From: Aquabacterium humicola
GTDB lineage: Bacteria > Pseudomonadota > Gammaproteobacteria > Burkholderiales > Burkholderiaceae_C
DNA: 64,000 nucleotides
NCBI RefSeq assembly: GCF_030167915.1
Contig: NZ_JARGNB010000002.1
Coordinates: forward strand, 744,001-808,000
Direction of reading: 5' to 3'
Part shown: positions 1 through 64,000 of the stretch, piece by piece
Position numbering within the stretch: position 1 is the stretch's first letter
How the letters are laid out: each line of letters starts with the position of its first letter
The notes under the pieces: generated by a model
The model's database searches: none
The model's input: the letters and a program-made list of their open reading frames with translations, nothing else
What the model was told of the DNA's origin: nothing
Made by a program: the position numbers and the translations under genes

Positions 1-122
1 GGCCCCGGGACCCGCAGCGAAGCTGCCATCCCTTCAGCGTCCCAGATATTGCCGTCGTGCAGCGCTTCGCAGTCTTGGCCTGCACCAGTCGATCCGCAAC
101 TTGGCGTTGATGACCGCCGCGC
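1..122. other. Left-edge sequence without a supported gene
   Basis: This is the stretch before scpB. Short open runs exist in more than one frame, for example one ending at the TGA at 140-142, but none shows a motif I recognise. It may hold the last codons of an upstream gene cut by the window edge. I see no tRNA, clear promoter or terminator in it. Confidence 0.4.
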
Positions 123-152
123 GTGAGCGCAGGCACCGATGAACAGAGGTTC

Positions 153-983
153 ATGAATACCCACGAGGCCAAGCGTGTCCTCGAGACCGCGCTGATCTGC
201 GCGCAGCAGCCGATGCCGCTGCGCGAGATGCGCAGCCTGTTCGACGAGCAGGTCGGCGCCGACACCATTCGCACGCTGCTCGATGAGCTGGTGCGCGACT
301 GGGAAGACCGCGGCGTCGAGCTCGTCGCGCTGTCCACCGGCTGGCGTTTCCAGAGCCGGCCCGAGATGCGCGTCTTCCTCGACCGGCTGCACCCCGAGAA
401 ACCGCCGCGCTACTCGCGCGCGACGATGGAGACGCTGGCGATCATCGCGTACCGCCAGCCGGTGACGCGTGGCGACATCGAGGACATCCGCGGTGTCACC
501 GTCTCCAGCCAGATCGTCAAGCAGCTGGAGGATCGCGGCTGGATCGAGGCCATCGGTTATCGCGAAGCGCCGGGCCGTCCGGCGCTTTACGCGACGACGC
601 GGCAGTTCCTCGATGACCTGGGCCTTGCCAGCCTCGACCAGTTGCCGGCCATCGAAGGGCCGCCGACCGCGGCCGCGCTGGATGCGGCCGCCGACGGACA
701 AGCGCTGCTGCTGCCCGCCGACGGCCAGGGCGCGCTGCCGCTCGATGCGACGCCTGCGGCCGAGGCCGCGGCACCCGACGCAGTCCCCGCGGCCGAAGCG
801 CCTGCGCCCGACCCGGCCGCAGCGGCCGACGCCGCGCCCCTCGAACCGGTGCCGGCCGCCGATGCCGCGCCCACGGACGCGCCCGCTGCGGCCGACGCCG
901 CGCCGCTCGACGCAGCCGCCACGCTCCCCGATCCGACGTCCGTTCCCACCCCCGACGACTCTTCCCCCGCCTCGCACGCATGA
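153..983 (+). CDS. scpB: SMC-ScpAB condensin subunit ScpB
   Basis: ScpB is the winged-helix kleisin partner that, with ScpA and SMC, condenses and segregates the chromosome. The first ~170 residues are the conserved ScpB region: an N-terminal winged helix, the stretch [20 protein letters not shown] typical of the family, and GRPALYATT before the end of the core. I chose ATG 153 because AGAGG lies at 145-149 and the product then begins [14 protein letters not shown], as in related betaproteobacteria; GTG 123 is an in-frame alternative. From residue ~175 to 276 the protein runs into an Ala/Pro/Asp-rich tail with imperfect AADAAPL-like repeats, making it longer than the usual ~200 residues. The tail is probably disordered. 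The stop overlaps the rluB start (ATGA). Confidence 0.93.
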
Positions 984-3094
984 ACCCGCAAGACACCGAT
1001 CCGCTTCAGCCCGAGGACACCGGCGCAGCCGCCGCCGAGACGGCGCCCAAGCCGCGCCGCCGTCGCACGACGAGCAAGGCTGCCGCAGCCGAGTCCGCCG
1101 CAGTCGAGTCCACGGCGCCGGACGCCCCGACCGAGGCCGCCGTCGCGGTGCCGGCGGCCGACCTGCCGCCGGTGGAAGCCGCCGAGGCCGCTGAGGCCGC
1201 GCCGGTCAAGCCCAAGCGCACGCGCCGCAAGGCCGTCGCGGCAGCCGAAGCGGAGGTTCCGGCCGAAGCGGCGGGGCCGACCGAGGCCCCGTATGTCGGC
1301 GCCGTGGCGCCCGGGGTGGCGGAGCCGATGCCGGTCGCGCCGATCGCGCCGGCCGCGCCGATGGCGCCGGCCCCTGCGTCGGTGATCGCCGCGGGCGAGC
1401 CGGTGGGACAGAAGCGCACGGCCGCTGCCGATGCCGAAAGCGCCGAAGGTTCGGGCGGTGCAGGGCCTACTGGTGGCGCGGAAGGTGGTGCTGCAGGTGG
1501 CGAAGCCGGTGATGGCCGCGAAAACGCCGAGGGCGCCGAGAGCGCCGAAGGCGCCGAGGAAGGCGAGGCCGGTGATGGCCAGCGCCGCCGCAACAGGCGC
1601 CGTCGCGGTCGGCGTGGGGGCGCCGATCGCGCAGCCGCCGAGGGCGCGCCCGCGGCCGAACCCGTGGTCGCCGCGGGCGGTGTCGACGAGGCCGATGACG
1701 AGGACGACGAAGACGACGAGCCGGCCGCTGCGCCCGCCGCGCCGCTGCCGCCGGTCGATGCCGGCGAAACCTTCGCCGACGTGCTGTCTGGTGCCTACGA
1801 CGCGCTGCCGTCCGAGGATATCGAGGCCATTCCCGAGCGCCGCGTGCTGGCTGCCGAGCCGGACGCACCGAAGCTGCACAAGGTGCTGGCGCAGGCCGGA
1901 GTCGGCTCGCGCCGCGACATGGAGCAACTGATCGTCGAGGGCCGCGTCACGGTCAACGGCCAGCCGGCGCATGTCGGCCAGCGCATCTCGTTCGGCGACC
2001 AGATCAAGGTGGCCGGCAAGCCGGTCAAGGTGCGCATCGTGCCGCCGCTGCCGCGTGTGATCGCGTACCACAAGCCGGTCGGCGAGGTCGTCACGCACGA
2101 TGACCCGGAGCGCCGTCCCACCGTGTTCCGCCGCCTGCCGAGGCTGCCGCAAGGCAAGTGGCAGTCGGTCGGCCGCCTCGACATCAACACCGAGGGCCTG
2201 CTGCTGTTCACCAACTCCGGCGAGCTCGCGAACCAGCTGATGCATCCGCGCTTCGGCGTCGAGCGCGAGTACGCGGTGCGCGTGCTGGGCACGCTGGACG
2301 AAGACAGCCGCGAGAGCCTGCTCGAAGGCGTCGAGATCGACGGCCAGCGTGCCGCGTTCAAGTCGATCGCCGACGGCGGCGGCGAAGGCGCGAACCACTG
2401 GTACCGCGTGGTCATCAGCGAAGGCCGCAACCGCGAGGTGCGCAAGCTCTTCGACAGCGTCGACCTCACCGTGAGCCGGCTGATCCGCATCCGCTACGGC
2501 TGCGTCGTGCTGCCGCGCGGCCTGAAGCGGGGCGTGTGGGTGGACCTGAACGAAGCCGAGGTGCGCGAACTGCGCCGCCTGTCCGGTGTCCGCGACGGTG
2601 GCCAGCCGCAGGCTTCGCAAGGGCCGCGCCAGAACGATGGTGGCGGCAAGGCGCGCCGCAACCGGCGCGGTCGCGGCGGGGATCGCAACGACCGCAATGA
2701 CCGCAACGATCGCGGCGACCGCGTGGACCGCGGTGTTGACCGGGGCGACCGCTTCGAGCGCCGTGAACCGGGCGAGGGCGGCCCGATCCCGAACCCGCTG
2801 CAGCAGACCTTCGACAAGCGTGCGATCAAGGAGGCGCGCCAGCCGCGCCGCGAGTACTCCGAGGACGGCCCGATCCCGAACCCGCTCGAGCAGACCTACG
2901 ACAAGCGCTTCGTGCAGAAGCAGCGTGGCTTCGGCGGCGGTGGTGGCGGTGGCCGCAACAAGCAGGGTGGCGACGGTGGCGGCCAGCCCGATCCGATGAA
3001 GACCTCGGTCGGCTACATCGGCGCCGATGCCTTCGTGCGCAAGTTCCAGCAGCAGGGCGGCGGGCGCGGCGGCAAGCGCCGCGGCGGACGCTGA
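980..3094 (+). CDS. rluB: 23S rRNA pseudouridine synthase RluB with long disordered tails
   Basis: RluB converts a uridine of 23S rRNA helix 89 (U2605 in E. coli) to pseudouridine. The 704-residue product has three parts. Residues 1-~290 are Ala/Pro/Glu-rich with basic islands such as [13 protein letters not shown]. An S4 RNA-binding domain starts at K298 ([15 protein letters not shown]). The RsuA/RluB catalytic domain follows, with the [11 protein letters not shown] motif at 398-408 and catalytic Asp401. Beyond residue ~540 is a Gly/Arg/Asp-rich tail with DRN/DRG repeats and two copies of a GPIPNPL(Q/E)QT(F/Y)DKR motif at 601 and 630. The catalytic core is normal in size; the extensions more than double E. 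coli RluB (~290 residues). The gene is translationally coupled to scpB. RluB rather than RsuA/RluE is chosen from the scpB linkage and the tail. Confidence 0.9.
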
Positions 3095-3130
3095 CCGACC
3101 GTGGTGCATGGGATGGTCATCGTCCCTGGC

Positions 3131-3136
3131 TAGAAT
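3131..3136 (+). promoter_or_regulatory. Candidate -10 element for ndk
   Basis: TAGAAT in a locally AT-rich stretch, 40 bases before the ndk start. No convincing -35 box is visible at 16-18 bases upstream, so the call rests on the -10 hexamer, its position and the change in base composition. Confidence 0.4.
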
Positions 3137-3175
3137 AGCGGGTTAACTTTTAAGTCTTTGATTCAGGAGAACTTT

Positions 3176-3601
3176 ATGGCCATCGAACGCACGCTCTCGA
3201 TCATCAAGCCCGACGCCGTGGCGAAGAACGTGATCGGCCAGATCTACGCCCGCTTCGAAGGCGCCGGCCTGAAGATCGTCGCGGCCAAGATGGCGCACCT
3301 GTCGCGCGGCGAAGCCGAAGCCTTCTACGCGGTGCACAAGGCGCGTCCGTTCTTCAAGGACCTGGTCGACTTCATGATCTCCGGCCCGGTGATGATCCAG
3401 GCGCTCGAAGGCGAGAACGCGATCGCCAAGAACCGCGAGCTGATGGGCGCCACCGACCCGAAGAAGGCCGAGAAGGGCACCATCCGCGCCGACTTCGCCG
3501 AGAGCATCGACGCCAATGCCGTGCACGGCTCGGACGCGCCGGAGACCGCCGCTGTCGAAGTGGCGTTCTTCTTCCCGGGCATGAACGTCTACAGCCGCTG
3601 A
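3176..3601 (+). CDS. ndk: Nucleoside diphosphate kinase
   Basis: Ndk transfers the gamma phosphate of ATP to other NDPs through a phosphohistidine and balances the NTP/dNTP pools. The 141-residue product has the normal family length. It opens [12 protein letters not shown] and carries the active-site motif NAVHGSDA with His117, the same number as in E. coli. ATG 3176 is preferred over the upstream TTG at 3158 because CAGGAGA lies at 3165-3171, correctly spaced, and MAIERT is the standard N-terminus. The gene has its own short upstream region and sits between rluB and rlmN, the usual order in Burkholderiales. Confidence 0.97.
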
Positions 3602-3633
3602 ACTTCAGCGCTCCCGCGGCGGTCAAGCGGAAC

Positions 3634-4796
<1,163 letters not shown>

Positions 4797-4800
<4 letters not shown>

Positions 4801-5615
4801 TCCGAGGTTCGTTGCGTGCCGCCGCCTGGCTGGCCGGCCTGGTCGCCGGTGCAAGCCTGCTCGGCGCCTGCGCGTCGTCGTCCCCTGCGCCGGCCCCGAG
4901 TCCGCCGCCACCGGAGCGGCGCGTGCCGTCCAACGATCCGCAGGAGCTCGAGCGCCGCGCCCAGGTTCGGCTGCAGCTGGCCGAGGCCTATTTCGGCCAG
5001 GGCCAGTACGACACCGCGCTCGAGGAGGTTCGCCGGTCTCTGGCCGCGAACCCGTCTTTCGGCCCGGCGTACAACCTGCGCGCGTTGATCCTGGCGGCCC
5101 AGGGGGACGAGGGCCAGGCCGAGGAGAGTTTCCGCCGCGCGCTGCAGATCAATGCCCGCGATGTCGACGCGATGCACAACTACGGCTGGTTCCTGTGCAT
5201 GCGCCAGCGCTACCCGGACGCGATGGCGCAGTTCGACCAGGTGCTGGCGATCCAGCGTGGCGCCGCCCGGACGCTGACGGCGCGCGGCGTCTGCCAGGCC
5301 CGTGCGGGGCAATGGCCGGAGGCCGAGGCGTCGCTGATGCGGGCCTACGAGCTCGACCCGTCGAACCCGGTCACCGCCCTGAACCTGAGCGACGTGCTGG
5401 TGCGCCGCGGCGAGCTGACGCGTGCGCGCTTCTACATCGCGCGTGTCAACGCGGTGCCCGACAACGCCAATCCGCAGACCCTGTGGCTGGCCGCGCGCAT
5501 CGAGCACAAGCTGGGCAATGCGGTCGGGGCGCGCGACTTCGGCGAGCGCATCCGCGCCCGCTTCCCGCAGGCAGCCGAGCTGTTGCTGTTCGACCGGGGC
5601 CGCTTCGATGAGTGA
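4797..5615 (+). CDS. pilW: Type IV pilus biogenesis/stability lipoprotein PilW (PilF)
   Basis: PilW/PilF is an outer-membrane lipoprotein pilotin needed to assemble the type IV pilus secretin. The product (272 residues) has a lipoprotein signal peptide with lipobox LGAC and acylated Cys25, then a Pro/Ala-rich linker. Several TPR units follow, for example [19 protein letters not shown] and [21 protein letters not shown]. The rlmN-pilW-rodZ-ispG order is the classic arrangement in beta- and gammaproteobacteria and supports the assignment over a generic TPR protein. The 3' end overlaps the start of the next gene by 8 bases. Confidence 0.9.
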
Positions 5616-6504
5616 GCCGATGACCGACCGGACGGAGGCCCCGGCCAGCGGCGCCGGCGCGGTGCTGCGCGCGGCGCGCCAGCGCCAGGGCCTGCACATC
5701 GCCGCGCTGGCCGCGTCGATCAAGGTCGCGCCCTCGAAGCTGGAGGCCCTGGAAGCCGGCCGCTACGACGAGCTGCCGGATGCCACCTTCACCCGTGCGC
5801 TGGCGCAGAGCGTTTGCCGCGTGCTGAAGATCGATGCCGCGCCGGTGCTGGCGCAGCTGCCCTCGAGCGGGCCCGCGGCGCTCGATCGCGTCGACAACGG
5901 CCTGAACACCCCGTTCCGGGAGCGGCCGGCACGGCTGACGCCGAACGAGTGGCTGGTGCCGCGCCAGCCGGCGTTGTGGGTCGCGTTGCTGCTGCTCGTG
6001 GCCGCCGCGGCGTTCATGCTGGCGCCGAACGCGTGGTGGTCGAACTGGCGCAGCGGCACCGACACCGCCGCCACGCCGTCGACGGTGACCGAGACGCCGC
6101 CCGCTGCGGCGCCCACGGTCATCGCCGTGCCGGTCGCCACCGCGCCGGCGGTCGAAGCCTCGGGCGCCGCGCCGTCCCCCGACGCACCGGCCGCGGCCAG
6201 CGGCGCGGCAGCGCCGGTGATGGCAGCGGCCAGCGTGCCGGCTCCGGCGCCGGTCGCGCCTGCACCCGCGGGCGCCGCCCAGGTGCGCGCAGTGCAGGCC
6301 ACCTGGGTCCAGGCGGTCGATGGCCGCGGCCAGACCGTGATCGCGCGCACCCTGCAGGCCGGCGAGACCTTCGACCTCGTCGGTCCGCGCCCCTACCGCG
6401 TGCGCATCGGCAATGTGCGCGGCACCGAGCTGCTGGACCGCGGACAGGCGATCGACCTCGCTTCGCGCACGCGGGACAACGTCGTCAACGTCGAGCTGCC
6501 ATGA
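5608..6504 (+). CDS. rodZ: RodZ-type cytoskeletal membrane protein (HTH + DUF4115)
   Basis: RodZ links the MreB cytoskeleton to the wall-synthesis machinery and sets cell shape. The product (298 residues) has a Cro-type helix-turn-helix at about 18-85 ([19 protein letters not shown]). A single membrane helix follows at about 122-141, then a long Ala/Pro/Val-rich periplasmic linker. The C-terminal DUF4115 beta domain contains the motifs [13 protein letters not shown] and PYRVRIGN. The start at 5608 overlaps the pilW stop; an alternative ATG lies at 5620. The stop overlaps ispG (ATGA), as in many relatives. The cytoplasmic HTH of this family binds MreB and is not primarily a DNA regulator. Confidence 0.85.
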
Positions 6505-7814
6505 ATCCCCCCGAACCTTCCGCCGATGTGACGAGCGACGAGCTGCGCGACGACGAACAGCCGATCCTGCCGGCGGCCATCCCGCCGCGTCGCACGCGCC
6601 AGGCGCGCGTGCGCTGGGGCGATCGCCTGGTGACCATCGGCGGCGACGCGCCGGTTCGCGTGCAGTCGATGACCAACACCGACACGGTCGACGTCATCGA
6701 GACCGCGATCCAGGTCAAGGAACTGGCGATCGCCGGCTCGGAGCTGGTGCGCATCACCGTCAATACGCCCGAGGCGGCCAAGGCCGTGCCGGCGATCCGC
6801 GAGCAGCTCGACCGCATGGGCATCGACGTGCCGCTGATCGGCGACTTCCACTACAACGGCCATACGCTGCTGACCGAGTACCCCGACTGCGCCGCCGCGC
6901 TGTCGAAGTACCGCATCAACCCCGGCAACGTCGGCAAGGGCGCCAAGCGCGACCGGCAGTTCGCGCAGATGATCGAAGCCGCGATCCGCCACGACAAGGC
7001 GGTGCGCATCGGCGTCAACTGGGGCTCGCTCGACCAGGAGCTGCTGGCGTCGCTGATGGATGCCAATGCGCGCCGCGCGACGCCCTGGGACGCGAAGCAG
7101 GTGATGTACCAGGCGCTGGTGCAGTCGGCGCTGCAGTCGGCCGACTGGGCGGCCGAGCTCGGCCTCGACCCGAACCAGATCATCATCAGCTGCAAGGTCA
7201 GCGGCGTGCAGGACCTGGTCACCGTCTACCAGGCGCTCAGCCGGCGCTGCGACTACGCGCTGCACCTGGGCCTGACCGAAGCCGGCATGGGCACCAAGGG
7301 CACGGTGGCCTCGTCGGTGGCGCTCGGGCAGCTGCTGCAGCAGGGCATCGGCGACACGATCCGCGTCTCGCTGACGCCGCAGCCGGGCGAGGCCCGCACG
7401 CAGGAAGTGGTCGTCGCGCTGGAGATCCTGCAGGCGCTGGGCCTGCGCCACTTCAACCCCAGCGTCACCGCCTGCCCGGGTTGCGGCCGCACGACGAGCA
7501 CCACCTTCCAGGAGCTCGCCAAGCAGATCGACGACCACCTGCGCGCGATGATGCCGGTGTGGAAATCGCGCTATCCCGGCGTCGAGAACCTGAAGGTCGC
7601 GGTGATGGGCTGCATCGTCAACGGCCCCGGCGAGAGCAAACATGCCGACATCGGCATCAGCCTGCCCGGCACCGGCGAAGCGCCGGCCGCGCCGGTGTTC
7701 ATCGACGGCGCGAAGGCGATGACCCTGCGCGGCGAGGGCATCGCGCAGGAGTTCCACCGCATCGTCGAGGACTACATCGAGCGCCGCTTCGGCTCGGTGA
7801 CCGCGGCGCATTGA
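6501..7814 (+). CDS. ispG: 4-hydroxy-3-methylbut-2-en-1-yl diphosphate synthase (flavodoxin)
   Basis: IspG carries out the penultimate step of the MEP isoprenoid pathway, opening the cyclodiphosphate MEcPP to HMBPP. The product has 437 residues. The N-terminal TIM barrel opens [11 protein letters not shown]. The C-terminal [4Fe-4S] ligands are Cys325 and Cys328 in ACPGCGRT and Cys371 in [10 protein letters not shown], with the conserved Glu378. It is longer than E. coli IspG (372) because of an insertion in the barrel, normal for betaproteobacteria. ATG 6501 overlaps the rodZ stop. IspG supplies precursors used by UppS further along the window. Confidence 0.96.
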
Positions 7815-7841
7815 TGGCCGCTCGCTTCTTCCGTTAGCCCC

Positions 7842-7860
7842 GCGCGCCGTGAAGGCGCGC
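7842..7860 (+). terminator. Hairpin after ispG
   Basis: GCGCGCC and GGCGCGC form a perfect 7-bp stem around a 5-base loop, 28 bases after the ispG stop. There is no downstream T-run, so it may be an mRNA 3'-end or attenuation structure rather than an intrinsic terminator. Confidence 0.3.
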
Positions 7861-7911
7861 AGACCGCATCCCCGCGTGCCGCACGACTCCGGCTCGCCAC
7901 TCCCCCCGAAC

Positions 7912-9225
7912 ATGAGCAACAACGTCCTGCGAGCCATCAAGGGCATGAACGACATCCTGCCGGGCAGTGTCCCGCGCAAGGACAAGCTGCCCGACAGCGG
8001 GCTGTGGCTGTGGTTCGAGAACACCGTGCGCTCGGTGCTCTCGCGCTACGGCTACCAGTACCTGCTGACCCCCACCGTCGAGCCGACGGCGCTGTTCGTG
8101 CGGGGCCTCGGCGAGGTGACCGACATCGTCGAGAAGGAGATGTACTCCTGGACCGACGAGATGAACGGCGACCGGCTGACGCTGCGCCCCGAGGCCACCG
8201 CCGGCATCGTGCGCGCGATGGTCGAGCACAACGCGCTGTACAACGGCCCGCTGCGGCTGTGGACCATCGGCGCGATGTTCCGCCACGAGCGGCCGCAGAA
8301 GGGCCGCTACCGCCAGTTCCACCAGCTCGACGTCGAAGCGCTGGGCTTCGCCGGGCCGGACGTCGATGCCGAGCTGATCCTGATGGTGCGGCGGCTGTGG
8401 CAGGAACTCGGCCTCGTCGTCGGCCAGCACGTGCGGCTGGAGCTCAACAGCCTGGGCCAGCCGGCCGAGCGCCAGACGCACCGCGAGGCGCTGATCGCCT
8501 ACTTCGAGGCGCATGCCGATCAGCTCGACGAGGACGCGAAGCGCCGGCTCCACAGCAACCCGCTGCGCATCCTCGACACCAAGAACCCCGCGATGCAGGC
8601 GCTGGTCGAGGCCGCGCCGACGCTGATGGACTTCCTCGGCGGGCAGTCGCTCGCGCACTTCGACGCGGTGAAGGCCGTGCTCGACGCCGCCGGGCTCGAG
8701 TACCGCGTCAATACGCGCCTGGTGCGCGGCATGGACTACTACAACCTGACGGTCTTCGAGTGGGTCACCGACCAGCTCGGCTCGCAGGGCACGGTCTGCG
8801 GCGGCGGGCGTTACGACGGCCTGTTCGAGCAGCTCGGCGGCAAGCCGGCGCCGGCGGTGGGCTTCGGCCTGGGCATCGAACGGCTGCTGCTGCTGATCCA
8901 GGAACTCGGCCTGCCCGTCCCCGATGCGGCGCCCGACGCCTACGCGGTGATCGCAGAGCCGCAGGCGCTGCCGCGGGCGCTGCTGACGATCGAGGCGCTG
9001 CGGGCGCAGGGACTCGCGGTGCAGATGCACGCGGGCGGCGGCAGCATGAAGGCGCAGTTCAAGAAGGCCGATGCCTCTGGCGCCCGCTTTGCGCTGGTGT
9101 TCGGCGGCGACGAGCTGGCGCAGGGCATGGTCGCCCTGAAGCCGCTGCGCGACGGCGGTGGCGCGCAGTCGCTGCGGCCGCTCGCCGATGCGGCCGCCTG
9201 GGCGCAAGAACTCCGCAACGCATAA
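7912..9225 (+). CDS. hisS: Histidyl-tRNA synthetase
   Basis: Class II aminoacyl-tRNA synthetase that charges tRNA-His. The 437-residue product starts at ATG 7912; an in-frame GTG at 7849 would add a non-conserved 21-residue leader. It contains the N-terminal [10 protein letters not shown], motif 2 ([16 protein letters not shown], with R124-R127), the histidine-specific [15 protein letters not shown] (catalytic Arg272), motif 3 in [11 protein letters not shown], and a C-terminal anticodon-binding domain from about residue 345. No obvious Shine-Dalgarno precedes the ATG, so translation may depend on the upstream run from ispG. Confidence 0.95.
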
Positions 9226-9270
9226 TCCCCCCCTTTTCGAGACCGGCTTCTGCAACAAGGAGCGGCGCGC

Positions 9271-9954
9271 ATGGCGAAACAACTCGACCTGCAGGAGCAG
9301 GAACAACTCGACGAACTGAAGGCCTTCTGGAAGCAGTACGGCAACCTCATCACCGGCGTGCTGACGCTGGCGCTGCTGGCCTTCGCGGCGTGGAACGGCT
9401 GGAACTGGTACCAGCGCGATCAGGCCAAGAAGGCGGGCGCGATGTTCGAGGCGCTGGAACAGGCGGCGGCCGCGGGTGATGCCGCGCGTGGCGCCCAGGT
9501 GCTGAAGGACCTGCAGGAGCGCTATCCGCGCACCACGTACGCGCAGCAGGGCGGCTTGATCGCGGCCAAGCTGCTGGCCGAGAAAGGCCAGGCCGACCAG
9601 GCCCGCGTCGCGCTGACCTGGGTCGCCGACAACGCGCCCGAGGACGAGTACAAGACGATCGCGCGCCTGCGGCTCGCCGGCGTGCTGATGGAAGCGAAGC
9701 AGTACGACGAGGGGCTGAAGCAGCTGGCCGGCGCGACCGCACCGGACTTCGCCGCGCTGGTCGCCGACCGCCGGGGCGACGTGCTGCTCGCGCAGGGCAA
9801 GAAGGACGAGGCCAAGGCCGCCTACGAGGCCGCCTACAAGGGCATGGACGAGAAACTGGACTACCGCCGGCTCGTCGATGCCAAGCTGACGGCACTGGGC
9901 GCCGCGCCCGCTGCCGCGGCAGCGTCGGCTGCCGCTTCGGGGGCCTCACGATGA
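9271..9954 (+). CDS. yfgM: YfgM-type TPR membrane protein (ancillary SecYEG translocon subunit)
   Basis: YfgM is an inner-membrane protein with a periplasmic TPR domain that associates with the Sec translocon and periplasmic chaperones. The product (227 residues) has a cytosolic N-terminus rich in Gln/Glu, one membrane helix at about 25-43, and TPR-like helices containing the family pattern RYPRTTYAQQGGLIAAKLL. The C-terminus is Ala-rich. AAGGAG at 9257-9262 supports the start at 9271. Its position between hisS and bamB matches the conserved yfgM-bamB-der cluster, and the stop overlaps bamB (ATGA). Confidence 0.9.
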   Translation: MAKQLDLQEQEQLDELKAFWKQYGNLITGVLTLALLAFAAWNGWNWYQRDQAKKAGAMFEALEQAAAAGDAARGAQVLKDLQERYPRTTYAQQGGLIAAKLLAEKGQADQARVALTWVADNAPEDEYKTIARLRLAGVLMEAKQYDEGLKQLAGATAPDFAALVADRRGDVLLAQGKKDEAKAAYEAAYKGMDEKLDYRRLVDAKLTALGAAPAAAAASAAASGASR

Positions 9955-11075
9955 GTCGCACGATGAGCGGCCTGGTGCCGCTGCTGCTGGCCGGTCTCGC
10001 GTTGCTGGGCGCGTGTTCGAGCACCGACAAGCCGAAGCCGACACCGCTGGAGTCGGTGACGCCGCAGATCGCCGGCCGCCAGGTGTGGAGCGCGCGGCTC
10101 GATGGCGTGCAGTTCCCGCTGCAGGTCGTCGCGCGCGAGGGCACGTTCGTCGTCGCTTCGACCGGCGGCACCGTTGCCGCGTTCGACGCCCAGAGCGGCC
10201 GCGAGGCCTGGCGCGGTGAGGCCGGCAGCCGCCTGTCCGCTGGCGTGGGCAGCGATGGCCGCTTCGCTGCCGTCGTCACGCAGAACAACGATCTCGTCGT
10301 GCTGGAGCGCGGCAGGAAGTCGTGGACCGCGCAGTTGTCGTCGCGCACGACCACCTCCCCGCTGGTGGCCGGCGAACGTGTCTTCGTCATGGGGGTCGAC
10401 CGGGTCGTGCACGCCTTCGACGCGCTCGATGGGCGCCGGCTGTGGACCTACCGCCGCGCCGGCGAGCCGCTGACGCTCGCGCAGCCCGGCGTGCTCGGCG
10501 TCTACAAGGACACGCTGCTGGTGGGCCAGGGCGCGTCGCTGGTCGGGCTCGATCCGCTGAAGGGCACGCTGCGCTGGGATGTGCCGATCACCTCGCCGCG
10601 CGGCACCAACGAAGTCGAGCGCCTGAACGACCTCGTCGCGCCGCTGCTGCGCGTCGGCGACATGGTTTGCGCGCGCGCCTTCCAGAATGCCGTCGGCTGC
10701 GTCGCGGCGAACACCACGTCGCTGCGCTGGAGCCGCCTCGGCGGCGGGCAGCAGGGCATCGGCGGCGATGCCGACCTGGTGTTCGGCGCCGACGCGTCCG
10801 ACCGCGTCACGGCCTGGAAGGCCGCGAGTGGCGACACCGCCTGGAACAACGAGCGCCTGCTGCATCGCGGCCTGTCCGCGCCGCTGAGCACCGGCCGCAC
10901 GGTCGTCTTCGGCGACGCGGAAGGCCAGGTGCACTTCCTGTCGCGCGACGACGGCAAGACGCTGCTGCGCCTGCCGACCGACGGCTCGGCGGTGGTCGCT
11001 GCGCCGGTGCTGTCCGGCACCACGGTGCTGGTGGTCACGCGCAACGGCGGGCTGTTCGCCTTCCGGCCCGAGTAA
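9951..11075 (+). CDS. bamB: Outer-membrane protein assembly factor BamB
   Basis: BamB is a lipoprotein of the BAM complex that helps deliver beta-barrel proteins to BamA, encoded at 33.9 kb in this window. The 374-residue product has a lipoprotein signal peptide (lipobox LGAC, Cys22) and an eight-bladed propeller made of PQQ-type repeats. These include [19 protein letters not shown] and [16 protein letters not shown]. The length is typical of the family. Its neighbours yfgM and der confirm the assignment. Confidence 0.94.
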
Positions 11076-11091
11076 CCGGCGCGGCAGCGAC

Positions 11092-12429
11092 ATGAAACCC
11101 GTCATCGCGCTCGTCGGCCGGCCGAACGTCGGCAAGTCGACGCTGTTCAACCGGCTGACCAAGTCGCGCGACGCGATCGTCGCCGACTTCGCCGGTCTGA
11201 CGCGCGACCGCCACTACGGCGACGCGAAGCAGGGTGGGCGCGAGTTCATCGTCATCGACACCGGCGGCTTCGAGCCCGAGAAGCCCACCGGCATCGTCGC
11301 GCAGATGGCCAAGCAGACGCAGGCCGCGGTGGCCGAGGCCGACGCGGTGATCTTCGTCGTCGATGCGCGCAGCGGCGTCTCCGGCCAGGACCACGACATC
11401 GCGCGCTACCTGCGCGGCGCCAACAAGCGCGTGCTGCTGGCGGTCAACAAGGCCGAAGGCATGAGCGAATCGCCGTCGCTCGCGGAGTTCCACGAGCTCG
11501 GCATCGGCGAGCCGCACCCGATCTCGGCGGCACATGGCCAGGGGATCCGCAGCCTCGTCGAGGCGGCGCTCGAAGATTTTCCGGAAGACGAGGACGAGGC
11601 TGAAAGCGAGGAGGGCGCGCCGATCCGCCTCGCCGTTGCCGGGCGTCCGAACGTCGGCAAGTCGACGCTGATCAACACCTGGCTCGGCGAGGAGCGGCTG
11701 ATCGCCTTCGACCTGCCCGGCACGACGCGCGACGCGATCCACGTGCCCTTCGAGCGCAACGGCCAGCGCTTCGAGCTGATCGACACCGCCGGCCTGCGCC
11801 GCAAGGGCAAGGTCTTCGAGGCGATCGAGAAGTTCTCGGTGGTCAAGACGCTGCAGGCGATCGCCGATGCCAACGTCGTCGTGCTGCTGGTCGACGCGAC
11901 GCAGGGCGTCAGCGAGCAGGATGCGCACATCGCCGGCTACATCCTCGAATCGGGCCGCGCGGTGGTCATCGCCGTCAACAAGTGGGACGCGGTCGACAGC
12001 TACCAGCGCCAGATGTTCGAGCGTTCGGTCGAACAGCGCCTGCCGTTCCTGAAGTTCGCGCCGGTGCTGCCGATCTCGGCGCTGAAGCGCCAGGGGCTCG
12101 GTCCGCTGTGGAAGGCGATCGGCGATGCACACGCTTCCGCCACCCGCAAGCTGCCGACGCCGGTGCTGACCCGGCTGCTGCAGGAAGCGGTGCAGCACCA
12201 GGCGCCCAAGCGCGCCGGCATGTTCCGTCCGAAGCTGCGCTACGCGCACCAGGGCGGCATGAACCCGCCGATCGTGGTCGTGCACGGCAACGCGCTGGAG
12301 CACGTGACCGATGCCTACAAGCGCTACCTGGAGGGCCGCGTGCGCGACCACTTCAAGCTGGTCGGCACGCCGCTGCGCATCGAGTTGAAGTCCTCGCACA
12401 ACCCGTTCGACGAGGACAAGGACCGCTAG
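11092..12429 (+). CDS. der: Ribosome biogenesis GTPase Der (EngA)
   Basis: Der is an essential GTPase with two tandem G domains that matures the 50S subunit. The product (445 residues) has a first P-loop GRPNVGKS at 9-16 and a second P-loop GRPNVGKS at 184-191. NKAE and NKWD are the G4 motifs of the first and second domains. A KH-like domain fills about the last 90 residues ([16 protein letters not shown]). An acidic linker ([11 protein letters not shown]) joins the two G domains. The start lies 16 bases after the bamB stop, consistent with cotranscription. Confidence 0.97.
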
Positions 12430-12434
12430 CGGCG

Positions 12435-12456
12435 GGGGCTTCTCATGCGAGGCCCC
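12435..12456 (+). terminator. Weak hairpin after der
   Basis: GGGGCTT pairs with AGGCCCC (7 bp, one G-U) around an 8-base loop, 5 bases after the der stop. No T-run follows. It could weakly separate der from hfq transcription. Confidence 0.3.
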
Positions 12457-12470
12457 ATGAATACCCTGAT

Positions 12471-12504
12471 GTGTTAAGGTGCGGCTCGTCTCGACTCTTA
12501 ACAC
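12471..12504 (+). promoter_or_regulatory. Perfect inverted repeat in the hfq upstream region
   Basis: GTGTTAAG (12471-12478) and CTTAACAC (12497-12504) are perfect 8-bp inverted repeats 18 bases apart. G-U pairs could extend the stem on both sides. The right arm meets the hfq Shine-Dalgarno CGGAG at 12504-12508. It is AT-rich against a very GC-rich background. It may be an operator, or an RNA hairpin affecting ribosome access. Confidence 0.5.
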
Positions 12505-12514
12505 GGAGCATATC

Positions 12515-12757
12515 GTGTCGAACAAAGGGCAACTTCTACAAGACCCCTTCCTGAACCTGCTGCGCAAGGAGCATGTACCGGTCTCGATCTACCTCGTCAA
12601 CGGCATCAAGCTGCAGGGGCACATCGAGTCTTTTGACCAGTACGTCGTCCTCCTGCGCAACACCGTGACCCAGATGGTCTACAAGCACGCGATCTCCACC
12701 GTCGTGCCGGGCCGTCCGGTCAACTTCCACGCCAACGACCAGGCCGACCAGGGCTGA
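12515..12757 (+). CDS. hfq: RNA-binding chaperone Hfq
   Basis: Hfq is the hexameric Sm-like protein that anneals small RNAs to mRNAs. The 80-residue product opens (GTG)[13 protein letters not shown] and keeps the proximal-face residues Gln8 and Lys56-His57 (YKHAIS). The C-terminus after residue 67 is short and hydrophilic. Starting at GTG 12515 gives the standard N-terminus and fits CGGAG at 12504-12508. The der-hfq-hflX order matches the hfq-hflX-hflKC cluster of proteobacteria. The upstream inverted repeat suggests specific control. Confidence 0.97.
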
Positions 12758-12807
12758 GCATCAGCCCACCTGCCGGTCCTGGCCGGTCCGCTTCCCACTA
12801 CCCCACC

Positions 12808-14067
12808 TTGAACCTCGACGAGAGGGTCGACGCCGCGTCGCCCGCAGACCGGCCGGACGGACCGGCCCGCGCGGTGCTCGTCGGTGTCGACTTCGGAACC
12901 GGCCATTCCTTCGATCCGACGCTCGACGAGCTGGCCCTGCTGGCCGAATCGGCCGGCGATGAGACGGTCGCGCGCATCGTCGCGCGCCGCAGCGCGCCCG
13001 ATGCGGCGCTCTTCGTCGGCAGCGGCAAGGCCGACGAGATCAAGGCCCTCGTCGAAGCCCACCGCGCCGACGGCGTGATCTTCGACCAGGCGCTGTCGCC
13101 GGCGCAGCAGCGCAACCTCGAGCGCCACCTCGGCGTGCCGGTGGCCGACCGCACCGCGCTGATCCTCGAGATCTTCGCGCAGCGCGCGAAGAGCCACGAA
13201 GGCAAGCTGCAGGTTGAACTGGCGCGGCTGCAGTACGTCGCCACGCGCCTGGTGCGGCGCTGGTCCCACCTGGAGCGCCAGCGCGGCGGCGTCGGTCACC
13301 GCGGCGGCCCGGGCGAGGCGCAGATCGAGCTCGACCGCCGCATGATCGGCGAGCGCATCAAGTCGGTGAAGGCGCGGCTCGAGAAGGTCAAGCGACAGCG
13401 CAGCACGCAGCGCCGCGCGCGCCAGAAGAGCGGCAGCTTCCGCATCTCGCTCGTCGGCTACACCAACGCCGGCAAGTCGACCTTGTTCAATGCGCTGGTC
13501 AAGGCGCGCGCCTACGCGGCCGACCAGCTCTTCGCGACGCTCGACACCACCACGCGTTCGCTCTACCTCGAAGCCCTCGGCGGCACGGTGGCGCTGTCGG
13601 ACACCGTCGGCTTCATCCGCGACCTGCCGCACAAGCTGGTCGAGGCCTTCCAGGCGACGCTGCAGGAGGCTGCCGATGCCGACCTGCTGCTGCACGTCGT
13701 CGACGCGTCGAGCCCGCTGCTGCAGGAGCAGCGCGACGAGGTCGAGCGCGTGCTGGCCGAGATCGGCGCCGAGGACATTCCGCAGATCCTCGTCTACAAC
13801 AAGCTCGATCTCGTCGATGCGCCGCCGCGTGCGCTCGCCGACTGGGTCGAGCGCCAGCCGGGACTGTGGGTGCCACGTGTCTTCGTCAGTGCACTGGAAG
13901 GCCGTGGCCTCGACGAGCTGCGTGCGCTGCTGGCCCTGGCCGCGTCGACGGAAGGCTTGAAACCGCCCGCGATGACCCCAGCTGCGGCCGGATTGACCAG
14001 CGCTTCGGCGCAGGACCCCGGGTTACCATCGCCGCCCAATGAGCATGCCTTCACCCCACTCCGCTGA
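12808..14067 (+). CDS. hflX: Ribosome-associated GTPase HflX
   Basis: HflX is a GTPase that splits stalled 70S ribosomes, notably under heat stress. The product (419 residues) has the N-terminal HflX domain (VLVGVDFGTG, then FVGSGKADEIKALV). The glycine-rich GGVGHRGGPGE linker and a coiled region follow, then the G domain with P-loop GYTNAGKST at 217-225, DTVGFIRDLPHKL (G3) and YNKLDLVD (G4). The start codon is TTG 12808; no better start retains the N-terminal domain. The last 29 bases overlap hflK, so the C-terminal ~10 residues (after APPNE) are encoded inside the next gene. Confidence 0.94.
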   Translation: MNLDERVDAASPADRPDGPARAVLVGVDFGTGHSFDPTLDELALLAESAGDETVARIVARRSAPDAALFVGSGKADEIKALVEAHRADGVIFDQALSPAQQRNLERHLGVPVADRTALILEIFAQRAKSHEGKLQVELARLQYVATRLVRRWSHLERQRGGVGHRGGPGEAQIELDRRMIGERIKSVKARLEKVKRQRSTQRRARQKSGSFRISLVGYTNAGKSTLFNALVKARAYAADQLFATLDTTTRSLYLEALGGTVALSDTVGFIRDLPHKLVEAFQATLQEAADADLLLHVVDASSPLLQEQRDEVERVLAEIGAEDIPQILVYNKLDLVDAPPRALADWVERQPGLWVPRVFVSALEGRGLDELRALLALAASTEGLKPPAMTPAAAGLTSASAQDPGLPSPPNEHAFTPLR

Positions 14068-15301
14068 CCCCGCCGGCCACCGTCGCGGCTTCGGCGCCTC
14101 GCTGCGTCGGCGTTTCGCCGGTCTGTGGATGAGCAACGGCCGCAACGAAGGTCCGCCCGACCTCGACGAGCTGTGGCGCGACTTCAATCGCAAGCTCGGC
14201 GGCCTGTTCGGCCGCGGTGGCAAGCAGCCGCCCGAGCCGCGCGAGGACGGTCCGTCGTTCCAGCCCGACATGAAGAACGCCGGTGTGGGCGTCGGCCTGA
14301 TCGGCTTTGTCGTGCTCGTGATCTGGGCCGGCAGCGGCTTCTTCATCGTGCAGGAAGGCCAGCAGTCGATCATCACGACCTTCGGGCGCTACAGCTCGAC
14401 GGTCGACGCCGGCTTCCAGTGGCGCTTCCCGTATCCGTTCCAGGCCCATGACACGGTGGCGGTGACCCAGCTGCGCTCGATCGACGTCGGCCGCAGCAAC
14501 ATCGGCCAGACCACCGGCCTGCGCGATTCGTCGATGCTGACGCAGGACGAGAACATCATCGACATCCGGTTCACCGTGCAGTACCGGCTGAAGGATGCGA
14601 AGGACTACCTGTTCGAGAACCGCGATCCCGACAAGGCGGTCGAGCAGGCCAGCGAGTCGGCCGTGCGCGAGATCGTCGGCCGCAGCAAGGTCGACTCGGT
14701 GCTCTACGAGCAGCGCGACGCGATTGCCGCCGACCTCGTGAAGTCGATCCAGGCGCAGCTCGACCGGCTGAAGGCCGGCGTCCTGATCGTCAACGTCAAC
14801 GTGCAGAACGTTCAGGTGCCCGAGCAGGTGCAGGCCGCGTTCAACGACGCGGTGAAGGCCGGCGCCGACCGCGACCGCTTCAAGAACGAAGGCCAGGCCT
14901 ACGCGAGCGACGTGATCCCGAAGGCCCGCGGCACCGCCGCGCGGCTGAAGGAAGAGGCCGAGGGCTACCGCCAGCGCGTGATCGCGCAGGCCGAGGGTGA
15001 TGCGCAGCGCTTCCGCTCGGTGCTCACCGAGTACCAGAAGGCGCCCGTCGTCACGCGCGACCGCATGTACATCGACACGATGCAGCAGGTCTACTCGAAC
15101 GTCAGCAAGGTGCTGATCGACAGCCGCAACGGCACGAACCTGCTGAACCTGCCGCTGGACAAGCTGCTGCAGCAAGGGGCCGCGACCGTCGCCACGCCGA
15201 CCGCACCGGCGCTGCCGGCCGCGCAGGCCGTCGACTCGACCAGCAGCGCGGACGCGCGCGCGCGCGACGGCGGCCGCAGCCGCGACCGCGACGGCCGTTG
15301 A
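14039..15301 (+). CDS. hflK: FtsH protease modulator HflK
   Basis: HflK is an SPFH-family membrane protein that with HflC forms a large cage around the FtsH protease. The product (420 residues) has a Gly/Pro-rich cytosolic N-terminus of about 85 residues, one membrane helix at about 83-105, and an SPFH/band-7 domain (VDAGFQWRFPYPF, then VIVNVNVQNVQVPEQVQAAF). A coiled C-terminal region and an Arg/Asp-rich end follow. The start ATG 14039 lies within hflX, indicating coupled translation. Confidence 0.95.
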   Translation: MSMPSPHSADPAGHRRGFGASLRRRFAGLWMSNGRNEGPPDLDELWRDFNRKLGGLFGRGGKQPPEPREDGPSFQPDMKNAGVGVGLIGFVVLVIWAGSGFFIVQEGQQSIITTFGRYSSTVDAGFQWRFPYPFQAHDTVAVTQLRSIDVGRSNIGQTTGLRDSSMLTQDENIIDIRFTVQYRLKDAKDYLFENRDPDKAVEQASESAVREIVGRSKVDSVLYEQRDAIAADLVKSIQAQLDRLKAGVLIVNVNVQNVQVPEQVQAAFNDAVKAGADRDRFKNEGQAYASDVIPKARGTAARLKEEAEGYRQRVIAQAEGDAQRFRSVLTEYQKAPVVTRDRMYIDTMQQVYSNVSKVLIDSRNGTNLLNLPLDKLLQQGAATVATPTAPALPAAQAVDSTSSADARARDGGRSRDRDGR

Positions 15302-15321
15302 GCACGGGACGAGACAAGAAC

Positions 15322-16230
15322 ATGAACCGCATCGGACTCATCATCGCCAGCATCCTCATCGTGCTGATGCTGGCCTCGTCGATCCTGTTCGTCGTCGACC
15401 AGCGCCAGGTGGCGGTGGTCTACGCGCTCGGCGAGATCAAGGAAGTGATCACCGACCCGGGCCTGAAGGCCAAGCTGCCCCCGCCGTTCCAGAACGTCGT
15501 CTTCCTCGACAAGCGGGTGCAGACGCTGGACAGCCCGGAGACGCGCCCGATCTTCACCGCCGAGAAGAAGAGCCTGGTCATCGACTGGCTCGTCAAGTGG
15601 CGCATCGTCGAACCGCGCCAGTTCATCCGCAACAACGGCTCCGACATCCGCAACCTCGAGAGCCGGCTGAGCCCGGTGGTGCAGGCCGCGTTCAACGAGG
15701 AGATCACCCGCCGCACCGTGCGCGGCGTGCTCGCCGCCGAGCGCGACAAGGTGATGCTGGACGTGCGCAACCGCCTGGTCGACGAGGCGAAATCGTTCGG
15801 CATCGAGATCGTCGACGTGCGGATCAAGCGCGTCGACTTCGTCGCCGACATCACCGACTCCGTCTACCGCCGCATGGAGTCCGAGCGCAAGCAGGTCGCC
15901 AACGAACTGCGCTCGCAAGGCCAGGCCGATGCCGAGAAGATCCGCGCCGATGCCGAGAAGCAGCGCGAGATCATCATCGCCGAGGCCTACCGCGACGCGC
16001 AGAAGGTGCGCGGCGAAGGCGATGCGAAGGCGTCGCTGCTGTACGCCGATGCCTTCGGCCGTGACCCGCAGTTCGCGCAGTTCTACCGTAGCCTCGAGGC
16101 CTATCGCGCGAGCTTCCGCAATCGCAGCGACGTGATGATCGTCGACCCGTCGAGCGACTTCTTCAAGGCGATGCGCGGTTCGGGCAGCGGCGGCGCTGCG
16201 CCGGCGGCCCCGGCCGCACCGCGCCGCTGA
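15322..16230 (+). CDS. hflC: FtsH protease modulator HflC
   Basis: HflC is the partner of HflK in the periplasmic complex regulating FtsH. The product (302 residues) starts with a membrane anchor (IGLIIASILIVLMLASSILF) followed by the SPFH domain. The motifs VVDQRQVAVVYALGEI and KSFGIEIVDVRIKRVDF are diagnostic, and a long helical stretch precedes the Gly/Ala/Pro C-terminus. ATG 15322 gives the standard MNRIG N-terminus, 20 bases after the hflK stop; an in-frame GTG at 15298 is less likely. Confidence 0.95.
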   Translation: MNRIGLIIASILIVLMLASSILFVVDQRQVAVVYALGEIKEVITDPGLKAKLPPPFQNVVFLDKRVQTLDSPETRPIFTAEKKSLVIDWLVKWRIVEPRQFIRNNGSDIRNLESRLSPVVQAAFNEEITRRTVRGVLAAERDKVMLDVRNRLVDEAKSFGIEIVDVRIKRVDFVADITDSVYRRMESERKQVANELRSQGQADAEKIRADAEKQREIIIAEAYRDAQKVRGEGDAKASLLYADAFGRDPQFAQFYRSLEAYRASFRNRSDVMIVDPSSDFFKAMRGSGSGGAAPAAPAAPRR

Positions 16231-16252
16231 GCCGGCGCGCCGCATCGCGCGC

Positions 16253-16438
16253 ATGGGTGACCTGCTGCTGGGCGCGCTGGCGCTGATGCTCGTCGTCGAA
16301 GGCCTGCTGCCGTTCCTGAGTCCCGGGACCTGGCGCCAGGTCTTCGAGCGCGCATTGCGCATGAGCGACGGCCAGATCCGCTTCCTCGGCCTGTCGAGCA
16401 TGATCGTCGGCCTGCTGCTGCTGGCGTTGCTGCGCTGA
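16253..16438 (+). CDS. Small membrane protein, DUF2065 (YjeT-like)
   Basis: A 61-residue protein with two membrane helices (about 3-24 and 47-60) separated by a short loop with [14 protein letters not shown], the recognisable DUF2065/YjeT pattern. Its function is unknown. The family is regularly found directly after hflKC and before hisZ/purA, as here, so a link to the HflKC complex is plausible but unproven. It starts 22 bases after hflC. Confidence 0.85.
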
Positions 16439-16474
16439 GCCTGGCGGCGCCGCAGCCGCACAAAGCGCGGCCAG

Positions 16475-16480
16475 TACAAT
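16475..16480 (+). promoter_or_regulatory. Candidate -10 element for hisZ-purA
   Basis: TACAAT, followed by a TTTTAAT stretch, 29 bases before the hisZ start. No good -35 is visible. It suggests an internal promoter separating hisZ-purA from the hfl genes. Confidence 0.35.
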
Positions 16481-16508
16481 GCCGCTTTTAATCCCCCCGG
16501 ATTTCCTC

Positions 16509-19056
<2,548 letters not shown>

Positions 19057-19073
19057 GACGAGGAGACTCCTTC

Positions 19074-19595
19074 ATGCTGACCGACGACGGCAAGCACCTG
19101 TATGTGTCCTGGGACGAGTACCACCTGCTGACCGAGCGGCTCGCGCTGAAGGTCGCGGCCTCGGGCTGGGAGTTCGATCAGATCCTGTGCCTCGCACGCG
19201 GCGGCATGCGCCCCGGCGACGTGCTGTCGCGTGTATTCGACAAGCCGCTGGCGATCATGTCGACGAGCTCGTACCGCGCCGAGGGCGGCACGATCCAGGG
19301 CCGCCTCGACATGGCCAAGTACATCACGATGCCCAAGGGCGAACTCGCCGGGCGCGTGCTGCTGGTCGACGACCTCGCCGACTCGGGCGTCACGCTGAAG
19401 GCGGTGGTCGAGCGCCTGCGCGGGCTGCCGCAGATCAGCGAGCTGCGCAGCGCGGTCATCTGGGTCAAGGGCGTCTCGAACTACACGCCCGAGTACTACG
19501 TCGAGATGCTGCCCACGAGCCCGTGGATCCACCAGCCGTTCGAGGAGTACGACAACCTGCGTCCCGACGGTCTGGCGAAGAAATTTGCCGTCTGA
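19074..19595 (+). CDS. Phosphoribosyltransferase
   Basis: Type I phosphoribosyltransferase fold (173 residues) with the PRPP-binding motif VLLVDDLADSGVT (96-108) and the PPi-loop stretch CLARGGMRPGDVLS (39-52). GAGGAGA just upstream fixes the start at ATG 19074. Proximity to purA suggests purine salvage (hypoxanthine/xanthine-guanine type), but substrate cannot be read from the sequence, so no symbol is given. It lies 17 bases after purA and is followed by a strong terminator. Confidence 0.88.
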   Translation: MLTDDGKHLYVSWDEYHLLTERLALKVAASGWEFDQILCLARGGMRPGDVLSRVFDKPLAIMSTSSYRAEGGTIQGRLDMAKYITMPKGELAGRVLLVDDLADSGVTLKAVVERLRGLPQISELRSAVIWVKGVSNYTPEYYVEMLPTSPWIHQPFEEYDNLRPDGLAKKFAV

Positions 19596-19726
19596 TCCGA
19601 AGCACGCGATCGACGCGGCCGGCATTCACGGATGCCGGCACGCCCCCACCGCCGACATCATCGATGCCGGCGCTTCCCATTCGGCTTTCCATTGCAATCC
19701 CGCGGCGTTCCATTTCCGGACCGCAC

Positions 19727-19767
19727 AAAGCAAAATGGCCGACACTGTTGTGTCGGCCATTGCTTTG
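19727..19767. terminator. Bidirectional intrinsic terminator
   Basis: A long inverted repeat: the left arm 19727-19745 ends ATGGCCGACAC, and the right arm 19750-19766 begins GTGTCGGCCAT, around a TGTT loop, with a 2-base bulge. The plus strand ends in TTTGTTT and the minus strand in ATTTTGCTTTG. It can therefore end both the purA/phosphoribosyltransferase transcript and the opposing tRNA-Leu transcript. Confidence 0.8.
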
Positions 19768-19769
19768 TT

Positions 19770-19854
<85 letters not shown>

Positions 19855-19870
19855 AGGTACTGAAGCTAGG

Positions 19871-19900
19871 AGTCTAGCATAAAGACAAATCAGAAAACAA
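19871..19900 (-). promoter_or_regulatory. Candidate promoter of tRNA-Leu
   Basis: Read on the minus strand, TTGTTT (19900-19895) and TAGACT (19876-19871) are 18 bases apart, and the -10 lies 16 bases before the tRNA 5' end. The segment is AT-rich for this genome. It occupies the whole gap to rnr, whose own promoter must overlap it. Confidence 0.5.
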
Positions 19901-19926
19901 GCGCAGCCCCGCTGGGCGCTGCATTG

Positions 19927-22137
19927 ATGAGCGAGATCGAGGGCACCGTGCTCGGTCATCGCGACGGCCACGGCTTCGTGCGCCGCGACGACAACGAACC
20001 CGACATCTACCTCTCGCCGCAGGAGATGCGCGCGGTGCTGCACCGCGACCGCGTACGCGTGCGTGTCGTGCGTTATGACCGCAAGGGCCGGCCCGAGGGC
20101 CGTGTGCTGGAGATCGTCGAGCGCCGCAAGACGCCGATCATCGGCCGCCTGCTGCACGAGAACGGCATCTGGCTCGTCGCGCCCGAGGACCGCCGCTACG
20201 GCCAGGACATCCTGATCCCCAAGAACGCCACCGCCAACGCGACGGTGGGGCAGGTCGTCGCGCTCGAGCTGACCGAGACGCCGTCGATGTACTCGCAGCC
20301 GGTTGGCCGCATCACCGAGGTGTTAGGCGAGATCGACGACCCCGGCATGGAGATCGAGATCGCGGTGCGCAAGTACGAGGTGCCGCACCGCTTCTCGTCC
20401 GAGACGCTGGCGCAGGCCGCGGCGCTGCCGGACCGGCTGCGGGCGGCCGACAAGCGCCACCGAATCGACCTGACCGACGTGCCGCTGGTGACCATCGACG
20501 GCGAGGACGCACGCGACTTCGACGACGCGGTGTACTGCGAGCCGCTCAAGCGCGGTCGCGGCAAGAGCGCGTTCGACGGCTGGCGCCTGATCGTCGCGAT
20601 CGCCGACGTCAGCCACTACGTGAAACCCGGCGAGCCACTCGACGAGGATGCCTACGAGCGCGCGACCTCGGTGTACTTCCCGCGCCGCGTGATCCCGATG
20701 CTGCCGGAGAAGCTGTCGAACGGCCTGTGCTCGCTGAACCCGGACGAAGAGCGGCTGTGCATGGTCTGCGACATGCTCGTCGGCGCGCAGGGCGAGATCG
20801 AGGCCTACCAGTTCTACCCGGCGGTGATGCGGTCGCATGCGCGCTTCACCTACACCGAGGTCGCCGCGATCCTCGGCAATACGCGCGGTGCCGAGGCGCA
20901 GCGGCGCAAGGACCTCGTGCCGCACCTGCTGCACCTGCACGAGGTCTACCGCGCGCTGCTGAAGCACCGCGGCACGCGTGGCGCGGTCGACTTCGAGACC
21001 ACCGAGACGCAGATCGTCTGCGACGACAACGGCCGCATCGAGAAGATCGTGCCGCGCGTGCGCAACGAGGCGCACCGGCTGATCGAGGAATCGATGCTGG
21101 CCGCCAACGTCTGTGCGGCCGACTTCATCCAGCGCCACAAGCACCCGGCGCTGTACCGCGTGCACGAAGGTCCGACGCCGGAGAAGCGCGTCGTGCTGCA
21201 GAACTACCTGCGCACGCTGGGCGTGGGCCTGAGCATCAGCGACGACCCGACGCCCGGCGAGCTGCAGGCCATCGCCCAGGCGACCAAGGACCGCGTCGAT
21301 GCCGCGCAGATCCACTCGATGCTGCTGCGCTCGATGCAGCAGGCGATCTACACGGCGACCAACAGCGGCCACTTCGGCCTGGCCTACGAGGCCTACGCGC
21401 ACTTCACCAGTCCGATCCGGCGTTATCCCGATCTGCTGGTGCACCGCGTGATCAAGGCGCTGCTGCATGCCAAGCGCTACCACCTGGCGGGCGGCGTGAT
21501 GGAAGACCTGCCGCCGGCCAAGCCCGCGCGCAAGGGCGGCAAGGTGATGCACAAGCCGCCCCTGGACATGCACGAGGCCGAGCTGTGGGAGGCCGCCGGC
21601 AACCATTGCAGCGCGAACGAGCGGCGCGCCGACGAAGCCTCGCGCGATGTCGAGGCGTGGCTGAAGTGCCGCTTCATGCGCGACCACCTCGGCGAGGAGT
21701 ACTCCGGCACGGTCAGCGCGGTCACCAGCTTCGGCGTCTTCGTCACGCTCGACGACCTCTACGTCGAAGGCCTCGTGCACATCACCGAGCTCGGCGGCGA
21801 GTACTTCCGCTTCGACGAGGCGCGCCAGGAACTGCGCGGTGAACGCAGCGGGCTGCGCTACAGCGTCGGTTCGCGCGTGCGCGTGCAGGTCAGCCGGGTC
21901 GACCTCGACGGCCGCAAGATCGACTTCCGCATGGTGCGCGAAGGCGATACCGACCAGCTGCTGGCGCGCGGCCGCAAGCCGGCGACGAGCGCTGCGCAGG
22001 CGCTGAAGGAAGTGCAGGCCAAGGACCGCAAGGCCAAGGCGGCGCGTGCGAAGGTGGCGGCCGGGCGGGCGGTCACCGCCGGCAAGTCGGTGCGCGACCG
22101 CGCGAAGAGCGCCGGGCGCGTTCGCAAGACGCCGTGA
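19927..22137 (+). CDS. rnr: Ribonuclease R, lacking the usual N-terminal helix-turn-helix
   Basis: RNase R is a processive 3'-5' exoribonuclease that degrades structured RNA. The product (736 residues) begins directly in the first cold-shock domain (EGTVLGHRDGHGFVRRDD). The RNB catalytic domain carries Asp191, Asp197, Asp199 and Asp200 in DGEDARDFDD. RRYPDLLVHRVIKALL, an S1 domain (GTVSAVTSFGVFVTLDDL) and a Lys/Arg/Ala-rich tail follow. The catalytic aspartates sit about 81 positions earlier than in E. coli RNase R, so the N-terminal winged-helix segment is absent. A stop at 19867 and no usable start codon upstream exclude a longer version in this frame. No clear Shine-Dalgarno precedes ATG 19927. 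Confidence 0.92.
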   Translation: MSEIEGTVLGHRDGHGFVRRDDNEPDIYLSPQEMRAVLHRDRVRVRVVRYDRKGRPEGRVLEIVERRKTPIIGRLLHENGIWLVAPEDRRYGQDILIPKNATANATVGQVVALELTETPSMYSQPVGRITEVLGEIDDPGMEIEIAVRKYEVPHRFSSETLAQAAALPDRLRAADKRHRIDLTDVPLVTIDGEDARDFDDAVYCEPLKRGRGKSAFDGWRLIVAIADVSHYVKPGEPLDEDAYERATSVYFPRRVIPMLPEKLSNGLCSLNPDEERLCMVCDMLVGAQGEIEAYQFYPAVMRSHARFTYTEVAAILGNTRGAEAQRRKDLVPHLLHLHEVYRALLKHRGTRGAVDFETTETQIVCDDNGRIEKIVPRVRNEAHRLIEESMLAANVCAADFIQRHKHPALYRVHEGPTPEKRVVLQNYLRTLGVGLSISDDPTPGELQAIAQATKDRVDAAQIHSMLLRSMQQAIYTATNSGHFGLAYEAYAHFTSPIRRYPDLLVHRVIKALLHAKRYHLAGGVMEDLPPAKPARKGGKVMHKPPLDMHEAELWEAAGNHCSANERRADEASRDVEAWLKCRFMRDHLGEEYSGTVSAVTSFGVFVTLDDLYVEGLVHITELGGEYFRFDEARQELRGERSGLRYSVGSRVRVQVSRVDLDGRKIDFRMVREGDTDQLLARGRKPATSAAQALKEVQAKDRKAKAARAKVAAGRAVTAGKSVRDRAKSAGRVRKTP

Positions 22138-22159
22138 CGGGGCGCCGCCGCGGGTGCGA

Positions 22160-23635
22160 TCAACGCAGCGCGGCGGCCAGAAACCCGATCAGGTCCGACG
22201 CCGGCAGCGGCAGTCGCTGATCGCCGCTTTCGGCGGCGCGCCCGTGCAGCCACGCGGCAGCGCTCGCGGCTTCGACGCCGGTCCAGTCGCGCTGCGCGGA
22301 CCACAGGCCGCCGAGCCAGCCGGCGAGCACGTCGCCGCTGCCCGCGCTGCCGAGCCGCGCATTGCCGGTCGGATTCACGAGCGGCGTCGCGCCGGGCGAC
22401 GCGATGACCGTGCCGGAGCCCTTGAGCAGCACGGTGCACGCCAGGGCCCGGGCCAGGCGGCCGGCGACCGCCAATCGATCGGCCTGCACGTCGGCGGCCG
22501 TGCTGCCGGCCAGCCGCGCCGCTTCCAGCGGGTGCGGGGTCAGCACCGTCGGCAGGCCCCGATCGGCGCGGTTGGTCAGCAGGGCGCGCAGCGCTGCCGA
22601 GGCCGCGATGGCGTTCAGCGCGTCGGCGTCGAGCACCAGCTTCATCGCGTCGGCCAGCACCGCCGGCAACCAGCGCGCGATCGCGCGGCCACCGCCGCAG
22701 CCGCAGACCACCGTCGAGTGACGCAGGCGATCGGGCTGCACCAGTTCGGCGGCCTCGCGCAGCATCGACTCCGGGCGCAGTTCGTCCATCGTTCGCCCGT
22801 CGACACCGAGCCGCGCGACGAAGACGCGCCCGGCGCCCGCGGCCAATGCGGCGCGGGCGGCCAGCGTCGCGGCGCCGCCCATGCCGGCCGCGCCACCGAT
22901 CACGATCAGGTCACCGAAGCTGCCCTTGTGCTGCGCATGGCGCCGATCGGCCAGGCGAGGAGGGCCCGACAGCAGCGCGTCCGGCGGCCGGTCGACGGTG
23001 ACGCCGAGGTCGTCGAACCACAGCTCGCCGGTCTGGTCGCGGCCGTCCGCCGTGAAGAGGCCGGGCTTCAGGCTCAGCAGCGACAACGTGTGCCGCGCAC
23101 GCACGACGGGCTGACCCGGCGCCGCGCCGGTGTCGGCCGGCAGGCCCGACGGCAGGTCGATGGACAGCACGTCGAGGCCGGTCGCGTTGATGCGCTCGAT
23201 GGTTCGCGCGGTCTCGTCACGCAGCGGATGCCGCACGCCCAGCCCGAGCAGGCCGTCGATGACGAGGTCGGTGTGCGCGGGCATCTCGGTGCTGAACGGC
23301 ACACCGGCGGCGACCGCTGCTTCATGCGCCTGCCGCGCGTCGGCGGGCAGCCGGTCGACGTCGCCGAACAGGCTAACCGTCACAGGCCGGCCGGCGGCCG
23401 CGAGATGCCGGGCCGCGACCAGGCCATCGCCCCCGTTGTTGCCGCCGCCTGCCACCACCCACGCGTGGCGCGCATGCGGTGCGACGGCCAGCGCCAGCCG
23501 GGCGACCGCGAGCCCGGCGCGCGCCATCAGCGTGTGCGGTGGCAGCGCGCGCTGTGCCGCTTCTTCGATCGCCCGCGTGGCGGCCGCATCGTGCAGCGGC
23601 CAGGCGCGGTTGGAGGGCAGCACGCGGTGGATCAT
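22160..23635 (-). CDS. nnr: Bifunctional NAD(P)H-hydrate epimerase / ADP-dependent dehydratase
   Basis: Nnr repairs hydrated NAD(P)H: the epimerase interconverts the R and S forms and the dehydratase restores NAD(P)H using ADP. The 491-residue product has an N-terminal YjeF_N domain (GGGNNGGDGLVAARHLAAAG; IDGLLGLG) to about residue 215. The C-terminal ribokinase-like YjeF_C domain contains GGAAGMGGAATLAARAAL, VLTPHPLEAARLAG and the nucleotide-binding GSGDVLAGWLGGL. It lies 13 bases after the oxidoreductase gene on the same strand and converges on rnr with a 22-base gap. Confidence 0.94.
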   Translation of the reverse strand: MIHRVLPSNRAWPLHDAAATRAIEEAAQRALPPHTLMARAGLAVARLALAVAPHARHAWVVAGGGNNGGDGLVAARHLAAAGRPVTVSLFGDVDRLPADARQAHEAAVAAGVPFSTEMPAHTDLVIDGLLGLGVRHPLRDETARTIERINATGLDVLSIDLPSGLPADTGAAPGQPVVRARHTLSLLSLKPGLFTADGRDQTGELWFDDLGVTVDRPPDALLSGPPRLADRRHAQHKGSFGDLIVIGGAAGMGGAATLAARAALAAGAGRVFVARLGVDGRTMDELRPESMLREAAELVQPDRLRHSTVVCGCGGGRAIARWLPAVLADAMKLVLDADALNAIAASAALRALLTNRADRGLPTVLTPHPLEAARLAGSTAADVQADRLAVAGRLARALACTVLLKGSGTVIASPGATPLVNPTGNARLGSAGSGDVLAGWLGGLWSAQRDWTGVEAASAAAWLHGRAAESGDQRLPLPASDLIGFLAAALR

Positions 23636-23648
23636 GACGGTCGCGGGG

Positions 23649-24926
23649 TCAGTGCTTCAGCCGTTCGATGCCGAGGCCGTCGAGGTCGATCGGCGCGGCG
23701 CGGCCGTTGAGCAGGTCGGCCAGCGCGCGGGCCGAGCCGCAACTCAGCGCCCAGCCGCTCGAACCGTGGCCGAGGTTCAGCCAGACGCCGTCGATGCCGC
23801 TGCGGCCGAGCACCGGTGGACCATCGGGCAGCATCGGGCGCGCCCCTTTCCAGGCCTGCACCTGCGACAGCTGCGCACAACCGGGAAACCAGTCGTCGAG
23901 CAGCTTGTAGAGGGTCTGGACGGCGGCGGTGCTGTGCTGGTCGAGGCGGCCGCCGAGCTCGGCACTGCCGGCAACGCGCACGCGCTGGCCGAGCCGGGAG
24001 ATGGCCACCTTGAAGTGCTCGTCCATCACCGCGGAGCGTGGCCCGGGCAACGGATGGCCGTCGATCGAGCGCAGCGGCGCGGTGATCGAGTAGCCGTGCA
24101 CCGCCACCAGCGGCAGCTTCAGGCCGAGCGGCCGCAGCAGCGCAGGTGCCCCCATCGCCGCGCAGACCACGATCGCGTCGAAGCGATCCTCGGACGGTGC
24201 GCGATCGCCGTCGAGCGCGCGGTGCTGCACCGTGGGCGCGCTGCCGCCCCGAAGCGCCACCACCTCGCGCTGGAAGCGGAAGTCGGCGCCCAGGCGCTGG
24301 GCCTCGGCGCGCAGCAGGTGCGCGAACTGTCGGCAGTTGCCGACTTGGTCGGCGGGCAGGTGCACCGCGGCGTGCAGCGGCGTCTGCGGGTTCAGGCCCG
24401 GCTCCAGCGTGCGTGCCTTCGTAGCGTCGATCAGGTGGAAGCTGACGCCGAGTTCGGCCAGCAGCTTCAGGCTGCCACGCGCGAGCGCCAGGTCCTTCGG
24501 CGTGCGCAGCAGCACCATGTAGCCGTTGCTCTGCTCGTAGTCGAGATGCAGGTCGTGCGCCAGCGTCGCGAGCCGTTGCTGGCTGAAGCGCGCGAGACGG
24601 TGCATTCGTTCGCGGTTGGCCTGGAAGCTGGCGTTCGTGCAGGCCCGCCACCAGCGCCACATCCAGCGCAGCTGGCCACGGGCGAGCGGCCTGGCCAGCC
24701 GCACCGGCGCGTGCCGGCTCATCAGGTGCCTGAGCACCTTCGCCGGCATGCCGGGTGCTGCCCAGGGCGTGACATAACCCGGCGCGATCACACCGGCGTT
24801 CGCGAAACTGGTCTCTTCGGCGACGCTGCTGCGGCGCTCGAACACGGTGACCGCGTGGCCGTCGGCGGCGAGCTCGTACGCGGTCGTGACGCCGATGATG
24901 CCGGCGCCGATCACGGCGATGCGCAT
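23649..24926 (-). CDS. DadA-type D-amino acid dehydrogenase (FAD-dependent)
   Basis: FAD-dependent oxidoreductase of the DadA family, which oxidatively deaminates D-amino acids at the membrane. The 425-residue product opens with the dinucleotide-binding fold MRIAVIGAGIIGVTTAYELA and the following ERR. Further family signatures are ETSFANAGVIAPGYVTPWAAPGMP near the N-terminus and GVWLNLGHGSSGWALSCGSA near the C-terminus. The length matches the family (about 420-430). The alanine racemase usually paired with dadA is not adjacent, so a symbol is withheld; another D-amino acid or glycine-type substrate is possible. Confidence 0.85.
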   Translation of the reverse strand: MRIAVIGAGIIGVTTAYELAADGHAVTVFERRSSVAEETSFANAGVIAPGYVTPWAAPGMPAKVLRHLMSRHAPVRLARPLARGQLRWMWRWWRACTNASFQANRERMHRLARFSQQRLATLAHDLHLDYEQSNGYMVLLRTPKDLALARGSLKLLAELGVSFHLIDATKARTLEPGLNPQTPLHAAVHLPADQVGNCRQFAHLLRAEAQRLGADFRFQREVVALRGGSAPTVQHRALDGDRAPSEDRFDAIVVCAAMGAPALLRPLGLKLPLVAVHGYSITAPLRSIDGHPLPGPRSAVMDEHFKVAISRLGQRVRVAGSAELGGRLDQHSTAAVQTLYKLLDDWFPGCAQLSQVQAWKGARPMLPDGPPVLGRSGIDGVWLNLGHGSSGWALSCGSARALADLLNGRAAPIDLDGLGIERLKH

Positions 24927-25017
24927 GTCAGCGCCGCCCGGTCGCCCGAAGGCGCTGACACGACCCCGGGATCCCGCATGGGAGGCTGCGGATCCCCGGG
25001 GGTAGCGAACGAAGTGA
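24926..25017. repeat. Intergenic palindrome cluster
   Basis: TGTCAGCGCC (24926-24935) and GGCGCTGACA (24951-24960) are perfect 10-bp inverted repeats. Then CCCGGGATCC and GGATCCCCGGG (about 24965-25001) form a second, nearly perfect pair. A stretch TAGCGAACGAAGTGAGCG follows at about 25003-25020. The first repeat begins at the first base of the dadA-like start codon. It resembles dispersed intergenic repeats of Burkholderiales, but only one copy is seen here. Confidence 0.45.
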
Positions 25018-25036
25018 GCGTGGGGGCCGATTCACG

Positions 25037-26371
25037 TCAGACCTCGCCGAGCACGGCTTCGATCGCCAGGCTGGCGCCGAGCACCGCGTCGTCGGCGAGC
25101 GCCGGGCCCCAGACCATCAGCCCCACCGGCAGCGTTCCCGGCACCTGGCAGGGCAGCGACAGTGCGCAGCCGTCGAGCAGGTTGACCGCCGAGGGGTTGC
25201 GCAGCAGCAGCGCGTTCAGCGCGAAGAAGGTGTCGTCATCGTCGAGCAGCGGTTGCAGCGGCGGCGCGGTGATCGGCACCGTCGGCGACAGCAGTGCATC
25301 GAAGCCGTCGATCGCCGCTGTGATGCGTTCGATCCAGCGGGCGCGCGCCTGCTGAAGGTCGAGGTAGTCGGCGGCGCTGATGGCCGCGCCCCGCTTGATG
25401 CGGGCTGCGACGCGCGGGTCGTAGTCTGCTTCACGCGTGGCGAGCCGCTGGCGATGCCAGGCCCAGCTCTCGGCCGCCGCGAAACCGCCCTGCGCCTGCA
25501 GGTTCGCGAGCTCGGCGAGCGCGGGCAGCTCGATCGTCTCGATCTGCGCGCCCGCGGCGCTGAGCCGGCGCAGGGCCGCGTCGAAAGCCGCCGCCACCTC
25601 GGGCGACAGGGCGTCGAGCATCAGGGTCGATGGCACCGCCAGGCGCAAGGCGCGCAGCGGCCGGCGCAGCGGTTGCGGCAGGCGGGCGGACAGGATGCCG
25701 TGCAGGAGCACCGCGTCGGCGACGCTGCGCGTGATGGCGCAGGCGGTGTCCAATGTCGGCGACAGCGGGATGCACCCCTGGAGCGGCGTCAGGCGCTGCG
25801 TGTTCTTGAAGCCCACCAGGCCCTGCAGCGCGGCCGGAATGCGGATCGAACCGCCGGTGTCCGAGCCGAGTGCGCCCCAGCTCGCCCCGGTGGCCACCGA
25901 CACCGCGGCCCCCGAGCTCGAGCCGCCGGGGATCAAGGTCTGGCCTTGCGAGCACGGGTTGCGCGGCGTGCCATGGTGCGGATTGATGCCGACGCCGGAG
26001 AAAGCGAACTCGCTCAGGTTGGTGTGGCCGACGAGCACCGCGCCCGCGGCGCGCAGGCGCGCGACGGCCGTGCTGTCGCGGGCCGCGGGCTCGGCATCGG
26101 CCAGGGAGCGGGAGCCGGCGGTCGTCGGCTGGCCGGCGACGTCGAACAGGTCCTTCACGGAGACCGGCAGGCCGGCCAGCGCCGGCAGAGGCAGGCCGGC
26201 CTCGCGCGCCCGGTCGACCGTCTGCGCGGTCACTTCGGCGGCGGCATCGAAGCGGCGGATGAAGGTGTGTCGGCAGGCGGGGGCATCGGCCGCGGCCTGT
26301 GCCGCGCGCAGCGCGTCACGAGCGGTGGTGGTGCCGGCTGCTATACTCTTTGGGTTTATCTGGATCTGCAT
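25037..26371 (-). CDS. Amidase (amidase signature family)
   Basis: Amidase-signature hydrolase of 444 residues with the Ser-cisSer-Lys triad: Lys73 in [12 protein letters not shown], the GGSSSG loop (149-154, cis-Ser about 151) and Ser175 in [12 protein letters not shown]. The full signature supports an active C-N hydrolase. Substrate is unknown; aryl/aliphatic amides are possible. It is not GatA, since no gatB/gatC is adjacent and the C-terminal half is shorter. The start at 26371 (MQIQINPKS) keeps the shortest plausible N-terminus. Those first codons coincide with the -10 element of the divergent rpsB gene. It is followed on the same strand by the DadA-like gene after 110 bases. Confidence 0.85.
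26342..26347 (+). promoter_or_regulatory. Candidate -10 element of rpsB
   Basis: TATACT, close to consensus, in a short AT-rich island 244 bases before rpsB. A -35 is not evident. It falls inside codons 9-10 of the divergent amidase and would give a leader of roughly 235 bases. Confidence 0.55.
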
Positions 26372-26590
26372 TCGGGGCGTTCGCAACCGCAGCGCCGGCC
26401 CGCCGCAAGGCAGGCACCGTTCGCTCTGGACAGACGCCGGGCGGATACCTGGCGTCCGGCCGATCCGGACGAACCAATCGCGAACCGGCTTCAAGAAGGT
26501 GTCGCGGAGCTCATGGCTACGAGGAGAAAACCTCGTGGTCGGGCCCTGCGATTCGCGCCGGATTCTAGACCCAACCTTTGGAGCTACTCC
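26354..26590 (+). promoter_or_regulatory. Long 5' leader of rpsB
   Basis: About 235 bases without a gene between the predicted start site and rpsB. It contains the hairpin ACGAGG-agaaaa-CCTCGT (26519-26536) and other GC-rich palindromic stretches. Autogenous control by S2 through an mRNA leader is known in other proteobacteria; whether this leader does so is inference. Confidence 0.4.
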
Positions 26591-27334
26591 ATGTCCGTCA
26601 CGATGCGTGAAATGCTGGAAGCGGGTGTCCATTTCGGACACCAGACCCGCTTCTGGAACCCCAAGATGGCCCCCTTCATCTACGGCCATCGCAACAAGAT
26701 CCACATCATCAACCTCGAAAAGACGCTGCCGAAGTTCGAGGAAGCGATGAAGTTCGTGCGCCAACTCGCGGGCAAGCGCGGCACGATCCTGATGGTGGGC
26801 ACCAAGCGCCAGGCGCGCGAAGTCATCAGCATGGAAGCGCAGCGCGCCGGCATGCCCTTCGTCGACCAGCGCTGGCTCGGCGGCATGCTGACCAACTTCA
26901 AGACGGTCAAGGGCTCGCTGAAGAAGCTCAAGGACATGCAGGCCCAGAAGGAAACCGGCCTCGAGCAGCTGACCAAGAAGGAAGCGCTGATGTTCGAACG
27001 CGAGCTGGCGAAGCTCGAGAAGGACATCGGCGGCATCCAGGACATGAACGCGCTGCCCGACGCGCTGTTCGTCATCGACGTCGGCTACCACAAGATCGCC
27101 GTCGCCGAAGCCAAGAAGCTCGGCATCCCGGTGATCGGCGTCGTCGACACCAACCACTCGCCGGACGGCATCGACTACGTGATCCCGGGCAACGACGACT
27201 CGGCCAAGGCCGTCGCGCTGTATGCCCGCGCGGTCGCCGATGCGGTCACCGACGGCAAGGCCAACGCGATCAACGAAGTCACCCAGGCCGTCGCCGGTGG
27301 CGACGAGTTCGTGGAAGTCAGCGAAGACGCCTGA
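26591..27334 (+). CDS. rpsB: 30S ribosomal protein S2
   Basis: S2 is the late-assembling small-subunit protein that recruits S1. The product (247 residues) opens [25 protein letters not shown] and has the signatures [14 protein letters not shown] and [24 protein letters not shown] at 26580-26583 fixes ATG 26591. The length is normal. It heads the translation/envelope superoperon and is followed by an intrinsic terminator before tsf, as in many bacteria. Confidence 0.98.
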
Positions 27335-27360
27335 TTCCCGCCCGGGAAAGCCTGTACGAG

Positions 27361-27383
27361 AGGGGCTGATTCAGCCCCTTTTT
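27361..27383 (+). terminator. Intrinsic terminator/attenuator between rpsB and tsf
   Basis: AGGGGCTG and CAGCCCCT form a perfect 8-bp stem with a 3-base loop, followed directly by a T-run. It lies 26 bases after the rpsB stop and 24 bases before tsf. It should reduce read-through from rpsB and set the S2 to EF-Ts ratio. Confidence 0.85.
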
Positions 27384-27407
27384 CGCAAACGTTGTTTGGA
27401 GAGTTTC

Positions 27408-28304
27408 ATGGCTGCAATCACTGCAAGCATGGTCGGCGAGCTGCGTGCGAAGACCGACGCGCCGATGATGGAGTGCAAGAAGGCGCTGACCGAGGCCGAT
27501 GGCGACATGGCCCGCGCCGAAGAGATCCTGCGCGTCAAGCTGGGCAGCAAGGCCGGCAAGGCCGCCTCGCGCATCACCGCCGAGGGCGTGGTGTCGGCGG
27601 TCGTCAACGGCACGACCGGCGCGATGATCGAGGTCAACTGCGAGACCGACTTCGTCTCGAAGAACGATTCGTTCCTGGCCTTCGCCAAGTCCTGCGCCGA
27701 CCTGGTCGCGCAGCACAACCCGGCCGACGTCGCCGCGCTGTCGGCGCTGGCGCTGGCCCAGGACGGCTTCGGCCCGACGGTCGAGGACGTGCGCAAGGGC
27801 CTGATCGGCAAGATCGGCGAGAACATGTCGATCCGCCGCTTCAAGCGCTATGCCGGCGACCAGAAGCTCGCCAGCTACCTGCACGGCACGCGCATCGGCG
27901 TGGTGGTGGAGTTCACCGGCGACGACGTCGCGGCCAAGGACGTCGCGATGCACGTCGCCGCGATGAAGCCGGTGGCGCTGTCGACCGCCGACGTGCCGGC
28001 CGACAAGATCGAGCTCGAGCGCAAGATCGCCGCCGAGAAGGCCGCCGAGTCGGGCAAGCCGGCCGAGATCGTCGCCAAGATGGTCGAAGGCTCGGTGCAG
28101 AAGTACCTCAAGGAGGTCTCGCTGCTCGACCAGGTCTTCGTCAAGGCCGCCGACGGCAAGCAGACCGTCGGCGCGATGCTGAAGGACAAGGCGACGACGG
28201 TGAAGGGCTTCACCCTCTACGTCGTCGGCGAAGGCATCGAGAAGAAGGTCGACGACTTCGCTGCCGAGGTGGCCGCGCAGGTCGCCGCCGCGAAGGGCCA
28301 GTAA
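27408..28304 (+). CDS. tsf: Translation elongation factor Ts
   Basis: EF-Ts exchanges GDP for GTP on EF-Tu. The product (298 residues) has the N-terminal UBA-like domain ([21 protein letters not shown]) and the core motif [15 protein letters not shown] that contacts EF-Tu. The repeated core subdomains with [12 protein letters not shown] complete it. GGAG at 27398-27401 sets the start. It lies downstream of the rpsB terminator, so its transcription may depend on read-through or an unrecognised promoter in the 73-base gap. Confidence 0.98.
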
Positions 28305-28314
28305 GCCCTTCGTT

Positions 28315-28339
28315 GCCGCCGGGTAAAGCACCCGGCGGC
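28315..28339 (+). terminator. Strong hairpin between tsf and pyrH
   Basis: GCCGCCGGGT and ACCCGGCGGC form a perfect 10-bp stem around AAAGC, 10 bases after the tsf stop. There is no T-run, so termination would need Rho, or the hairpin may act as an mRNA stabiliser or processing site. Confidence 0.5.
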
Positions 28340-28422
28340 CCGGGCGCCGCGCGGCTTGCAGTGCGCAGCGCCCCTTAAACTCCCCCCTTTGTTGCCCGAT
28401 CCCGAGCGGAGAAATCGAACGC

Positions 28423-29133
28423 ATGCCCGCCTACAAGCGCATCCTGCTGAAACTCTCGGGTGAAGCCCTGATGGGCGACGACGCCTACGGCATCAACCGC
28501 GCCACCATCGTGCGCATGGTGCGCGAGGTGCAGGAGGTCACCGCGCTGGGCTGCGAGGTCGCGGTCGTGATCGGCGGCGGCAACATCTTCCGCGGTGTCG
28601 CTGGCGGCTCGGTCGGCATGGACCGCGCCACCGCCGACTACATGGGCATGCTGGCGACGGTGATGAACGCACTCGCGCTGGCCGACACGATGCGCCAGGA
28701 AGGCCTGGTCGCACGCGTGATGTCGGCGATCGCCATCGAGCAGGTCGTCGAGTCCTACGTGCGGCCCAAGGCGCTGCAGTACCTGGAGGAAGGCAAGGTC
28801 GTCATCTTCGCCGCCGGTACCGGCAACCCCTTCTTCACCACCGACACGGCGGCCGCGCTGCGCGGTGCCGAGGTCGGCGCCGAGATCGTGCTGAAGGCCA
28901 CCAAGGTCGACGGCGTCTACACCGCCGACCCGAAGAAGGATCCCTCGGCCACGCGCTACAGCAGCGTGAGCTTCGACGAAGCGATCACGCGCAACCTGCA
29001 GGTGCTGGACGCGACCGCGTTCGCGCTGTGCCGCGACCAGAAGCTGCCGATCAAGGTGTTCTCGATCTTCAAGCCCGGTGCGCTCAAGCGCGTCGTGCTC
29101 GGCGAGGACGAGGGCACGCTGGTCCACGTCTGA
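28423..29133 (+). CDS. pyrH: UMP kinase
   Basis: PyrH phosphorylates UMP to UDP in pyrimidine synthesis. It is a hexamer of the amino-acid-kinase fold, unrelated to eukaryotic UMP kinases. The product (236 residues) opens [15 protein letters not shown] and contains [28 protein letters not shown] and [12 protein letters not shown]. The C-terminus ([13 protein letters not shown]) is typical. GCGGAG upstream and the family N-terminus support ATG 28423. Confidence 0.98.
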
Positions 29134-29149
29134 CCCAGGAGTCATCACC

Positions 29150-29710
29150 ATGACGATCGCCGACATCAAGAAGAACGCCGAGACGAAGATGCACAAGTCC
29201 GTCGAGGCGCTGAAGAGCGAACTGCAGAAGATCCGCACCGGCCGGGCGCACCCGGGCATCCTCGACCAGGTGCATGTCGACTACTACGGCTCGATGGTGC
29301 CGATCAGCCAGGTCGCCAACGTGTCGCTGCTCGATGCGCGCACGATCAGCGTGCAGCCCTGGGAGAAGGGCATGGGCGCGAAGATCGAGAAGGCCATCCG
29401 CGAGAGCGACCTCGGCCTGAATCCGTCGTCCCAGGGCGACCTGCTGCGCGTGCCGATGCCGGCCCTGACCGAGGAGCGCCGCAAGGAGCTCACCAAGGTC
29501 GCCCGCCATGAAGGCGAAGAGGCCAAGATCGCCGTGCGCAACCTGCGCCGCGATGCCAACGAGCACCTGAAGAAGCTGCTGAAGGACAAGCTGGCGACCG
29601 AGGACGACGAGCGCCGCGCGCAGGACGAGGTCCAGAAGATGACCGACCGCACCGTCGCCGAGATCGACAAGCTCGTGCATTCGAAAGAAGCCGAGATCAT
29701 GGCGGTCTGA
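29150..29710 (+). CDS. frr: Ribosome recycling factor
   Basis: RRF, with EF-G, splits post-termination ribosomes. The 186-residue product has the standard length and the motifs [34 protein letters not shown] and [18 protein letters not shown] 29150 follows CAGGA at 29137-29141 and gives the usual [12 protein letters not shown]-terminus. It is 16 bases after pyrH. Confidence 0.98.
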
Positions 29711-29733
29711 GGCCGCCGCGCCGACAACCCGCC

Positions 29734-30459
29734 GTGCACCGCGACCTGTCGATCCCGCAGCACGTGGCCATCGTGATGGATGGCAACGGCCGGTGGGCGA
29801 AGAAACGCTTCCTGCCGCGTTTCTTCGGCCACAAGGCCGGCGTCGATGCGCTGATCCGCATCATCGATGCCTGCGCCGACCGCGGCATCCGCTACCTGAC
29901 CGTGTTCGCGTTCTCCTCCGAGAACTGGAAGCGTCCCGCCGACGAGGTGTCCGGACTGATGGGCCTGGTGCTGGTCGCGCAGGCCAAGTACATGCAGAAG
30001 ATGGTCGGCAACGGCGTGCGCGTCGTCATCGCCGGCGACCGCAACGCGGTGTCCGACCGGCTGCGCAAGGCGTGGAACGACGTCGAGGAAGCGACCCGGC
30101 ACAACCAGCGCCTGACGCTGACCGTGGCCTTCAACTACGGCGGCCGCTGGGACATGGTGCAGGCCTGCCGCCGCGCCGTCGCCGACGGCCTGAAGGCCGA
30201 GCAGATCGACGAGGAGGCGCTGTCGCGCTACATGGCGATGGGCCACGCGCCCGATCCCGACCTCTTCATCCGCACCGGCGGCGAGGTGCGCATCAGCAAC
30301 TTCCTGCTGTGGCAGGTCGCGTACTCCGAGTTCGTATTCACCGATTGCCTGTGGCCCGACTTCGGCGAGGCCGAGCTCGATGCCGCCCTGGCGTCCTACG
30401 CCGGCCGCGAGCGCCGGTTCGGTGCGGTCAGCGCGGCGGCCGCGGCCCACCCGGCCTGA
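29734..30459 (+). CDS. uppS: Undecaprenyl diphosphate synthase
   Basis: UppS condenses eight IPP units onto FPP to make the C55 lipid carrier for wall and O-antigen synthesis. The product (241 residues) has the cis-prenyltransferase signature HVAIVMDGNGRWAKKR with catalytic Asp16, then FGHKAG, the FSSENWKRP substrate motif and the C-terminal DLFIRTGGEVRISNFLLWQ. The start is GTG 29734, 23 bases after frr; no ATG lies before the catalytic motif. Confidence 0.96.
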   Translation: MHRDLSIPQHVAIVMDGNGRWAKKRFLPRFFGHKAGVDALIRIIDACADRGIRYLTVFAFSSENWKRPADEVSGLMGLVLVAQAKYMQKMVGNGVRVVIAGDRNAVSDRLRKAWNDVEEATRHNQRLTLTVAFNYGGRWDMVQACRRAVADGLKAEQIDEEALSRYMAMGHAPDPDLFIRTGGEVRISNFLLWQVAYSEFVFTDCLWPDFGEAELDAALASYAGRERRFGAVSAAAAAHPA

Positions 30460-30471
30460 GGACGGCCCGGC

Positions 30472-31323
30472 ATGCTGCGCCAGCGCATCATCACCGCCGT
30501 GATCCTGATGGCCGTGCTGCTGCCGGCCCTCTTCGCGCCGCATCCGATGCCCTTCGTGCTGTTCACGCTGGTGCTGATCAGCGCCGCGGGCTGGGAATGG
30601 GCGCGCCTGAACGGGCTGACGTCGCCGCCGCTGGCGATCGCTTGCGGGCTGCTGCTCGCCGCGGCCTGTGGCTTGGCCGCCGTGCTGCTGCCGCTGGCCG
30701 TCGGTCCGACCTGGCCGTGGTGGATCGGCGTCGCGGTCTGGGTGCTGGGCGGCCTCGTCGTGCTGCGCGGAGGGCCCGCCGGCTGGCCCGCGGTGCCGGC
30801 GGCGCTGCGCGTGCTGATCGGCCTGGCGCTGCTGTGGCTCGCCTGGTGGGCGCTGACGCAGGCACGGGTCATCGGCATCAACTTCCTGCTGTCGGTGCTG
30901 TGCATCGTCTGGGCCGCGGACATCGCCGCCTACTTCGGCGGCCGGGCCTTCGGCAAGCGCAAGCTCGCACCCGCCATCAGCCCCGGCAAGAGCTGGGAAG
31001 GCGTGTACTCCGGCATGGCCGGCGTGCTGCTACTGGCGGCACTGTGGATCGCCGCCGACCGGCGCTGGGACTTCGACTCGATGAGCGTGTTCACCGTGCT
31101 CGCCGAACGCATCGGGCTGATCGGCATGGGGCTTGCCGCGCTGGCGCTGGCGGGCCTGAGCGTCGTCGGCGACCTGTTCGAGTCGCTGGTCAAGCGTGCG
31201 GCCGGCGCCAAGGATTCGAGCAACCTGCTGCCCGGCCACGGCGGTGTGCTCGATCGGGTCGATGCCTTGCTGCCGGTGCTGCCGGCGGTGCTGGCGCTGA
31301 TTCATCTGCCGTCCGTGAAGTGA
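30472..31323 (+). CDS. cdsA: Phosphatidate cytidylyltransferase
   Basis: CdsA makes CDP-diacylglycerol, the precursor of all bacterial phospholipids. The 283-residue polytopic membrane protein has about eight hydrophobic helices. The family signature near the C-terminus contains SLVKRAAGAKDSS followed by LLPGHGGVLDRVD. It lies 12 bases after uppS in the conserved frr-uppS-cdsA-dxr order. Confidence 0.97.
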   Translation: MLRQRIITAVILMAVLLPALFAPHPMPFVLFTLVLISAAGWEWARLNGLTSPPLAIACGLLLAAACGLAAVLLPLAVGPTWPWWIGVAVWVLGGLVVLRGGPAGWPAVPAALRVLIGLALLWLAWWALTQARVIGINFLLSVLCIVWAADIAAYFGGRAFGKRKLAPAISPGKSWEGVYSGMAGVLLLAALWIAADRRWDFDSMSVFTVLAERIGLIGMGLAALALAGLSVVGDLFESLVKRAAGAKDSSNLLPGHGGVLDRVDALLPVLPAVLALIHLPSVK

Positions 31324-31360
31324 CGCCTGAAGGCCGAAGGTTGTTGAGAACGGTTGTTCG

Positions 31361-32545
31361 ATGATCCAGCGGGTTTGCATCCTCGGCGCCACCGGGTCGG
31401 TCGGCCTCAGCACGCTCGACGTGATCGCGCTGCACCCCGATCGTTTCGAGGTCTTCGCGCTCACCGCGCAGCAGCGCGTCGACGAACTGGTCGCGCTGTG
31501 CCGCCGCTGGCGTCCGCGCTTCGCCGCGGTGGCCACCGAAGCGCAGGCCCGCGAGATGCGCGCGGTGCTGCAGGCCGACGGCGTGCCCACCGAGGTGCTC
31601 AGCGGCCCGCAGGCGCTGTGCGAGCTGGCCGCCCACCCCGAGGTCGACAGCGTGATGGCCGCGATCGTCGGCGCGGCCGGCCTGGCACCCTGCATCGCCG
31701 CCGCGTGCGCCGGCAAGCGCCTGATGCTGGCGAACAAGGAGGCGCTGGTCGTCGGCGGCCGCTGGTTCATGCAGGCGGTGCAGCAGGGCGGCGCGACCTT
31801 GCTGCCGATCGACAGCGAGCACTCGGCGATCTTCCAGTGCCTGCCCGACGACCGCCGCCAGTGGCCCGAGCGCATCGACCACCTGGTGCTCACCGCCTCG
31901 GGCGGCCCGTTCCGCACGCGCGATGCGCGCACGCTCGACGGCGTGACGCCCGAGGAGGCCTGCGCGCATCCGAACTGGGTGATGGGCCGCAAGATCTCGG
32001 TCGACTCGGCGACGATGATGAACAAGGCGCTCGAGGTCATCGAGGCACGCTGGCTGTTCGACCTCGCGCCCGAACGCGTGCGCGTGGTGCTGCACCCGCA
32101 GAGCATCATCCACTCGATGGTAGTCTGCCGCGACGGCTCGGTGCTGGCGCAGCTCGGCACGCCGGACATGAAGGTGCCGATCGCCGTCGGCCTCGCGCAT
32201 CCGGCGCGCATCGAATCCGGTGCCAGCCGGCTCGACTTCCTGGCGCTGCAGGCCTTAAGCTTCGAGGCCGCTGACCATGAACGTTATCCCGCGCTGGCGC
32301 TGGCCTATGCCGCGCTCCACGCCGCCGAAGGCAGCACGACGGTGCTGAACGCGGCCAACGAAGTGGCGGTGGCCGCGTTCCTCGAGCGCCGCATCCGCTT
32401 CACCGACATCCACCGCATCAATGCCGGCGTGGTCGAGGCCCTGGTGCCGCGCGCCGGCGATGCAGACAGCCTCGATGCGCTGCTGGCGCTGGACGCCCGC
32501 GCCCGTGCCGCGGCGCTCGAGGCCATCGAAAGGAGCCGCCGATGA
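31361..32545 (+). CDS. dxr: 1-deoxy-D-xylulose 5-phosphate reductoisomerase
   Basis: Dxr (IspC) makes MEP in the second step of the isoprenoid pathway that IspG serves later; it is the fosmidomycin target. The product (394 residues) has the NADPH fold ILGATGSVGLSTLDV and the metal/substrate residues Asp151-Ser152-Glu153 in PIDSEHSAIFQCL. SGGPFRT and NWVMGRKISVDSATMMNKALE follow. It overlaps rseP by 4 bases (ATGA). Confidence 0.98.
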   Translation: MIQRVCILGATGSVGLSTLDVIALHPDRFEVFALTAQQRVDELVALCRRWRPRFAAVATEAQAREMRAVLQADGVPTEVLSGPQALCELAAHPEVDSVMAAIVGAAGLAPCIAAACAGKRLMLANKEALVVGGRWFMQAVQQGGATLLPIDSEHSAIFQCLPDDRRQWPERIDHLVLTASGGPFRTRDARTLDGVTPEEACAHPNWVMGRKISVDSATMMNKALEVIEARWLFDLAPERVRVVLHPQSIIHSMVVCRDGSVLAQLGTPDMKVPIAVGLAHPARIESGASRLDFLALQALSFEAADHERYPALALAYAALHAAEGSTTVLNAANEVAVAAFLERRIRFTDIHRINAGVVEALVPRAGDADSLDALLALDARARAAALEAIERSRR

Positions 32546-33909
32546 TCACCACGGTGCTCGCCTTCCTGCTCACGCTCGGCGTGCTGATCGTCGTGCACGA
32601 GTACGGCCACTACCGCGTCGCCGTCGCCTGCGACGTCAAGGTGCTGCGTTTTTCGGTCGGCTTCGGCCGCGTGCTGTGGCGTCGCCAGGCCACGCCCGAC
32701 AGCACCGAGTTCGTGCTGTCGGCGCTGCCGCTGGGCGGCTACGTGCGCATGCTCGACGAACGTGAAGGGCCGGTCCCGCCGCAGGACCTGCACCGCGCGT
32801 TCAACCGCAAGTCGCTGTGGCAGCGCACCGCCGTCGTGGCGGCCGGGCCGATCGCCAACCTGCTGCTGGCCGTCGTGCTGCACGCGGCGTCGCACTGGAT
32901 CGGTGTCGAGGAGCCCAAGGCCCTGCTCGGCACGCCGGTGGCCGGTGGATTGGCCGAACGCGCCGGCATGCGATCGGGCGACTGGGTGCAGGCCTTCGCC
33001 GACGACGACGGCCGCTGGACCGAACTGCGTTCGCTCGGCGAACTGCGTTGGCAGGTGACGCAGCACGTGCTGCACGGCGAGCCGCTGCGGCTGCAGGTCA
33101 CCGACGCGCGCGGCGAGCAGCGCCGCGACATCCGGCTGCCGCTGGACCAGCTGGAATCGCGCGAGGTCGATCCGGCGCTGATGAAGCGCATCGGCCTCGG
33201 CCTGCCGTTCAGCGAACCGGTGCTGGGCGAGGTGAAGCCCGGGCCCGGCGCAACCGCGGGCCTGCGCTCCGGCGACCGCGTGCTGCGCGTGGACGACCAG
33301 CCCGTCAGCGACGCCTACATGCTGCGCGAGCGCATCGGTGCGGCGATCGACGGCGATGCGGGCCGGCCGATGCGCTGGCGCATCGAGCGCCAGGGGCAGG
33401 TCCTCGAGCTCGTCGTGACGCCGCGTGTCGCGCGCGACGGCGAGCGTCGGGTCGGCCGCGTCGACGTCGTGCCGGGTCAGCCGCCGGCGATGGTGACGGT
33501 GCAGCTCGGCCTCGTCGAAGGCCTGCAGCGCGGCGTGGTGCGCACCTGGGAGGTCTCCGCGCTGACCTTGCGCATGCTGGGCCGCATGCTGATCGGCCAG
33601 GCCTCGATCCGCAACCTGAGCGGCCCGCTGACCATCGCCGACTACGCGGGCCAGTCCGTGAACCAGGGCCTGGCGTACTACCTCGGCTTCCTGGCGCTGG
33701 TGAGCGTCAGCCTCGGGGTGCTGAACCTGCTGCCGCTGCCGATGCTCGATGGCGGACACCTCATGTATTATCTTTTCGAGGGCCTGACCGGGCGCCCGGT
33801 CTCCGACCAGTGGCTCGCGCGTCTGCAGCGCGGCGGCATCGCAGTCCTGCTGGCGATGATGTCGGTAGCCCTCTTCAACGACGTGGCCCGCCTCCTGGGC
33901 CTGCACTGA
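32542..33909 (+). CDS. rseP: Site-2 intramembrane protease RseP
   Basis: RseP is the zinc metalloprotease that cleaves anti-sigma factor RseA, and clears signal peptides, in the inner membrane. The product (455 residues) has the HEYGH motif at 19-23 in the first membrane helix and two PDZ domains, at about 110-200 and 210-300. The C-terminal active-site helix contains NLLPLPMLDGGHL. The first metal motif reads HEYGHY, a usual variant of HEFGH. It is coupled to dxr and followed after 9 bases by bamA, linking envelope stress control to its targets. Confidence 0.97.
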   Translation: MITTVLAFLLTLGVLIVVHEYGHYRVAVACDVKVLRFSVGFGRVLWRRQATPDSTEFVLSALPLGGYVRMLDEREGPVPPQDLHRAFNRKSLWQRTAVVAAGPIANLLLAVVLHAASHWIGVEEPKALLGTPVAGGLAERAGMRSGDWVQAFADDDGRWTELRSLGELRWQVTQHVLHGEPLRLQVTDARGEQRRDIRLPLDQLESREVDPALMKRIGLGLPFSEPVLGEVKPGPGATAGLRSGDRVLRVDDQPVSDAYMLRERIGAAIDGDAGRPMRWRIERQGQVLELVVTPRVARDGERRVGRVDVVPGQPPAMVTVQLGLVEGLQRGVVRTWEVSALTLRMLGRMLIGQASIRNLSGPLTIADYAGQSVNQGLAYYLGFLALVSVSLGVLNLLPLPMLDGGHLMYYLFEGLTGRPVSDQWLARLQRGGIAVLLAMMSVALFNDVARLLGLH

Positions 33910-33918
33910 ACCCACCGA

Positions 33919-36225
33919 ATGCTTTCGATTTTCCCGTCGAGTCTGAATCGCCCTGCGGCCATTGCCGTGGCTGCCATCGCGACGCTCGCGGCACCGGCTG
34001 CGCGTGCGGTCGAGCCGTTCACGCTGGCCGACATCCGCGTCGAAGGCCTGCAGCGCACCGACCCCGGCACCGTGTTCGCCGCGCTGCCGTTCCGCGTCGG
34101 CGACACCTACACCGATGACAAGGGTGCCGCCGCGCTGCGCGCGCTGTTCGCCACGGGCCTCTTCAAGGACGTGCGCATCGAGATCGACGGCAAGGTCGCG
34201 GTCATCGTCGTCGAGGAGCGCCCGGTCATCCAGACGGTGAACTTCGTCGGCCTGAAGGAGTTCGACAAGGACACGCTGATCAAGTCGCTGAAGGACGCGG
34301 GCATCGGCGAAGGCCTGCCCTTCGACCGCGCGCTGGTCGAGCGCGCCGAACAGGAGATCAAGCGCCAGTACCTGTCGCGCAGCCTCTACGGCGCCGAGGT
34401 GGTGACGACGATCTCGCCGGCCGAGCGCAACCGGGTCAACGTGACCTTCACGATGACCGAAGGCGATGCCGCGAAGATCAAGGAGATCCGCATCGTCGGC
34501 ACCAAGGCCTTCAGCGAATCGACGCTGACCGGCCTGATGGACCTGACCGTCGGCGGCTGGCTGACCTGGTACACGAAGAACGATCGCTACTCGCGCGCCA
34601 AGCTCAACGCCGACCTCGAGACGATCCGCTCGTACTACCTGAACCGCGGCTACCTCGAGTTCGAGATCGAGTCGACGCAGGTCACGATCTCGCCGGACAA
34701 GCAGGACATCTCGATCACCGTCACGGTCAGGGAAGGGCAGCCCTACACCGTCACGTCGGTGAAGCTGCAGGGCGAGTACCTCGGCAAGGACGAGGAGTTC
34801 AAGGAACTCGTGACGATCAAGCCCGGCGAGCCGTACCGGGCCGCCGCCGTCGCCGAGACCACCAAGGCCATGGCCGAGCGCTTTGGCGTCTATGGCTATG
34901 CCTTCGCCCGCATCGACGCACGCCCGGAGATCGACCGCGCGACCGGCCAGGTCGGCCTGACGCTGGCGGCCGATCCGCAGCGCCGCGTCTACGTGCGGCG
35001 CATCGACGTCGCCGGCAATACGCGCACGCGCGACGAGGTGGTGCGGCGTGAGTTCCGCCAGCTCGAGTCGTCGTGGTACGACGGCGGCAAGATCAAGCTG
35101 TCGCGCGACCGCGTCGAACGCCTGGGCTACTTCAAGGACGTCAACGTCGACACCAACGAGGTCGCCAGCGCGCCGGACCAGGTCGACCTCGTCGTCAACG
35201 TCACCGAGCGGCCCACCGGCAACCTGCTGTTCGGCGTCAGCTTCTCGAGTGCCGACCGTCTGGCGCTGAACGCGTCGATCCGCCAGGACAACGTGTTCGG
35301 CTCGGGCAACTACCTCGGCTTCGAGGTCAATACCAGCAAGAGCCAGCGCAGCCTGGTGTTCAGCACGGTCGATCCGTACTTCACCGTCGACGGCATCTCG
35401 CGTTCGCTCGACCTGTTCTACCGCACGTCGCGCCCGCTCAACAGCCTGGGCGACGAGTACCAGATCAGCAACCCGGGCGCGACCGTGCGCTTCGGCGTGC
35501 CGTTCACCGAGTACGACACTGTGTTCTTCGGCATCGGCCTGGAGCAGACGAACATCGGCGCGACCGCCGGCATCCCGAACAGCTACTTCGATTACCGCTT
35601 CCGCTACGGCCCGCGCTCGACCTCGGTGCCGCTGACCCTGGGCTGGGCCCGCGACAGCCGCGACAGCGTGATCACGCCGACGGCGGGCAAGTACCAGCGC
35701 GTCAACGTCGAGTGGAGCGTGGCCGGCGACGTGCGCTACCTGCGCTCGAACCTGCAGTGGCAGCAGTACTTCCCGTTCTGGAACAACAAGCTCAGCCTCG
35801 GCCTGAACGCCGAGCTCGGCTACGGCAAGGGCCTGGGTGGCCGGCCGTTCCCGGTGTTCAAGAACTTCTACGGCGGCGGCCTCGGCTCGGTGCGGGTGTT
35901 CGAGCAGAGCTCGCTGGGCGTGATCGACCCGACCGGCGCCTACGTCGGCGGCGCGAGCAAGCTCAACGTCAACGCCGAGCTGTACTTCCCTGTGCCGGGC
36001 ACCGGCAACGACAAGTCGCTGCGCATCTTCGCGTTCGCCGATGCCGGCAACGTCTGGCGCGAAGGCGAGCGCATCGATGCCAACAGCCTGCGCGCGTCGG
36101 TCGGCCTCGGCCTGTCGTGGATCTCGCCGGTCGGCCCGCTGAAGCTCAGCTGGGGCACGCCGGTGCGCAGCAAGCCGACGGATAGAATTCAACGTTTCCA
36201 ATTCCAGATCGGGACTGCGTTCTGA
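33919..36225 (+). CDS. bamA: Outer-membrane protein assembly factor BamA
   Basis: BamA is the Omp85-family barrel that inserts other beta-barrel proteins into the outer membrane. The product (768 residues) has a signal peptide cleaved after about residue 30 (AARA|VEPF). Five POTRA domains span about 32-430, and the 16-strand barrel follows, with the lid-lock motif region and VRYLRSNLQWQQYFPF. It ends FQFQIGTAF with the C-terminal Phe signal. Its stop shares one base with the skp start. Confidence 0.97.
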   Translation: MLSIFPSSLNRPAAIAVAAIATLAAPAARAVEPFTLADIRVEGLQRTDPGTVFAALPFRVGDTYTDDKGAAALRALFATGLFKDVRIEIDGKVAVIVVEERPVIQTVNFVGLKEFDKDTLIKSLKDAGIGEGLPFDRALVERAEQEIKRQYLSRSLYGAEVVTTISPAERNRVNVTFTMTEGDAAKIKEIRIVGTKAFSESTLTGLMDLTVGGWLTWYTKNDRYSRAKLNADLETIRSYYLNRGYLEFEIESTQVTISPDKQDISITVTVREGQPYTVTSVKLQGEYLGKDEEFKELVTIKPGEPYRAAAVAETTKAMAERFGVYGYAFARIDARPEIDRATGQVGLTLAADPQRRVYVRRIDVAGNTRTRDEVVRREFRQLESSWYDGGKIKLSRDRVERLGYFKDVNVDTNEVASAPDQVDLVVNVTERPTGNLLFGVSFSSADRLALNASIRQDNVFGSGNYLGFEVNTSKSQRSLVFSTVDPYFTVDGISRSLDLFYRTSRPLNSLGDEYQISNPGATVRFGVPFTEYDTVFFGIGLEQTNIGATAGIPNSYFDYRFRYGPRSTSVPLTLGWARDSRDSVITPTAGKYQRVNVEWSVAGDVRYLRSNLQWQQYFPFWNNKLSLGLNAELGYGKGLGGRPFPVFKNFYGGGLGSVRVFEQSSLGVIDPTGAYVGGASKLNVNAELYFPVPGTGNDKSLRIFAFADAGNVWREGERIDANSLRASVGLGLSWISPVGPLKLSWGTPVRSKPTDRIQRFQFQIGTAF

Positions 36226-36743
36226 TGATCACCAAGCTTTTGAAGTCCCTGCTCGTGGCCGCCGCGGCCGCCGCGGCGCTGGGCACCGCGCAGGCTCAGG
36301 AACTCAAGATCGGCTACGTCAACAGCGAGCGTGTGCTGCGCGAGGCGGCGCCGGCCAAGGCGGCGCTGGCGCGCATGGAATCCGACTTCAGCAAGCGCGA
36401 CAAGGACCTCAACGACCAGGGCGCGAAGCTCAAGGCCGCGGCCGACAAGCTCGAGAAGGATGCCCCGACGCTGTCCGAAGCCGAACGCAACCGCCGCCAG
36501 CGCGAACTGGTCGAGCAGGACCGCGATCTGCAGCGCAAGCGCCGCGAGTTCCAGGAAGACCTGAACCAGCGCCGCAACGAAGAGACCGCCGGCATCGTCG
36601 AACGCGCCAACAAGGTGATCAAGCAGATCTTCGACAACGAGAAGTACGACCTGATCCTGCAGGACGTGGTCTTCGCCGGTCCGCGGGTCGACATCACCGA
36701 GAAGGTGATCAAGGCGCTGAACACCGCGCCGGCCGGTCGCTGA
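36225..36743 (+). CDS. skp: Periplasmic chaperone Skp/OmpH
   Basis: Skp is a trimeric jellyfish-shaped holdase that escorts unfolded outer-membrane proteins to BamA. The product (172 residues) has a signal peptide (Ala-rich, cleavage about AQA|QEL near residue 24). A short core, [15 protein letters not shown], is followed by long charged coiled-coil helices rich in Lys/Glu/Arg. The bamA-skp-lpxD order is the classic one. Confidence 0.94.
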
Positions 36744-36768
36744 CGCAGCCCTCGGTGGCCCCGCGGTG

Positions 36769-37809
36769 ATGGCACCGGTCACGCTGGCCGAGATCGTCGC
36801 CGCACTCGGGGGCGAGCTTCTTGGCGACGCCGACCGGCCGATCGCCCGCCTCGCGCCGCTGGACAGCGCCGACGATCGTTCGCTGAGCTTCGTCGCCAAC
36901 CCCCGTTACGCATCGCAGCTGGCGACGACGCAGGCCGCGGCCGTGGTCGTCGCGCCCGTGCTGCGCGACGCCGCCGTCGCCCGTGGCGCGGCGATCGTCA
37001 CGGCCGACCCTTACCTCTACTTCGCACGCCTGACGCAGTGGTGGGCGGCGCGCACGCGGCGCAGGCCCGTGCCGGGCGTGCATGCCAGCGCGGTGATCGG
37101 CAGCGGCGTGCGCCTGCATGCCAGCGCCTCGGTGGGTGCCTTCGCCGTGATCGACGACGGCGCTGTGATCGGCGCCGGCGCGGTGATCGGCGCCCATGCG
37201 CACATCGGTGCCGATGCCGTGGTCGGCGATACCACCCGGCTCGCCGCCCGCGTGACCCTGGGCGAGGCCTGTGCCATCGGCGCGCGGGGCATCGTGCATC
37301 CGGGTGTCGTGATCGGCGCCGACGGCTTCGGCTTCGCGCCGCAGAAGCTGGACGAAGGGGGCAGCCGCTGGGAAAAGATCGAGCAGCTCGGCGCGGTGCG
37401 CATCGGCGACGACGTCGAGATCGGTGCCAACACCTGCATCGACCGCGGTGCGCTCGACGACACGGTGATCGATGACGGGGTCAAGCTCGACAACCTGATC
37501 CAGGTCGGCCACAACGTGCGCATCGGCGCGCACAGCGCGATGGCCGGCTGCGTCGGCATCGCCGGCTCGGCGAAGATCGGCCGCTACTGCACGGCGGGCG
37601 GCGGCGCGATCATCCTCGGCCACCTCGAGCTGGTCGACCACGTGCACGTGACCGCGGCGACGGTGATCACGCGCTCGATCCTGAAGCCGGGACAGTACAG
37701 CGGCCTGTTCCCCTTCGATGACAATGCGTCCTGGGAAAAGAACGCCGCCACGCTGCGCCAGCTGCACACGCTTCGCGAGCGTCTGCGCGCGCTGGAGAAG
37801 AAATCATGA
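36769..37809 (+). CDS. lpxD: UDP-3-O-acylglucosamine N-acyltransferase LpxD
   Basis: LpxD adds the second acyl chain to UDP-acyl-glucosamine in lipid A synthesis. The product (346 residues) has an N-terminal uridine-binding domain ([13 protein letters not shown]). The left-handed parallel beta-helix made of hexapeptide repeats follows, with catalytic His248 in [14 protein letters not shown] chose ATG 36769 over GTG 36766 as they differ by one residue. The stop overlaps fabZ (ATGA). Confidence 0.97.
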
Positions 37810-38258
37810 CCGCCCCCGTGCTCGACATCCACAAGATCCTCAAGAAGCTGCCGCACCGCTATCCGATCCTGCTGGTCGACCGCGTCGTCGAGTTCGAGGC
37901 CAACAAGCGCATCAAGGCGCTGAAGAACGTCACCATCAACGAGCCCTTCTTCATGGGCCATTTCCCGCACCGGCCGGTGATGCCGGGCGTGCTGATGCTC
38001 GAAGCGCTGGCGCAGACCGCGGCGCTGCTGTCCTTCGAGTCGATGGGCGAAGAGCCGGGCGAGGACACGGTGGTCTACTTCGTCGGCATCGACGGGGCGC
38101 GCTTCAAGCGCGTCGTCGAGCCGGGCGACCAGCTGATGCTCGAAGCGACCCTCGATCGCGCGAAGGCCGGCATCTACAAGTACAAGGTGCGCGCGACCGT
38201 CGACGGCGAGCTCGCCGTCGAGGCCGAGCTGATGTGCACGATGCGCAAGGTGTCGTGA
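37806..38258 (+). CDS. fabZ: 3-hydroxyacyl-ACP dehydratase FabZ
   Basis: FabZ dehydrates beta-hydroxyacyl-ACP in fatty acid elongation, competing with LpxA/LpxD for hydroxyacyl-ACP. The 150-residue hot-dog-fold protein has [13 protein letters not shown] and the active-site helix [20 protein letters not shown] with His52 and Glu66. It lies between lpxD and lpxA, as in most Gram-negative bacteria. Confidence 0.98.
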
Positions 38259-38278
38259 ACGTCGAACGGAGCGCAGCG

Positions 38279-39067
38279 ATGTCCCGCATCCACGCCACCG
38301 CGATCGTCGACGTGCAGGCCGAACTGGCCGACGACGTCACCGTCGGGCCCTACGCGGTGATCGGCCCGAACGTGCGCATCGGCGCCGGCTCGTCGATCGG
38401 TCCGCACACGGTGATCGAAGGCCACACGACCATCGGCCGCAACAACACCATCTTCCAGTTCGCCTCGGTCGGCGCCGCCCCGCAGGACAAGAAGTACGCC
38501 GGCGAGCCGACGCGCCTGACCATCGGGGATGGCAATACGATCCGCGAGTTCGTCACGATCAACACCGGCACCATGCAGGACGGCGGCGTGACCACGCTCG
38601 GCGACGACAACTGGATCATGGCCTACGTGCACATCGCGCACGACTGCCACATCGCCAACCACACGATCATCGCCAACGCGGTACAGCTGGCCGGCCATGT
38701 GCACCTGGGCGACTGGGCCTACCTGGGCGGCCTGTCGGGCGTGCACCAGTACGTGCGCGTGGGCGCGCATGCGATGACCGGCTTCCAGACCCGGCTGTCG
38801 CAGGACCTGCCACCCTTCGTCACCTGCGCCGGCAACCCGGCCGAGGCCCAGGGCATCAATGCCGAGGGCCTGCGCCGCCGCGGCTTCAGCGCCGAGCGCA
38901 TCGCGCAGGTCAAGCAGATGCACCGCACGCTGTACCGCAAGGGCCTGACCCTCGATGCCGCGGTCGCCGAGATCGGCGCGATGAAAGCCGAGGCGCCGGA
39001 ATCGGCGGCCGAGATCGACCTGATGCTCGGCTTCCTCGCGGCGGCCACGCGCGGCATCGTGCGCTGA
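38279..39067 (+). CDS. lpxA: UDP-N-acetylglucosamine acyltransferase LpxA
   Basis: LpxA transfers the first hydroxyacyl chain to UDP-GlcNAc, the committed start of lipid A. The product (262 residues) is a left-handed beta-helix of hexapeptide repeats starting [20 protein letters not shown]. The catalytic His121 lies in IAHDCH, and a C-terminal helical domain follows. ATG 38279 follows CGGAG at 38267-38271; a GTG overlapping the fabZ stop is an alternative start. Confidence 0.97.
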
Positions 39068-39073
39068 AGCGCG

Positions 39074-40231
39074 GTGGCGGCTCCGGACCCCTTGCGGCTG
39101 GCGCTCGTCGCCGGCGAAGCGTCGGGCGACCTGCTGGCCTCGCTGCTGCTGGCCGGCGTGCGCCGCCGCTGGCCCGACCTGCAGGCCGCCGGCATCGGCG
39201 GGCCGCGCATGGCGGCGCAGGGCTTCGACGCGTGGTGGCCGCACGAGCGTCTGTCGGTGTTCGGTTATGTCGACGCCTTGAGCCGGCTGCCCGAGCTGCT
39301 GCGCATCCGCCGCCAGCTGGCCGAGCGCCTGCTGGCCGAACGGCCGGCGGCCTTCATCGGCGTCGATGCGCCGGACTTCAACTTCGGCCTCGAGCGCCGG
39401 CTGCGCGAGGGCGGCATCAAGACGCTGCACTTCGTCTGCCCGTCGATCTGGGCCTGGCGCGGCGAACGGGTGCAGAAGCTCGCCGCATCGGCCGACCATG
39501 TGCTGTGTCTGTTCCCGTTCGAGCCCGAACTGCTGCAGCGTCACGGCATCGGCGCTAGCTATGTCGGCCATCCGCTGGCCGACGTGATCCCGATGGAACC
39601 GCCACGCGACGCCGCGCGAGCCGCGCTGGGCCTTGCTGGCGGCGACAGCGTCGTCGCGCTGCTGCCGGGCAGCCGCCGCAGCGAGATCAACCACATCGCG
39701 CCGCTGATCCTCGCGGCCGCCGCGCGCATGCACCGCGAACGGCCGGGCCTGCGCTACGTGATGCCGGTGGTCCCGGGGCTGCGCGCGCTGGTGGAACCGA
39801 TGGTCGCGCAGCATGCGCATGGCGTGCCGCTGACGCTGCTCGACGGCCAATCGCACGAAGCGCTCGCGGCCTGCGATGTCACGCTGGTCGCCAGCGGCAC
39901 CGCGACGCTGGAAGCGGCGCTGTTCAAGCGGCCGATGGTCATCTGCTACCGGCTGGCCTGGCTGAACTGGCAGCGCATGAAGCGCATGCGCTACCAGCCC
40001 TGGGTCGGCCTGCCGAACATCCTCTGCCGTGACTTCGTCGTGCCCGAGCTGATCCAGGACGATGCGACGCCCGACGCGCTGGCCCGCGAAGCGTTCGCCT
40101 GGCTCGACAATCCGGCGAAGGCCGAGGCGGCGAAGCGCCGTTTCGCCGATCTGCACCACCTGCTGCGCCAGGACACCGCCCAACGAGCCGCCGATGCGAT
40201 CGCGCAAGTCCTCGACGACACCCGCCGCTGA
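39074..40231 (+). CDS. lpxB: Lipid-A-disaccharide synthase LpxB
   Basis: LpxB condenses UDP-diacylglucosamine with lipid X to form the lipid A disaccharide. The product (385 residues) is a GT-B glycosyltransferase with the diagnostic [11 protein letters not shown] at the N-terminus, FHFVCPS-type [11 protein letters not shown], the [10 protein letters not shown] phosphate loop, and [13 protein letters not shown] near the C-terminus. The start is GTG 39074, 6 bases after lpxA. The last 38 bases overlap rnhB. Confidence 0.97.
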
Positions 40232-40925
40232 TCCCAAGCGCCGCGCGAAGCGCTCGCGCGCGCCGCAGCAGCTCGGGCTGTCCTGGGACATCCCGGGCGG
40301 CCTGGTCGCCGGTGTCGACGAGGCCGGACGCGGGCCGCTGGCCGGGCCGGTTGTCGCCGCCGCGGTGATCCTCGACGAGCTGCAGCCGATCAAGGGCCTC
40401 GCCGACTCGAAAGTGCTGACGCCGGCCAGACGCGAGAAGCTCTTCGACGAGATCCGCGCCAAGGCGCTGGCCTGCTGCATCGCCGAGGCCGACGTCGAGG
40501 AGATCGACCGCCTGAACATCCTGCAGGCGACGATGCTGGCGATGCGCCGCGCGGTGGAGGGCCTGCGCCTGGTGCCGCACAAGGTGCTGGTCGATGGCAA
40601 CCGGCTGCCGGTGCTGCGCGTGCCGGCCGAAGCCATCGTCAAGGGCGATGCGCTGGTGGCGTCGATCTCGGCCGCGTCGATCCTCGCCAAGGTGCACCGC
40701 GACCGCTTGTGCGTTGCGCTGCACGAGCGGTTCCCGGCCTACGGCTTCGCGACCCACAAGGGCTACGCGACCGCCGAGCACCTCGAGGCGCTGCGCGCGC
40801 ATGGCGCCTGCGACATCCACCGCCGCAGCTACGCGCCGGTGCGCGAGGCGCTGGGCCTGCCGGTCGACGCGCTCGCCGCGGCGCAGGCCGTCGCGGATGT
40901 CATCAACGACGAGGACGGCCTGTGA
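40194..40925 (+). CDS. rnhB: Ribonuclease HII
   Basis: RNase HII nicks RNA-DNA hybrids at single misincorporated ribonucleotides. The product (243 residues) carries the active-site Asp42-Glu43 in [14 protein letters not shown], with Asp134 in LVDGNRLP and Asp152 in [14 protein letters not shown]. The basic N-terminal ~28 residues are encoded in the overlap with lpxB and just after. ATG 40194 is the first in-frame ATG that keeps the whole domain. The stop overlaps the next gene (GTGA). Confidence 0.96.
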
Positions 40926-41722
40926 CCGCCCCTGTCGCGCAGCCGATCACCTCGCGCGACAACCCGCTGCTGGTGCGCCTGCGCAAGCTGCTGCGCGACG
41001 GTGCCGGCTACCGCAAGGACGGCGAGGTCTGGCTCGAGGGCGAGCACCTGTGCAGCGCGCTGCGCCAGCGCGGCTGGCGGCCGGCGCAGGCGGTGGTCGC
41101 CGAATCGGCCTGGGCGAAGCCGCCGCTGCGCGAGCTCGCGCACTGGGCGCCGCGCATCGCGCTGTTGCCCGACGCCTTGTTCGACAGCCTCAGCACGCTC
41201 GAATCGCCGAGCCGCCTCGGCTTCCTGTGGCCGCTGCCGGCCAGGGCGCCGATCGACGGCGCGCTCGCCAGCATCGTGCTCGACCGCGTGCAGGACGCCG
41301 GCAACGTCGGCAGCATCCTGCGCAGCGCATCGGCGTTCGGTTTCACGCAGGTGCTGGCGCTGCGCGGCACCGCGTCGCTGTGGTCGCCCAAGGTGCTGCG
41401 CGCCGGCATGGGCGCGCACTTCGCGTTGCGGTTGATCGAAGGCTTGCAGCCGGCCGATCTCGACACGCTCGCCGTGCCTTGGATCGGCAGCAGCCTGCAG
41501 GCGTCGACGCCGCTGCACCGCACGGTGCTGCCGTTCCCCTGCGCATGGCTCTTCGGCCATGAAGGGCAGGGCGTCGATGCGGCGCTGCAGGCGCGCTGCG
41601 CGCAGCTCGTGCGCATCGCGCAGCCGGGTGGCGAAGAATCGCTCAACGTCGCCGCTGCGGCGGCGATCTGCCTGCACGAATCGATGCGGCAGGCGGACGC
41701 GGACCGGCCGCGGGATCAGTAG
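40922..41722 (+). CDS. TrmH/SpoU-family RNA 2'-O-methyltransferase
   Basis: SPOUT-class RNA methyltransferase (266 residues). The N-terminal substrate-binding part contains [16 protein letters not shown] and [11 protein letters not shown]. The trefoil-knot catalytic domain has motif 1 [21 protein letters not shown] (split: [10 protein letters not shown] and ILRSASAFG), motif 2 [10 protein letters not shown] and motif 3 [15 protein letters not shown]. The exact target (23S rRNA or tRNA) cannot be read from sequence. GTG 40922 overlaps the rnhB stop. It converges with ppsR, the two stop regions overlapping by 7 bases. Confidence 0.9.
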
Positions 41723-42540
41723 ATCAAGCGGTCCGGGCGGATGTCGCGCAGGATCGTCGTCGCGATCTCCTCGATCGACTTGTGCGTCGAACTGAGCCAC
41801 GACACGCCGTTGCGCCGCATCATCGACTCCGCCTCGTGCACCTCGTAGCGGCAGTTCTCGAGCGACGCGTACTTGCTGTCCGGCCGGCGTTCGTTGCGGA
41901 TCTGCGAGAGGCGCTCGGGGTCGATGGTCAGGCCGAAACACTTGGCCAGGTGCGGCGCCAGCGAACCCGGCAGCTTGCCGCGCTCGAAGTCCTCGGGGAT
42001 CAGCGGATAGTTCGCCGCCTTGATGCCATGCTGCATCGCCAGGTACAGCGAGGTCGGCGTCTTGCCGCAGCGGCTGACGCCGAGCAGGATCACGTCGGCC
42101 TGCGCGAGGTTGCGCGCCGACTGCCCGTCGTCGTGCGCCAGCGAGAAGTTGATCGCCTCGATGCGTTCGTTGTACTCCGAACTCTTCGCGGCGTCGGAGA
42201 AGCGGCCGACGCGATGGTTCGACTTGATGCCGAACTCGTGCTCCAGCGGTTCGACGAAGGCGCGGAACATGTCGAGCGCGAGGCCGCGGCACTCCGGGGA
42301 GGTCACGATGTCGCGCACCTCGTCGTTGACCAGCGTGATGAACACGATCGGCCGCTTGCCCTCGGAATCGGCCACCCGGTTGATCTCGTCGACCACCGCG
42401 CGCGCCTTGTCGACGGTGTCGATGAAGGGCCGCCGCACGTGGCGCGGCTTGGCAGCGAACTGCGCGAGGATCGAATTGCCGAAGGTTTCGGCGGTGATGC
42501 CGGTGCCGTCCGAGACGAAGAACACACTACGTTGAGGCAT
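41716..42540 (-). CDS. ppsR: PEP synthase regulatory protein PpsR (kinase/pyrophosphorylase)
   Basis: PpsR (DUF299) inactivates PEP synthase by ADP-dependent phosphorylation of a Thr and reactivates it by Pi-dependent dephosphorylation. The 274-residue product opens [20 protein letters not shown] and has the P-loop GVSRCGKT at 154-161. I use ATG 42540, the conserved N-terminus, instead of a longer reading to 42630. It is divergent from ppsA, its expected substrate gene, with 237 bases between. Confidence 0.96.
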
Positions 42541-42602
42541 GGCGGAGGCGCCGGCGGGCGTCGATTTCAGCAGCGGTTCAGGATGATAGGGGTTTGTTTC
42601 CC

Positions 42603-42608
42603 TAGAAT
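42603..42608 (+). promoter_or_regulatory. Candidate -10 element for ppsA
   Basis: TAGAAT in an AT-richer patch 170 bases before ppsA, with no good -35. A CGCCGG-tcaa-CCGGCG hairpin follows at 42621-42636 in the predicted leader. The rest of the 237-base ppsR-ppsA gap shows nothing I can assign. Confidence 0.35.
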
Positions 42609-42777
42609 CGCGGGATCGGGCGCCGGTCAACCGGCGTCCAGCCAGCGTCTCGCGATACGCAGTGGACTGCCCGCCGATGAGCCCCTCCCGCCACCGACAA
42701 GAATCGACAAACGCAGGAGCGTGGGCCCGTGGCGCAGCCTGGACGGCACCGGTTTCTCACCATCACGGAGCTTTCCC

Positions 42778-45174
<2,397 letters not shown>

Positions 45175-45193
45175 GGCGAGGCGAGGGCGGCGC

Positions 45194-47341
45194 TTGGGCC
45201 TCTCGGACGACACCGGCCAGCCGCCCGCGCCGCAGACCACCCGCAGCTTCGCCCGCAGCCTGCATCGGCGCTACGCGCTGTTCACGGTCGGCGTGGTGGT
45301 GTTCGTGGTCGTGCTCGCGCTCGGCGAGCGCAGCGGCTGGCCGCGCCACGGCATCGGCGCGAGCTTCCTGATCGCGACGGTGCTGATCTACGCGGCGATC
45401 GGGCTGCTCAGCCGCACCACCGACGAGGCCGAGTACTACGTCGCCGGCCGCCGCGTGCCGGCGATGTACAACGGCATGGCCACCGGGGCGGACTGGATGT
45501 CGGCCGCGTCCTTCATCGGCACGGCCGGCGTGCTGTACCTGCAGGGCTTCGCCGGGCTCGCCTACATCCTGGGCTGGACCGGGGGCTTCTGCCTCGTCGC
45601 GCTGCTGCTCGCACCTTACCTGCGCCGCTTCGGCCAGTACACGGTGCCCGACTTCCTCGGCGCACGCTACGGCGGCCGGATGCCGCGGCTGATCGGCGTC
45701 GGCGCGACGGTGCTGGTGTCCTTCGTCTACGTCGTCGTGCAGGTCTACGGCGTCGGGCTGATCACCTCGCACCTGACCGGCTTCAACTTCGAGATCGGGA
45801 TCTTCGTCGGCCTCGGCGGCGTGCTGGTGTGCTCGTTCCTGGGCGGCATGCGCGCGGTCACCTGGACGCAGGTCGCGCAGTACATCGTGCTGATCATTGC
45901 CTACGTCGTGCCGGTGCTGTGGCTCAGCGTCAACCAGACCGGATCCTGGCTGCCCTGGTTGAGCTACGGGCAGCAGCTGGCGGTGATCACGCAGCGCGAG
46001 GGCGAACTGCGCGCCGATCCGCGCGAGCTCGAGGTGCAGCGCCTGTGGTCGCAGCGTGCCGGCGAGGCGCGCCTGAAGCTGGCCGACGTGCCGGCGGCGA
46101 TGGTCGCCGATGCCGAACGGCTGGCGCGCGAAGCAGGTCGGCTGCGCGCCGAGAACGCGCCGCTGGCCGACATCCAGCGCGCCGAGCGGGCCTTGCAGCG
46201 CCTGCCCCGCACGGTGGCCGATGCACGAACGGGCTACCAGCGCGAGCTGGCGCTGGCCGAATCCCAGGGCCGGCCGATGGCCGGACTCGCCTCGCAGACC
46301 GAACCCTTCGCGGTCGCGCCCGGCAGCACGCAAACGGGCGAGGAGCCTCGGCGCAACTTCCTCGCGCTGGTGTTCTGCCTCATGCTGGGCACGGCGGCGA
46401 TGCCCCACGTCCTGACGCGCTACTACACGACACCCGGGGTCGCGTCGGCCCGGCGCTCGGTCGGCTGGTCGCTGTCGTTCATCGTGCTGCTCTACCTGTG
46501 CGCGCCGGTGCTCGCGGTGCTGGTGAAGTACCAGGTCTTCACCGAGCTGGTCGGAAGTTCGTTCGGATCGCTGCCCGACTGGATCCGGCGCTGGTCCAAG
46601 CTCGACTCGGGGCTGGTATCGGTGCAGGACATCAACGGCGACGGCATCCTGCAGCTCGCCGAGCTGCGGCTGGCCGGCGACACGATCGTGCTCGCGGCGC
46701 CGGAGCTCGGCGGGCTGCCGCTGGTCGTGACCTACCTCGTCGCCGCAGGCGGGCTGGCCGCGGCGCTTTCCACCGCGGACGGCCTGCTGCTGACGATCTC
46801 CAACGCGCTCTCGCACGACCTGTACTACCGGGTGCTGAATCCGCGCGCATCGGCGGTCAAGCGCGTGATGCTGTCGAAAATGATGGTGCTGGTCGCCGCG
46901 GTCGCCGCCGCGTGGGTGGCATCGCTGCGCATCGCCGGCATCCTGCCCTTCGTCAGCGCCGCGTTCTCGCTGGCGGCAGCCGCCTTCTTTCCCGCGCTGG
47001 TGCTCGGCATCTTCTGGCGCGGCGCAACCCGCGCCGGCGCGACGGCCGGCATGCTGGCCGGTCTGGCCGTGTGCGCGGGCTACATGATCGCCGGGCTGCC
47101 GGCGGCGCGTCTCTGGCTGGGCCTGTCGCCGCAGCCGCTGCGCTGGTTCGGCATCGACCCGGTCTCGGCGGGCGTGTTCGGCGTGCCGGCCGGCGCCGCG
47201 GCGCTGGTGATCGTCAGCCTGCTGAGCCGGCGGCCGAGCGGGGCCGAAGCCTCGCTGGTCGAGCAGTTGCACGGGCCTGCGGTGGGCCCTGCCGTGGTCG
47301 ACCGGCCGCCGCTCGCGCGAGACGGCACGCGCGGGCTATAA
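45194..47341 (+). CDS. Sodium:solute symporter (VC_2705/ActP-like) with long soluble insertion
   Basis: Polytopic transporter of the SSS family, closest to the VC_2705/acetate-type subfamily; 715 residues. Typical sequences are AEYYVAGRRVPAMYNGMATGADWMS, IGTAGVLYLQGF, MPHVLTRYYTTPG and LSTADGLLLTISNALSHDLYY. A soluble insertion of about 120 residues (267-385), rich in Arg/Ala/Glu and helical, separates two membrane helices. A later loop holds an EF-hand-like DINGDGILQLAE (479-490). The start codon is TTG 45194, 19 bases after ppsA, suggesting cotranscription with a gluconeogenic gene; an acetate, lactate or pyruvate substrate is inference. The small DUF4212 partner often seen with this family is not adjacent. 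Confidence 0.87.
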   Translation: MGLSDDTGQPPAPQTTRSFARSLHRRYALFTVGVVVFVVVLALGERSGWPRHGIGASFLIATVLIYAAIGLLSRTTDEAEYYVAGRRVPAMYNGMATGADWMSAASFIGTAGVLYLQGFAGLAYILGWTGGFCLVALLLAPYLRRFGQYTVPDFLGARYGGRMPRLIGVGATVLVSFVYVVVQVYGVGLITSHLTGFNFEIGIFVGLGGVLVCSFLGGMRAVTWTQVAQYIVLIIAYVVPVLWLSVNQTGSWLPWLSYGQQLAVITQREGELRADPRELEVQRLWSQRAGEARLKLADVPAAMVADAERLAREAGRLRAENAPLADIQRAERALQRLPRTVADARTGYQRELALAESQGRPMAGLASQTEPFAVAPGSTQTGEEPRRNFLALVFCLMLGTAAMPHVLTRYYTTPGVASARRSVGWSLSFIVLLYLCAPVLAVLVKYQVFTELVGSSFGSLPDWIRRWSKLDSGLVSVQDINGDGILQLAELRLAGDTIVLAAPELGGLPLVVTYLVAAGGLAAALSTADGLLLTISNALSHDLYYRVLNPRASAVKRVMLSKMMVLVAAVAAAWVASLRIAGILPFVSAAFSLAAAAFFPALVLGIFWRGATRAGATAGMLAGLAVCAGYMIAGLPAARLWLGLSPQPLRWFGIDPVSAGVFGVPAGAAALVIVSLLSRRPSGAEASLVEQLHGPAVGPAVVDRPPLARDGTRGL

Positions 47342-47342
47342 T
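47337..47342 (+). promoter_or_regulatory. Consensus -10 element of rpsF operon
   Basis: A perfect TATAAT that overlaps the symporter stop codon, 122 bases before rpsF. No matching -35 is evident. Its perfect match in a GC-rich context makes it the likely promoter of rpsF-priB-rpsR-rplI. Confidence 0.6.
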
Positions 47343-47464
47343 CGCCGGCTTTTCCGGGCTCGACCCTCGTCCAAATGGGGCGAAAGGGGCCGAATCCGAC
47401 TTGCCGCACCGGCGTTCGACGCCGCCGGGCGGCTTCCGATCCACGGAACCCACAAGGAGTGTTC

Positions 47465-47827
47465 ATGCGTCATTACGAGATCGTGCTCGTGATCCACCCG
47501 GATCAAAGCGAGCAGGTTCCGGCCATGCTGGAACGATACAAGGGCATCGTGACCGCCGCCGGCGGCAAGGTGCACCGGGTCGAGGACTGGGGCCGCCGCC
47601 AGCTGGCCTACATGATCCAGAAGCTCGCGAAGGCGCACTACGTGTGCCTGAACATCGAGATCTCGCAAGAGGTCCTGAACGAGCTGGAGACCGGCTTCCG
47701 CTACAACGACGCCGTGCTGCGTCACCTGACCGTGGCCAAGGCCAAGGCCGAGACGACCCCGTCGGTGATGATGAAGGCCGTCGAGAAGGAAGAGGCCCGC
47801 AAGGCCGCCCAGGAGACCAGCGCCTGA
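47465..47827 (+). CDS. rpsF: 30S ribosomal protein S6
   Basis: S6 binds the central domain of 16S rRNA with S18 (rpsR, below). The 120-residue product has [31 protein letters not shown] and [19 protein letters not shown] at 47454-47459 fixes ATG 47465; an upstream in-frame reading has no family similarity. It is first in the S6-PriB-S18-L9 operon. Confidence 0.97.
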
Positions 47828-47868
47828 CGACGGCACCCGCCGCGACCGCCGTGCCGGCCGCGCCCGCG

Positions 47869-48174
47869 ATGAACCGACTGGTTCTCTCGGCGCAGCTGGT
47901 CGAACGAGGTGCGATGCGCTACACGCCCGCCGGACTGCCGGCCCTCGACCTGAAGCTCCAGCACGAGTCGACGGTCACCGAGGACGGTTCCCCCCGCCAG
48001 GTCTCGATGGAGATCAAGGCCCTGGGGATCGGAGCGATCACGCAGCACCTGTCGGCGTTGGCCCTGGGCAGTTCCGGCACCTTCGCCGGCTTCCTGGCCA
48101 CCGCACGCAACGGACGCGGCCTGCTGTTCCATGTCACCGCACTGGACCACTCGACCAACGAATCTCAAGTTTGA
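47869..48174 (+). CDS. priB: Primosomal replication protein PriB
   Basis: PriB is a single-strand DNA-binding protein of the OB fold that helps restart stalled forks with PriA and DnaT/DnaB. The 101-residue product starts MNRLVLSAQLVERGAMRYTPAG, the common betaproteobacterial N-terminus, and has an SSB-like strand pattern ending LLFHVTALD. No Shine-Dalgarno precedes ATG 47869. GTG 47851 is an alternative, and translation may be coupled to rpsF 41 bases upstream. Its place between rpsF and rpsR is diagnostic. Confidence 0.9.
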   Translation: MNRLVLSAQLVERGAMRYTPAGLPALDLKLQHESTVTEDGSPRQVSMEIKALGIGAITQHLSALALGSSGTFAGFLATARNGRGLLFHVTALDHSTNESQV

Positions 48175-48186
48175 AAGAGGTGCACC

Positions 48187-48477
48187 ATGCCCCCGCCCCG
48201 TGGTAAAGGCAAGTTTTCCAAGGACCGCAAGCCCAAGCGCAACCAGCAGTCGCTGCTGTTCAAGCGCAAGCGCTTCTGCCGCTTCACCGTCGCCGGTGTC
48301 GAAGAGATCGACTACAAGGACGTCGACGTGCTGCGCGATTTCGTCGGCGAGAACGGCAAGATCACGCCGGCCCGCCTGACCGGCACGCGCGCGTTCTACC
48401 AGCGCCAGCTGACCACCGCGATCAAGCGCGCCCGCTTCCTGGCGCTGCTGCCGTACAGCGACCAGCACCGCGTCTGA
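48187..48477 (+). CDS. rpsR: 30S ribosomal protein S18
   Basis: S18 pairs with S6 on the 30S platform. The product (96 residues) has a basic N-terminus ([17 protein letters not shown]) slightly longer than E. coli's. The conserved [23 protein letters not shown] and [26 protein letters not shown] regions follow (quoted in part). AAAGAGG upstream sets the start. Confidence 0.97.
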
Positions 48478-48493
48478 GCGAGGAGAGAACAAC

Positions 48494-48946
48494 ATGCAAG
48501 TGATCCTGCTCGACAAGGTCGCCAACCTGGGCAACCTGGGTGACGTGGTCAAGGTCAAGGACGGCTACGCCCGCAATTTCCTGATTCCGACCAAGCGCGC
48601 CCGCCGTGCGACGGAAACCGCGATCAAGGAATTCGAGGCCCGCCGCGCCGAGCTCGAGAAGGCCGCCGCCGACAAGCTCGCCGGTGCGCAGTCGCTGGGC
48701 GAGAAGCTCGCCGGCAAGACCGTGACGATCGCGCAGAAGGCCGGCGTCGACGGCCGCCTGTTCGGCTCGGTGACCAACGCCGACATCGCCGACGCGCTGA
48801 AGAAGGCCGGTTTCGACATCGCCAAGGCCCAGGTGCGCCTGCCCACCGGTCCGCTGAAGACCGTCGGCGAGCACCCGGTGTCGGTGGCCGCGCACACCGA
48901 CGTGGTCGTCGAGATCGCCGTTCACGTGGTGCCCGAAGCCGAATAA
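48494..48946 (+). CDS. rplI: 50S ribosomal protein L9
   Basis: L9 binds 23S rRNA near the L1 stalk and limits frameshifting. The 150-residue product has [19 protein letters not shown], then [12 protein letters not shown] (RNA-binding lobe), a long connecting helix and the C-terminal lobe ending HVVPEAE. GAGGAGA at 48480-48486 fixes the start. A strong terminator follows. Confidence 0.98.
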
Positions 48947-48965
48947 GGCTTCCGCTCCGCGTTCG

Positions 48966-48991
48966 AAGGGCCGGCACCGCCGGCCCTTTTT
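48966..48991 (+). terminator. Intrinsic terminator after rplI
   Basis: AAGGGCCGGC and its complement form a 10-bp stem around ACC, followed by TTTTT. It lies 20 bases after the rplI stop and ends the ribosomal protein operon before dnaB. Confidence 0.9.
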
Positions 48992-49003
48992 CATGGGTGT
49001 GCG

Positions 49004-49057
49004 GTTTTCCACCGCTGTGCACCGAAGCTCCCCCGCTCATCCACAGCACTGTCCACA
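49004..49057 (+). promoter_or_regulatory. DnaA-box-like cluster before dnaB
   Basis: TCATCCACA (49037-49045) differs from the E. coli box TTATCCACA at one base. CTGTCCACA (49049-49057) lies 12 bases on and GTTTTCCAC (49004-49012) upstream, both weaker. They occupy the dnaB promoter region. DnaA control of dnaB is inference. Confidence 0.4.
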
Positions 49058-49095
49058 GGCTGGCGCGAAGGGCGGCCGTATCATCGCCAGCGCCC

Positions 49096-50523
49096 ATGTC
49101 CGCCGTCTTCCGCTCCGCTGATTCCCCACCCGCCGACGACGAGGTCGCGCGGCTGCGCATCCCGCCGCATTCGAACGAGGCCGAGCAGAGCGTGCTCGGC
49201 GGCCTGCTGCTGGACAACCTGGCCTGGGACCGCGCCGGCGACCTGATCACCGACAGCGACTTCTACCGCTACGAGCACCGCGAGATCTTCAACGCCATCG
49301 CCGCGCTGATCAATGCCAGCAAGCCGGCCGACGTGATCACGGTGTACGAGCGCCTGCAGAGCAACGGCAAGGCCGACGCCTGCGGTGGCCTCGCGTACCT
49401 CAACGCGCTGGCGCAGAGCGTGCCCAGTGCCGCCAACTTGAGGCGTTATGCCGAGATCGTGCGCGAGCGCGCGATCCTGCGCAAGCTGATCTCGGCGTCC
49501 GACGAGATCGCCACCAACGCCTTCAACCCGCAGGGCCGCGCGGTCTCGCAGATCCTCGACGAGGCCGAGGGCCGGATCTTCAAGATCGGCGAGGAAGGCT
49601 CGCGCGGCAAGCAGGGCTTCCTCAGCATCAGCCAGCTGGCGGTCGAGCTGATCGACCGCGTCACCGAGCTCGCCGAGAACGGGGCCGAGGACGTCACCGG
49701 CGTGCGCACCGGCTTCTACGACATGGACCGCATGACGGCCGGCCTGCAGAAGGGCGACCTCGTGATCCTTGCGGCGCGTCCCTCGATGGGCAAGACCGCG
49801 TTCGCGCTGAACATTGCCGAGAACGTCGCCGTGCAGGAAGGCCTGCCGGTGCTGGTGTTCTCGATGGAAATGGGCGCGTCGCAGCTGGCGCTGCGCATGG
49901 TCGGCTCGCTCGGCCGCATCGACCAGAGCGGGCTGCGCACCGGCCGCATCAAGGACGACGAGTGGGGGCGCCTGACCGAGGCGGTCGACAAGCTCGCCAA
50001 GGCGCCGATGTACATCGACGAGACGCCGGGCCTGAACCCCGCGGAACTGCGCGCCCGCGCGCGCCGCATGGCGCGCCAGCACGGCACCGTCGGCCTGATC
50101 GTCATCGACTACCTGCAGCTGATGAGCGGCACGTCGAAGTCCGACGGCGAGAACCGCGCGACCGAACTGTCGGAGATCTCGCGCGGCCTGAAGGCGCTGG
50201 CCAAGGAGCTGCAGTGCCCGGTGATCGCGCTGTCGCAGCTGAACCGCTCGGTCGAGACCCGCACCGACAAGCGGCCGATGATGAGCGACCTGCGCGAATC
50301 CGGCGCCATCGAGCAGGACGCGGACGTGATCATGTTCATCTACCGCGACGAGTACTACAACAAGCCCGACGGCCCGACGCCGACGAAGGAGCCGGGCGTC
50401 GCCGAGATCATCATCGGCAAGCAGCGCAACGGACCGGTGGGCACGGTGAAGCTGGCCTTCATCAAGCACCACACGAAGTTCGACAACCTCGCCCCGGGCT
50501 CGTTCGGCAGCGGCGAATACTGA
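49096..50523 (+). CDS. dnaB: Replicative DNA helicase DnaB
   Basis: DnaB is the hexameric helicase that unwinds DNA at the fork. The product (475 residues) has the N-terminal collar domain (PHSNEAEQSVLGGLLLDN), a linker helix, and the RecA-like domain with Walker A ARPSMGKTAFALN (Lys233). VIDYLQLMSG (Walker B) and the C-terminal SDLRESGAIEQDADVI complete it. There is no intein. ATG 49096 leaves a 14-residue lead before the conserved region. The rplI-dnaB order is widespread. Confidence 0.97.
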   Translation: MSAVFRSADSPPADDEVARLRIPPHSNEAEQSVLGGLLLDNLAWDRAGDLITDSDFYRYEHREIFNAIAALINASKPADVITVYERLQSNGKADACGGLAYLNALAQSVPSAANLRRYAEIVRERAILRKLISASDEIATNAFNPQGRAVSQILDEAEGRIFKIGEEGSRGKQGFLSISQLAVELIDRVTELAENGAEDVTGVRTGFYDMDRMTAGLQKGDLVILAARPSMGKTAFALNIAENVAVQEGLPVLVFSMEMGASQLALRMVGSLGRIDQSGLRTGRIKDDEWGRLTEAVDKLAKAPMYIDETPGLNPAELRARARRMARQHGTVGLIVIDYLQLMSGTSKSDGENRATELSEISRGLKALAKELQCPVIALSQLNRSVETRTDKRPMMSDLRESGAIEQDADVIMFIYRDEYYNKPDGPTPTKEPGVAEIIIGKQRNGPVGTVKLAFIKHHTKFDNLAPGSFGSGEY

Positions 50524-50591
50524 AGCGGCCTTGCCGCTCGGTCCGGTGGATCGAAGCGGCGGGGTCTGGGTCCTGGACGGATCCACAGGTG

Positions 50592-50607
50592 CTGTATATA
50601 TTCACAG
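50592..50607 (+). promoter_or_regulatory. LexA (SOS) box at the radical SAM gene
   Basis: CTGTATATATTCACAG fits CTG-N10-CAG, the E. coli/Pseudomonas LexA consensus, with an AT-rich TATATATTCA core. It ends one base before the ATG at 50609. A TATATT -10 at 50597-50602 lies inside it and would start transcription at about the ATG. Confidence 0.75.
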
Positions 50608-50608
50608 C

Positions 50609-51751
50609 ATGCGTCGGATCCCCATCGTCCCGGCGGCCGGCGAAGCGCCGGCCACGCCCGGCCACGCGCCGGTCAAGGGGCGCGGCACCGCGTGGGCGCT
50701 CGCGCATCGCTTCAACCGCGACCAGCGCGAAGCCTTCGACGACGGCTGGGGCACGCTGGAGCAGGCGGCTTCGGAAGAAGTGTTGCCCGTGGGCACACAG
50801 GTGCTCGAAGAACACGTCAAGACCATCCTTGCCGGCAACGATTCGCCGGACATCGGCTTCGACCTGTCGATCAACCCGTACCGCGGCTGCGAGCACGGCT
50901 GCATCTACTGCTACGCCCGGCCGACGCACAGCTACCTGAACCTGTCACCGGGCATCGACTTCGAGACCCGCATCATCGCGAAGGTCAATGCCGCGGAGCG
51001 CCTGCGCCAGGCGCTGTCCGCGCGCGCCTACACGCCGCTGGCACTCAACATCGGCTCGGCGACCGACTGCTACCAGCCGGTCGAGCGCCGGCTGGGGATC
51101 ACCCGTTCGGTGATCGAGGTGCTGAAGGACTTCAACCATGCCTTCTCGCTGATCACCAAGTCCGCCGGCGTCGAGCGCGACCTCGACCTGATCGCCCCGA
51201 TGGCCGAGCGGCGGCTGGCCGCGGTATACCTGTCGATCACTTCGCTCGACCCGGCGCTGGCACGGGTGATGGAGCCGCGCGCGGCGGCGCCGCACCGGCG
51301 GTTGAGGGCGATCGAGACGCTGGCCAAGGCCGGCGTGCCGGTGGGCGTCAGCGTGTCGCCGGTGATCCCGTTCCTCAACGAACCCGAGCTCGAGCGCATC
51401 CTCGAAGCGGCACGCGAAGCCGGCGCGACCTCCGCCTTCAGCATCGTGCTGCGCCTGCCGTGGGAAGTGAATCCGCTGTTCCAGGATTGGCTGCAGCAGC
51501 ACTTTCCGGACAAGGCGCTTCGCGTGATGGCCCGGCTGCGCGAGATGCGGGGCGGCAAGGACAACGACGCGCGCTTCGGCAGCCGCATGACCGGGCAGGG
51601 GCTGTGGGCGCAGCTGCTGCGGCAGCGTTTCGAGAAGGCGTGTGCGCGGCTCGGCTACAACCGCCAGCGCGTCGAGCTCGACCTGACGCAGTTCCGACGT
51701 CCGGGTCCGCTCGAGGACGACGGCACGCCGCGCCAGGCGTCGCTGTTCTAG
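50609..51751 (+). CDS. PA0069-family radical SAM protein
   Basis: Radical SAM enzyme (380 residues) related to spore photoproduct lyase-like proteins and to P. aeruginosa PA0069. The iron-sulfur motif is CEHGCIYC with Cys94, Cys98 and Cys101, preceded by KGRGTAWALAHRF and DLSINPYRG. The barrel contains IGSATDCYQPVERRLGITR and VSVSPVIPFLNE. A specific reaction is not known to me. ATG 50609 follows a LexA box directly and has no Shine-Dalgarno, so a leaderless SOS-induced mRNA is likely. In-frame upstream TTG/GTG starts would put the box inside the coding region. Confidence 0.88.
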   Translation: MRRIPIVPAAGEAPATPGHAPVKGRGTAWALAHRFNRDQREAFDDGWGTLEQAASEEVLPVGTQVLEEHVKTILAGNDSPDIGFDLSINPYRGCEHGCIYCYARPTHSYLNLSPGIDFETRIIAKVNAAERLRQALSARAYTPLALNIGSATDCYQPVERRLGITRSVIEVLKDFNHAFSLITKSAGVERDLDLIAPMAERRLAAVYLSITSLDPALARVMEPRAAAPHRRLRAIETLAKAGVPVGVSVSPVIPFLNEPELERILEAAREAGATSAFSIVLRLPWEVNPLFQDWLQQHFPDKALRVMARLREMRGGKDNDARFGSRMTGQGLWAQLLRQRFEKACARLGYNRQRVELDLTQFRRPGPLEDDGTPRQASLF

Positions 51752-51769
51752 GCGCGGATCGCCGGCGTC

Positions 51770-53407
51770 TCAGGTCCGCAGCACCAGGCCGCCCGGCGAA
51801 CGGCCGGTGCGGCGCACGCCGGCCAGGTGCGTGATCGGCTGGCAGAAGCGCTTCTGCAGGGTGGCCGCTTCGGCGAGCAGCGAGTCGCGGTCTTCGATCG
51901 CCTCGGCGTGGCGCCGGGCGACGAGGCCGGCCATCTCGATCAGCTTCGCGTTGCGCGTATCGGTGCCCTTGCTGAGCAGCGATTCGACCGCCGAACGCGG
52001 CTTGCCGCGCACCGAATGCGCCATCGCCTCCTCGGCGATCGCTGTGATCTCGGCCTGGCAGCTGCGGATCGTCGACAGCAGCGGCTCCTTGCGCTGCGCC
52101 GACGCGACCAGCACCTCGGTGACCGCCTTCGAGACGCAGAAGCGCATCGCGATCGTGCGCGCCAGCTGGTCGAGCTCGCCGGCCGGCACGTCCTTCTCGG
52201 GCAGGCGGGTCCACAGCGCGAGCACGATGTTCGAGGCCTCGACATCGAACGCGTCGCTGTTGATGCCATCGGCCAGATCGCGGGCGACGGCGATCGCCTC
52301 GTCGACGTTGCGCGTCATCAGCAGGCGCAGCGCACTGGCGGCCTTCTCGAGCCGCTGCAGGCGCTTCGATTCCGGATGCCGTTCGCAGAAGCGCTTGATC
52401 TGGTCGTGCGCGACGACCAGGCCCTTCGGATCGGCGGTGTCGTAGCGCAGGAAGGCGATCAGCAGCAGCGTCAGCGCATCGAACAGCTTGCTCTTGATGC
52501 CCATGCCGGCGGTACGCTCCAGCAGCCGCAGCGCTTCCTCGCGCTCACCCTGGTAGAAAGCCAGCGTGCCGCAGTGCTGCAGCCGCAGCAGGCAGCCCGG
52601 CGTCAGCTGCGACGCGGTACGGTAGGTGACCAGCGCCTGCGCCAGTTCTCCCTGGTCGACCTGCAGGCTGCCCAGCACGTCGTAGGCGTCGGCATGCTCG
52701 GGGCATTCGCGCAGCAGCGCCTCGACGCTGCGTCGCGCCGGGTTCACTTCGCCGGCGGCGAACTGGGCCCGCGACACGCCGAGGCGGGCCCACGGGATGT
52801 TCTTTTCCTTGGCAACCGTGTCGTAGACCTGGCGTGCGTCGTCGTGGCGGTCCAGCTTCAGCAGCAGCTCGGCGGCCAGGCGTGCGCAGAACAGCCAGTA
52901 CGACTCGCGGCCCTGGTAGCGGCGCAGGCAGATCTTCACGGCAACGTCCAGCTGGCCGCGTTCCATCGCGTCGAAGATGTCGCACAGCACGCGCTTGCGG
53001 CGGCGCGCCTCGATCAGGCGTTCGCCGAGCGCCTGCGCGGTGTAGGGCTTGAGCAGGTAGCTGTCGAGCGCGGATTCGGCCGCCTCGACCACCTTCGAGT
53101 AGGTGGCGTCGCCGGTGACCATGATGAACACGGTCGAGTACGGCAGCTGGTTCTCGCGCCGCAGCTCGTCCAGCAGGTCCTGGCCCGACATGTCGGTGCC
53201 CTCGAAGTGGTAGTCGCACAGCACGATGTCGTACGGGCGCTGCTCGAGGGCCAGGCGCGCTTCGGTGACGCGGCCGGTCTGCTTGACGTGGCCGACGCCC
53301 AGGTCGCGCAGCTGCGCGGCCATCACGCTGCGGGAGGTGACGTTGCTGTCGATGACCAGCGCGTGCGCCTGGTCGATGTCGCGGTCGATCAGCACGCCGG
53401 GACCCAC
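51770..53407 (-). CDS. Response regulator with receiver and TPR domains (VieB-like layout)
   Basis: A 545-residue protein. The receiver domain (about 13-135) keeps phospho-acceptor Asp65 (DIVLCDYHF), Thr98 (MVTGD) and Lys120 (LLKPY). The rest (about 140-545) is helical repeats of TPR type, for example AYDVLGSLQVDQGELAQALVT split over two helices, with no DNA-binding or catalytic output I can recognise. Output by protein-protein contact, as in Vibrio VieB-type proteins, is inference. No sensor kinase is adjacent. The start is GTG 53407, embedded in the palindrome CCCACCTGGTGGG (53403-53415). Confidence 0.8.
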   Translation of the reverse strand: MGPGVLIDRDIDQAHALVIDSNVTSRSVMAAQLRDLGVGHVKQTGRVTEARLALEQRPYDIVLCDYHFEGTDMSGQDLLDELRRENQLPYSTVFIMVTGDATYSKVVEAAESALDSYLLKPYTAQALGERLIEARRRKRVLCDIFDAMERGQLDVAVKICLRRYQGRESYWLFCARLAAELLLKLDRHDDARQVYDTVAKEKNIPWARLGVSRAQFAAGEVNPARRSVEALLRECPEHADAYDVLGSLQVDQGELAQALVTYRTASQLTPGCLLRLQHCGTLAFYQGEREEALRLLERTAGMGIKSKLFDALTLLLIAFLRYDTADPKGLVVAHDQIKRFCERHPESKRLQRLEKAASALRLLMTRNVDEAIAVARDLADGINSDAFDVEASNIVLALWTRLPEKDVPAGELDQLARTIAMRFCVSKAVTEVLVASAQRKEPLLSTIRSCQAEITAIAEEAMAHSVRGKPRSAVESLLSKGTDTRNAKLIEMAGLVARRHAEAIEDRDSLLAEAATLQKRFCQPITHLAGVRRTGRSPGGLVLRT

Positions 53408-53644
53408 CTGGTGGGGTCGGCGGCGCGCCGGGGTGCAGCGGAGAGGGAAGCGGTCAGGGACAGCATGGAGTACGCCTGGAGCGGTTGCTGTCTGCGATAT
53501 CGGCGGCCGCGGCCGCGGCCTTGAGCCTGCGGCCGCGGCTGGAATGCACCAATTGCGCGCGTTTACCGGCGCAATTCGGCCGGCTTGCCGGCCGCGCGGG
53601 CGATCAGGACGGGTGGGGGCGGGCCGGTGGCCACGCCCATCCGC
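53408..53644. other. Repeat-rich intergenic region
   Basis: 237 bases with no gene. It holds CGGCGGCCGCGGCCGCGGCC (53501-53520) and a second GCGGCCGCGGC (53529-53539). Both are NotI/SacII-like palindromes. The hairpins described next follow nearer dnaJ. It should contain the promoter of the receiver-TPR gene, which I cannot locate. Confidence 0.5.
53551..53594 (-). terminator. Tandem hairpins downstream of dnaJ
   Basis: AATTGCGC (53551-53558)/GCGCAATT (53569-53576) is a perfect 8-bp repeat with a 10-base gap. CGGCCGGC-tt-GCCGGCCG (53577-53594) adjoins it. They lie 50-95 bases past the dnaJ stop on its strand. No T-run is present, so factor-dependent ending or mRNA protection is more likely than classic termination. 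Confidence 0.4.
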
Positions 53645-54793
53645 TTACTTGAACAGGTCCTTGACCCGGTCGGTCCAGCTCTTGGCGTTCGGCGAATGTT
53701 TGTCGCCGCCCTTCTTCAGCGATTCGTCGAGCTCGCGCAGCAGCTTCTTCTGGTGCTCGGTCAGCTTGACCGGCGTCTCGACCGCGACGTGGCAGTACAG
53801 GTCGCCGGGATAGCTCGAGCGCAGGCCCTTGATGCCCTTGCCGCGCAGCCGGAAGGTCTTGCCGTGCTGCGTGCCCTCGGGCAGCTCGATCTCCGCCTTG
53901 CCACCGAGCGTGGGCACCTCCATCGTGCCGCCGAGCGCGGCGGTGATCAGCGTCACCGGCACCGTGCAGTGCAGGTCGTCGCCGTCGCGCTCGAAGATCT
54001 CGTGTTCCTTGATGCGGATCTCGATGTACAGGTCGCCCGCCGGGCCGCCGTTGGTGCCCGGCTCGCCGTTGCCGGCCGAGCGGATGCGCATGCCTTCGTT
54101 GATGCCGGCGGGGATCTTCACCTCCAGCGTCTTCTGGCGCTTGAGCTTGCCGGCGCCGTTGCAGGTGGTGCAGGGCTCGGGGATCACCTTGCCCGAGCCA
54201 TGGCAGTGGGGGCAGGTCTGCTGGATGCTGAAGAAGCCCTGGCGCATGTGCACCGTGCCGGCGCCGTTGCAGCTGGTGCAGGTCTTCGCGCTGGTGCCGG
54301 GCTTGGCGCCGGTGCCGTGGCAGGTGTCGCAGGTGTCCCAGCTGGGGATGCGGATCTGCGCGTCCTTGCCGCCGGCCGCTTCCTCCAGCGTGATCTCCAT
54401 CGCGTACGACAGGTCGGAGCCGCGGTAGACCTGCGGTCCGCCGCCGCCGCGCCGGCCGCCGCCGTTGAAGATGTCGCCGAAGATGTCGCCGAAGGCCTCG
54501 GCGAAGCCGCCGAAGCCTTCGGGGCCGCCGCGGAAACCGCCGCCCATGCCGGCGGCGTTGGGGTCGACGCCGGCATGGCCGTACTGATCGTAGGCCGCGC
54601 GCTTGGGCGGCTCGGAGAGCATCTCGTAGGCCTCCTTGGCCTCCTTGAACTTCTCCTCCGCCTTCTTCGCGTCCTCACCCTGGTTGCGGTCAGGGTGGTA
54701 CTTCATGGCCAGCTTGCGGTAGGCCTTCTTGATGTCGTCGTCTGTGGCGTTCTTCGGAACGCCGAGCACGTCGTAGTAGTCGCGCTTCGCCAT
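53645..54793 (-). CDS. dnaJ: Chaperone DnaJ (Hsp40)
   Basis: DnaJ delivers unfolded clients to DnaK and stimulates its ATPase. The product (382 residues) has the J domain (1-70) with His33-Pro34-Asp35. A Gly/Phe-rich region with [14 protein letters not shown] follows, then four zinc-finger repeats ([32 protein letters not shown]) and C-terminal substrate-binding domains. GAAGG upstream supports the start. It is 110 bases downstream of dnaK on the minus strand. Confidence 0.98.
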
Positions 54794-54876
54794 GGAAAAC
54801 CTTCAGCTGTCGGAAATGAACGCGCCGCGTGGAAGCGCAGACGGAGTCTGACGCCTCGAACGCGGCGAGCCAGCGG

Positions 54877-54896
54877 CGCAGCCCGTTCGGGCTGCG
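54877..54896 (-). other. Hairpin between dnaK and dnaJ
   Basis: CGCAGCCCG-tt-CGGGCTGCG is a perfect 9-bp stem just after the dnaK stop; a smaller CAGAC-gga-GTCTG repeat lies at 54838-54850. There is no T-run. It probably attenuates or stabilises the dnaK transcript so that DnaK exceeds DnaJ. Confidence 0.45.
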
Positions 54897-54903
54897 ACCG
54901 ATG

Positions 54904-56856
<1,953 letters not shown>

Positions 56857-56891
56857 GGGTTACTCCTGAGTTTGGTATCTGGTTGTCGTCG

Positions 56892-56919
56892 AGTTGTGGT
56901 CCAGTGCGCGGCTTTCAAG
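56892..56919 (-). promoter_or_regulatory. Possible second sigma-32 promoter before dnaK
   Basis: On the minus strand CTTGAAA (56919-56913) is followed after 13 bases by CCACAACT (56899-56892), a weaker match to the -10 CCCCATNT. It would allow dnaK expression apart from grpE. Confidence 0.4.
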
Positions 56920-56937
56920 GGCCCGGCCGGAGAATGC

Positions 56938-57519
56938 TCACTTGGGCGCCGCCACCGTGACCAGCGCCGGCCGCAGCACGCGGTCGGCGATCAGGTAGCC
57001 CTTCTGCAGCACCGCGACCACGGTGTTCGCTTCCTGCTCGGCCGGCACCATGCTGATCGCCTGGTGCTGGTGCGGGTCGAACTTCGTGCCGGGCGGCGGC
57101 GCGATCTGCATCACCTTGTTGCGCTCCAGCGCTGCGACCAGCTGGCGCAGCGTCGCGTGCACGCCCTCGAGCACCTTCTCGGTGCTGGCGTCGGGCATGG
57201 CGATCGCGGCTTCCAGGCTGTCCTTGACGGGCAGCAGGCTCTCGGCGAAGGACTCGATCGAGAACTTGCGCGCCTTGCTGACTTCCTCGTCGGCACGGCG
57301 GCGCGCGTTCTCGGCCTCGGCCTTGGCGCGCAGGAAGGCGTCGGACAGCTCGTTGTGCTTCGTTTCCAGCTCCGCCAGGCGCTGCTCGGCCGTCGGCTGG
57401 GCCGGCGCGGCGCCGGGGTTGGCCGCCGGCGACGGGCCGGCGGGGTTGGCCGAGGCACCGGTGGCACCTTCGGCCGAGGGCGGAACGCGGGAATCGTTCT
57501 CCGGGAAGTTCGTTGTCAT
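56938..57519 (-). CDS. grpE: Nucleotide exchange factor GrpE
   Basis: GrpE releases ADP from DnaK. The product (193 residues) has an Ala/Pro-rich N-terminus, a long helix ([20 protein letters not shown]) for dimerisation, and the beta domain with [22 protein letters not shown] (quoted in part). The C-terminus [21 protein letters not shown] is diagnostic. It is first of the grpE-dnaK-dnaJ set and lies behind a sigma-32 promoter. Confidence 0.97.
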
Positions 57520-57551
57520 GGTGAGGCTCGTCTTTCAGGCGGTCGCTGGCG

Positions 57552-57579
57552 ATATGGGGCAGATGCCCGCAGCTTCAAG
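57552..57579 (-). promoter_or_regulatory. Heat-shock (sigma-32) promoter of grpE-dnaK-dnaJ
   Basis: On the minus strand CTTGAA (57579-57574) and CCCCATAT (57559-57552) are separated by 14 bases, a near-perfect match to the RpoH consensus CTTGAA-N13-15-CCCCATNT. It lies 33 bases before grpE. Confidence 0.85.
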
Positions 57580-57607
57580 AGGGGTTCTTGCGGGATGTTG
57601 CGAACGG

Positions 57608-58036
57608 TCAGGGCTCGTCGTCGACCGAGGCGCTCCAGCGCTGCCACTCGACCTGGGTGCGCTGCAGCTCGCGGCGGTCGCGCTTGGTCGGGCGGCCCTG
57701 CTCGATGCTCAGGGCCGGCTCGGCGGCCAGGCGCCGCGCCTCGGCGGCCTTGGCGCGGGCGGCGATGCTGTCGGGCGTCTCCTCGTACAGCGCCTGCGCC
57801 ACCGGCGCCGGACCGCGCACAGCGCTGATGCCGCGCACGGCGACTGTACGCACGCCCTGCGGCTGGCGCAGTTCGACCAGATCGTCGATGCGCAGCTCAC
57901 GCGAAGGCTTGGCCACCTGGCCGTTGACGCTGACCCGGCCCTTGCCGATCTCGTCGGCGGCCAACGATCGGGTCTTGTAGAAGCGCGCGGCCCAGAGCCA
58001 CTTGTCCAGGCGCAGCGTCGTCGTCGGGGAATCCAT
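57608..58036 (-). CDS. hslR: Hsp15-like S4-domain RNA-binding protein
   Basis: Hsp15 (HslR) binds free 50S subunits carrying nascent chain-tRNA and helps recycle them after heat shock. The 142-residue product has an S4 domain from LRLDKWLWAARFYKTRSLAADEI to about residue 60 (quoted in part), then a charged helical C-terminus with PTKRDRRELQ. ATG 58036 is preferred to TTG 58045. It sits between the sensor kinase and grpE; its stop is about 28 bases before the sigma-32 promoter region. Confidence 0.88.
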   Translation of the reverse strand: MDSPTTTLRLDKWLWAARFYKTRSLAADEIGKGRVSVNGQVAKPSRELRIDDLVELRQPQGVRTVAVRGISAVRGPAPVAQALYEETPDSIAARAKAAEARRLAAEPALSIEQGRPTKRDRRELQRTQVEWQRWSASVDDEP

Positions 58037-58069
58037 GGGCTGCAATTTTGCCGCCGCCCGGCCGCCGGC

Positions 58070-59518
58070 TCAGCCGGTCGTTGCGGTCGGGGGCGCCGCC
58101 AGCGGCAGGCGGACCCGCGCTTCGAGTCCGTCCACGCCGCCGTCGTCGCCGGTCCGGTTCTGCACGACCAGGCTGCCGTCGAGCGACTGCACGATCTCGC
58201 GGCAAATCGCGAGCCCGAGGCCGGACCCCGAACTCGCCGGTCCGGCGGCGAAGGGCTGGAACAGGCGCTCCTGCAGGCCCGGGGGCAGGCCGGGACCGCT
58301 GTCGACGATGCCCAACTGCGCGTCCGGACCCTCTGCGGACAGCCGCACGACGAGCCGGCCCCCGTGCGGCAGGTGCTTGATCGCGTTGTGCAGCAGGTTG
58401 CGCACCAACTCGCGCAGCGCCCACTCGTGGCCGCGCACCTGCAGGCCCGGTGCGAGGTCGAGCTCGAAGTCGAGCTCGGCGTCGGCGATCAGCGGCGCCA
58501 GGTCGAGCGCGACGCCGCGCACCACCTCCGACCAGTCCTGCGGGCCGGCGTCGCCCTGCTGGCGCAGCTGTTCGACCTTCGCCAGCGCGAGCATCTGGTT
58601 GGCCAGCTGGGTGGCGCCGTCGACCGTCTGCGCGATCTCGCGCAGCGCCTGCTCGGGCGGCACGTCGCCGCGCTGCGCCGACTGCAGCTGCGTCTTCAGC
58701 ACGGCCAGAGGCGTGCGCAGCTGGTGCGAGGCGTCGCGCACGAAACGCTTCTGGTGCGCGACGAGGTCGGCGACGCGGGCCATCGCGTCGTTGGTGGCGT
58801 CGACCAGTGGCATCAGCTCGCGCGGTGCCTGCGGCGCCTCGATCGGCGACACGTCGTCCGGGTCTCGCGCCTTGATCGCCGCCGACAGCGCATGCACCGG
58901 CCGAGTCGCGCGCCGCACGACCCACACCACCACCGTCGCGATCACGGCCACCAGCGCGGCCTGCCGCCACAGCGTGTCGACGAGCAGCTGCCGCGCCAGC
59001 GTCTTGCGCAGCTCCAGCGTCTCGGCCACCTGGATCGTCGCCATGCCCTGGCCGGACAGGCCTGCCACCGGCTGCAGCAGCACCGCGACGCGCACCGGCT
59101 CGCCCTGGTAGCGGTCGTCGTAGAAGTCGACCAGCGCGGCGTAGATGCCGCGGTCCGGCAGTCGGCCGCGCCAGACCGGCAGGTCCTCGAAGCCGGAGAC
59201 CATCTCGCCGTCGAAGCCGGTGACCTTGAAGTACGTGCGGCTGCGGTTGTCGGCCTCGAAGGCCTCCAGCGCGGAGTAGGGCACCGCCGCGCGCAGCCGC
59301 GGTGCCCCGCGTTCGCCGGTCACTTCGAGCAGTTCGCCGATGGCCTTGGCCGAGGCCAGCAGGGTGCGGTCGTACGCGGTGTCCGCGGCGCGCAGCGCCT
59401 GGCGGTAGAGGCTGAAGGCATTGAAGGCGACCAGTGCGAGCACCGGCAGCAGGATGCCCAGCAGCAGCCGGCTGCGCATCGACAGGTGCGCCAGGCGCGA
59501 CGCGAGCCAGCGCTTCAC
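58070..59518 (-). CDS. Sensor histidine kinase, TctE type
   Basis: Membrane histidine kinase (482 residues) with membrane helices at about 18-37 and 187-203 enclosing a periplasmic 2CSK_N-like domain. A HAMP-like stretch precedes the HisKA box with phospho-acceptor His265 (DASHQLRTPLAVLK). The HATPase domain has HNAIKHLPHG (N box), DSGPGLPPG (G1) and GSGLGLAICREI (G2). The architecture and the tct genes nearby indicate a TctE-type sensor of tricarboxylates or related carboxylates. It follows the response regulator gene by 28 bases. Confidence 0.9.
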   Translation of the reverse strand: MKRWLASRLAHLSMRSRLLLGILLPVLALVAFNAFSLYRQALRAADTAYDRTLLASAKAIGELLEVTGERGAPRLRAAVPYSALEAFEADNRSRTYFKVTGFDGEMVSGFEDLPVWRGRLPDRGIYAALVDFYDDRYQGEPVRVAVLLQPVAGLSGQGMATIQVAETLELRKTLARQLLVDTLWRQAALVAVIATVVVWVVRRATRPVHALSAAIKARDPDDVSPIEAPQAPRELMPLVDATNDAMARVADLVAHQKRFVRDASHQLRTPLAVLKTQLQSAQRGDVPPEQALREIAQTVDGATQLANQMLALAKVEQLRQQGDAGPQDWSEVVRGVALDLAPLIADAELDFELDLAPGLQVRGHEWALRELVRNLLHNAIKHLPHGGRLVVRLSAEGPDAQLGIVDSGPGLPPGLQERLFQPFAAGPASSGSGLGLAICREIVQSLDGSLVVQNRTGDDGGVDGLEARVRLPLAAPPTATTG

Positions 59519-59546
59519 GCCGGCCTCCGGATGGCGGCTGCGGTGA

Positions 59547-60233
59547 TCACTGCGGCGCGACGAGGTAGCCGAGCCCGCGCAAGGTGACGAGCTTCAGATC
59601 GGTGGCCGCGAGCTTCTTGCGCAGCCGGTAAGCGACGACCTCGATCGCGTCCGGCTGCACGTCGGCCTCGTCGGCGAAGACCAGCTCGGTGAGGCGTTCC
59701 TTGGCCACCGCCTGGCCCGGGCGTGCGAGCAGCGCGCGCAGCAGAGCCGCCTCGCGCGGCGCCAGCTCCAGCGGGGTGCCGCGCTGGTAGATCGCGCCGC
59801 TGGCCGCATCGACGCGCAGGCCGCAGTACTCGGGAGCTTCGGTGCGCGCCGGGCCTTCGGTGCTGCCGCTCGACGCGCCGCGGCGCGCCAGCGCGCGCAC
59901 GCGGGCCTCGAGCTCGTCCAGGTCGAAAGGCTTGGGCAGGTAGTCGTCGGCGCCGGTGTTGAGGCCGAGGATGCGGTCGCCGACCGCGCCGCGCGCGGTC
60001 AGGATGATCACCGGCGTCGCCAGACCGGCGCCGCGCGCGCGCGCCAGCACCTCGAGCCCGTCCAGCCCCGGCAGGTTCAGGTCCAGCAGCACGACATCGG
60101 GCACGCTGGCGAGCCACCGGTCCACGGCACGCGCGCCGTCCGCGCAGGTGACGACCTGGATGCCGCGGCGTTCGAACGAACGCTGCAGCGTGGCCTGCAT
60201 CGTCGGGTTGTCCTCGATCAGCAGCAGCTTCAT
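59547..60233 (-). CDS. Response regulator, TctD type (OmpR family)
   Basis: A 228-residue DNA-binding response regulator. The receiver domain has LLLIEDN, phospho-acceptor Asp51 (VVLLDLNLPGLDGLEVL), Thr about 79 (ILTARG) and Lys about 101 (LPKPFDLDEL). A C-terminal winged helix with LELAPREAALLRALLARPG and EVVAYRLRKKLAATDLKLVT (quoted in part) follows. ATG 60233 gives the standard KLLLIEDN start. It is the partner of the adjacent TctE-type kinase and the best candidate regulator of the tctCBA genes 1.4 kb away. Confidence 0.92.
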   Translation of the reverse strand: MKLLLIEDNPTMQATLQRSFERRGIQVVTCADGARAVDRWLASVPDVVLLDLNLPGLDGLEVLARARGAGLATPVIILTARGAVGDRILGLNTGADDYLPKPFDLDELEARVRALARRGASSGSTEGPARTEAPEYCGLRVDAASGAIYQRGTPLELAPREAALLRALLARPGQAVAKERLTELVFADEADVQPDAIEVVAYRLRKKLAATDLKLVTLRGLGYLVAPQ

Positions 60234-60258
60234 CGGCTGCGGATGATCGCAGGTTCGT

Positions 60259-60277
60259 CGCGGGGCTCCGCCCCGCG
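60259..60277 (-). other. Hairpin between the fusion gene and the tctD-like gene
   Basis: CGCGGGGC-tcc-GCCCCGCG is a perfect 8-bp stem in the 52-base gap. With no T-run, it may adjust read-through or stability between the two cistrons. Confidence 0.45.
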
Positions 60278-60285
60278 TCCGGGGG

Positions 60286-61455
60286 TCAGCGTTTGGCCAC
60301 GACGTCGGGCTTGAGCACCTGCAGCCCGGCGGCTTCCCATTCTGGCAGGCCGCCGCGGAACCAGTAGACCTGCTTGAAGCCGCGCTCGATCGCGGCGCGG
60401 CTGGCCTTGTACGACTTCCAGCACTCGGCGCCATTGCAGTGGAAGACCGTCGGCTTCGCGGCATCGAGCTTGTCGAGGCCGGCGAAGTCGTCGGCCTTGG
60501 CGTCGTACGCGACGTCCTTCAGGCTCTTCTCGTGGTACGGCACGAAGACCGCGCCCGGGATCTGCTTGGCGCGGTACTCCTTCTCGTTGCGCGTGTCGAC
60601 GACCACCGCGCCCTTGGCGACCAGCTGCTGCACGTCGGCCGCGCTGACCACCGTCGCGCCGGGCAGGTGCGTCGGCGTGAAGGTGCCCAGCTGCGCGACC
60701 GCCTTGTACTGCGACAGCTCCGAGTGCATGGCCACCGGCTTCAGGCCGACGCCGCCGGCCGACGTGGCGAACCACTTGCTGACCTTCGCGCGAACCTCCG
60801 GCGGCAGGTCCTTCCTGACCGCGACCGAGAAGCCGCCCGGCACCGCGCCCGAGCTCGCCAGCACCTTCGCGACGCCCGGGTTCTCGCGCGCGAAGGCATC
60901 CCATTCGCTGCGGCGGATCACCGTCGCGTCGCTCAGCCCGAGACTCACCGCGGTGAGGCCGGCCTGCGGATAACGCGCGAACTCCACGGTGCGGAGGTCC
61001 TTGAAGGACAGGCCGCTGGAGGTCAGCATGCCGCGCGCCATGTAGGTGTAGATCGAGTCCTGCTGCGGCAGGTAGATGCGGCCCTTGCGCATGTCGGCGG
61101 TCGACGCCAGGCGTTCGCGCCCGACCAGCAGATAGTGTTCGGACGGGTCGGTCGAGCCGACCAGTTCGTAGCCGTGCGCCAGCGCCGACGCGACCACCTG
61201 CGCCGGCGCGATGAAGACATCGTAGCCGCCGCTGCGCGTGGCGCGCATCGCGTCGGTCAGGTCTTCTGTGGTCGTCACGTTGACCGGCTGGTTCAGCAGC
61301 TTGCCCAGCTGCTCCTCCATGCCGTGCCGCGACAGCAGCAGCCCGTTCTTGCGGGCCGTGGGTTCGATGGCGACGACCGCCGACAGCTGGCCCCAGGCGG
61401 GCGCGGTCAAGGCAAAGCCGATGGCGCAGGCGATGGCGCCGAGTACTGACTTCAT
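60286..61455 (-). CDS. Periplasmic binding protein (PhnD-like) fused to a rhodanese domain
   Basis: A 389-residue secreted protein. A signal peptide spans about 1-22 (cleavage near AWG|QL). Residues ~25-250 resemble phosphonate/phosphite (PhnD-type) substrate-binding proteins: YDVFIAPAQVVASAL, MRKGRIYLPQQDSIYTYMARG, VSLGLSDATVIRRSEWDAFA. Residues ~265-380 form a rhodanese domain: VVVDTRNEKEY, PGAVFVPYHEKS, then catalytic-loop Cys340 with Cys345 and Trp346 in HCNGAECWKS, and WFRGGLPEWEAAGL. The cysteine pair recalls the CXXCW-type rhodaneses. It is transcribed towards the tctD/E-like genes and divergent from tctC. Binding of a small anion combined with sulfur transfer, or a role in sensing, is inference. 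Confidence 0.8.
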   Translation of the reverse strand: MKSVLGAIACAIGFALTAPAWGQLSAVVAIEPTARKNGLLLSRHGMEEQLGKLLNQPVNVTTTEDLTDAMRATRSGGYDVFIAPAQVVASALAHGYELVGSTDPSEHYLLVGRERLASTADMRKGRIYLPQQDSIYTYMARGMLTSSGLSFKDLRTVEFARYPQAGLTAVSLGLSDATVIRRSEWDAFARENPGVAKVLASSGAVPGGFSVAVRKDLPPEVRAKVSKWFATSAGGVGLKPVAMHSELSQYKAVAQLGTFTPTHLPGATVVSAADVQQLVAKGAVVVDTRNEKEYRAKQIPGAVFVPYHEKSLKDVAYDAKADDFAGLDKLDAAKPTVFHCNGAECWKSYKASRAAIERGFKQVYWFRGGLPEWEAAGLQVLKPDVVAKR

Positions 61456-61663
61456 GAAGGTTCCCCCGAGCTGGATGTGATCGCGGGGTCCGCCCCAACG
61501 CCCGCTCTTGCTGCTTCTTGTCGCGGCGGATGATGCCCGAGGGGGCGTTTTGGTGTCGTAACGAGCCTTAACACGTTAGGACTTCCCCTAACCCGGTCGA
61601 CAGCCGATCGACAGGCTGGCTGGTCACGATGCATGCTGCTTTCCAACCGACAAGGAGACATCC
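61456..61663. promoter_or_regulatory. Divergent control region with phased repeats before tctC
   Basis: 208 bases between divergent genes. GTTAGG (61575-61580) and CCTAAC (61587-61592) form a perfect inverted repeat. TCGACAG occurs twice, at 61597-61603 and 61608-61614, an 11-base period close to one helical turn. These suit a TctD-type OmpR-family regulator. No clear -35/-10 pair is visible. Confidence 0.45.
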
Positions 61664-62623
61664 ATGCGTCGCGACATGTTCTTGAAGTCGATGGCTGCAC
61701 TGGCCGCGGCCGGCATGCTGCCGTTGTCCGCCCGCGCATCGGCGAACCTGAAGATGATGATCCCGGCCAACCCGGGCGGCGGCTGGGACACCACCGGCCG
61801 TGCGCTGGGCAAGGCGCTGCAGGACGCGGGCGTCGCGTCGTCGGTGAACTACGACAACAAGGGCGGCGCCGCGGGCGCGATCGGCCTGGCGCAGTTCGTC
61901 AACGGCAGCAAGGGCGATCCGAACGCGCTGATGGTGATGGGTGCGGTGATGCTCGGCGGCATCATCACCGGCAAGCCGCCGGTGACGCTGTCGCAGGCCA
62001 CGCCGCTGGCGCGCCTGACCAGCGAGTACAACGTCTTCGTGCTGCCGGCGAACTCGCCGTACAAGACGATGAAGGACGTCGTCGAGCAGATGAAGAAGGA
62101 CCCCGGCAGCATCAAGTGGGGCGGCGGCTCGCGGGGTTCCACCGAGCACATCGCCGCAGCGATGATTGCGCGCGAAGTGGGCGTCGATCCGTCGAAGATC
62201 AATTACGTCGCGTTCCGGGGGGGCGGTGAGGCGACCGCGGCCATCCTGGGCGGCAACGTGTCGATCGGCGGCAGCGGCTACAGCGAGTTCGCCGAGTACA
62301 TCAGCGCCGGCAAGATGCGCGCGGTGGCGGTCACCTCCGACAAGCGGCTGAAGGGCATCGACGTGCCGACGCTGAAGGAGCAGGGCATCAACGTCGTCAT
62401 CGGCAACTGGCGCGGCGTCTATGGCGCCCCCGGCATCAATGCCGAGCAGCGCAAGGCACTGACCGAGATGATCGTCAAGGCCACGAAGAGCAAGGCCTGG
62501 TCCGAGGCGATGGAGAAGAACGCCTGGACCGCCGCGCTGATGACGGGACCGGAGTTCGACAAGTTCGTCGACGACGAATTCGCGAGCCTGCGCGCCGTGA
62601 TGGTCAAGTCCGGGATGATCTGA
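61664..62623 (+). CDS. tctC: Tripartite tricarboxylate transporter substrate-binding protein TctC
   Basis: TctC family (Bug) periplasmic receptor for carboxylates. The product (319 residues) has a signal peptide ending about ARA|SAN near residue 26. The family features are MMIPANPGGGWDTTGRALG (ligand-loop region), NKGGAAGAIGLAQF, the WGGGSRGSTEHIAAAMIA stretch and GVYGAPGINAEQRKAL. AAGGAGA at 61649-61655 supports ATG 61664. The stop shares one base with the tctB start. The ligand cannot be identified from sequence. Confidence 0.93.
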   Translation: MRRDMFLKSMAALAAAGMLPLSARASANLKMMIPANPGGGWDTTGRALGKALQDAGVASSVNYDNKGGAAGAIGLAQFVNGSKGDPNALMVMGAVMLGGIITGKPPVTLSQATPLARLTSEYNVFVLPANSPYKTMKDVVEQMKKDPGSIKWGGGSRGSTEHIAAAMIAREVGVDPSKINYVAFRGGGEATAAILGGNVSIGGSGYSEFAEYISAGKMRAVAVTSDKRLKGIDVPTLKEQGINVVIGNWRGVYGAPGINAEQRKALTEMIVKATKSKAWSEAMEKNAWTAALMTGPEFDKFVDDEFASLRAVMVKSGMI

Positions 62624-63114
62624 TGAAGACCCAGGTGCTGGTCGGCGCCGGCGTGCTCGGTCTCGGCGCGCTGCTCGCCGCCGGCGCCGTCGGCATCTCG
62701 AGCGACGCCGGTTATGCCGGCGTCGGTCCCAACTTCCTGCCTTGGCTCGTGGCCGCCTGCATGCTGCTGTGCGGCTGTCTGCTGCTGCGCGAGGCGCTGA
62801 GCGGCGGCTTCCGCCAGCTCGACGAGGTGGAGGGCGCCGAACGCGGCGACTGGCCGGCCTTCGTCTGGGTCTCGGCCGGCATCCTGGCCAACGCGGCGCT
62901 GATCACGACGATCGGCTTCATCCTCAGCTGCGTGCTGTGCTTCGTGCTGGCGGTGCGCGGCTTCAAGACGGCCGAGGGCCGGCTCGACCTGAGCTTGCGC
63001 GCCTGGCTGGCCGACGCGGCGATCGGCGCCGCGATCTCGGCGCCGGTCTACTGGATGTTCACCAAGGCACTGGCGATCAACCTGCCGGGCCTCACCGCCA
63101 CGGGCTGGCTCTGA
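62623..63114 (+). CDS. tctB: Tripartite tricarboxylate transporter small membrane subunit TctB
   Basis: TctB is the poorly conserved small membrane component of the TTT system. The 163-residue product has four predicted membrane helices. The first is near [18 protein letters not shown], the second near [18 protein letters not shown], the third near [20 protein letters not shown] and the last near [13 protein letters not shown]. It is identified mainly by size, topology and position between tctC and tctA. Confidence 0.9.
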
Positions 63115-63130
63115 CACCGACGGCACGGAC

Positions 63131-64000
63131 ATGGAAATCTGGAATCAGTTGCTGCAGGGCTTCATGACCGCCGGCACGCCGGTGAACCTGCTGTGGGCGC
63201 TCGTCGGCTGCACCATCGGCACGGCGGTCGGCGTGCTGCCCGGCATCGGGCCGGCCACGGCGGTCGCGATGCTGCTGCCGATCACGCTGAAGGTCGACCC
63301 GACGGCGTCGATGATCTTCTTCGCCGGCATCTACTACGGCGCGATGTACGGCGGCTCGACGACCTCGATCCTGCTGAACACGCCCGGCGAGGCCGGCTCG
63401 ATGGTCACCGCGATGGAAGGCAACAAGATGGCCAAGAGCGGCCGTGCCGGCGCTGCGCTGGCCACGGCCGCCATCGGCTCCTTCGTCGCCGGCACCATCG
63501 CCACGGTGCTGGTCACCTTGTTCGCCCCGGTGGTCGCCGAGTTCGCGGTCAAGCTCGGGCCGCCCGAGTACTTCATGCTGATGGTGCTGGCCTTCTGCAC
63601 GGTCAGCGCCGTGCTCGGCGGCAGCACGCTGCGCGGTCTGACGGCGCTGTTCGTCGGCCTGGCGATGGGCCTGGTGGGCATCGACCAGATCACCGGCCAG
63701 GCGCGCTACACCGGCGGCGTGCCCGAGCTGATGGACGGGCTCGAAGTGGTGCTGATCGCGGTGGGCCTGTTCGCCGTCGCCGAGGCGCTGTATGCGGTGC
63801 TGTACCAGGGCCGCGAGGTCGAGACGCAGAACCGCATGAGCAAGGTGCACATGACGGCGGCCGAATGGCGCCGCTCGTGGCCGGCCTGGCTGCGCGCGAC
63901 CTTCATCGGCTTCCCGTTCGGCACCATTCCCGCCGGCGGCAGCGAGATCCCGACCTTCCTCAGCTACGCGACGGAGAAGAAGCTGTCCAAGCACAAGGAA
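63131..64000 (+). CDS. tctA: Tripartite tricarboxylate transporter large membrane subunit TctA (partial)
   Basis: Open reading frame from ATG 63131 to the window edge with no stop; 290 codons are visible of about 500 expected. It is the large membrane subunit that forms the transport path. Family signatures are [38 protein letters not shown] and [20 protein letters not shown], with many membrane helices. It starts 16 bases after tctB. The right end continues beyond the window. Confidence 0.93.

What the first reader, a model, noticed from the sequence alone, without database searches (positions are those of the whole stretch)
50592..51751. SOS box abutting the start of a PA0069-type radical SAM gene, probably leaderless
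CTGTATATATTCACAG matches CTG-N10-CAG closely and ends one base before the ATG. A TATATT -10 inside it would place the transcript start at the ATG itself, and there is no Shine-Dalgarno. As I recall, PA0069 belongs to the LexA regulon of Pseudomonas aeruginosa, so control would be conserved across classes. The family resembles spore photoproduct lyase, so a DNA-damage function is plausible but undescribed to my knowledge.
Basis: partly seen in the sequence, partly recalled or inferred. Interest (0 to 1): 0.7.

Follow-up and report, generated by a model that had tools for sequence, protein, structure and literature searches.

The report
LexA operator fused to start codon
A bacterial gene for a putative DNA-repair enzyme has its DNA-damage switch, its promoter and its start codon packed into one 38-base stretch, so its messenger RNA is predicted to begin right at the start codon; the same layout recurs in many related bacteria.

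The parts
50574..50579 (+). predicted -35 hexamer TGGACG (4 of 6 to TTGACA), exactly at -35 from the start codon
   Evidence: only promoter-like site in 50300-50800; register enriched in relatives
50592..50607 (+). LexA (SOS) box CTGTATATATTCACAG
   Evidence: conserved in relatives
50590..50609 (+). extended operator TGCTGTATATATTCACAGCA; its last base is the A of the start codon (many relatives: ATACTG..CAGTAT)
   Evidence: sequence; column composition of 48 aligned relatives
50597..50602 (+). predicted -10 hexamer TATATT (5 of 6), inside the LexA box, 17-nt spacer from the -35, 6 nt before the ATG
50609..50611 (+). start codon ATG and predicted transcription start (+1)
   Evidence: inference; no 5'-end was mapped
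50609..51751 (+). PA0069-family radical SAM gene, 380 aa, SPL-like predicted fold; residues 1-60 of low model confidence (pLDDT under 50)
50888..50911 (+). codons for C94-E-H-G-C98-I-Y-C101, the CxxxCxxC cluster motif
   Evidence: the three cysteines are invariant in 46 of 46 aligned sequences
48997..50523 (+). upstream neighbour, dnaB-like replicative helicase ORF (named by recognition, no family search run); the gap to the ATG is 85 nt
   Evidence: a dnaB-like C-terminal end precedes 20 of 48 gap-1 orthologs and 1 of 62 other boxed ones
50524..50538 (+). small perfect hairpin AGCGGC-CTT-GCCGCT after the dnaB-like ORF, without a T run; read-through is not excluded
   Evidence: sequence; not called as a terminator

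Best explanation
This is a LexA-repressed SOS gene whose operator, sigma-70 promoter and start codon are fused. LexA bound to 50592-50607 covers the -10 hexamer and the start point, so transcription is off. After DNA damage RecA-stimulated LexA self-cleavage (recalled pathway) frees the promoter TGGACG-17-TATATT, and RNA polymerase starts at, or within about 2 nt of, the A of the ATG, giving a leaderless mRNA that ribosomes take up by its 5' AUG. The product is a spore-photoproduct-lyase-like radical SAM enzyme, most likely one that repairs or processes a DNA lesion. Shown by computation: box, promoter register, conserved geometry, family and predicted fold. Inferred: LexA binding, damage induction, the exact 5' end, leaderless translation and the DNA substrate.
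Against: No transcript, binding or induction data exist for this organism. The gap-1 genes are not independent: 51 of 52 fall on one side of the tree, among 67 rows (few columns). The -35 is weak in single genes: exact TTG at -35 in 11 of 50, pair score 7 or more in 32 of 50 and 9 or more in 10 of 50. TATATAT allows a -10 two bases earlier (mean match 4.20 at -14 against 4.24 at -12), so the leader may be 0-2 nt. By a duplex-energy measure 6 of 48 gap-1 genes do have some Shine-Dalgarno-like pairing upstream (6 of 41 at gaps of 8 or more). The upstream frame is open in the window and read-through from the dnaB-like gene is possible. The third register (ATG inside the box, 5 genes) has no significant -35 (868 of 5000 shuffles). 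Of the 21 imuA starts at +7, 7 are GTG and 1 is TTG, weak for leaderless initiation. Own imuA offers both an ATG at +1 and a GTG at +7. 13 of 136 orthologs have no box. One of the 52 (L253) has its box unusually far upstream and may be spurious.
Confidence: 0.75

Rival explanations
1. LexA-regulated but ordinary: the transcript starts upstream (own upstream promoter or read-through from the dnaB-like gene), and LexA at the start codon acts as a roadblock. The mRNA has a leader without Shine-Dalgarno, or translation starts upstream (GTG 50546 or TTG 50531).
For: The dnaB-like ORF ends 85 nt upstream with no recognised terminator between, the frame is open to 50531, and a dnaB-like end precedes 20 of 48 gap-1 genes but only 1 of 62 other boxed genes.
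Against: The only promoter-like site in 500 bp is the one inside the box. The promoter register follows the start codon in two gene families. An in-frame stop inside the box bars an upstream start in 25 of 52 gap-1 orthologs, and in the congener L193 an in-frame stop lies directly before the box. 28 of 48 gap-1 genes show no dnaB-like end.
Confidence: 0.15
2. The abutting geometry is a frozen accident of one clade: the CAGTAT end of the palindromic operator supplies an AT, so an ATG there is easily gained and simply inherited, without functional coupling.
For: Gap-1 genes lie mostly in one clade (51 of 67 rows). The three bases after the box are TAT also in 31 of 71 boxed genes that are not gap-1.
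Against: Upstream DNA in the clade is scrambled (about 0.35 bits or less in the columns printed) except for box, its flanks and the -35 TTG columns (0.38-0.58 bits), so register and spacing look selected. imuA shows the same coupling in another register.
Confidence: 0.2
3. The box is a chance match and the gene is not under LexA control.
For: The loose pattern CTGT-N8-ACAG occurs by chance about 0.45 times per 64 kb.
Against: Conservation at orthologs, closeness to the genome's other LexA-type sites, and the alpha-type motif in 5 of 7 titled alphaproteobacterial loci (0 of 256 control tiles over the nine loci).
Confidence: 0.03
4. The enzyme is not a DNA-repair enzyme; it modifies a protein, RNA or small molecule needed during the SOS response.
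Against: SPL is clearly the nearest fold, over residues 57-355, and the SOS association fits repair.
Confidence: 0.3

Closest known systems
LexA-regulated splB (COG1533) of alpha- and betaproteobacteria, Sanchez-Alberola et al. 2012 (PMC3323433, one section and passages)
   Same: A LexA site upstream of an SPL-related radical SAM gene, with divergent LexA motifs in the two classes.
   Different: What I read gives no start-codon geometry, promoter register or leaderless prediction. It calls the gene a predicted photolyase and the trait not observed in gammaproteobacteria, whereas the 5 Pseudomonas-group loci here carry a box. That the paper's splB equals PA0069/NF033668 is my inference.
Leaderless lexA mRNA of Mycobacterium tuberculosis (PMC2897130, passages)
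   Same: An SOS gene whose transcription start coincides with its translation start.
   Different: Another phylum and another gene; fusion of operator, -10 and start codon is not described in the passages read.
Spore photoproduct lyase (4fhc, TIGR04070)
   Different: 13-16% identity, far below the TIGR04070 cut-off, no conserved fourth cysteine.
Lambda cI mRNA from PRM (recalled, no call)
   Same: Leaderless mRNA from an operator-controlled promoter.
   Different: A phage repressor; no LexA.

Membership tests
LexA (SOS) regulon | LexA-type operator in the promoter, conserved at orthologs | tested here: met
LexA (SOS) regulon | a cognate LexA with a similar box in the same genome | tested here: met
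   lexA (213.8 bits, cut-off 110.95) with CTGGATAAAAATACAG 87 nt upstream of its ATG
LexA (SOS) regulon | LexA binding and induction by DNA damage | not testable with these tools
   needs EMSA or ChIP and RNA measurements
PA0069-family radical SAM protein (NF033668) | score above the curated cut-off | tested here: met
   462.1 bits against 360
Spore photoproduct lyase (TIGR04070) | score above the curated cut-off | tested here: not met
   19.3 bits against 400
Spore photoproduct lyase | SPL fold | tested here: met
Spore photoproduct lyase | conserved fourth cysteine (C140 in the solved enzyme's mutants; its role as hydrogen donor is recalled) | tested here: not met
   only C94, C98 and C101 are cysteine in 46 of 46; the next commonest column (own residue 345) is cysteine in 25 of 46
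Leaderless gene | -10 ends 6 nt before the start codon, -35 at -35, no room for a Shine-Dalgarno | tested here: met
Leaderless gene | mapped 5' end at the start codon | not testable with these tools
   no transcript data for this organism

The most novel reading that the evidence does not exclude
One clade of Burkholderiales has rebuilt part of its SOS regulon as leaderless genes. A LexA box serves at once as operator, -10 element and (in the PA0069-type gene) part of the start codon, and the promoter can slide inside the box in steps that keep the start codon at +1 (PA0069 at box offset 17, imuA at 23, possibly 8 in scattered genes). Translation of these repair genes during damage would then depend on the leaderless pathway rather than on Shine-Dalgarno initiation.
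Probability: 0.5. Interest if true: 0.7.

Novelty: new variant of a known kind. Interest (0 to 1): 0.5.

Why it matters
It makes a clean prediction, one 5' end per gene, that a single transcript-mapping experiment can settle. If true, it shows a repressor operator, a promoter and a start codon evolving as one element, and it suggests that some SOS genes are translated by the leaderless route while cells are under DNA damage. It also bears on annotation: the 'splB photolyase' label for betaproteobacterial SOS genes of this family covers a separate SPL-like family of unproven chemistry.

Tried and rejected
Chance match: rejected. Upstream start: disfavoured by stops inside the box in relatives. 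Shine-Dalgarno contrast as evidence: dropped. SD-like tetramers occur in 0 of 48 gap-1 genes but only in 7 of 41 genes with gaps of 8 or more and 0 of 21 with gaps of 2-7, and duplex energies hardly differ (6 of 48 against 6 of 41); the box fills the region anyway. Universal LexA control in the class: not supported (8 of 56). In a search over spaced inverted and GTTC-type repeats CTGT-N8-ACAG (tied with its overlapping ACTG-N10-CAGT form) was still the commonest (6 of 56, 0 in the coding control), but the 48 genes without a CTGT box showed no clear motif. In-box ATG as a proven third register: rejected as proof (no -35 signal). SPL membership: rejected by cut-off and cysteine, while the fold likeness is kept. 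PDB by sequence: no hit for the protein alone; the family profile gave 10 hits up to E 10, best SkfB at E 0.0004, none an SPL. SPL-like proteins for comparison (L382-L384) themselves score below the SPL cut-off (281.2 bits against 400 for L382); hhalign gives 88% probability over 192 columns of the radical SAM core. 5'-RNA folding: nothing unusual (z -0.7).

Selections and rows dropped before counts. The 80 orthologs are the best 80 of 593, so they lean to close relatives. The 136-gene set leaves out matches below the cut-off and four over-cut-off matches that begin after model position 20; one genome (G139) counts twice. Of the class set 56 of 60 over-cut-off genes were used: the two family members found again (G000, G114) and two with incomplete N termini were dropped. 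Aligned-column counts use 48 of 52 and promoter counts 50 of 52 gap-1 genes (too little upstream DNA in the rest). 40 of the 71 imuA loci were chosen from genomes with a gap-1 PA0069 gene, so the imuA split is not a random sample; the 33 'other' imuA genes are those with gaps up to 23. One search counts 7 of 9 alpha-type loci, but two of the nine (L070, L076) are titled only Proteobacteria and were put in because one search had shown the motif there; I therefore quote 5 of 7.

Full report
OBSERVATION. The box CTGTATATATTCACAG is at 50592-50607 and the ATG at 50609. It is the only CTGT-N8-ACAG in the window and the only site within three mismatches of the palindrome CTGTATATATATACAG (0 of 100 shuffles). 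In the whole genome (7.39 Mb) eight places come that close, against one for the reversed control. Among them are the upstream regions of lexA, imuA and an integron integrase. The box is therefore of the type this organism's LexA would be expected to use.

THE GENE. The 380-aa product is a PA0069-family radical SAM protein (462 bits, cut-off 360). It starts 85 nt after a dnaB-like ORF and is followed by a long ORF on the other strand. The first 60 residues have model confidence below 50, and the distance from box to the cluster motif differs among relatives.

PROMOTER. A consensus scan of 500 bp finds one sigma-70-like site, TGGACG-17-TATATT at 50574-50602, against a shuffle mean of 0.0. The -10 lies inside the LexA box and ends six bases before the ATG. 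Of 1,336 ATGs on both strands of the window only this one has a pair of hexamers matching at 9 or more of 12 positions in the -35/-12 register; 3 reach 7.

CONSERVATION OF THE BOX. Exact boxes precede 53 of the 80 nearest orthologs in GTDB species genomes (best 80 of 593 hits), against 3 of 1,241 control tiles. In a GTDB-family sample, 136 genes from 200 genomes, 104 have an exact box, 19 a one-mismatch box and 13 none. The 5 Pseudomonas-group loci among the 80 all have one. Of 7 loci titled as alphaproteobacteria 5 carry GTTC-N7-GTTC within 120 nt upstream; with two more that I had picked because they carry it, 7 of 9, against 0 of 256 control tiles. This motif as the alpha-type LexA site is recalled. 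In a class-wide sample only 8 of 56 genes have the CTGT box, so control is not universal.

GEOMETRY. In 52 of the 136 family genes the start codon lies exactly one base after the box: 51 ATG, 1 GTG, 38 genera. Eight more have two bases. In 25 of the 52 an in-frame stop lies inside the box, so translation cannot begin upstream. The box-to-CxxxC distance takes 24 different values, one of them (L253) an outlier, so the operator keeps its distance to the start codon and not to the protein core. In the 48 aligned genes the flanks mostly continue the palindrome (ATACTG...CAGTAT), so the operator's last bases double as the AT of the ATG. A pattern for box, one base and ATG, run over 200 whole genomes, gives 50 places in 44 genomes and 0 in the reversed control. 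38 of the 50 are this gene, one is imuA of the own genome and one an S24-peptidase (UmuD-like) gene; of the other ten, four were read and six were not.

REGISTER TEST. If the mRNA is leaderless, the promoter should follow the start codon and not the box. In the 50 usable gap-1 genes the best 17-spaced hexamer pair is at -35/-12 from the ATG (6.88 of 12; next register 5.12). The -10 half of that score follows from box and spacing; the -35 half lies outside the box and exceeds all 5,000 shuffles (z 8.3, 49 after removal of near-copies), though exact TTG occurs in only 11 of 50. In imuA, 21 of 71 loci have an in-frame start codon seven bases after the box: 21 of the 41 from gap-1 genomes (own genome included) and 0 of the other 30, of which at least two (G075, G182) are also gap-1 genomes. 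In 15 of the 21 an in-frame stop lies inside the box. There the promoter has moved by the same six bases: TTG at -35 in 19 of 21, the -10 now in the right half of the box, z 8.4. Of 33 other imuA genes (gaps up to 23) none has a pair of 7 or more in this register, against 19 of 21; among PA0069-type genes with gaps of 2-40 it is 5 of 58, against 32 of 50. A third layout, an ATG inside the box with a TATACT-like -10 six bases before it, occurs in 5 genes spread over the tree, but its -35 is not significant.

INDEPENDENCE. A tree of 135 partial proteins puts 51 of the 52 gap-1 genes on one side of a supported branch (67 rows). The label changes 10 times on the best tree, 6 of these forced by supported branches (few columns, many unresolved forks). 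The layout was thus probably gained few times and kept. Within the clade the upstream DNA has otherwise diverged, which points to selection on box, -35 and spacing.

LITERATURE. LexA control of splB was predicted in 2012 (PMC3323433, one section read), and splB or a radical SAM protein is named among SOS genes elsewhere (PMC8565304, PMC3765255, PMC7739468, passages). A radical SAM gene is listed in the LexA regulon table of Streptomyces venezuelae (PMC9380542, passage; its family was not tested). M. tuberculosis lexA is leaderless (PMC2897130, passages). Leaderless mRNAs are measured in Burkholderia cenocepacia (PMC4603805, passages) and Cupriavidus metallidurans, there enriched for transcription and for replication, recombination and repair (PMC7563307, passages). 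Searches for leaderless with LexA and SOS (20 of 21 papers listed), with SOS box or start codon (3 of 3) and with Burkholderia and transcription start site (12 of 16), with passages from five of these papers, showed no report of leaderless SOS genes in Betaproteobacteria or of a LexA operator fused to a start codon. Supplementary tables were not readable, and the library lacks most subscription papers.

VERDICT. LexA control of the gene is not new. The coupled operator-promoter-start layout, shared with imuA in one clade, appears to be.

Noticed in passing
L087:1501-1533 (own genome): The own imuA gene has box + T + ATG, and also an in-frame GTG 7 nt after the box where the congener L314 has its GTG; the promoter register favours the GTG.
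   Followed up: yes
L001:1501-1516 (own genome, a 20-kb contig): A LexA-type box CTGTATATATGTACAG (1 mismatch to the palindrome) lies just upstream of an integron integrase gene (TIGR02249), a known kind of SOS control of integrons (recalled).
   Followed up: partly
L084:1501-1516 (own genome): Another 1-mismatch box lies upstream of an ORF with a HEIAH metallopeptidase-like motif; no family search was completed on it.
   Followed up: no
L360:1081-1503 (-): In another family genome an S24-peptidase (UmuD-like) ORF also starts exactly one base after a LexA box.
   Followed up: partly
L066, L074, L078, L081, L083: Pseudomonas-group orthologs carry LexA boxes, although the 2012 survey called splB control not observed in gammaproteobacteria.
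   Followed up: partly
L015:1975-2010: A MAG titled Myxococcales holds a 70%-identical gene with the box-ATG layout, perhaps mis-binned or a recent transfer.
   Followed up: no
L359, L364, L366, L376 and six unread places: Ten box-plus-ATG places in family genomes are neither this gene nor the imuA and UmuD-like ones. L359 and L366 precede ORFs of only 14 and 19 aa, L364 and L376 short ORFs without a Pfam match; six were not read.
   Followed up: partly
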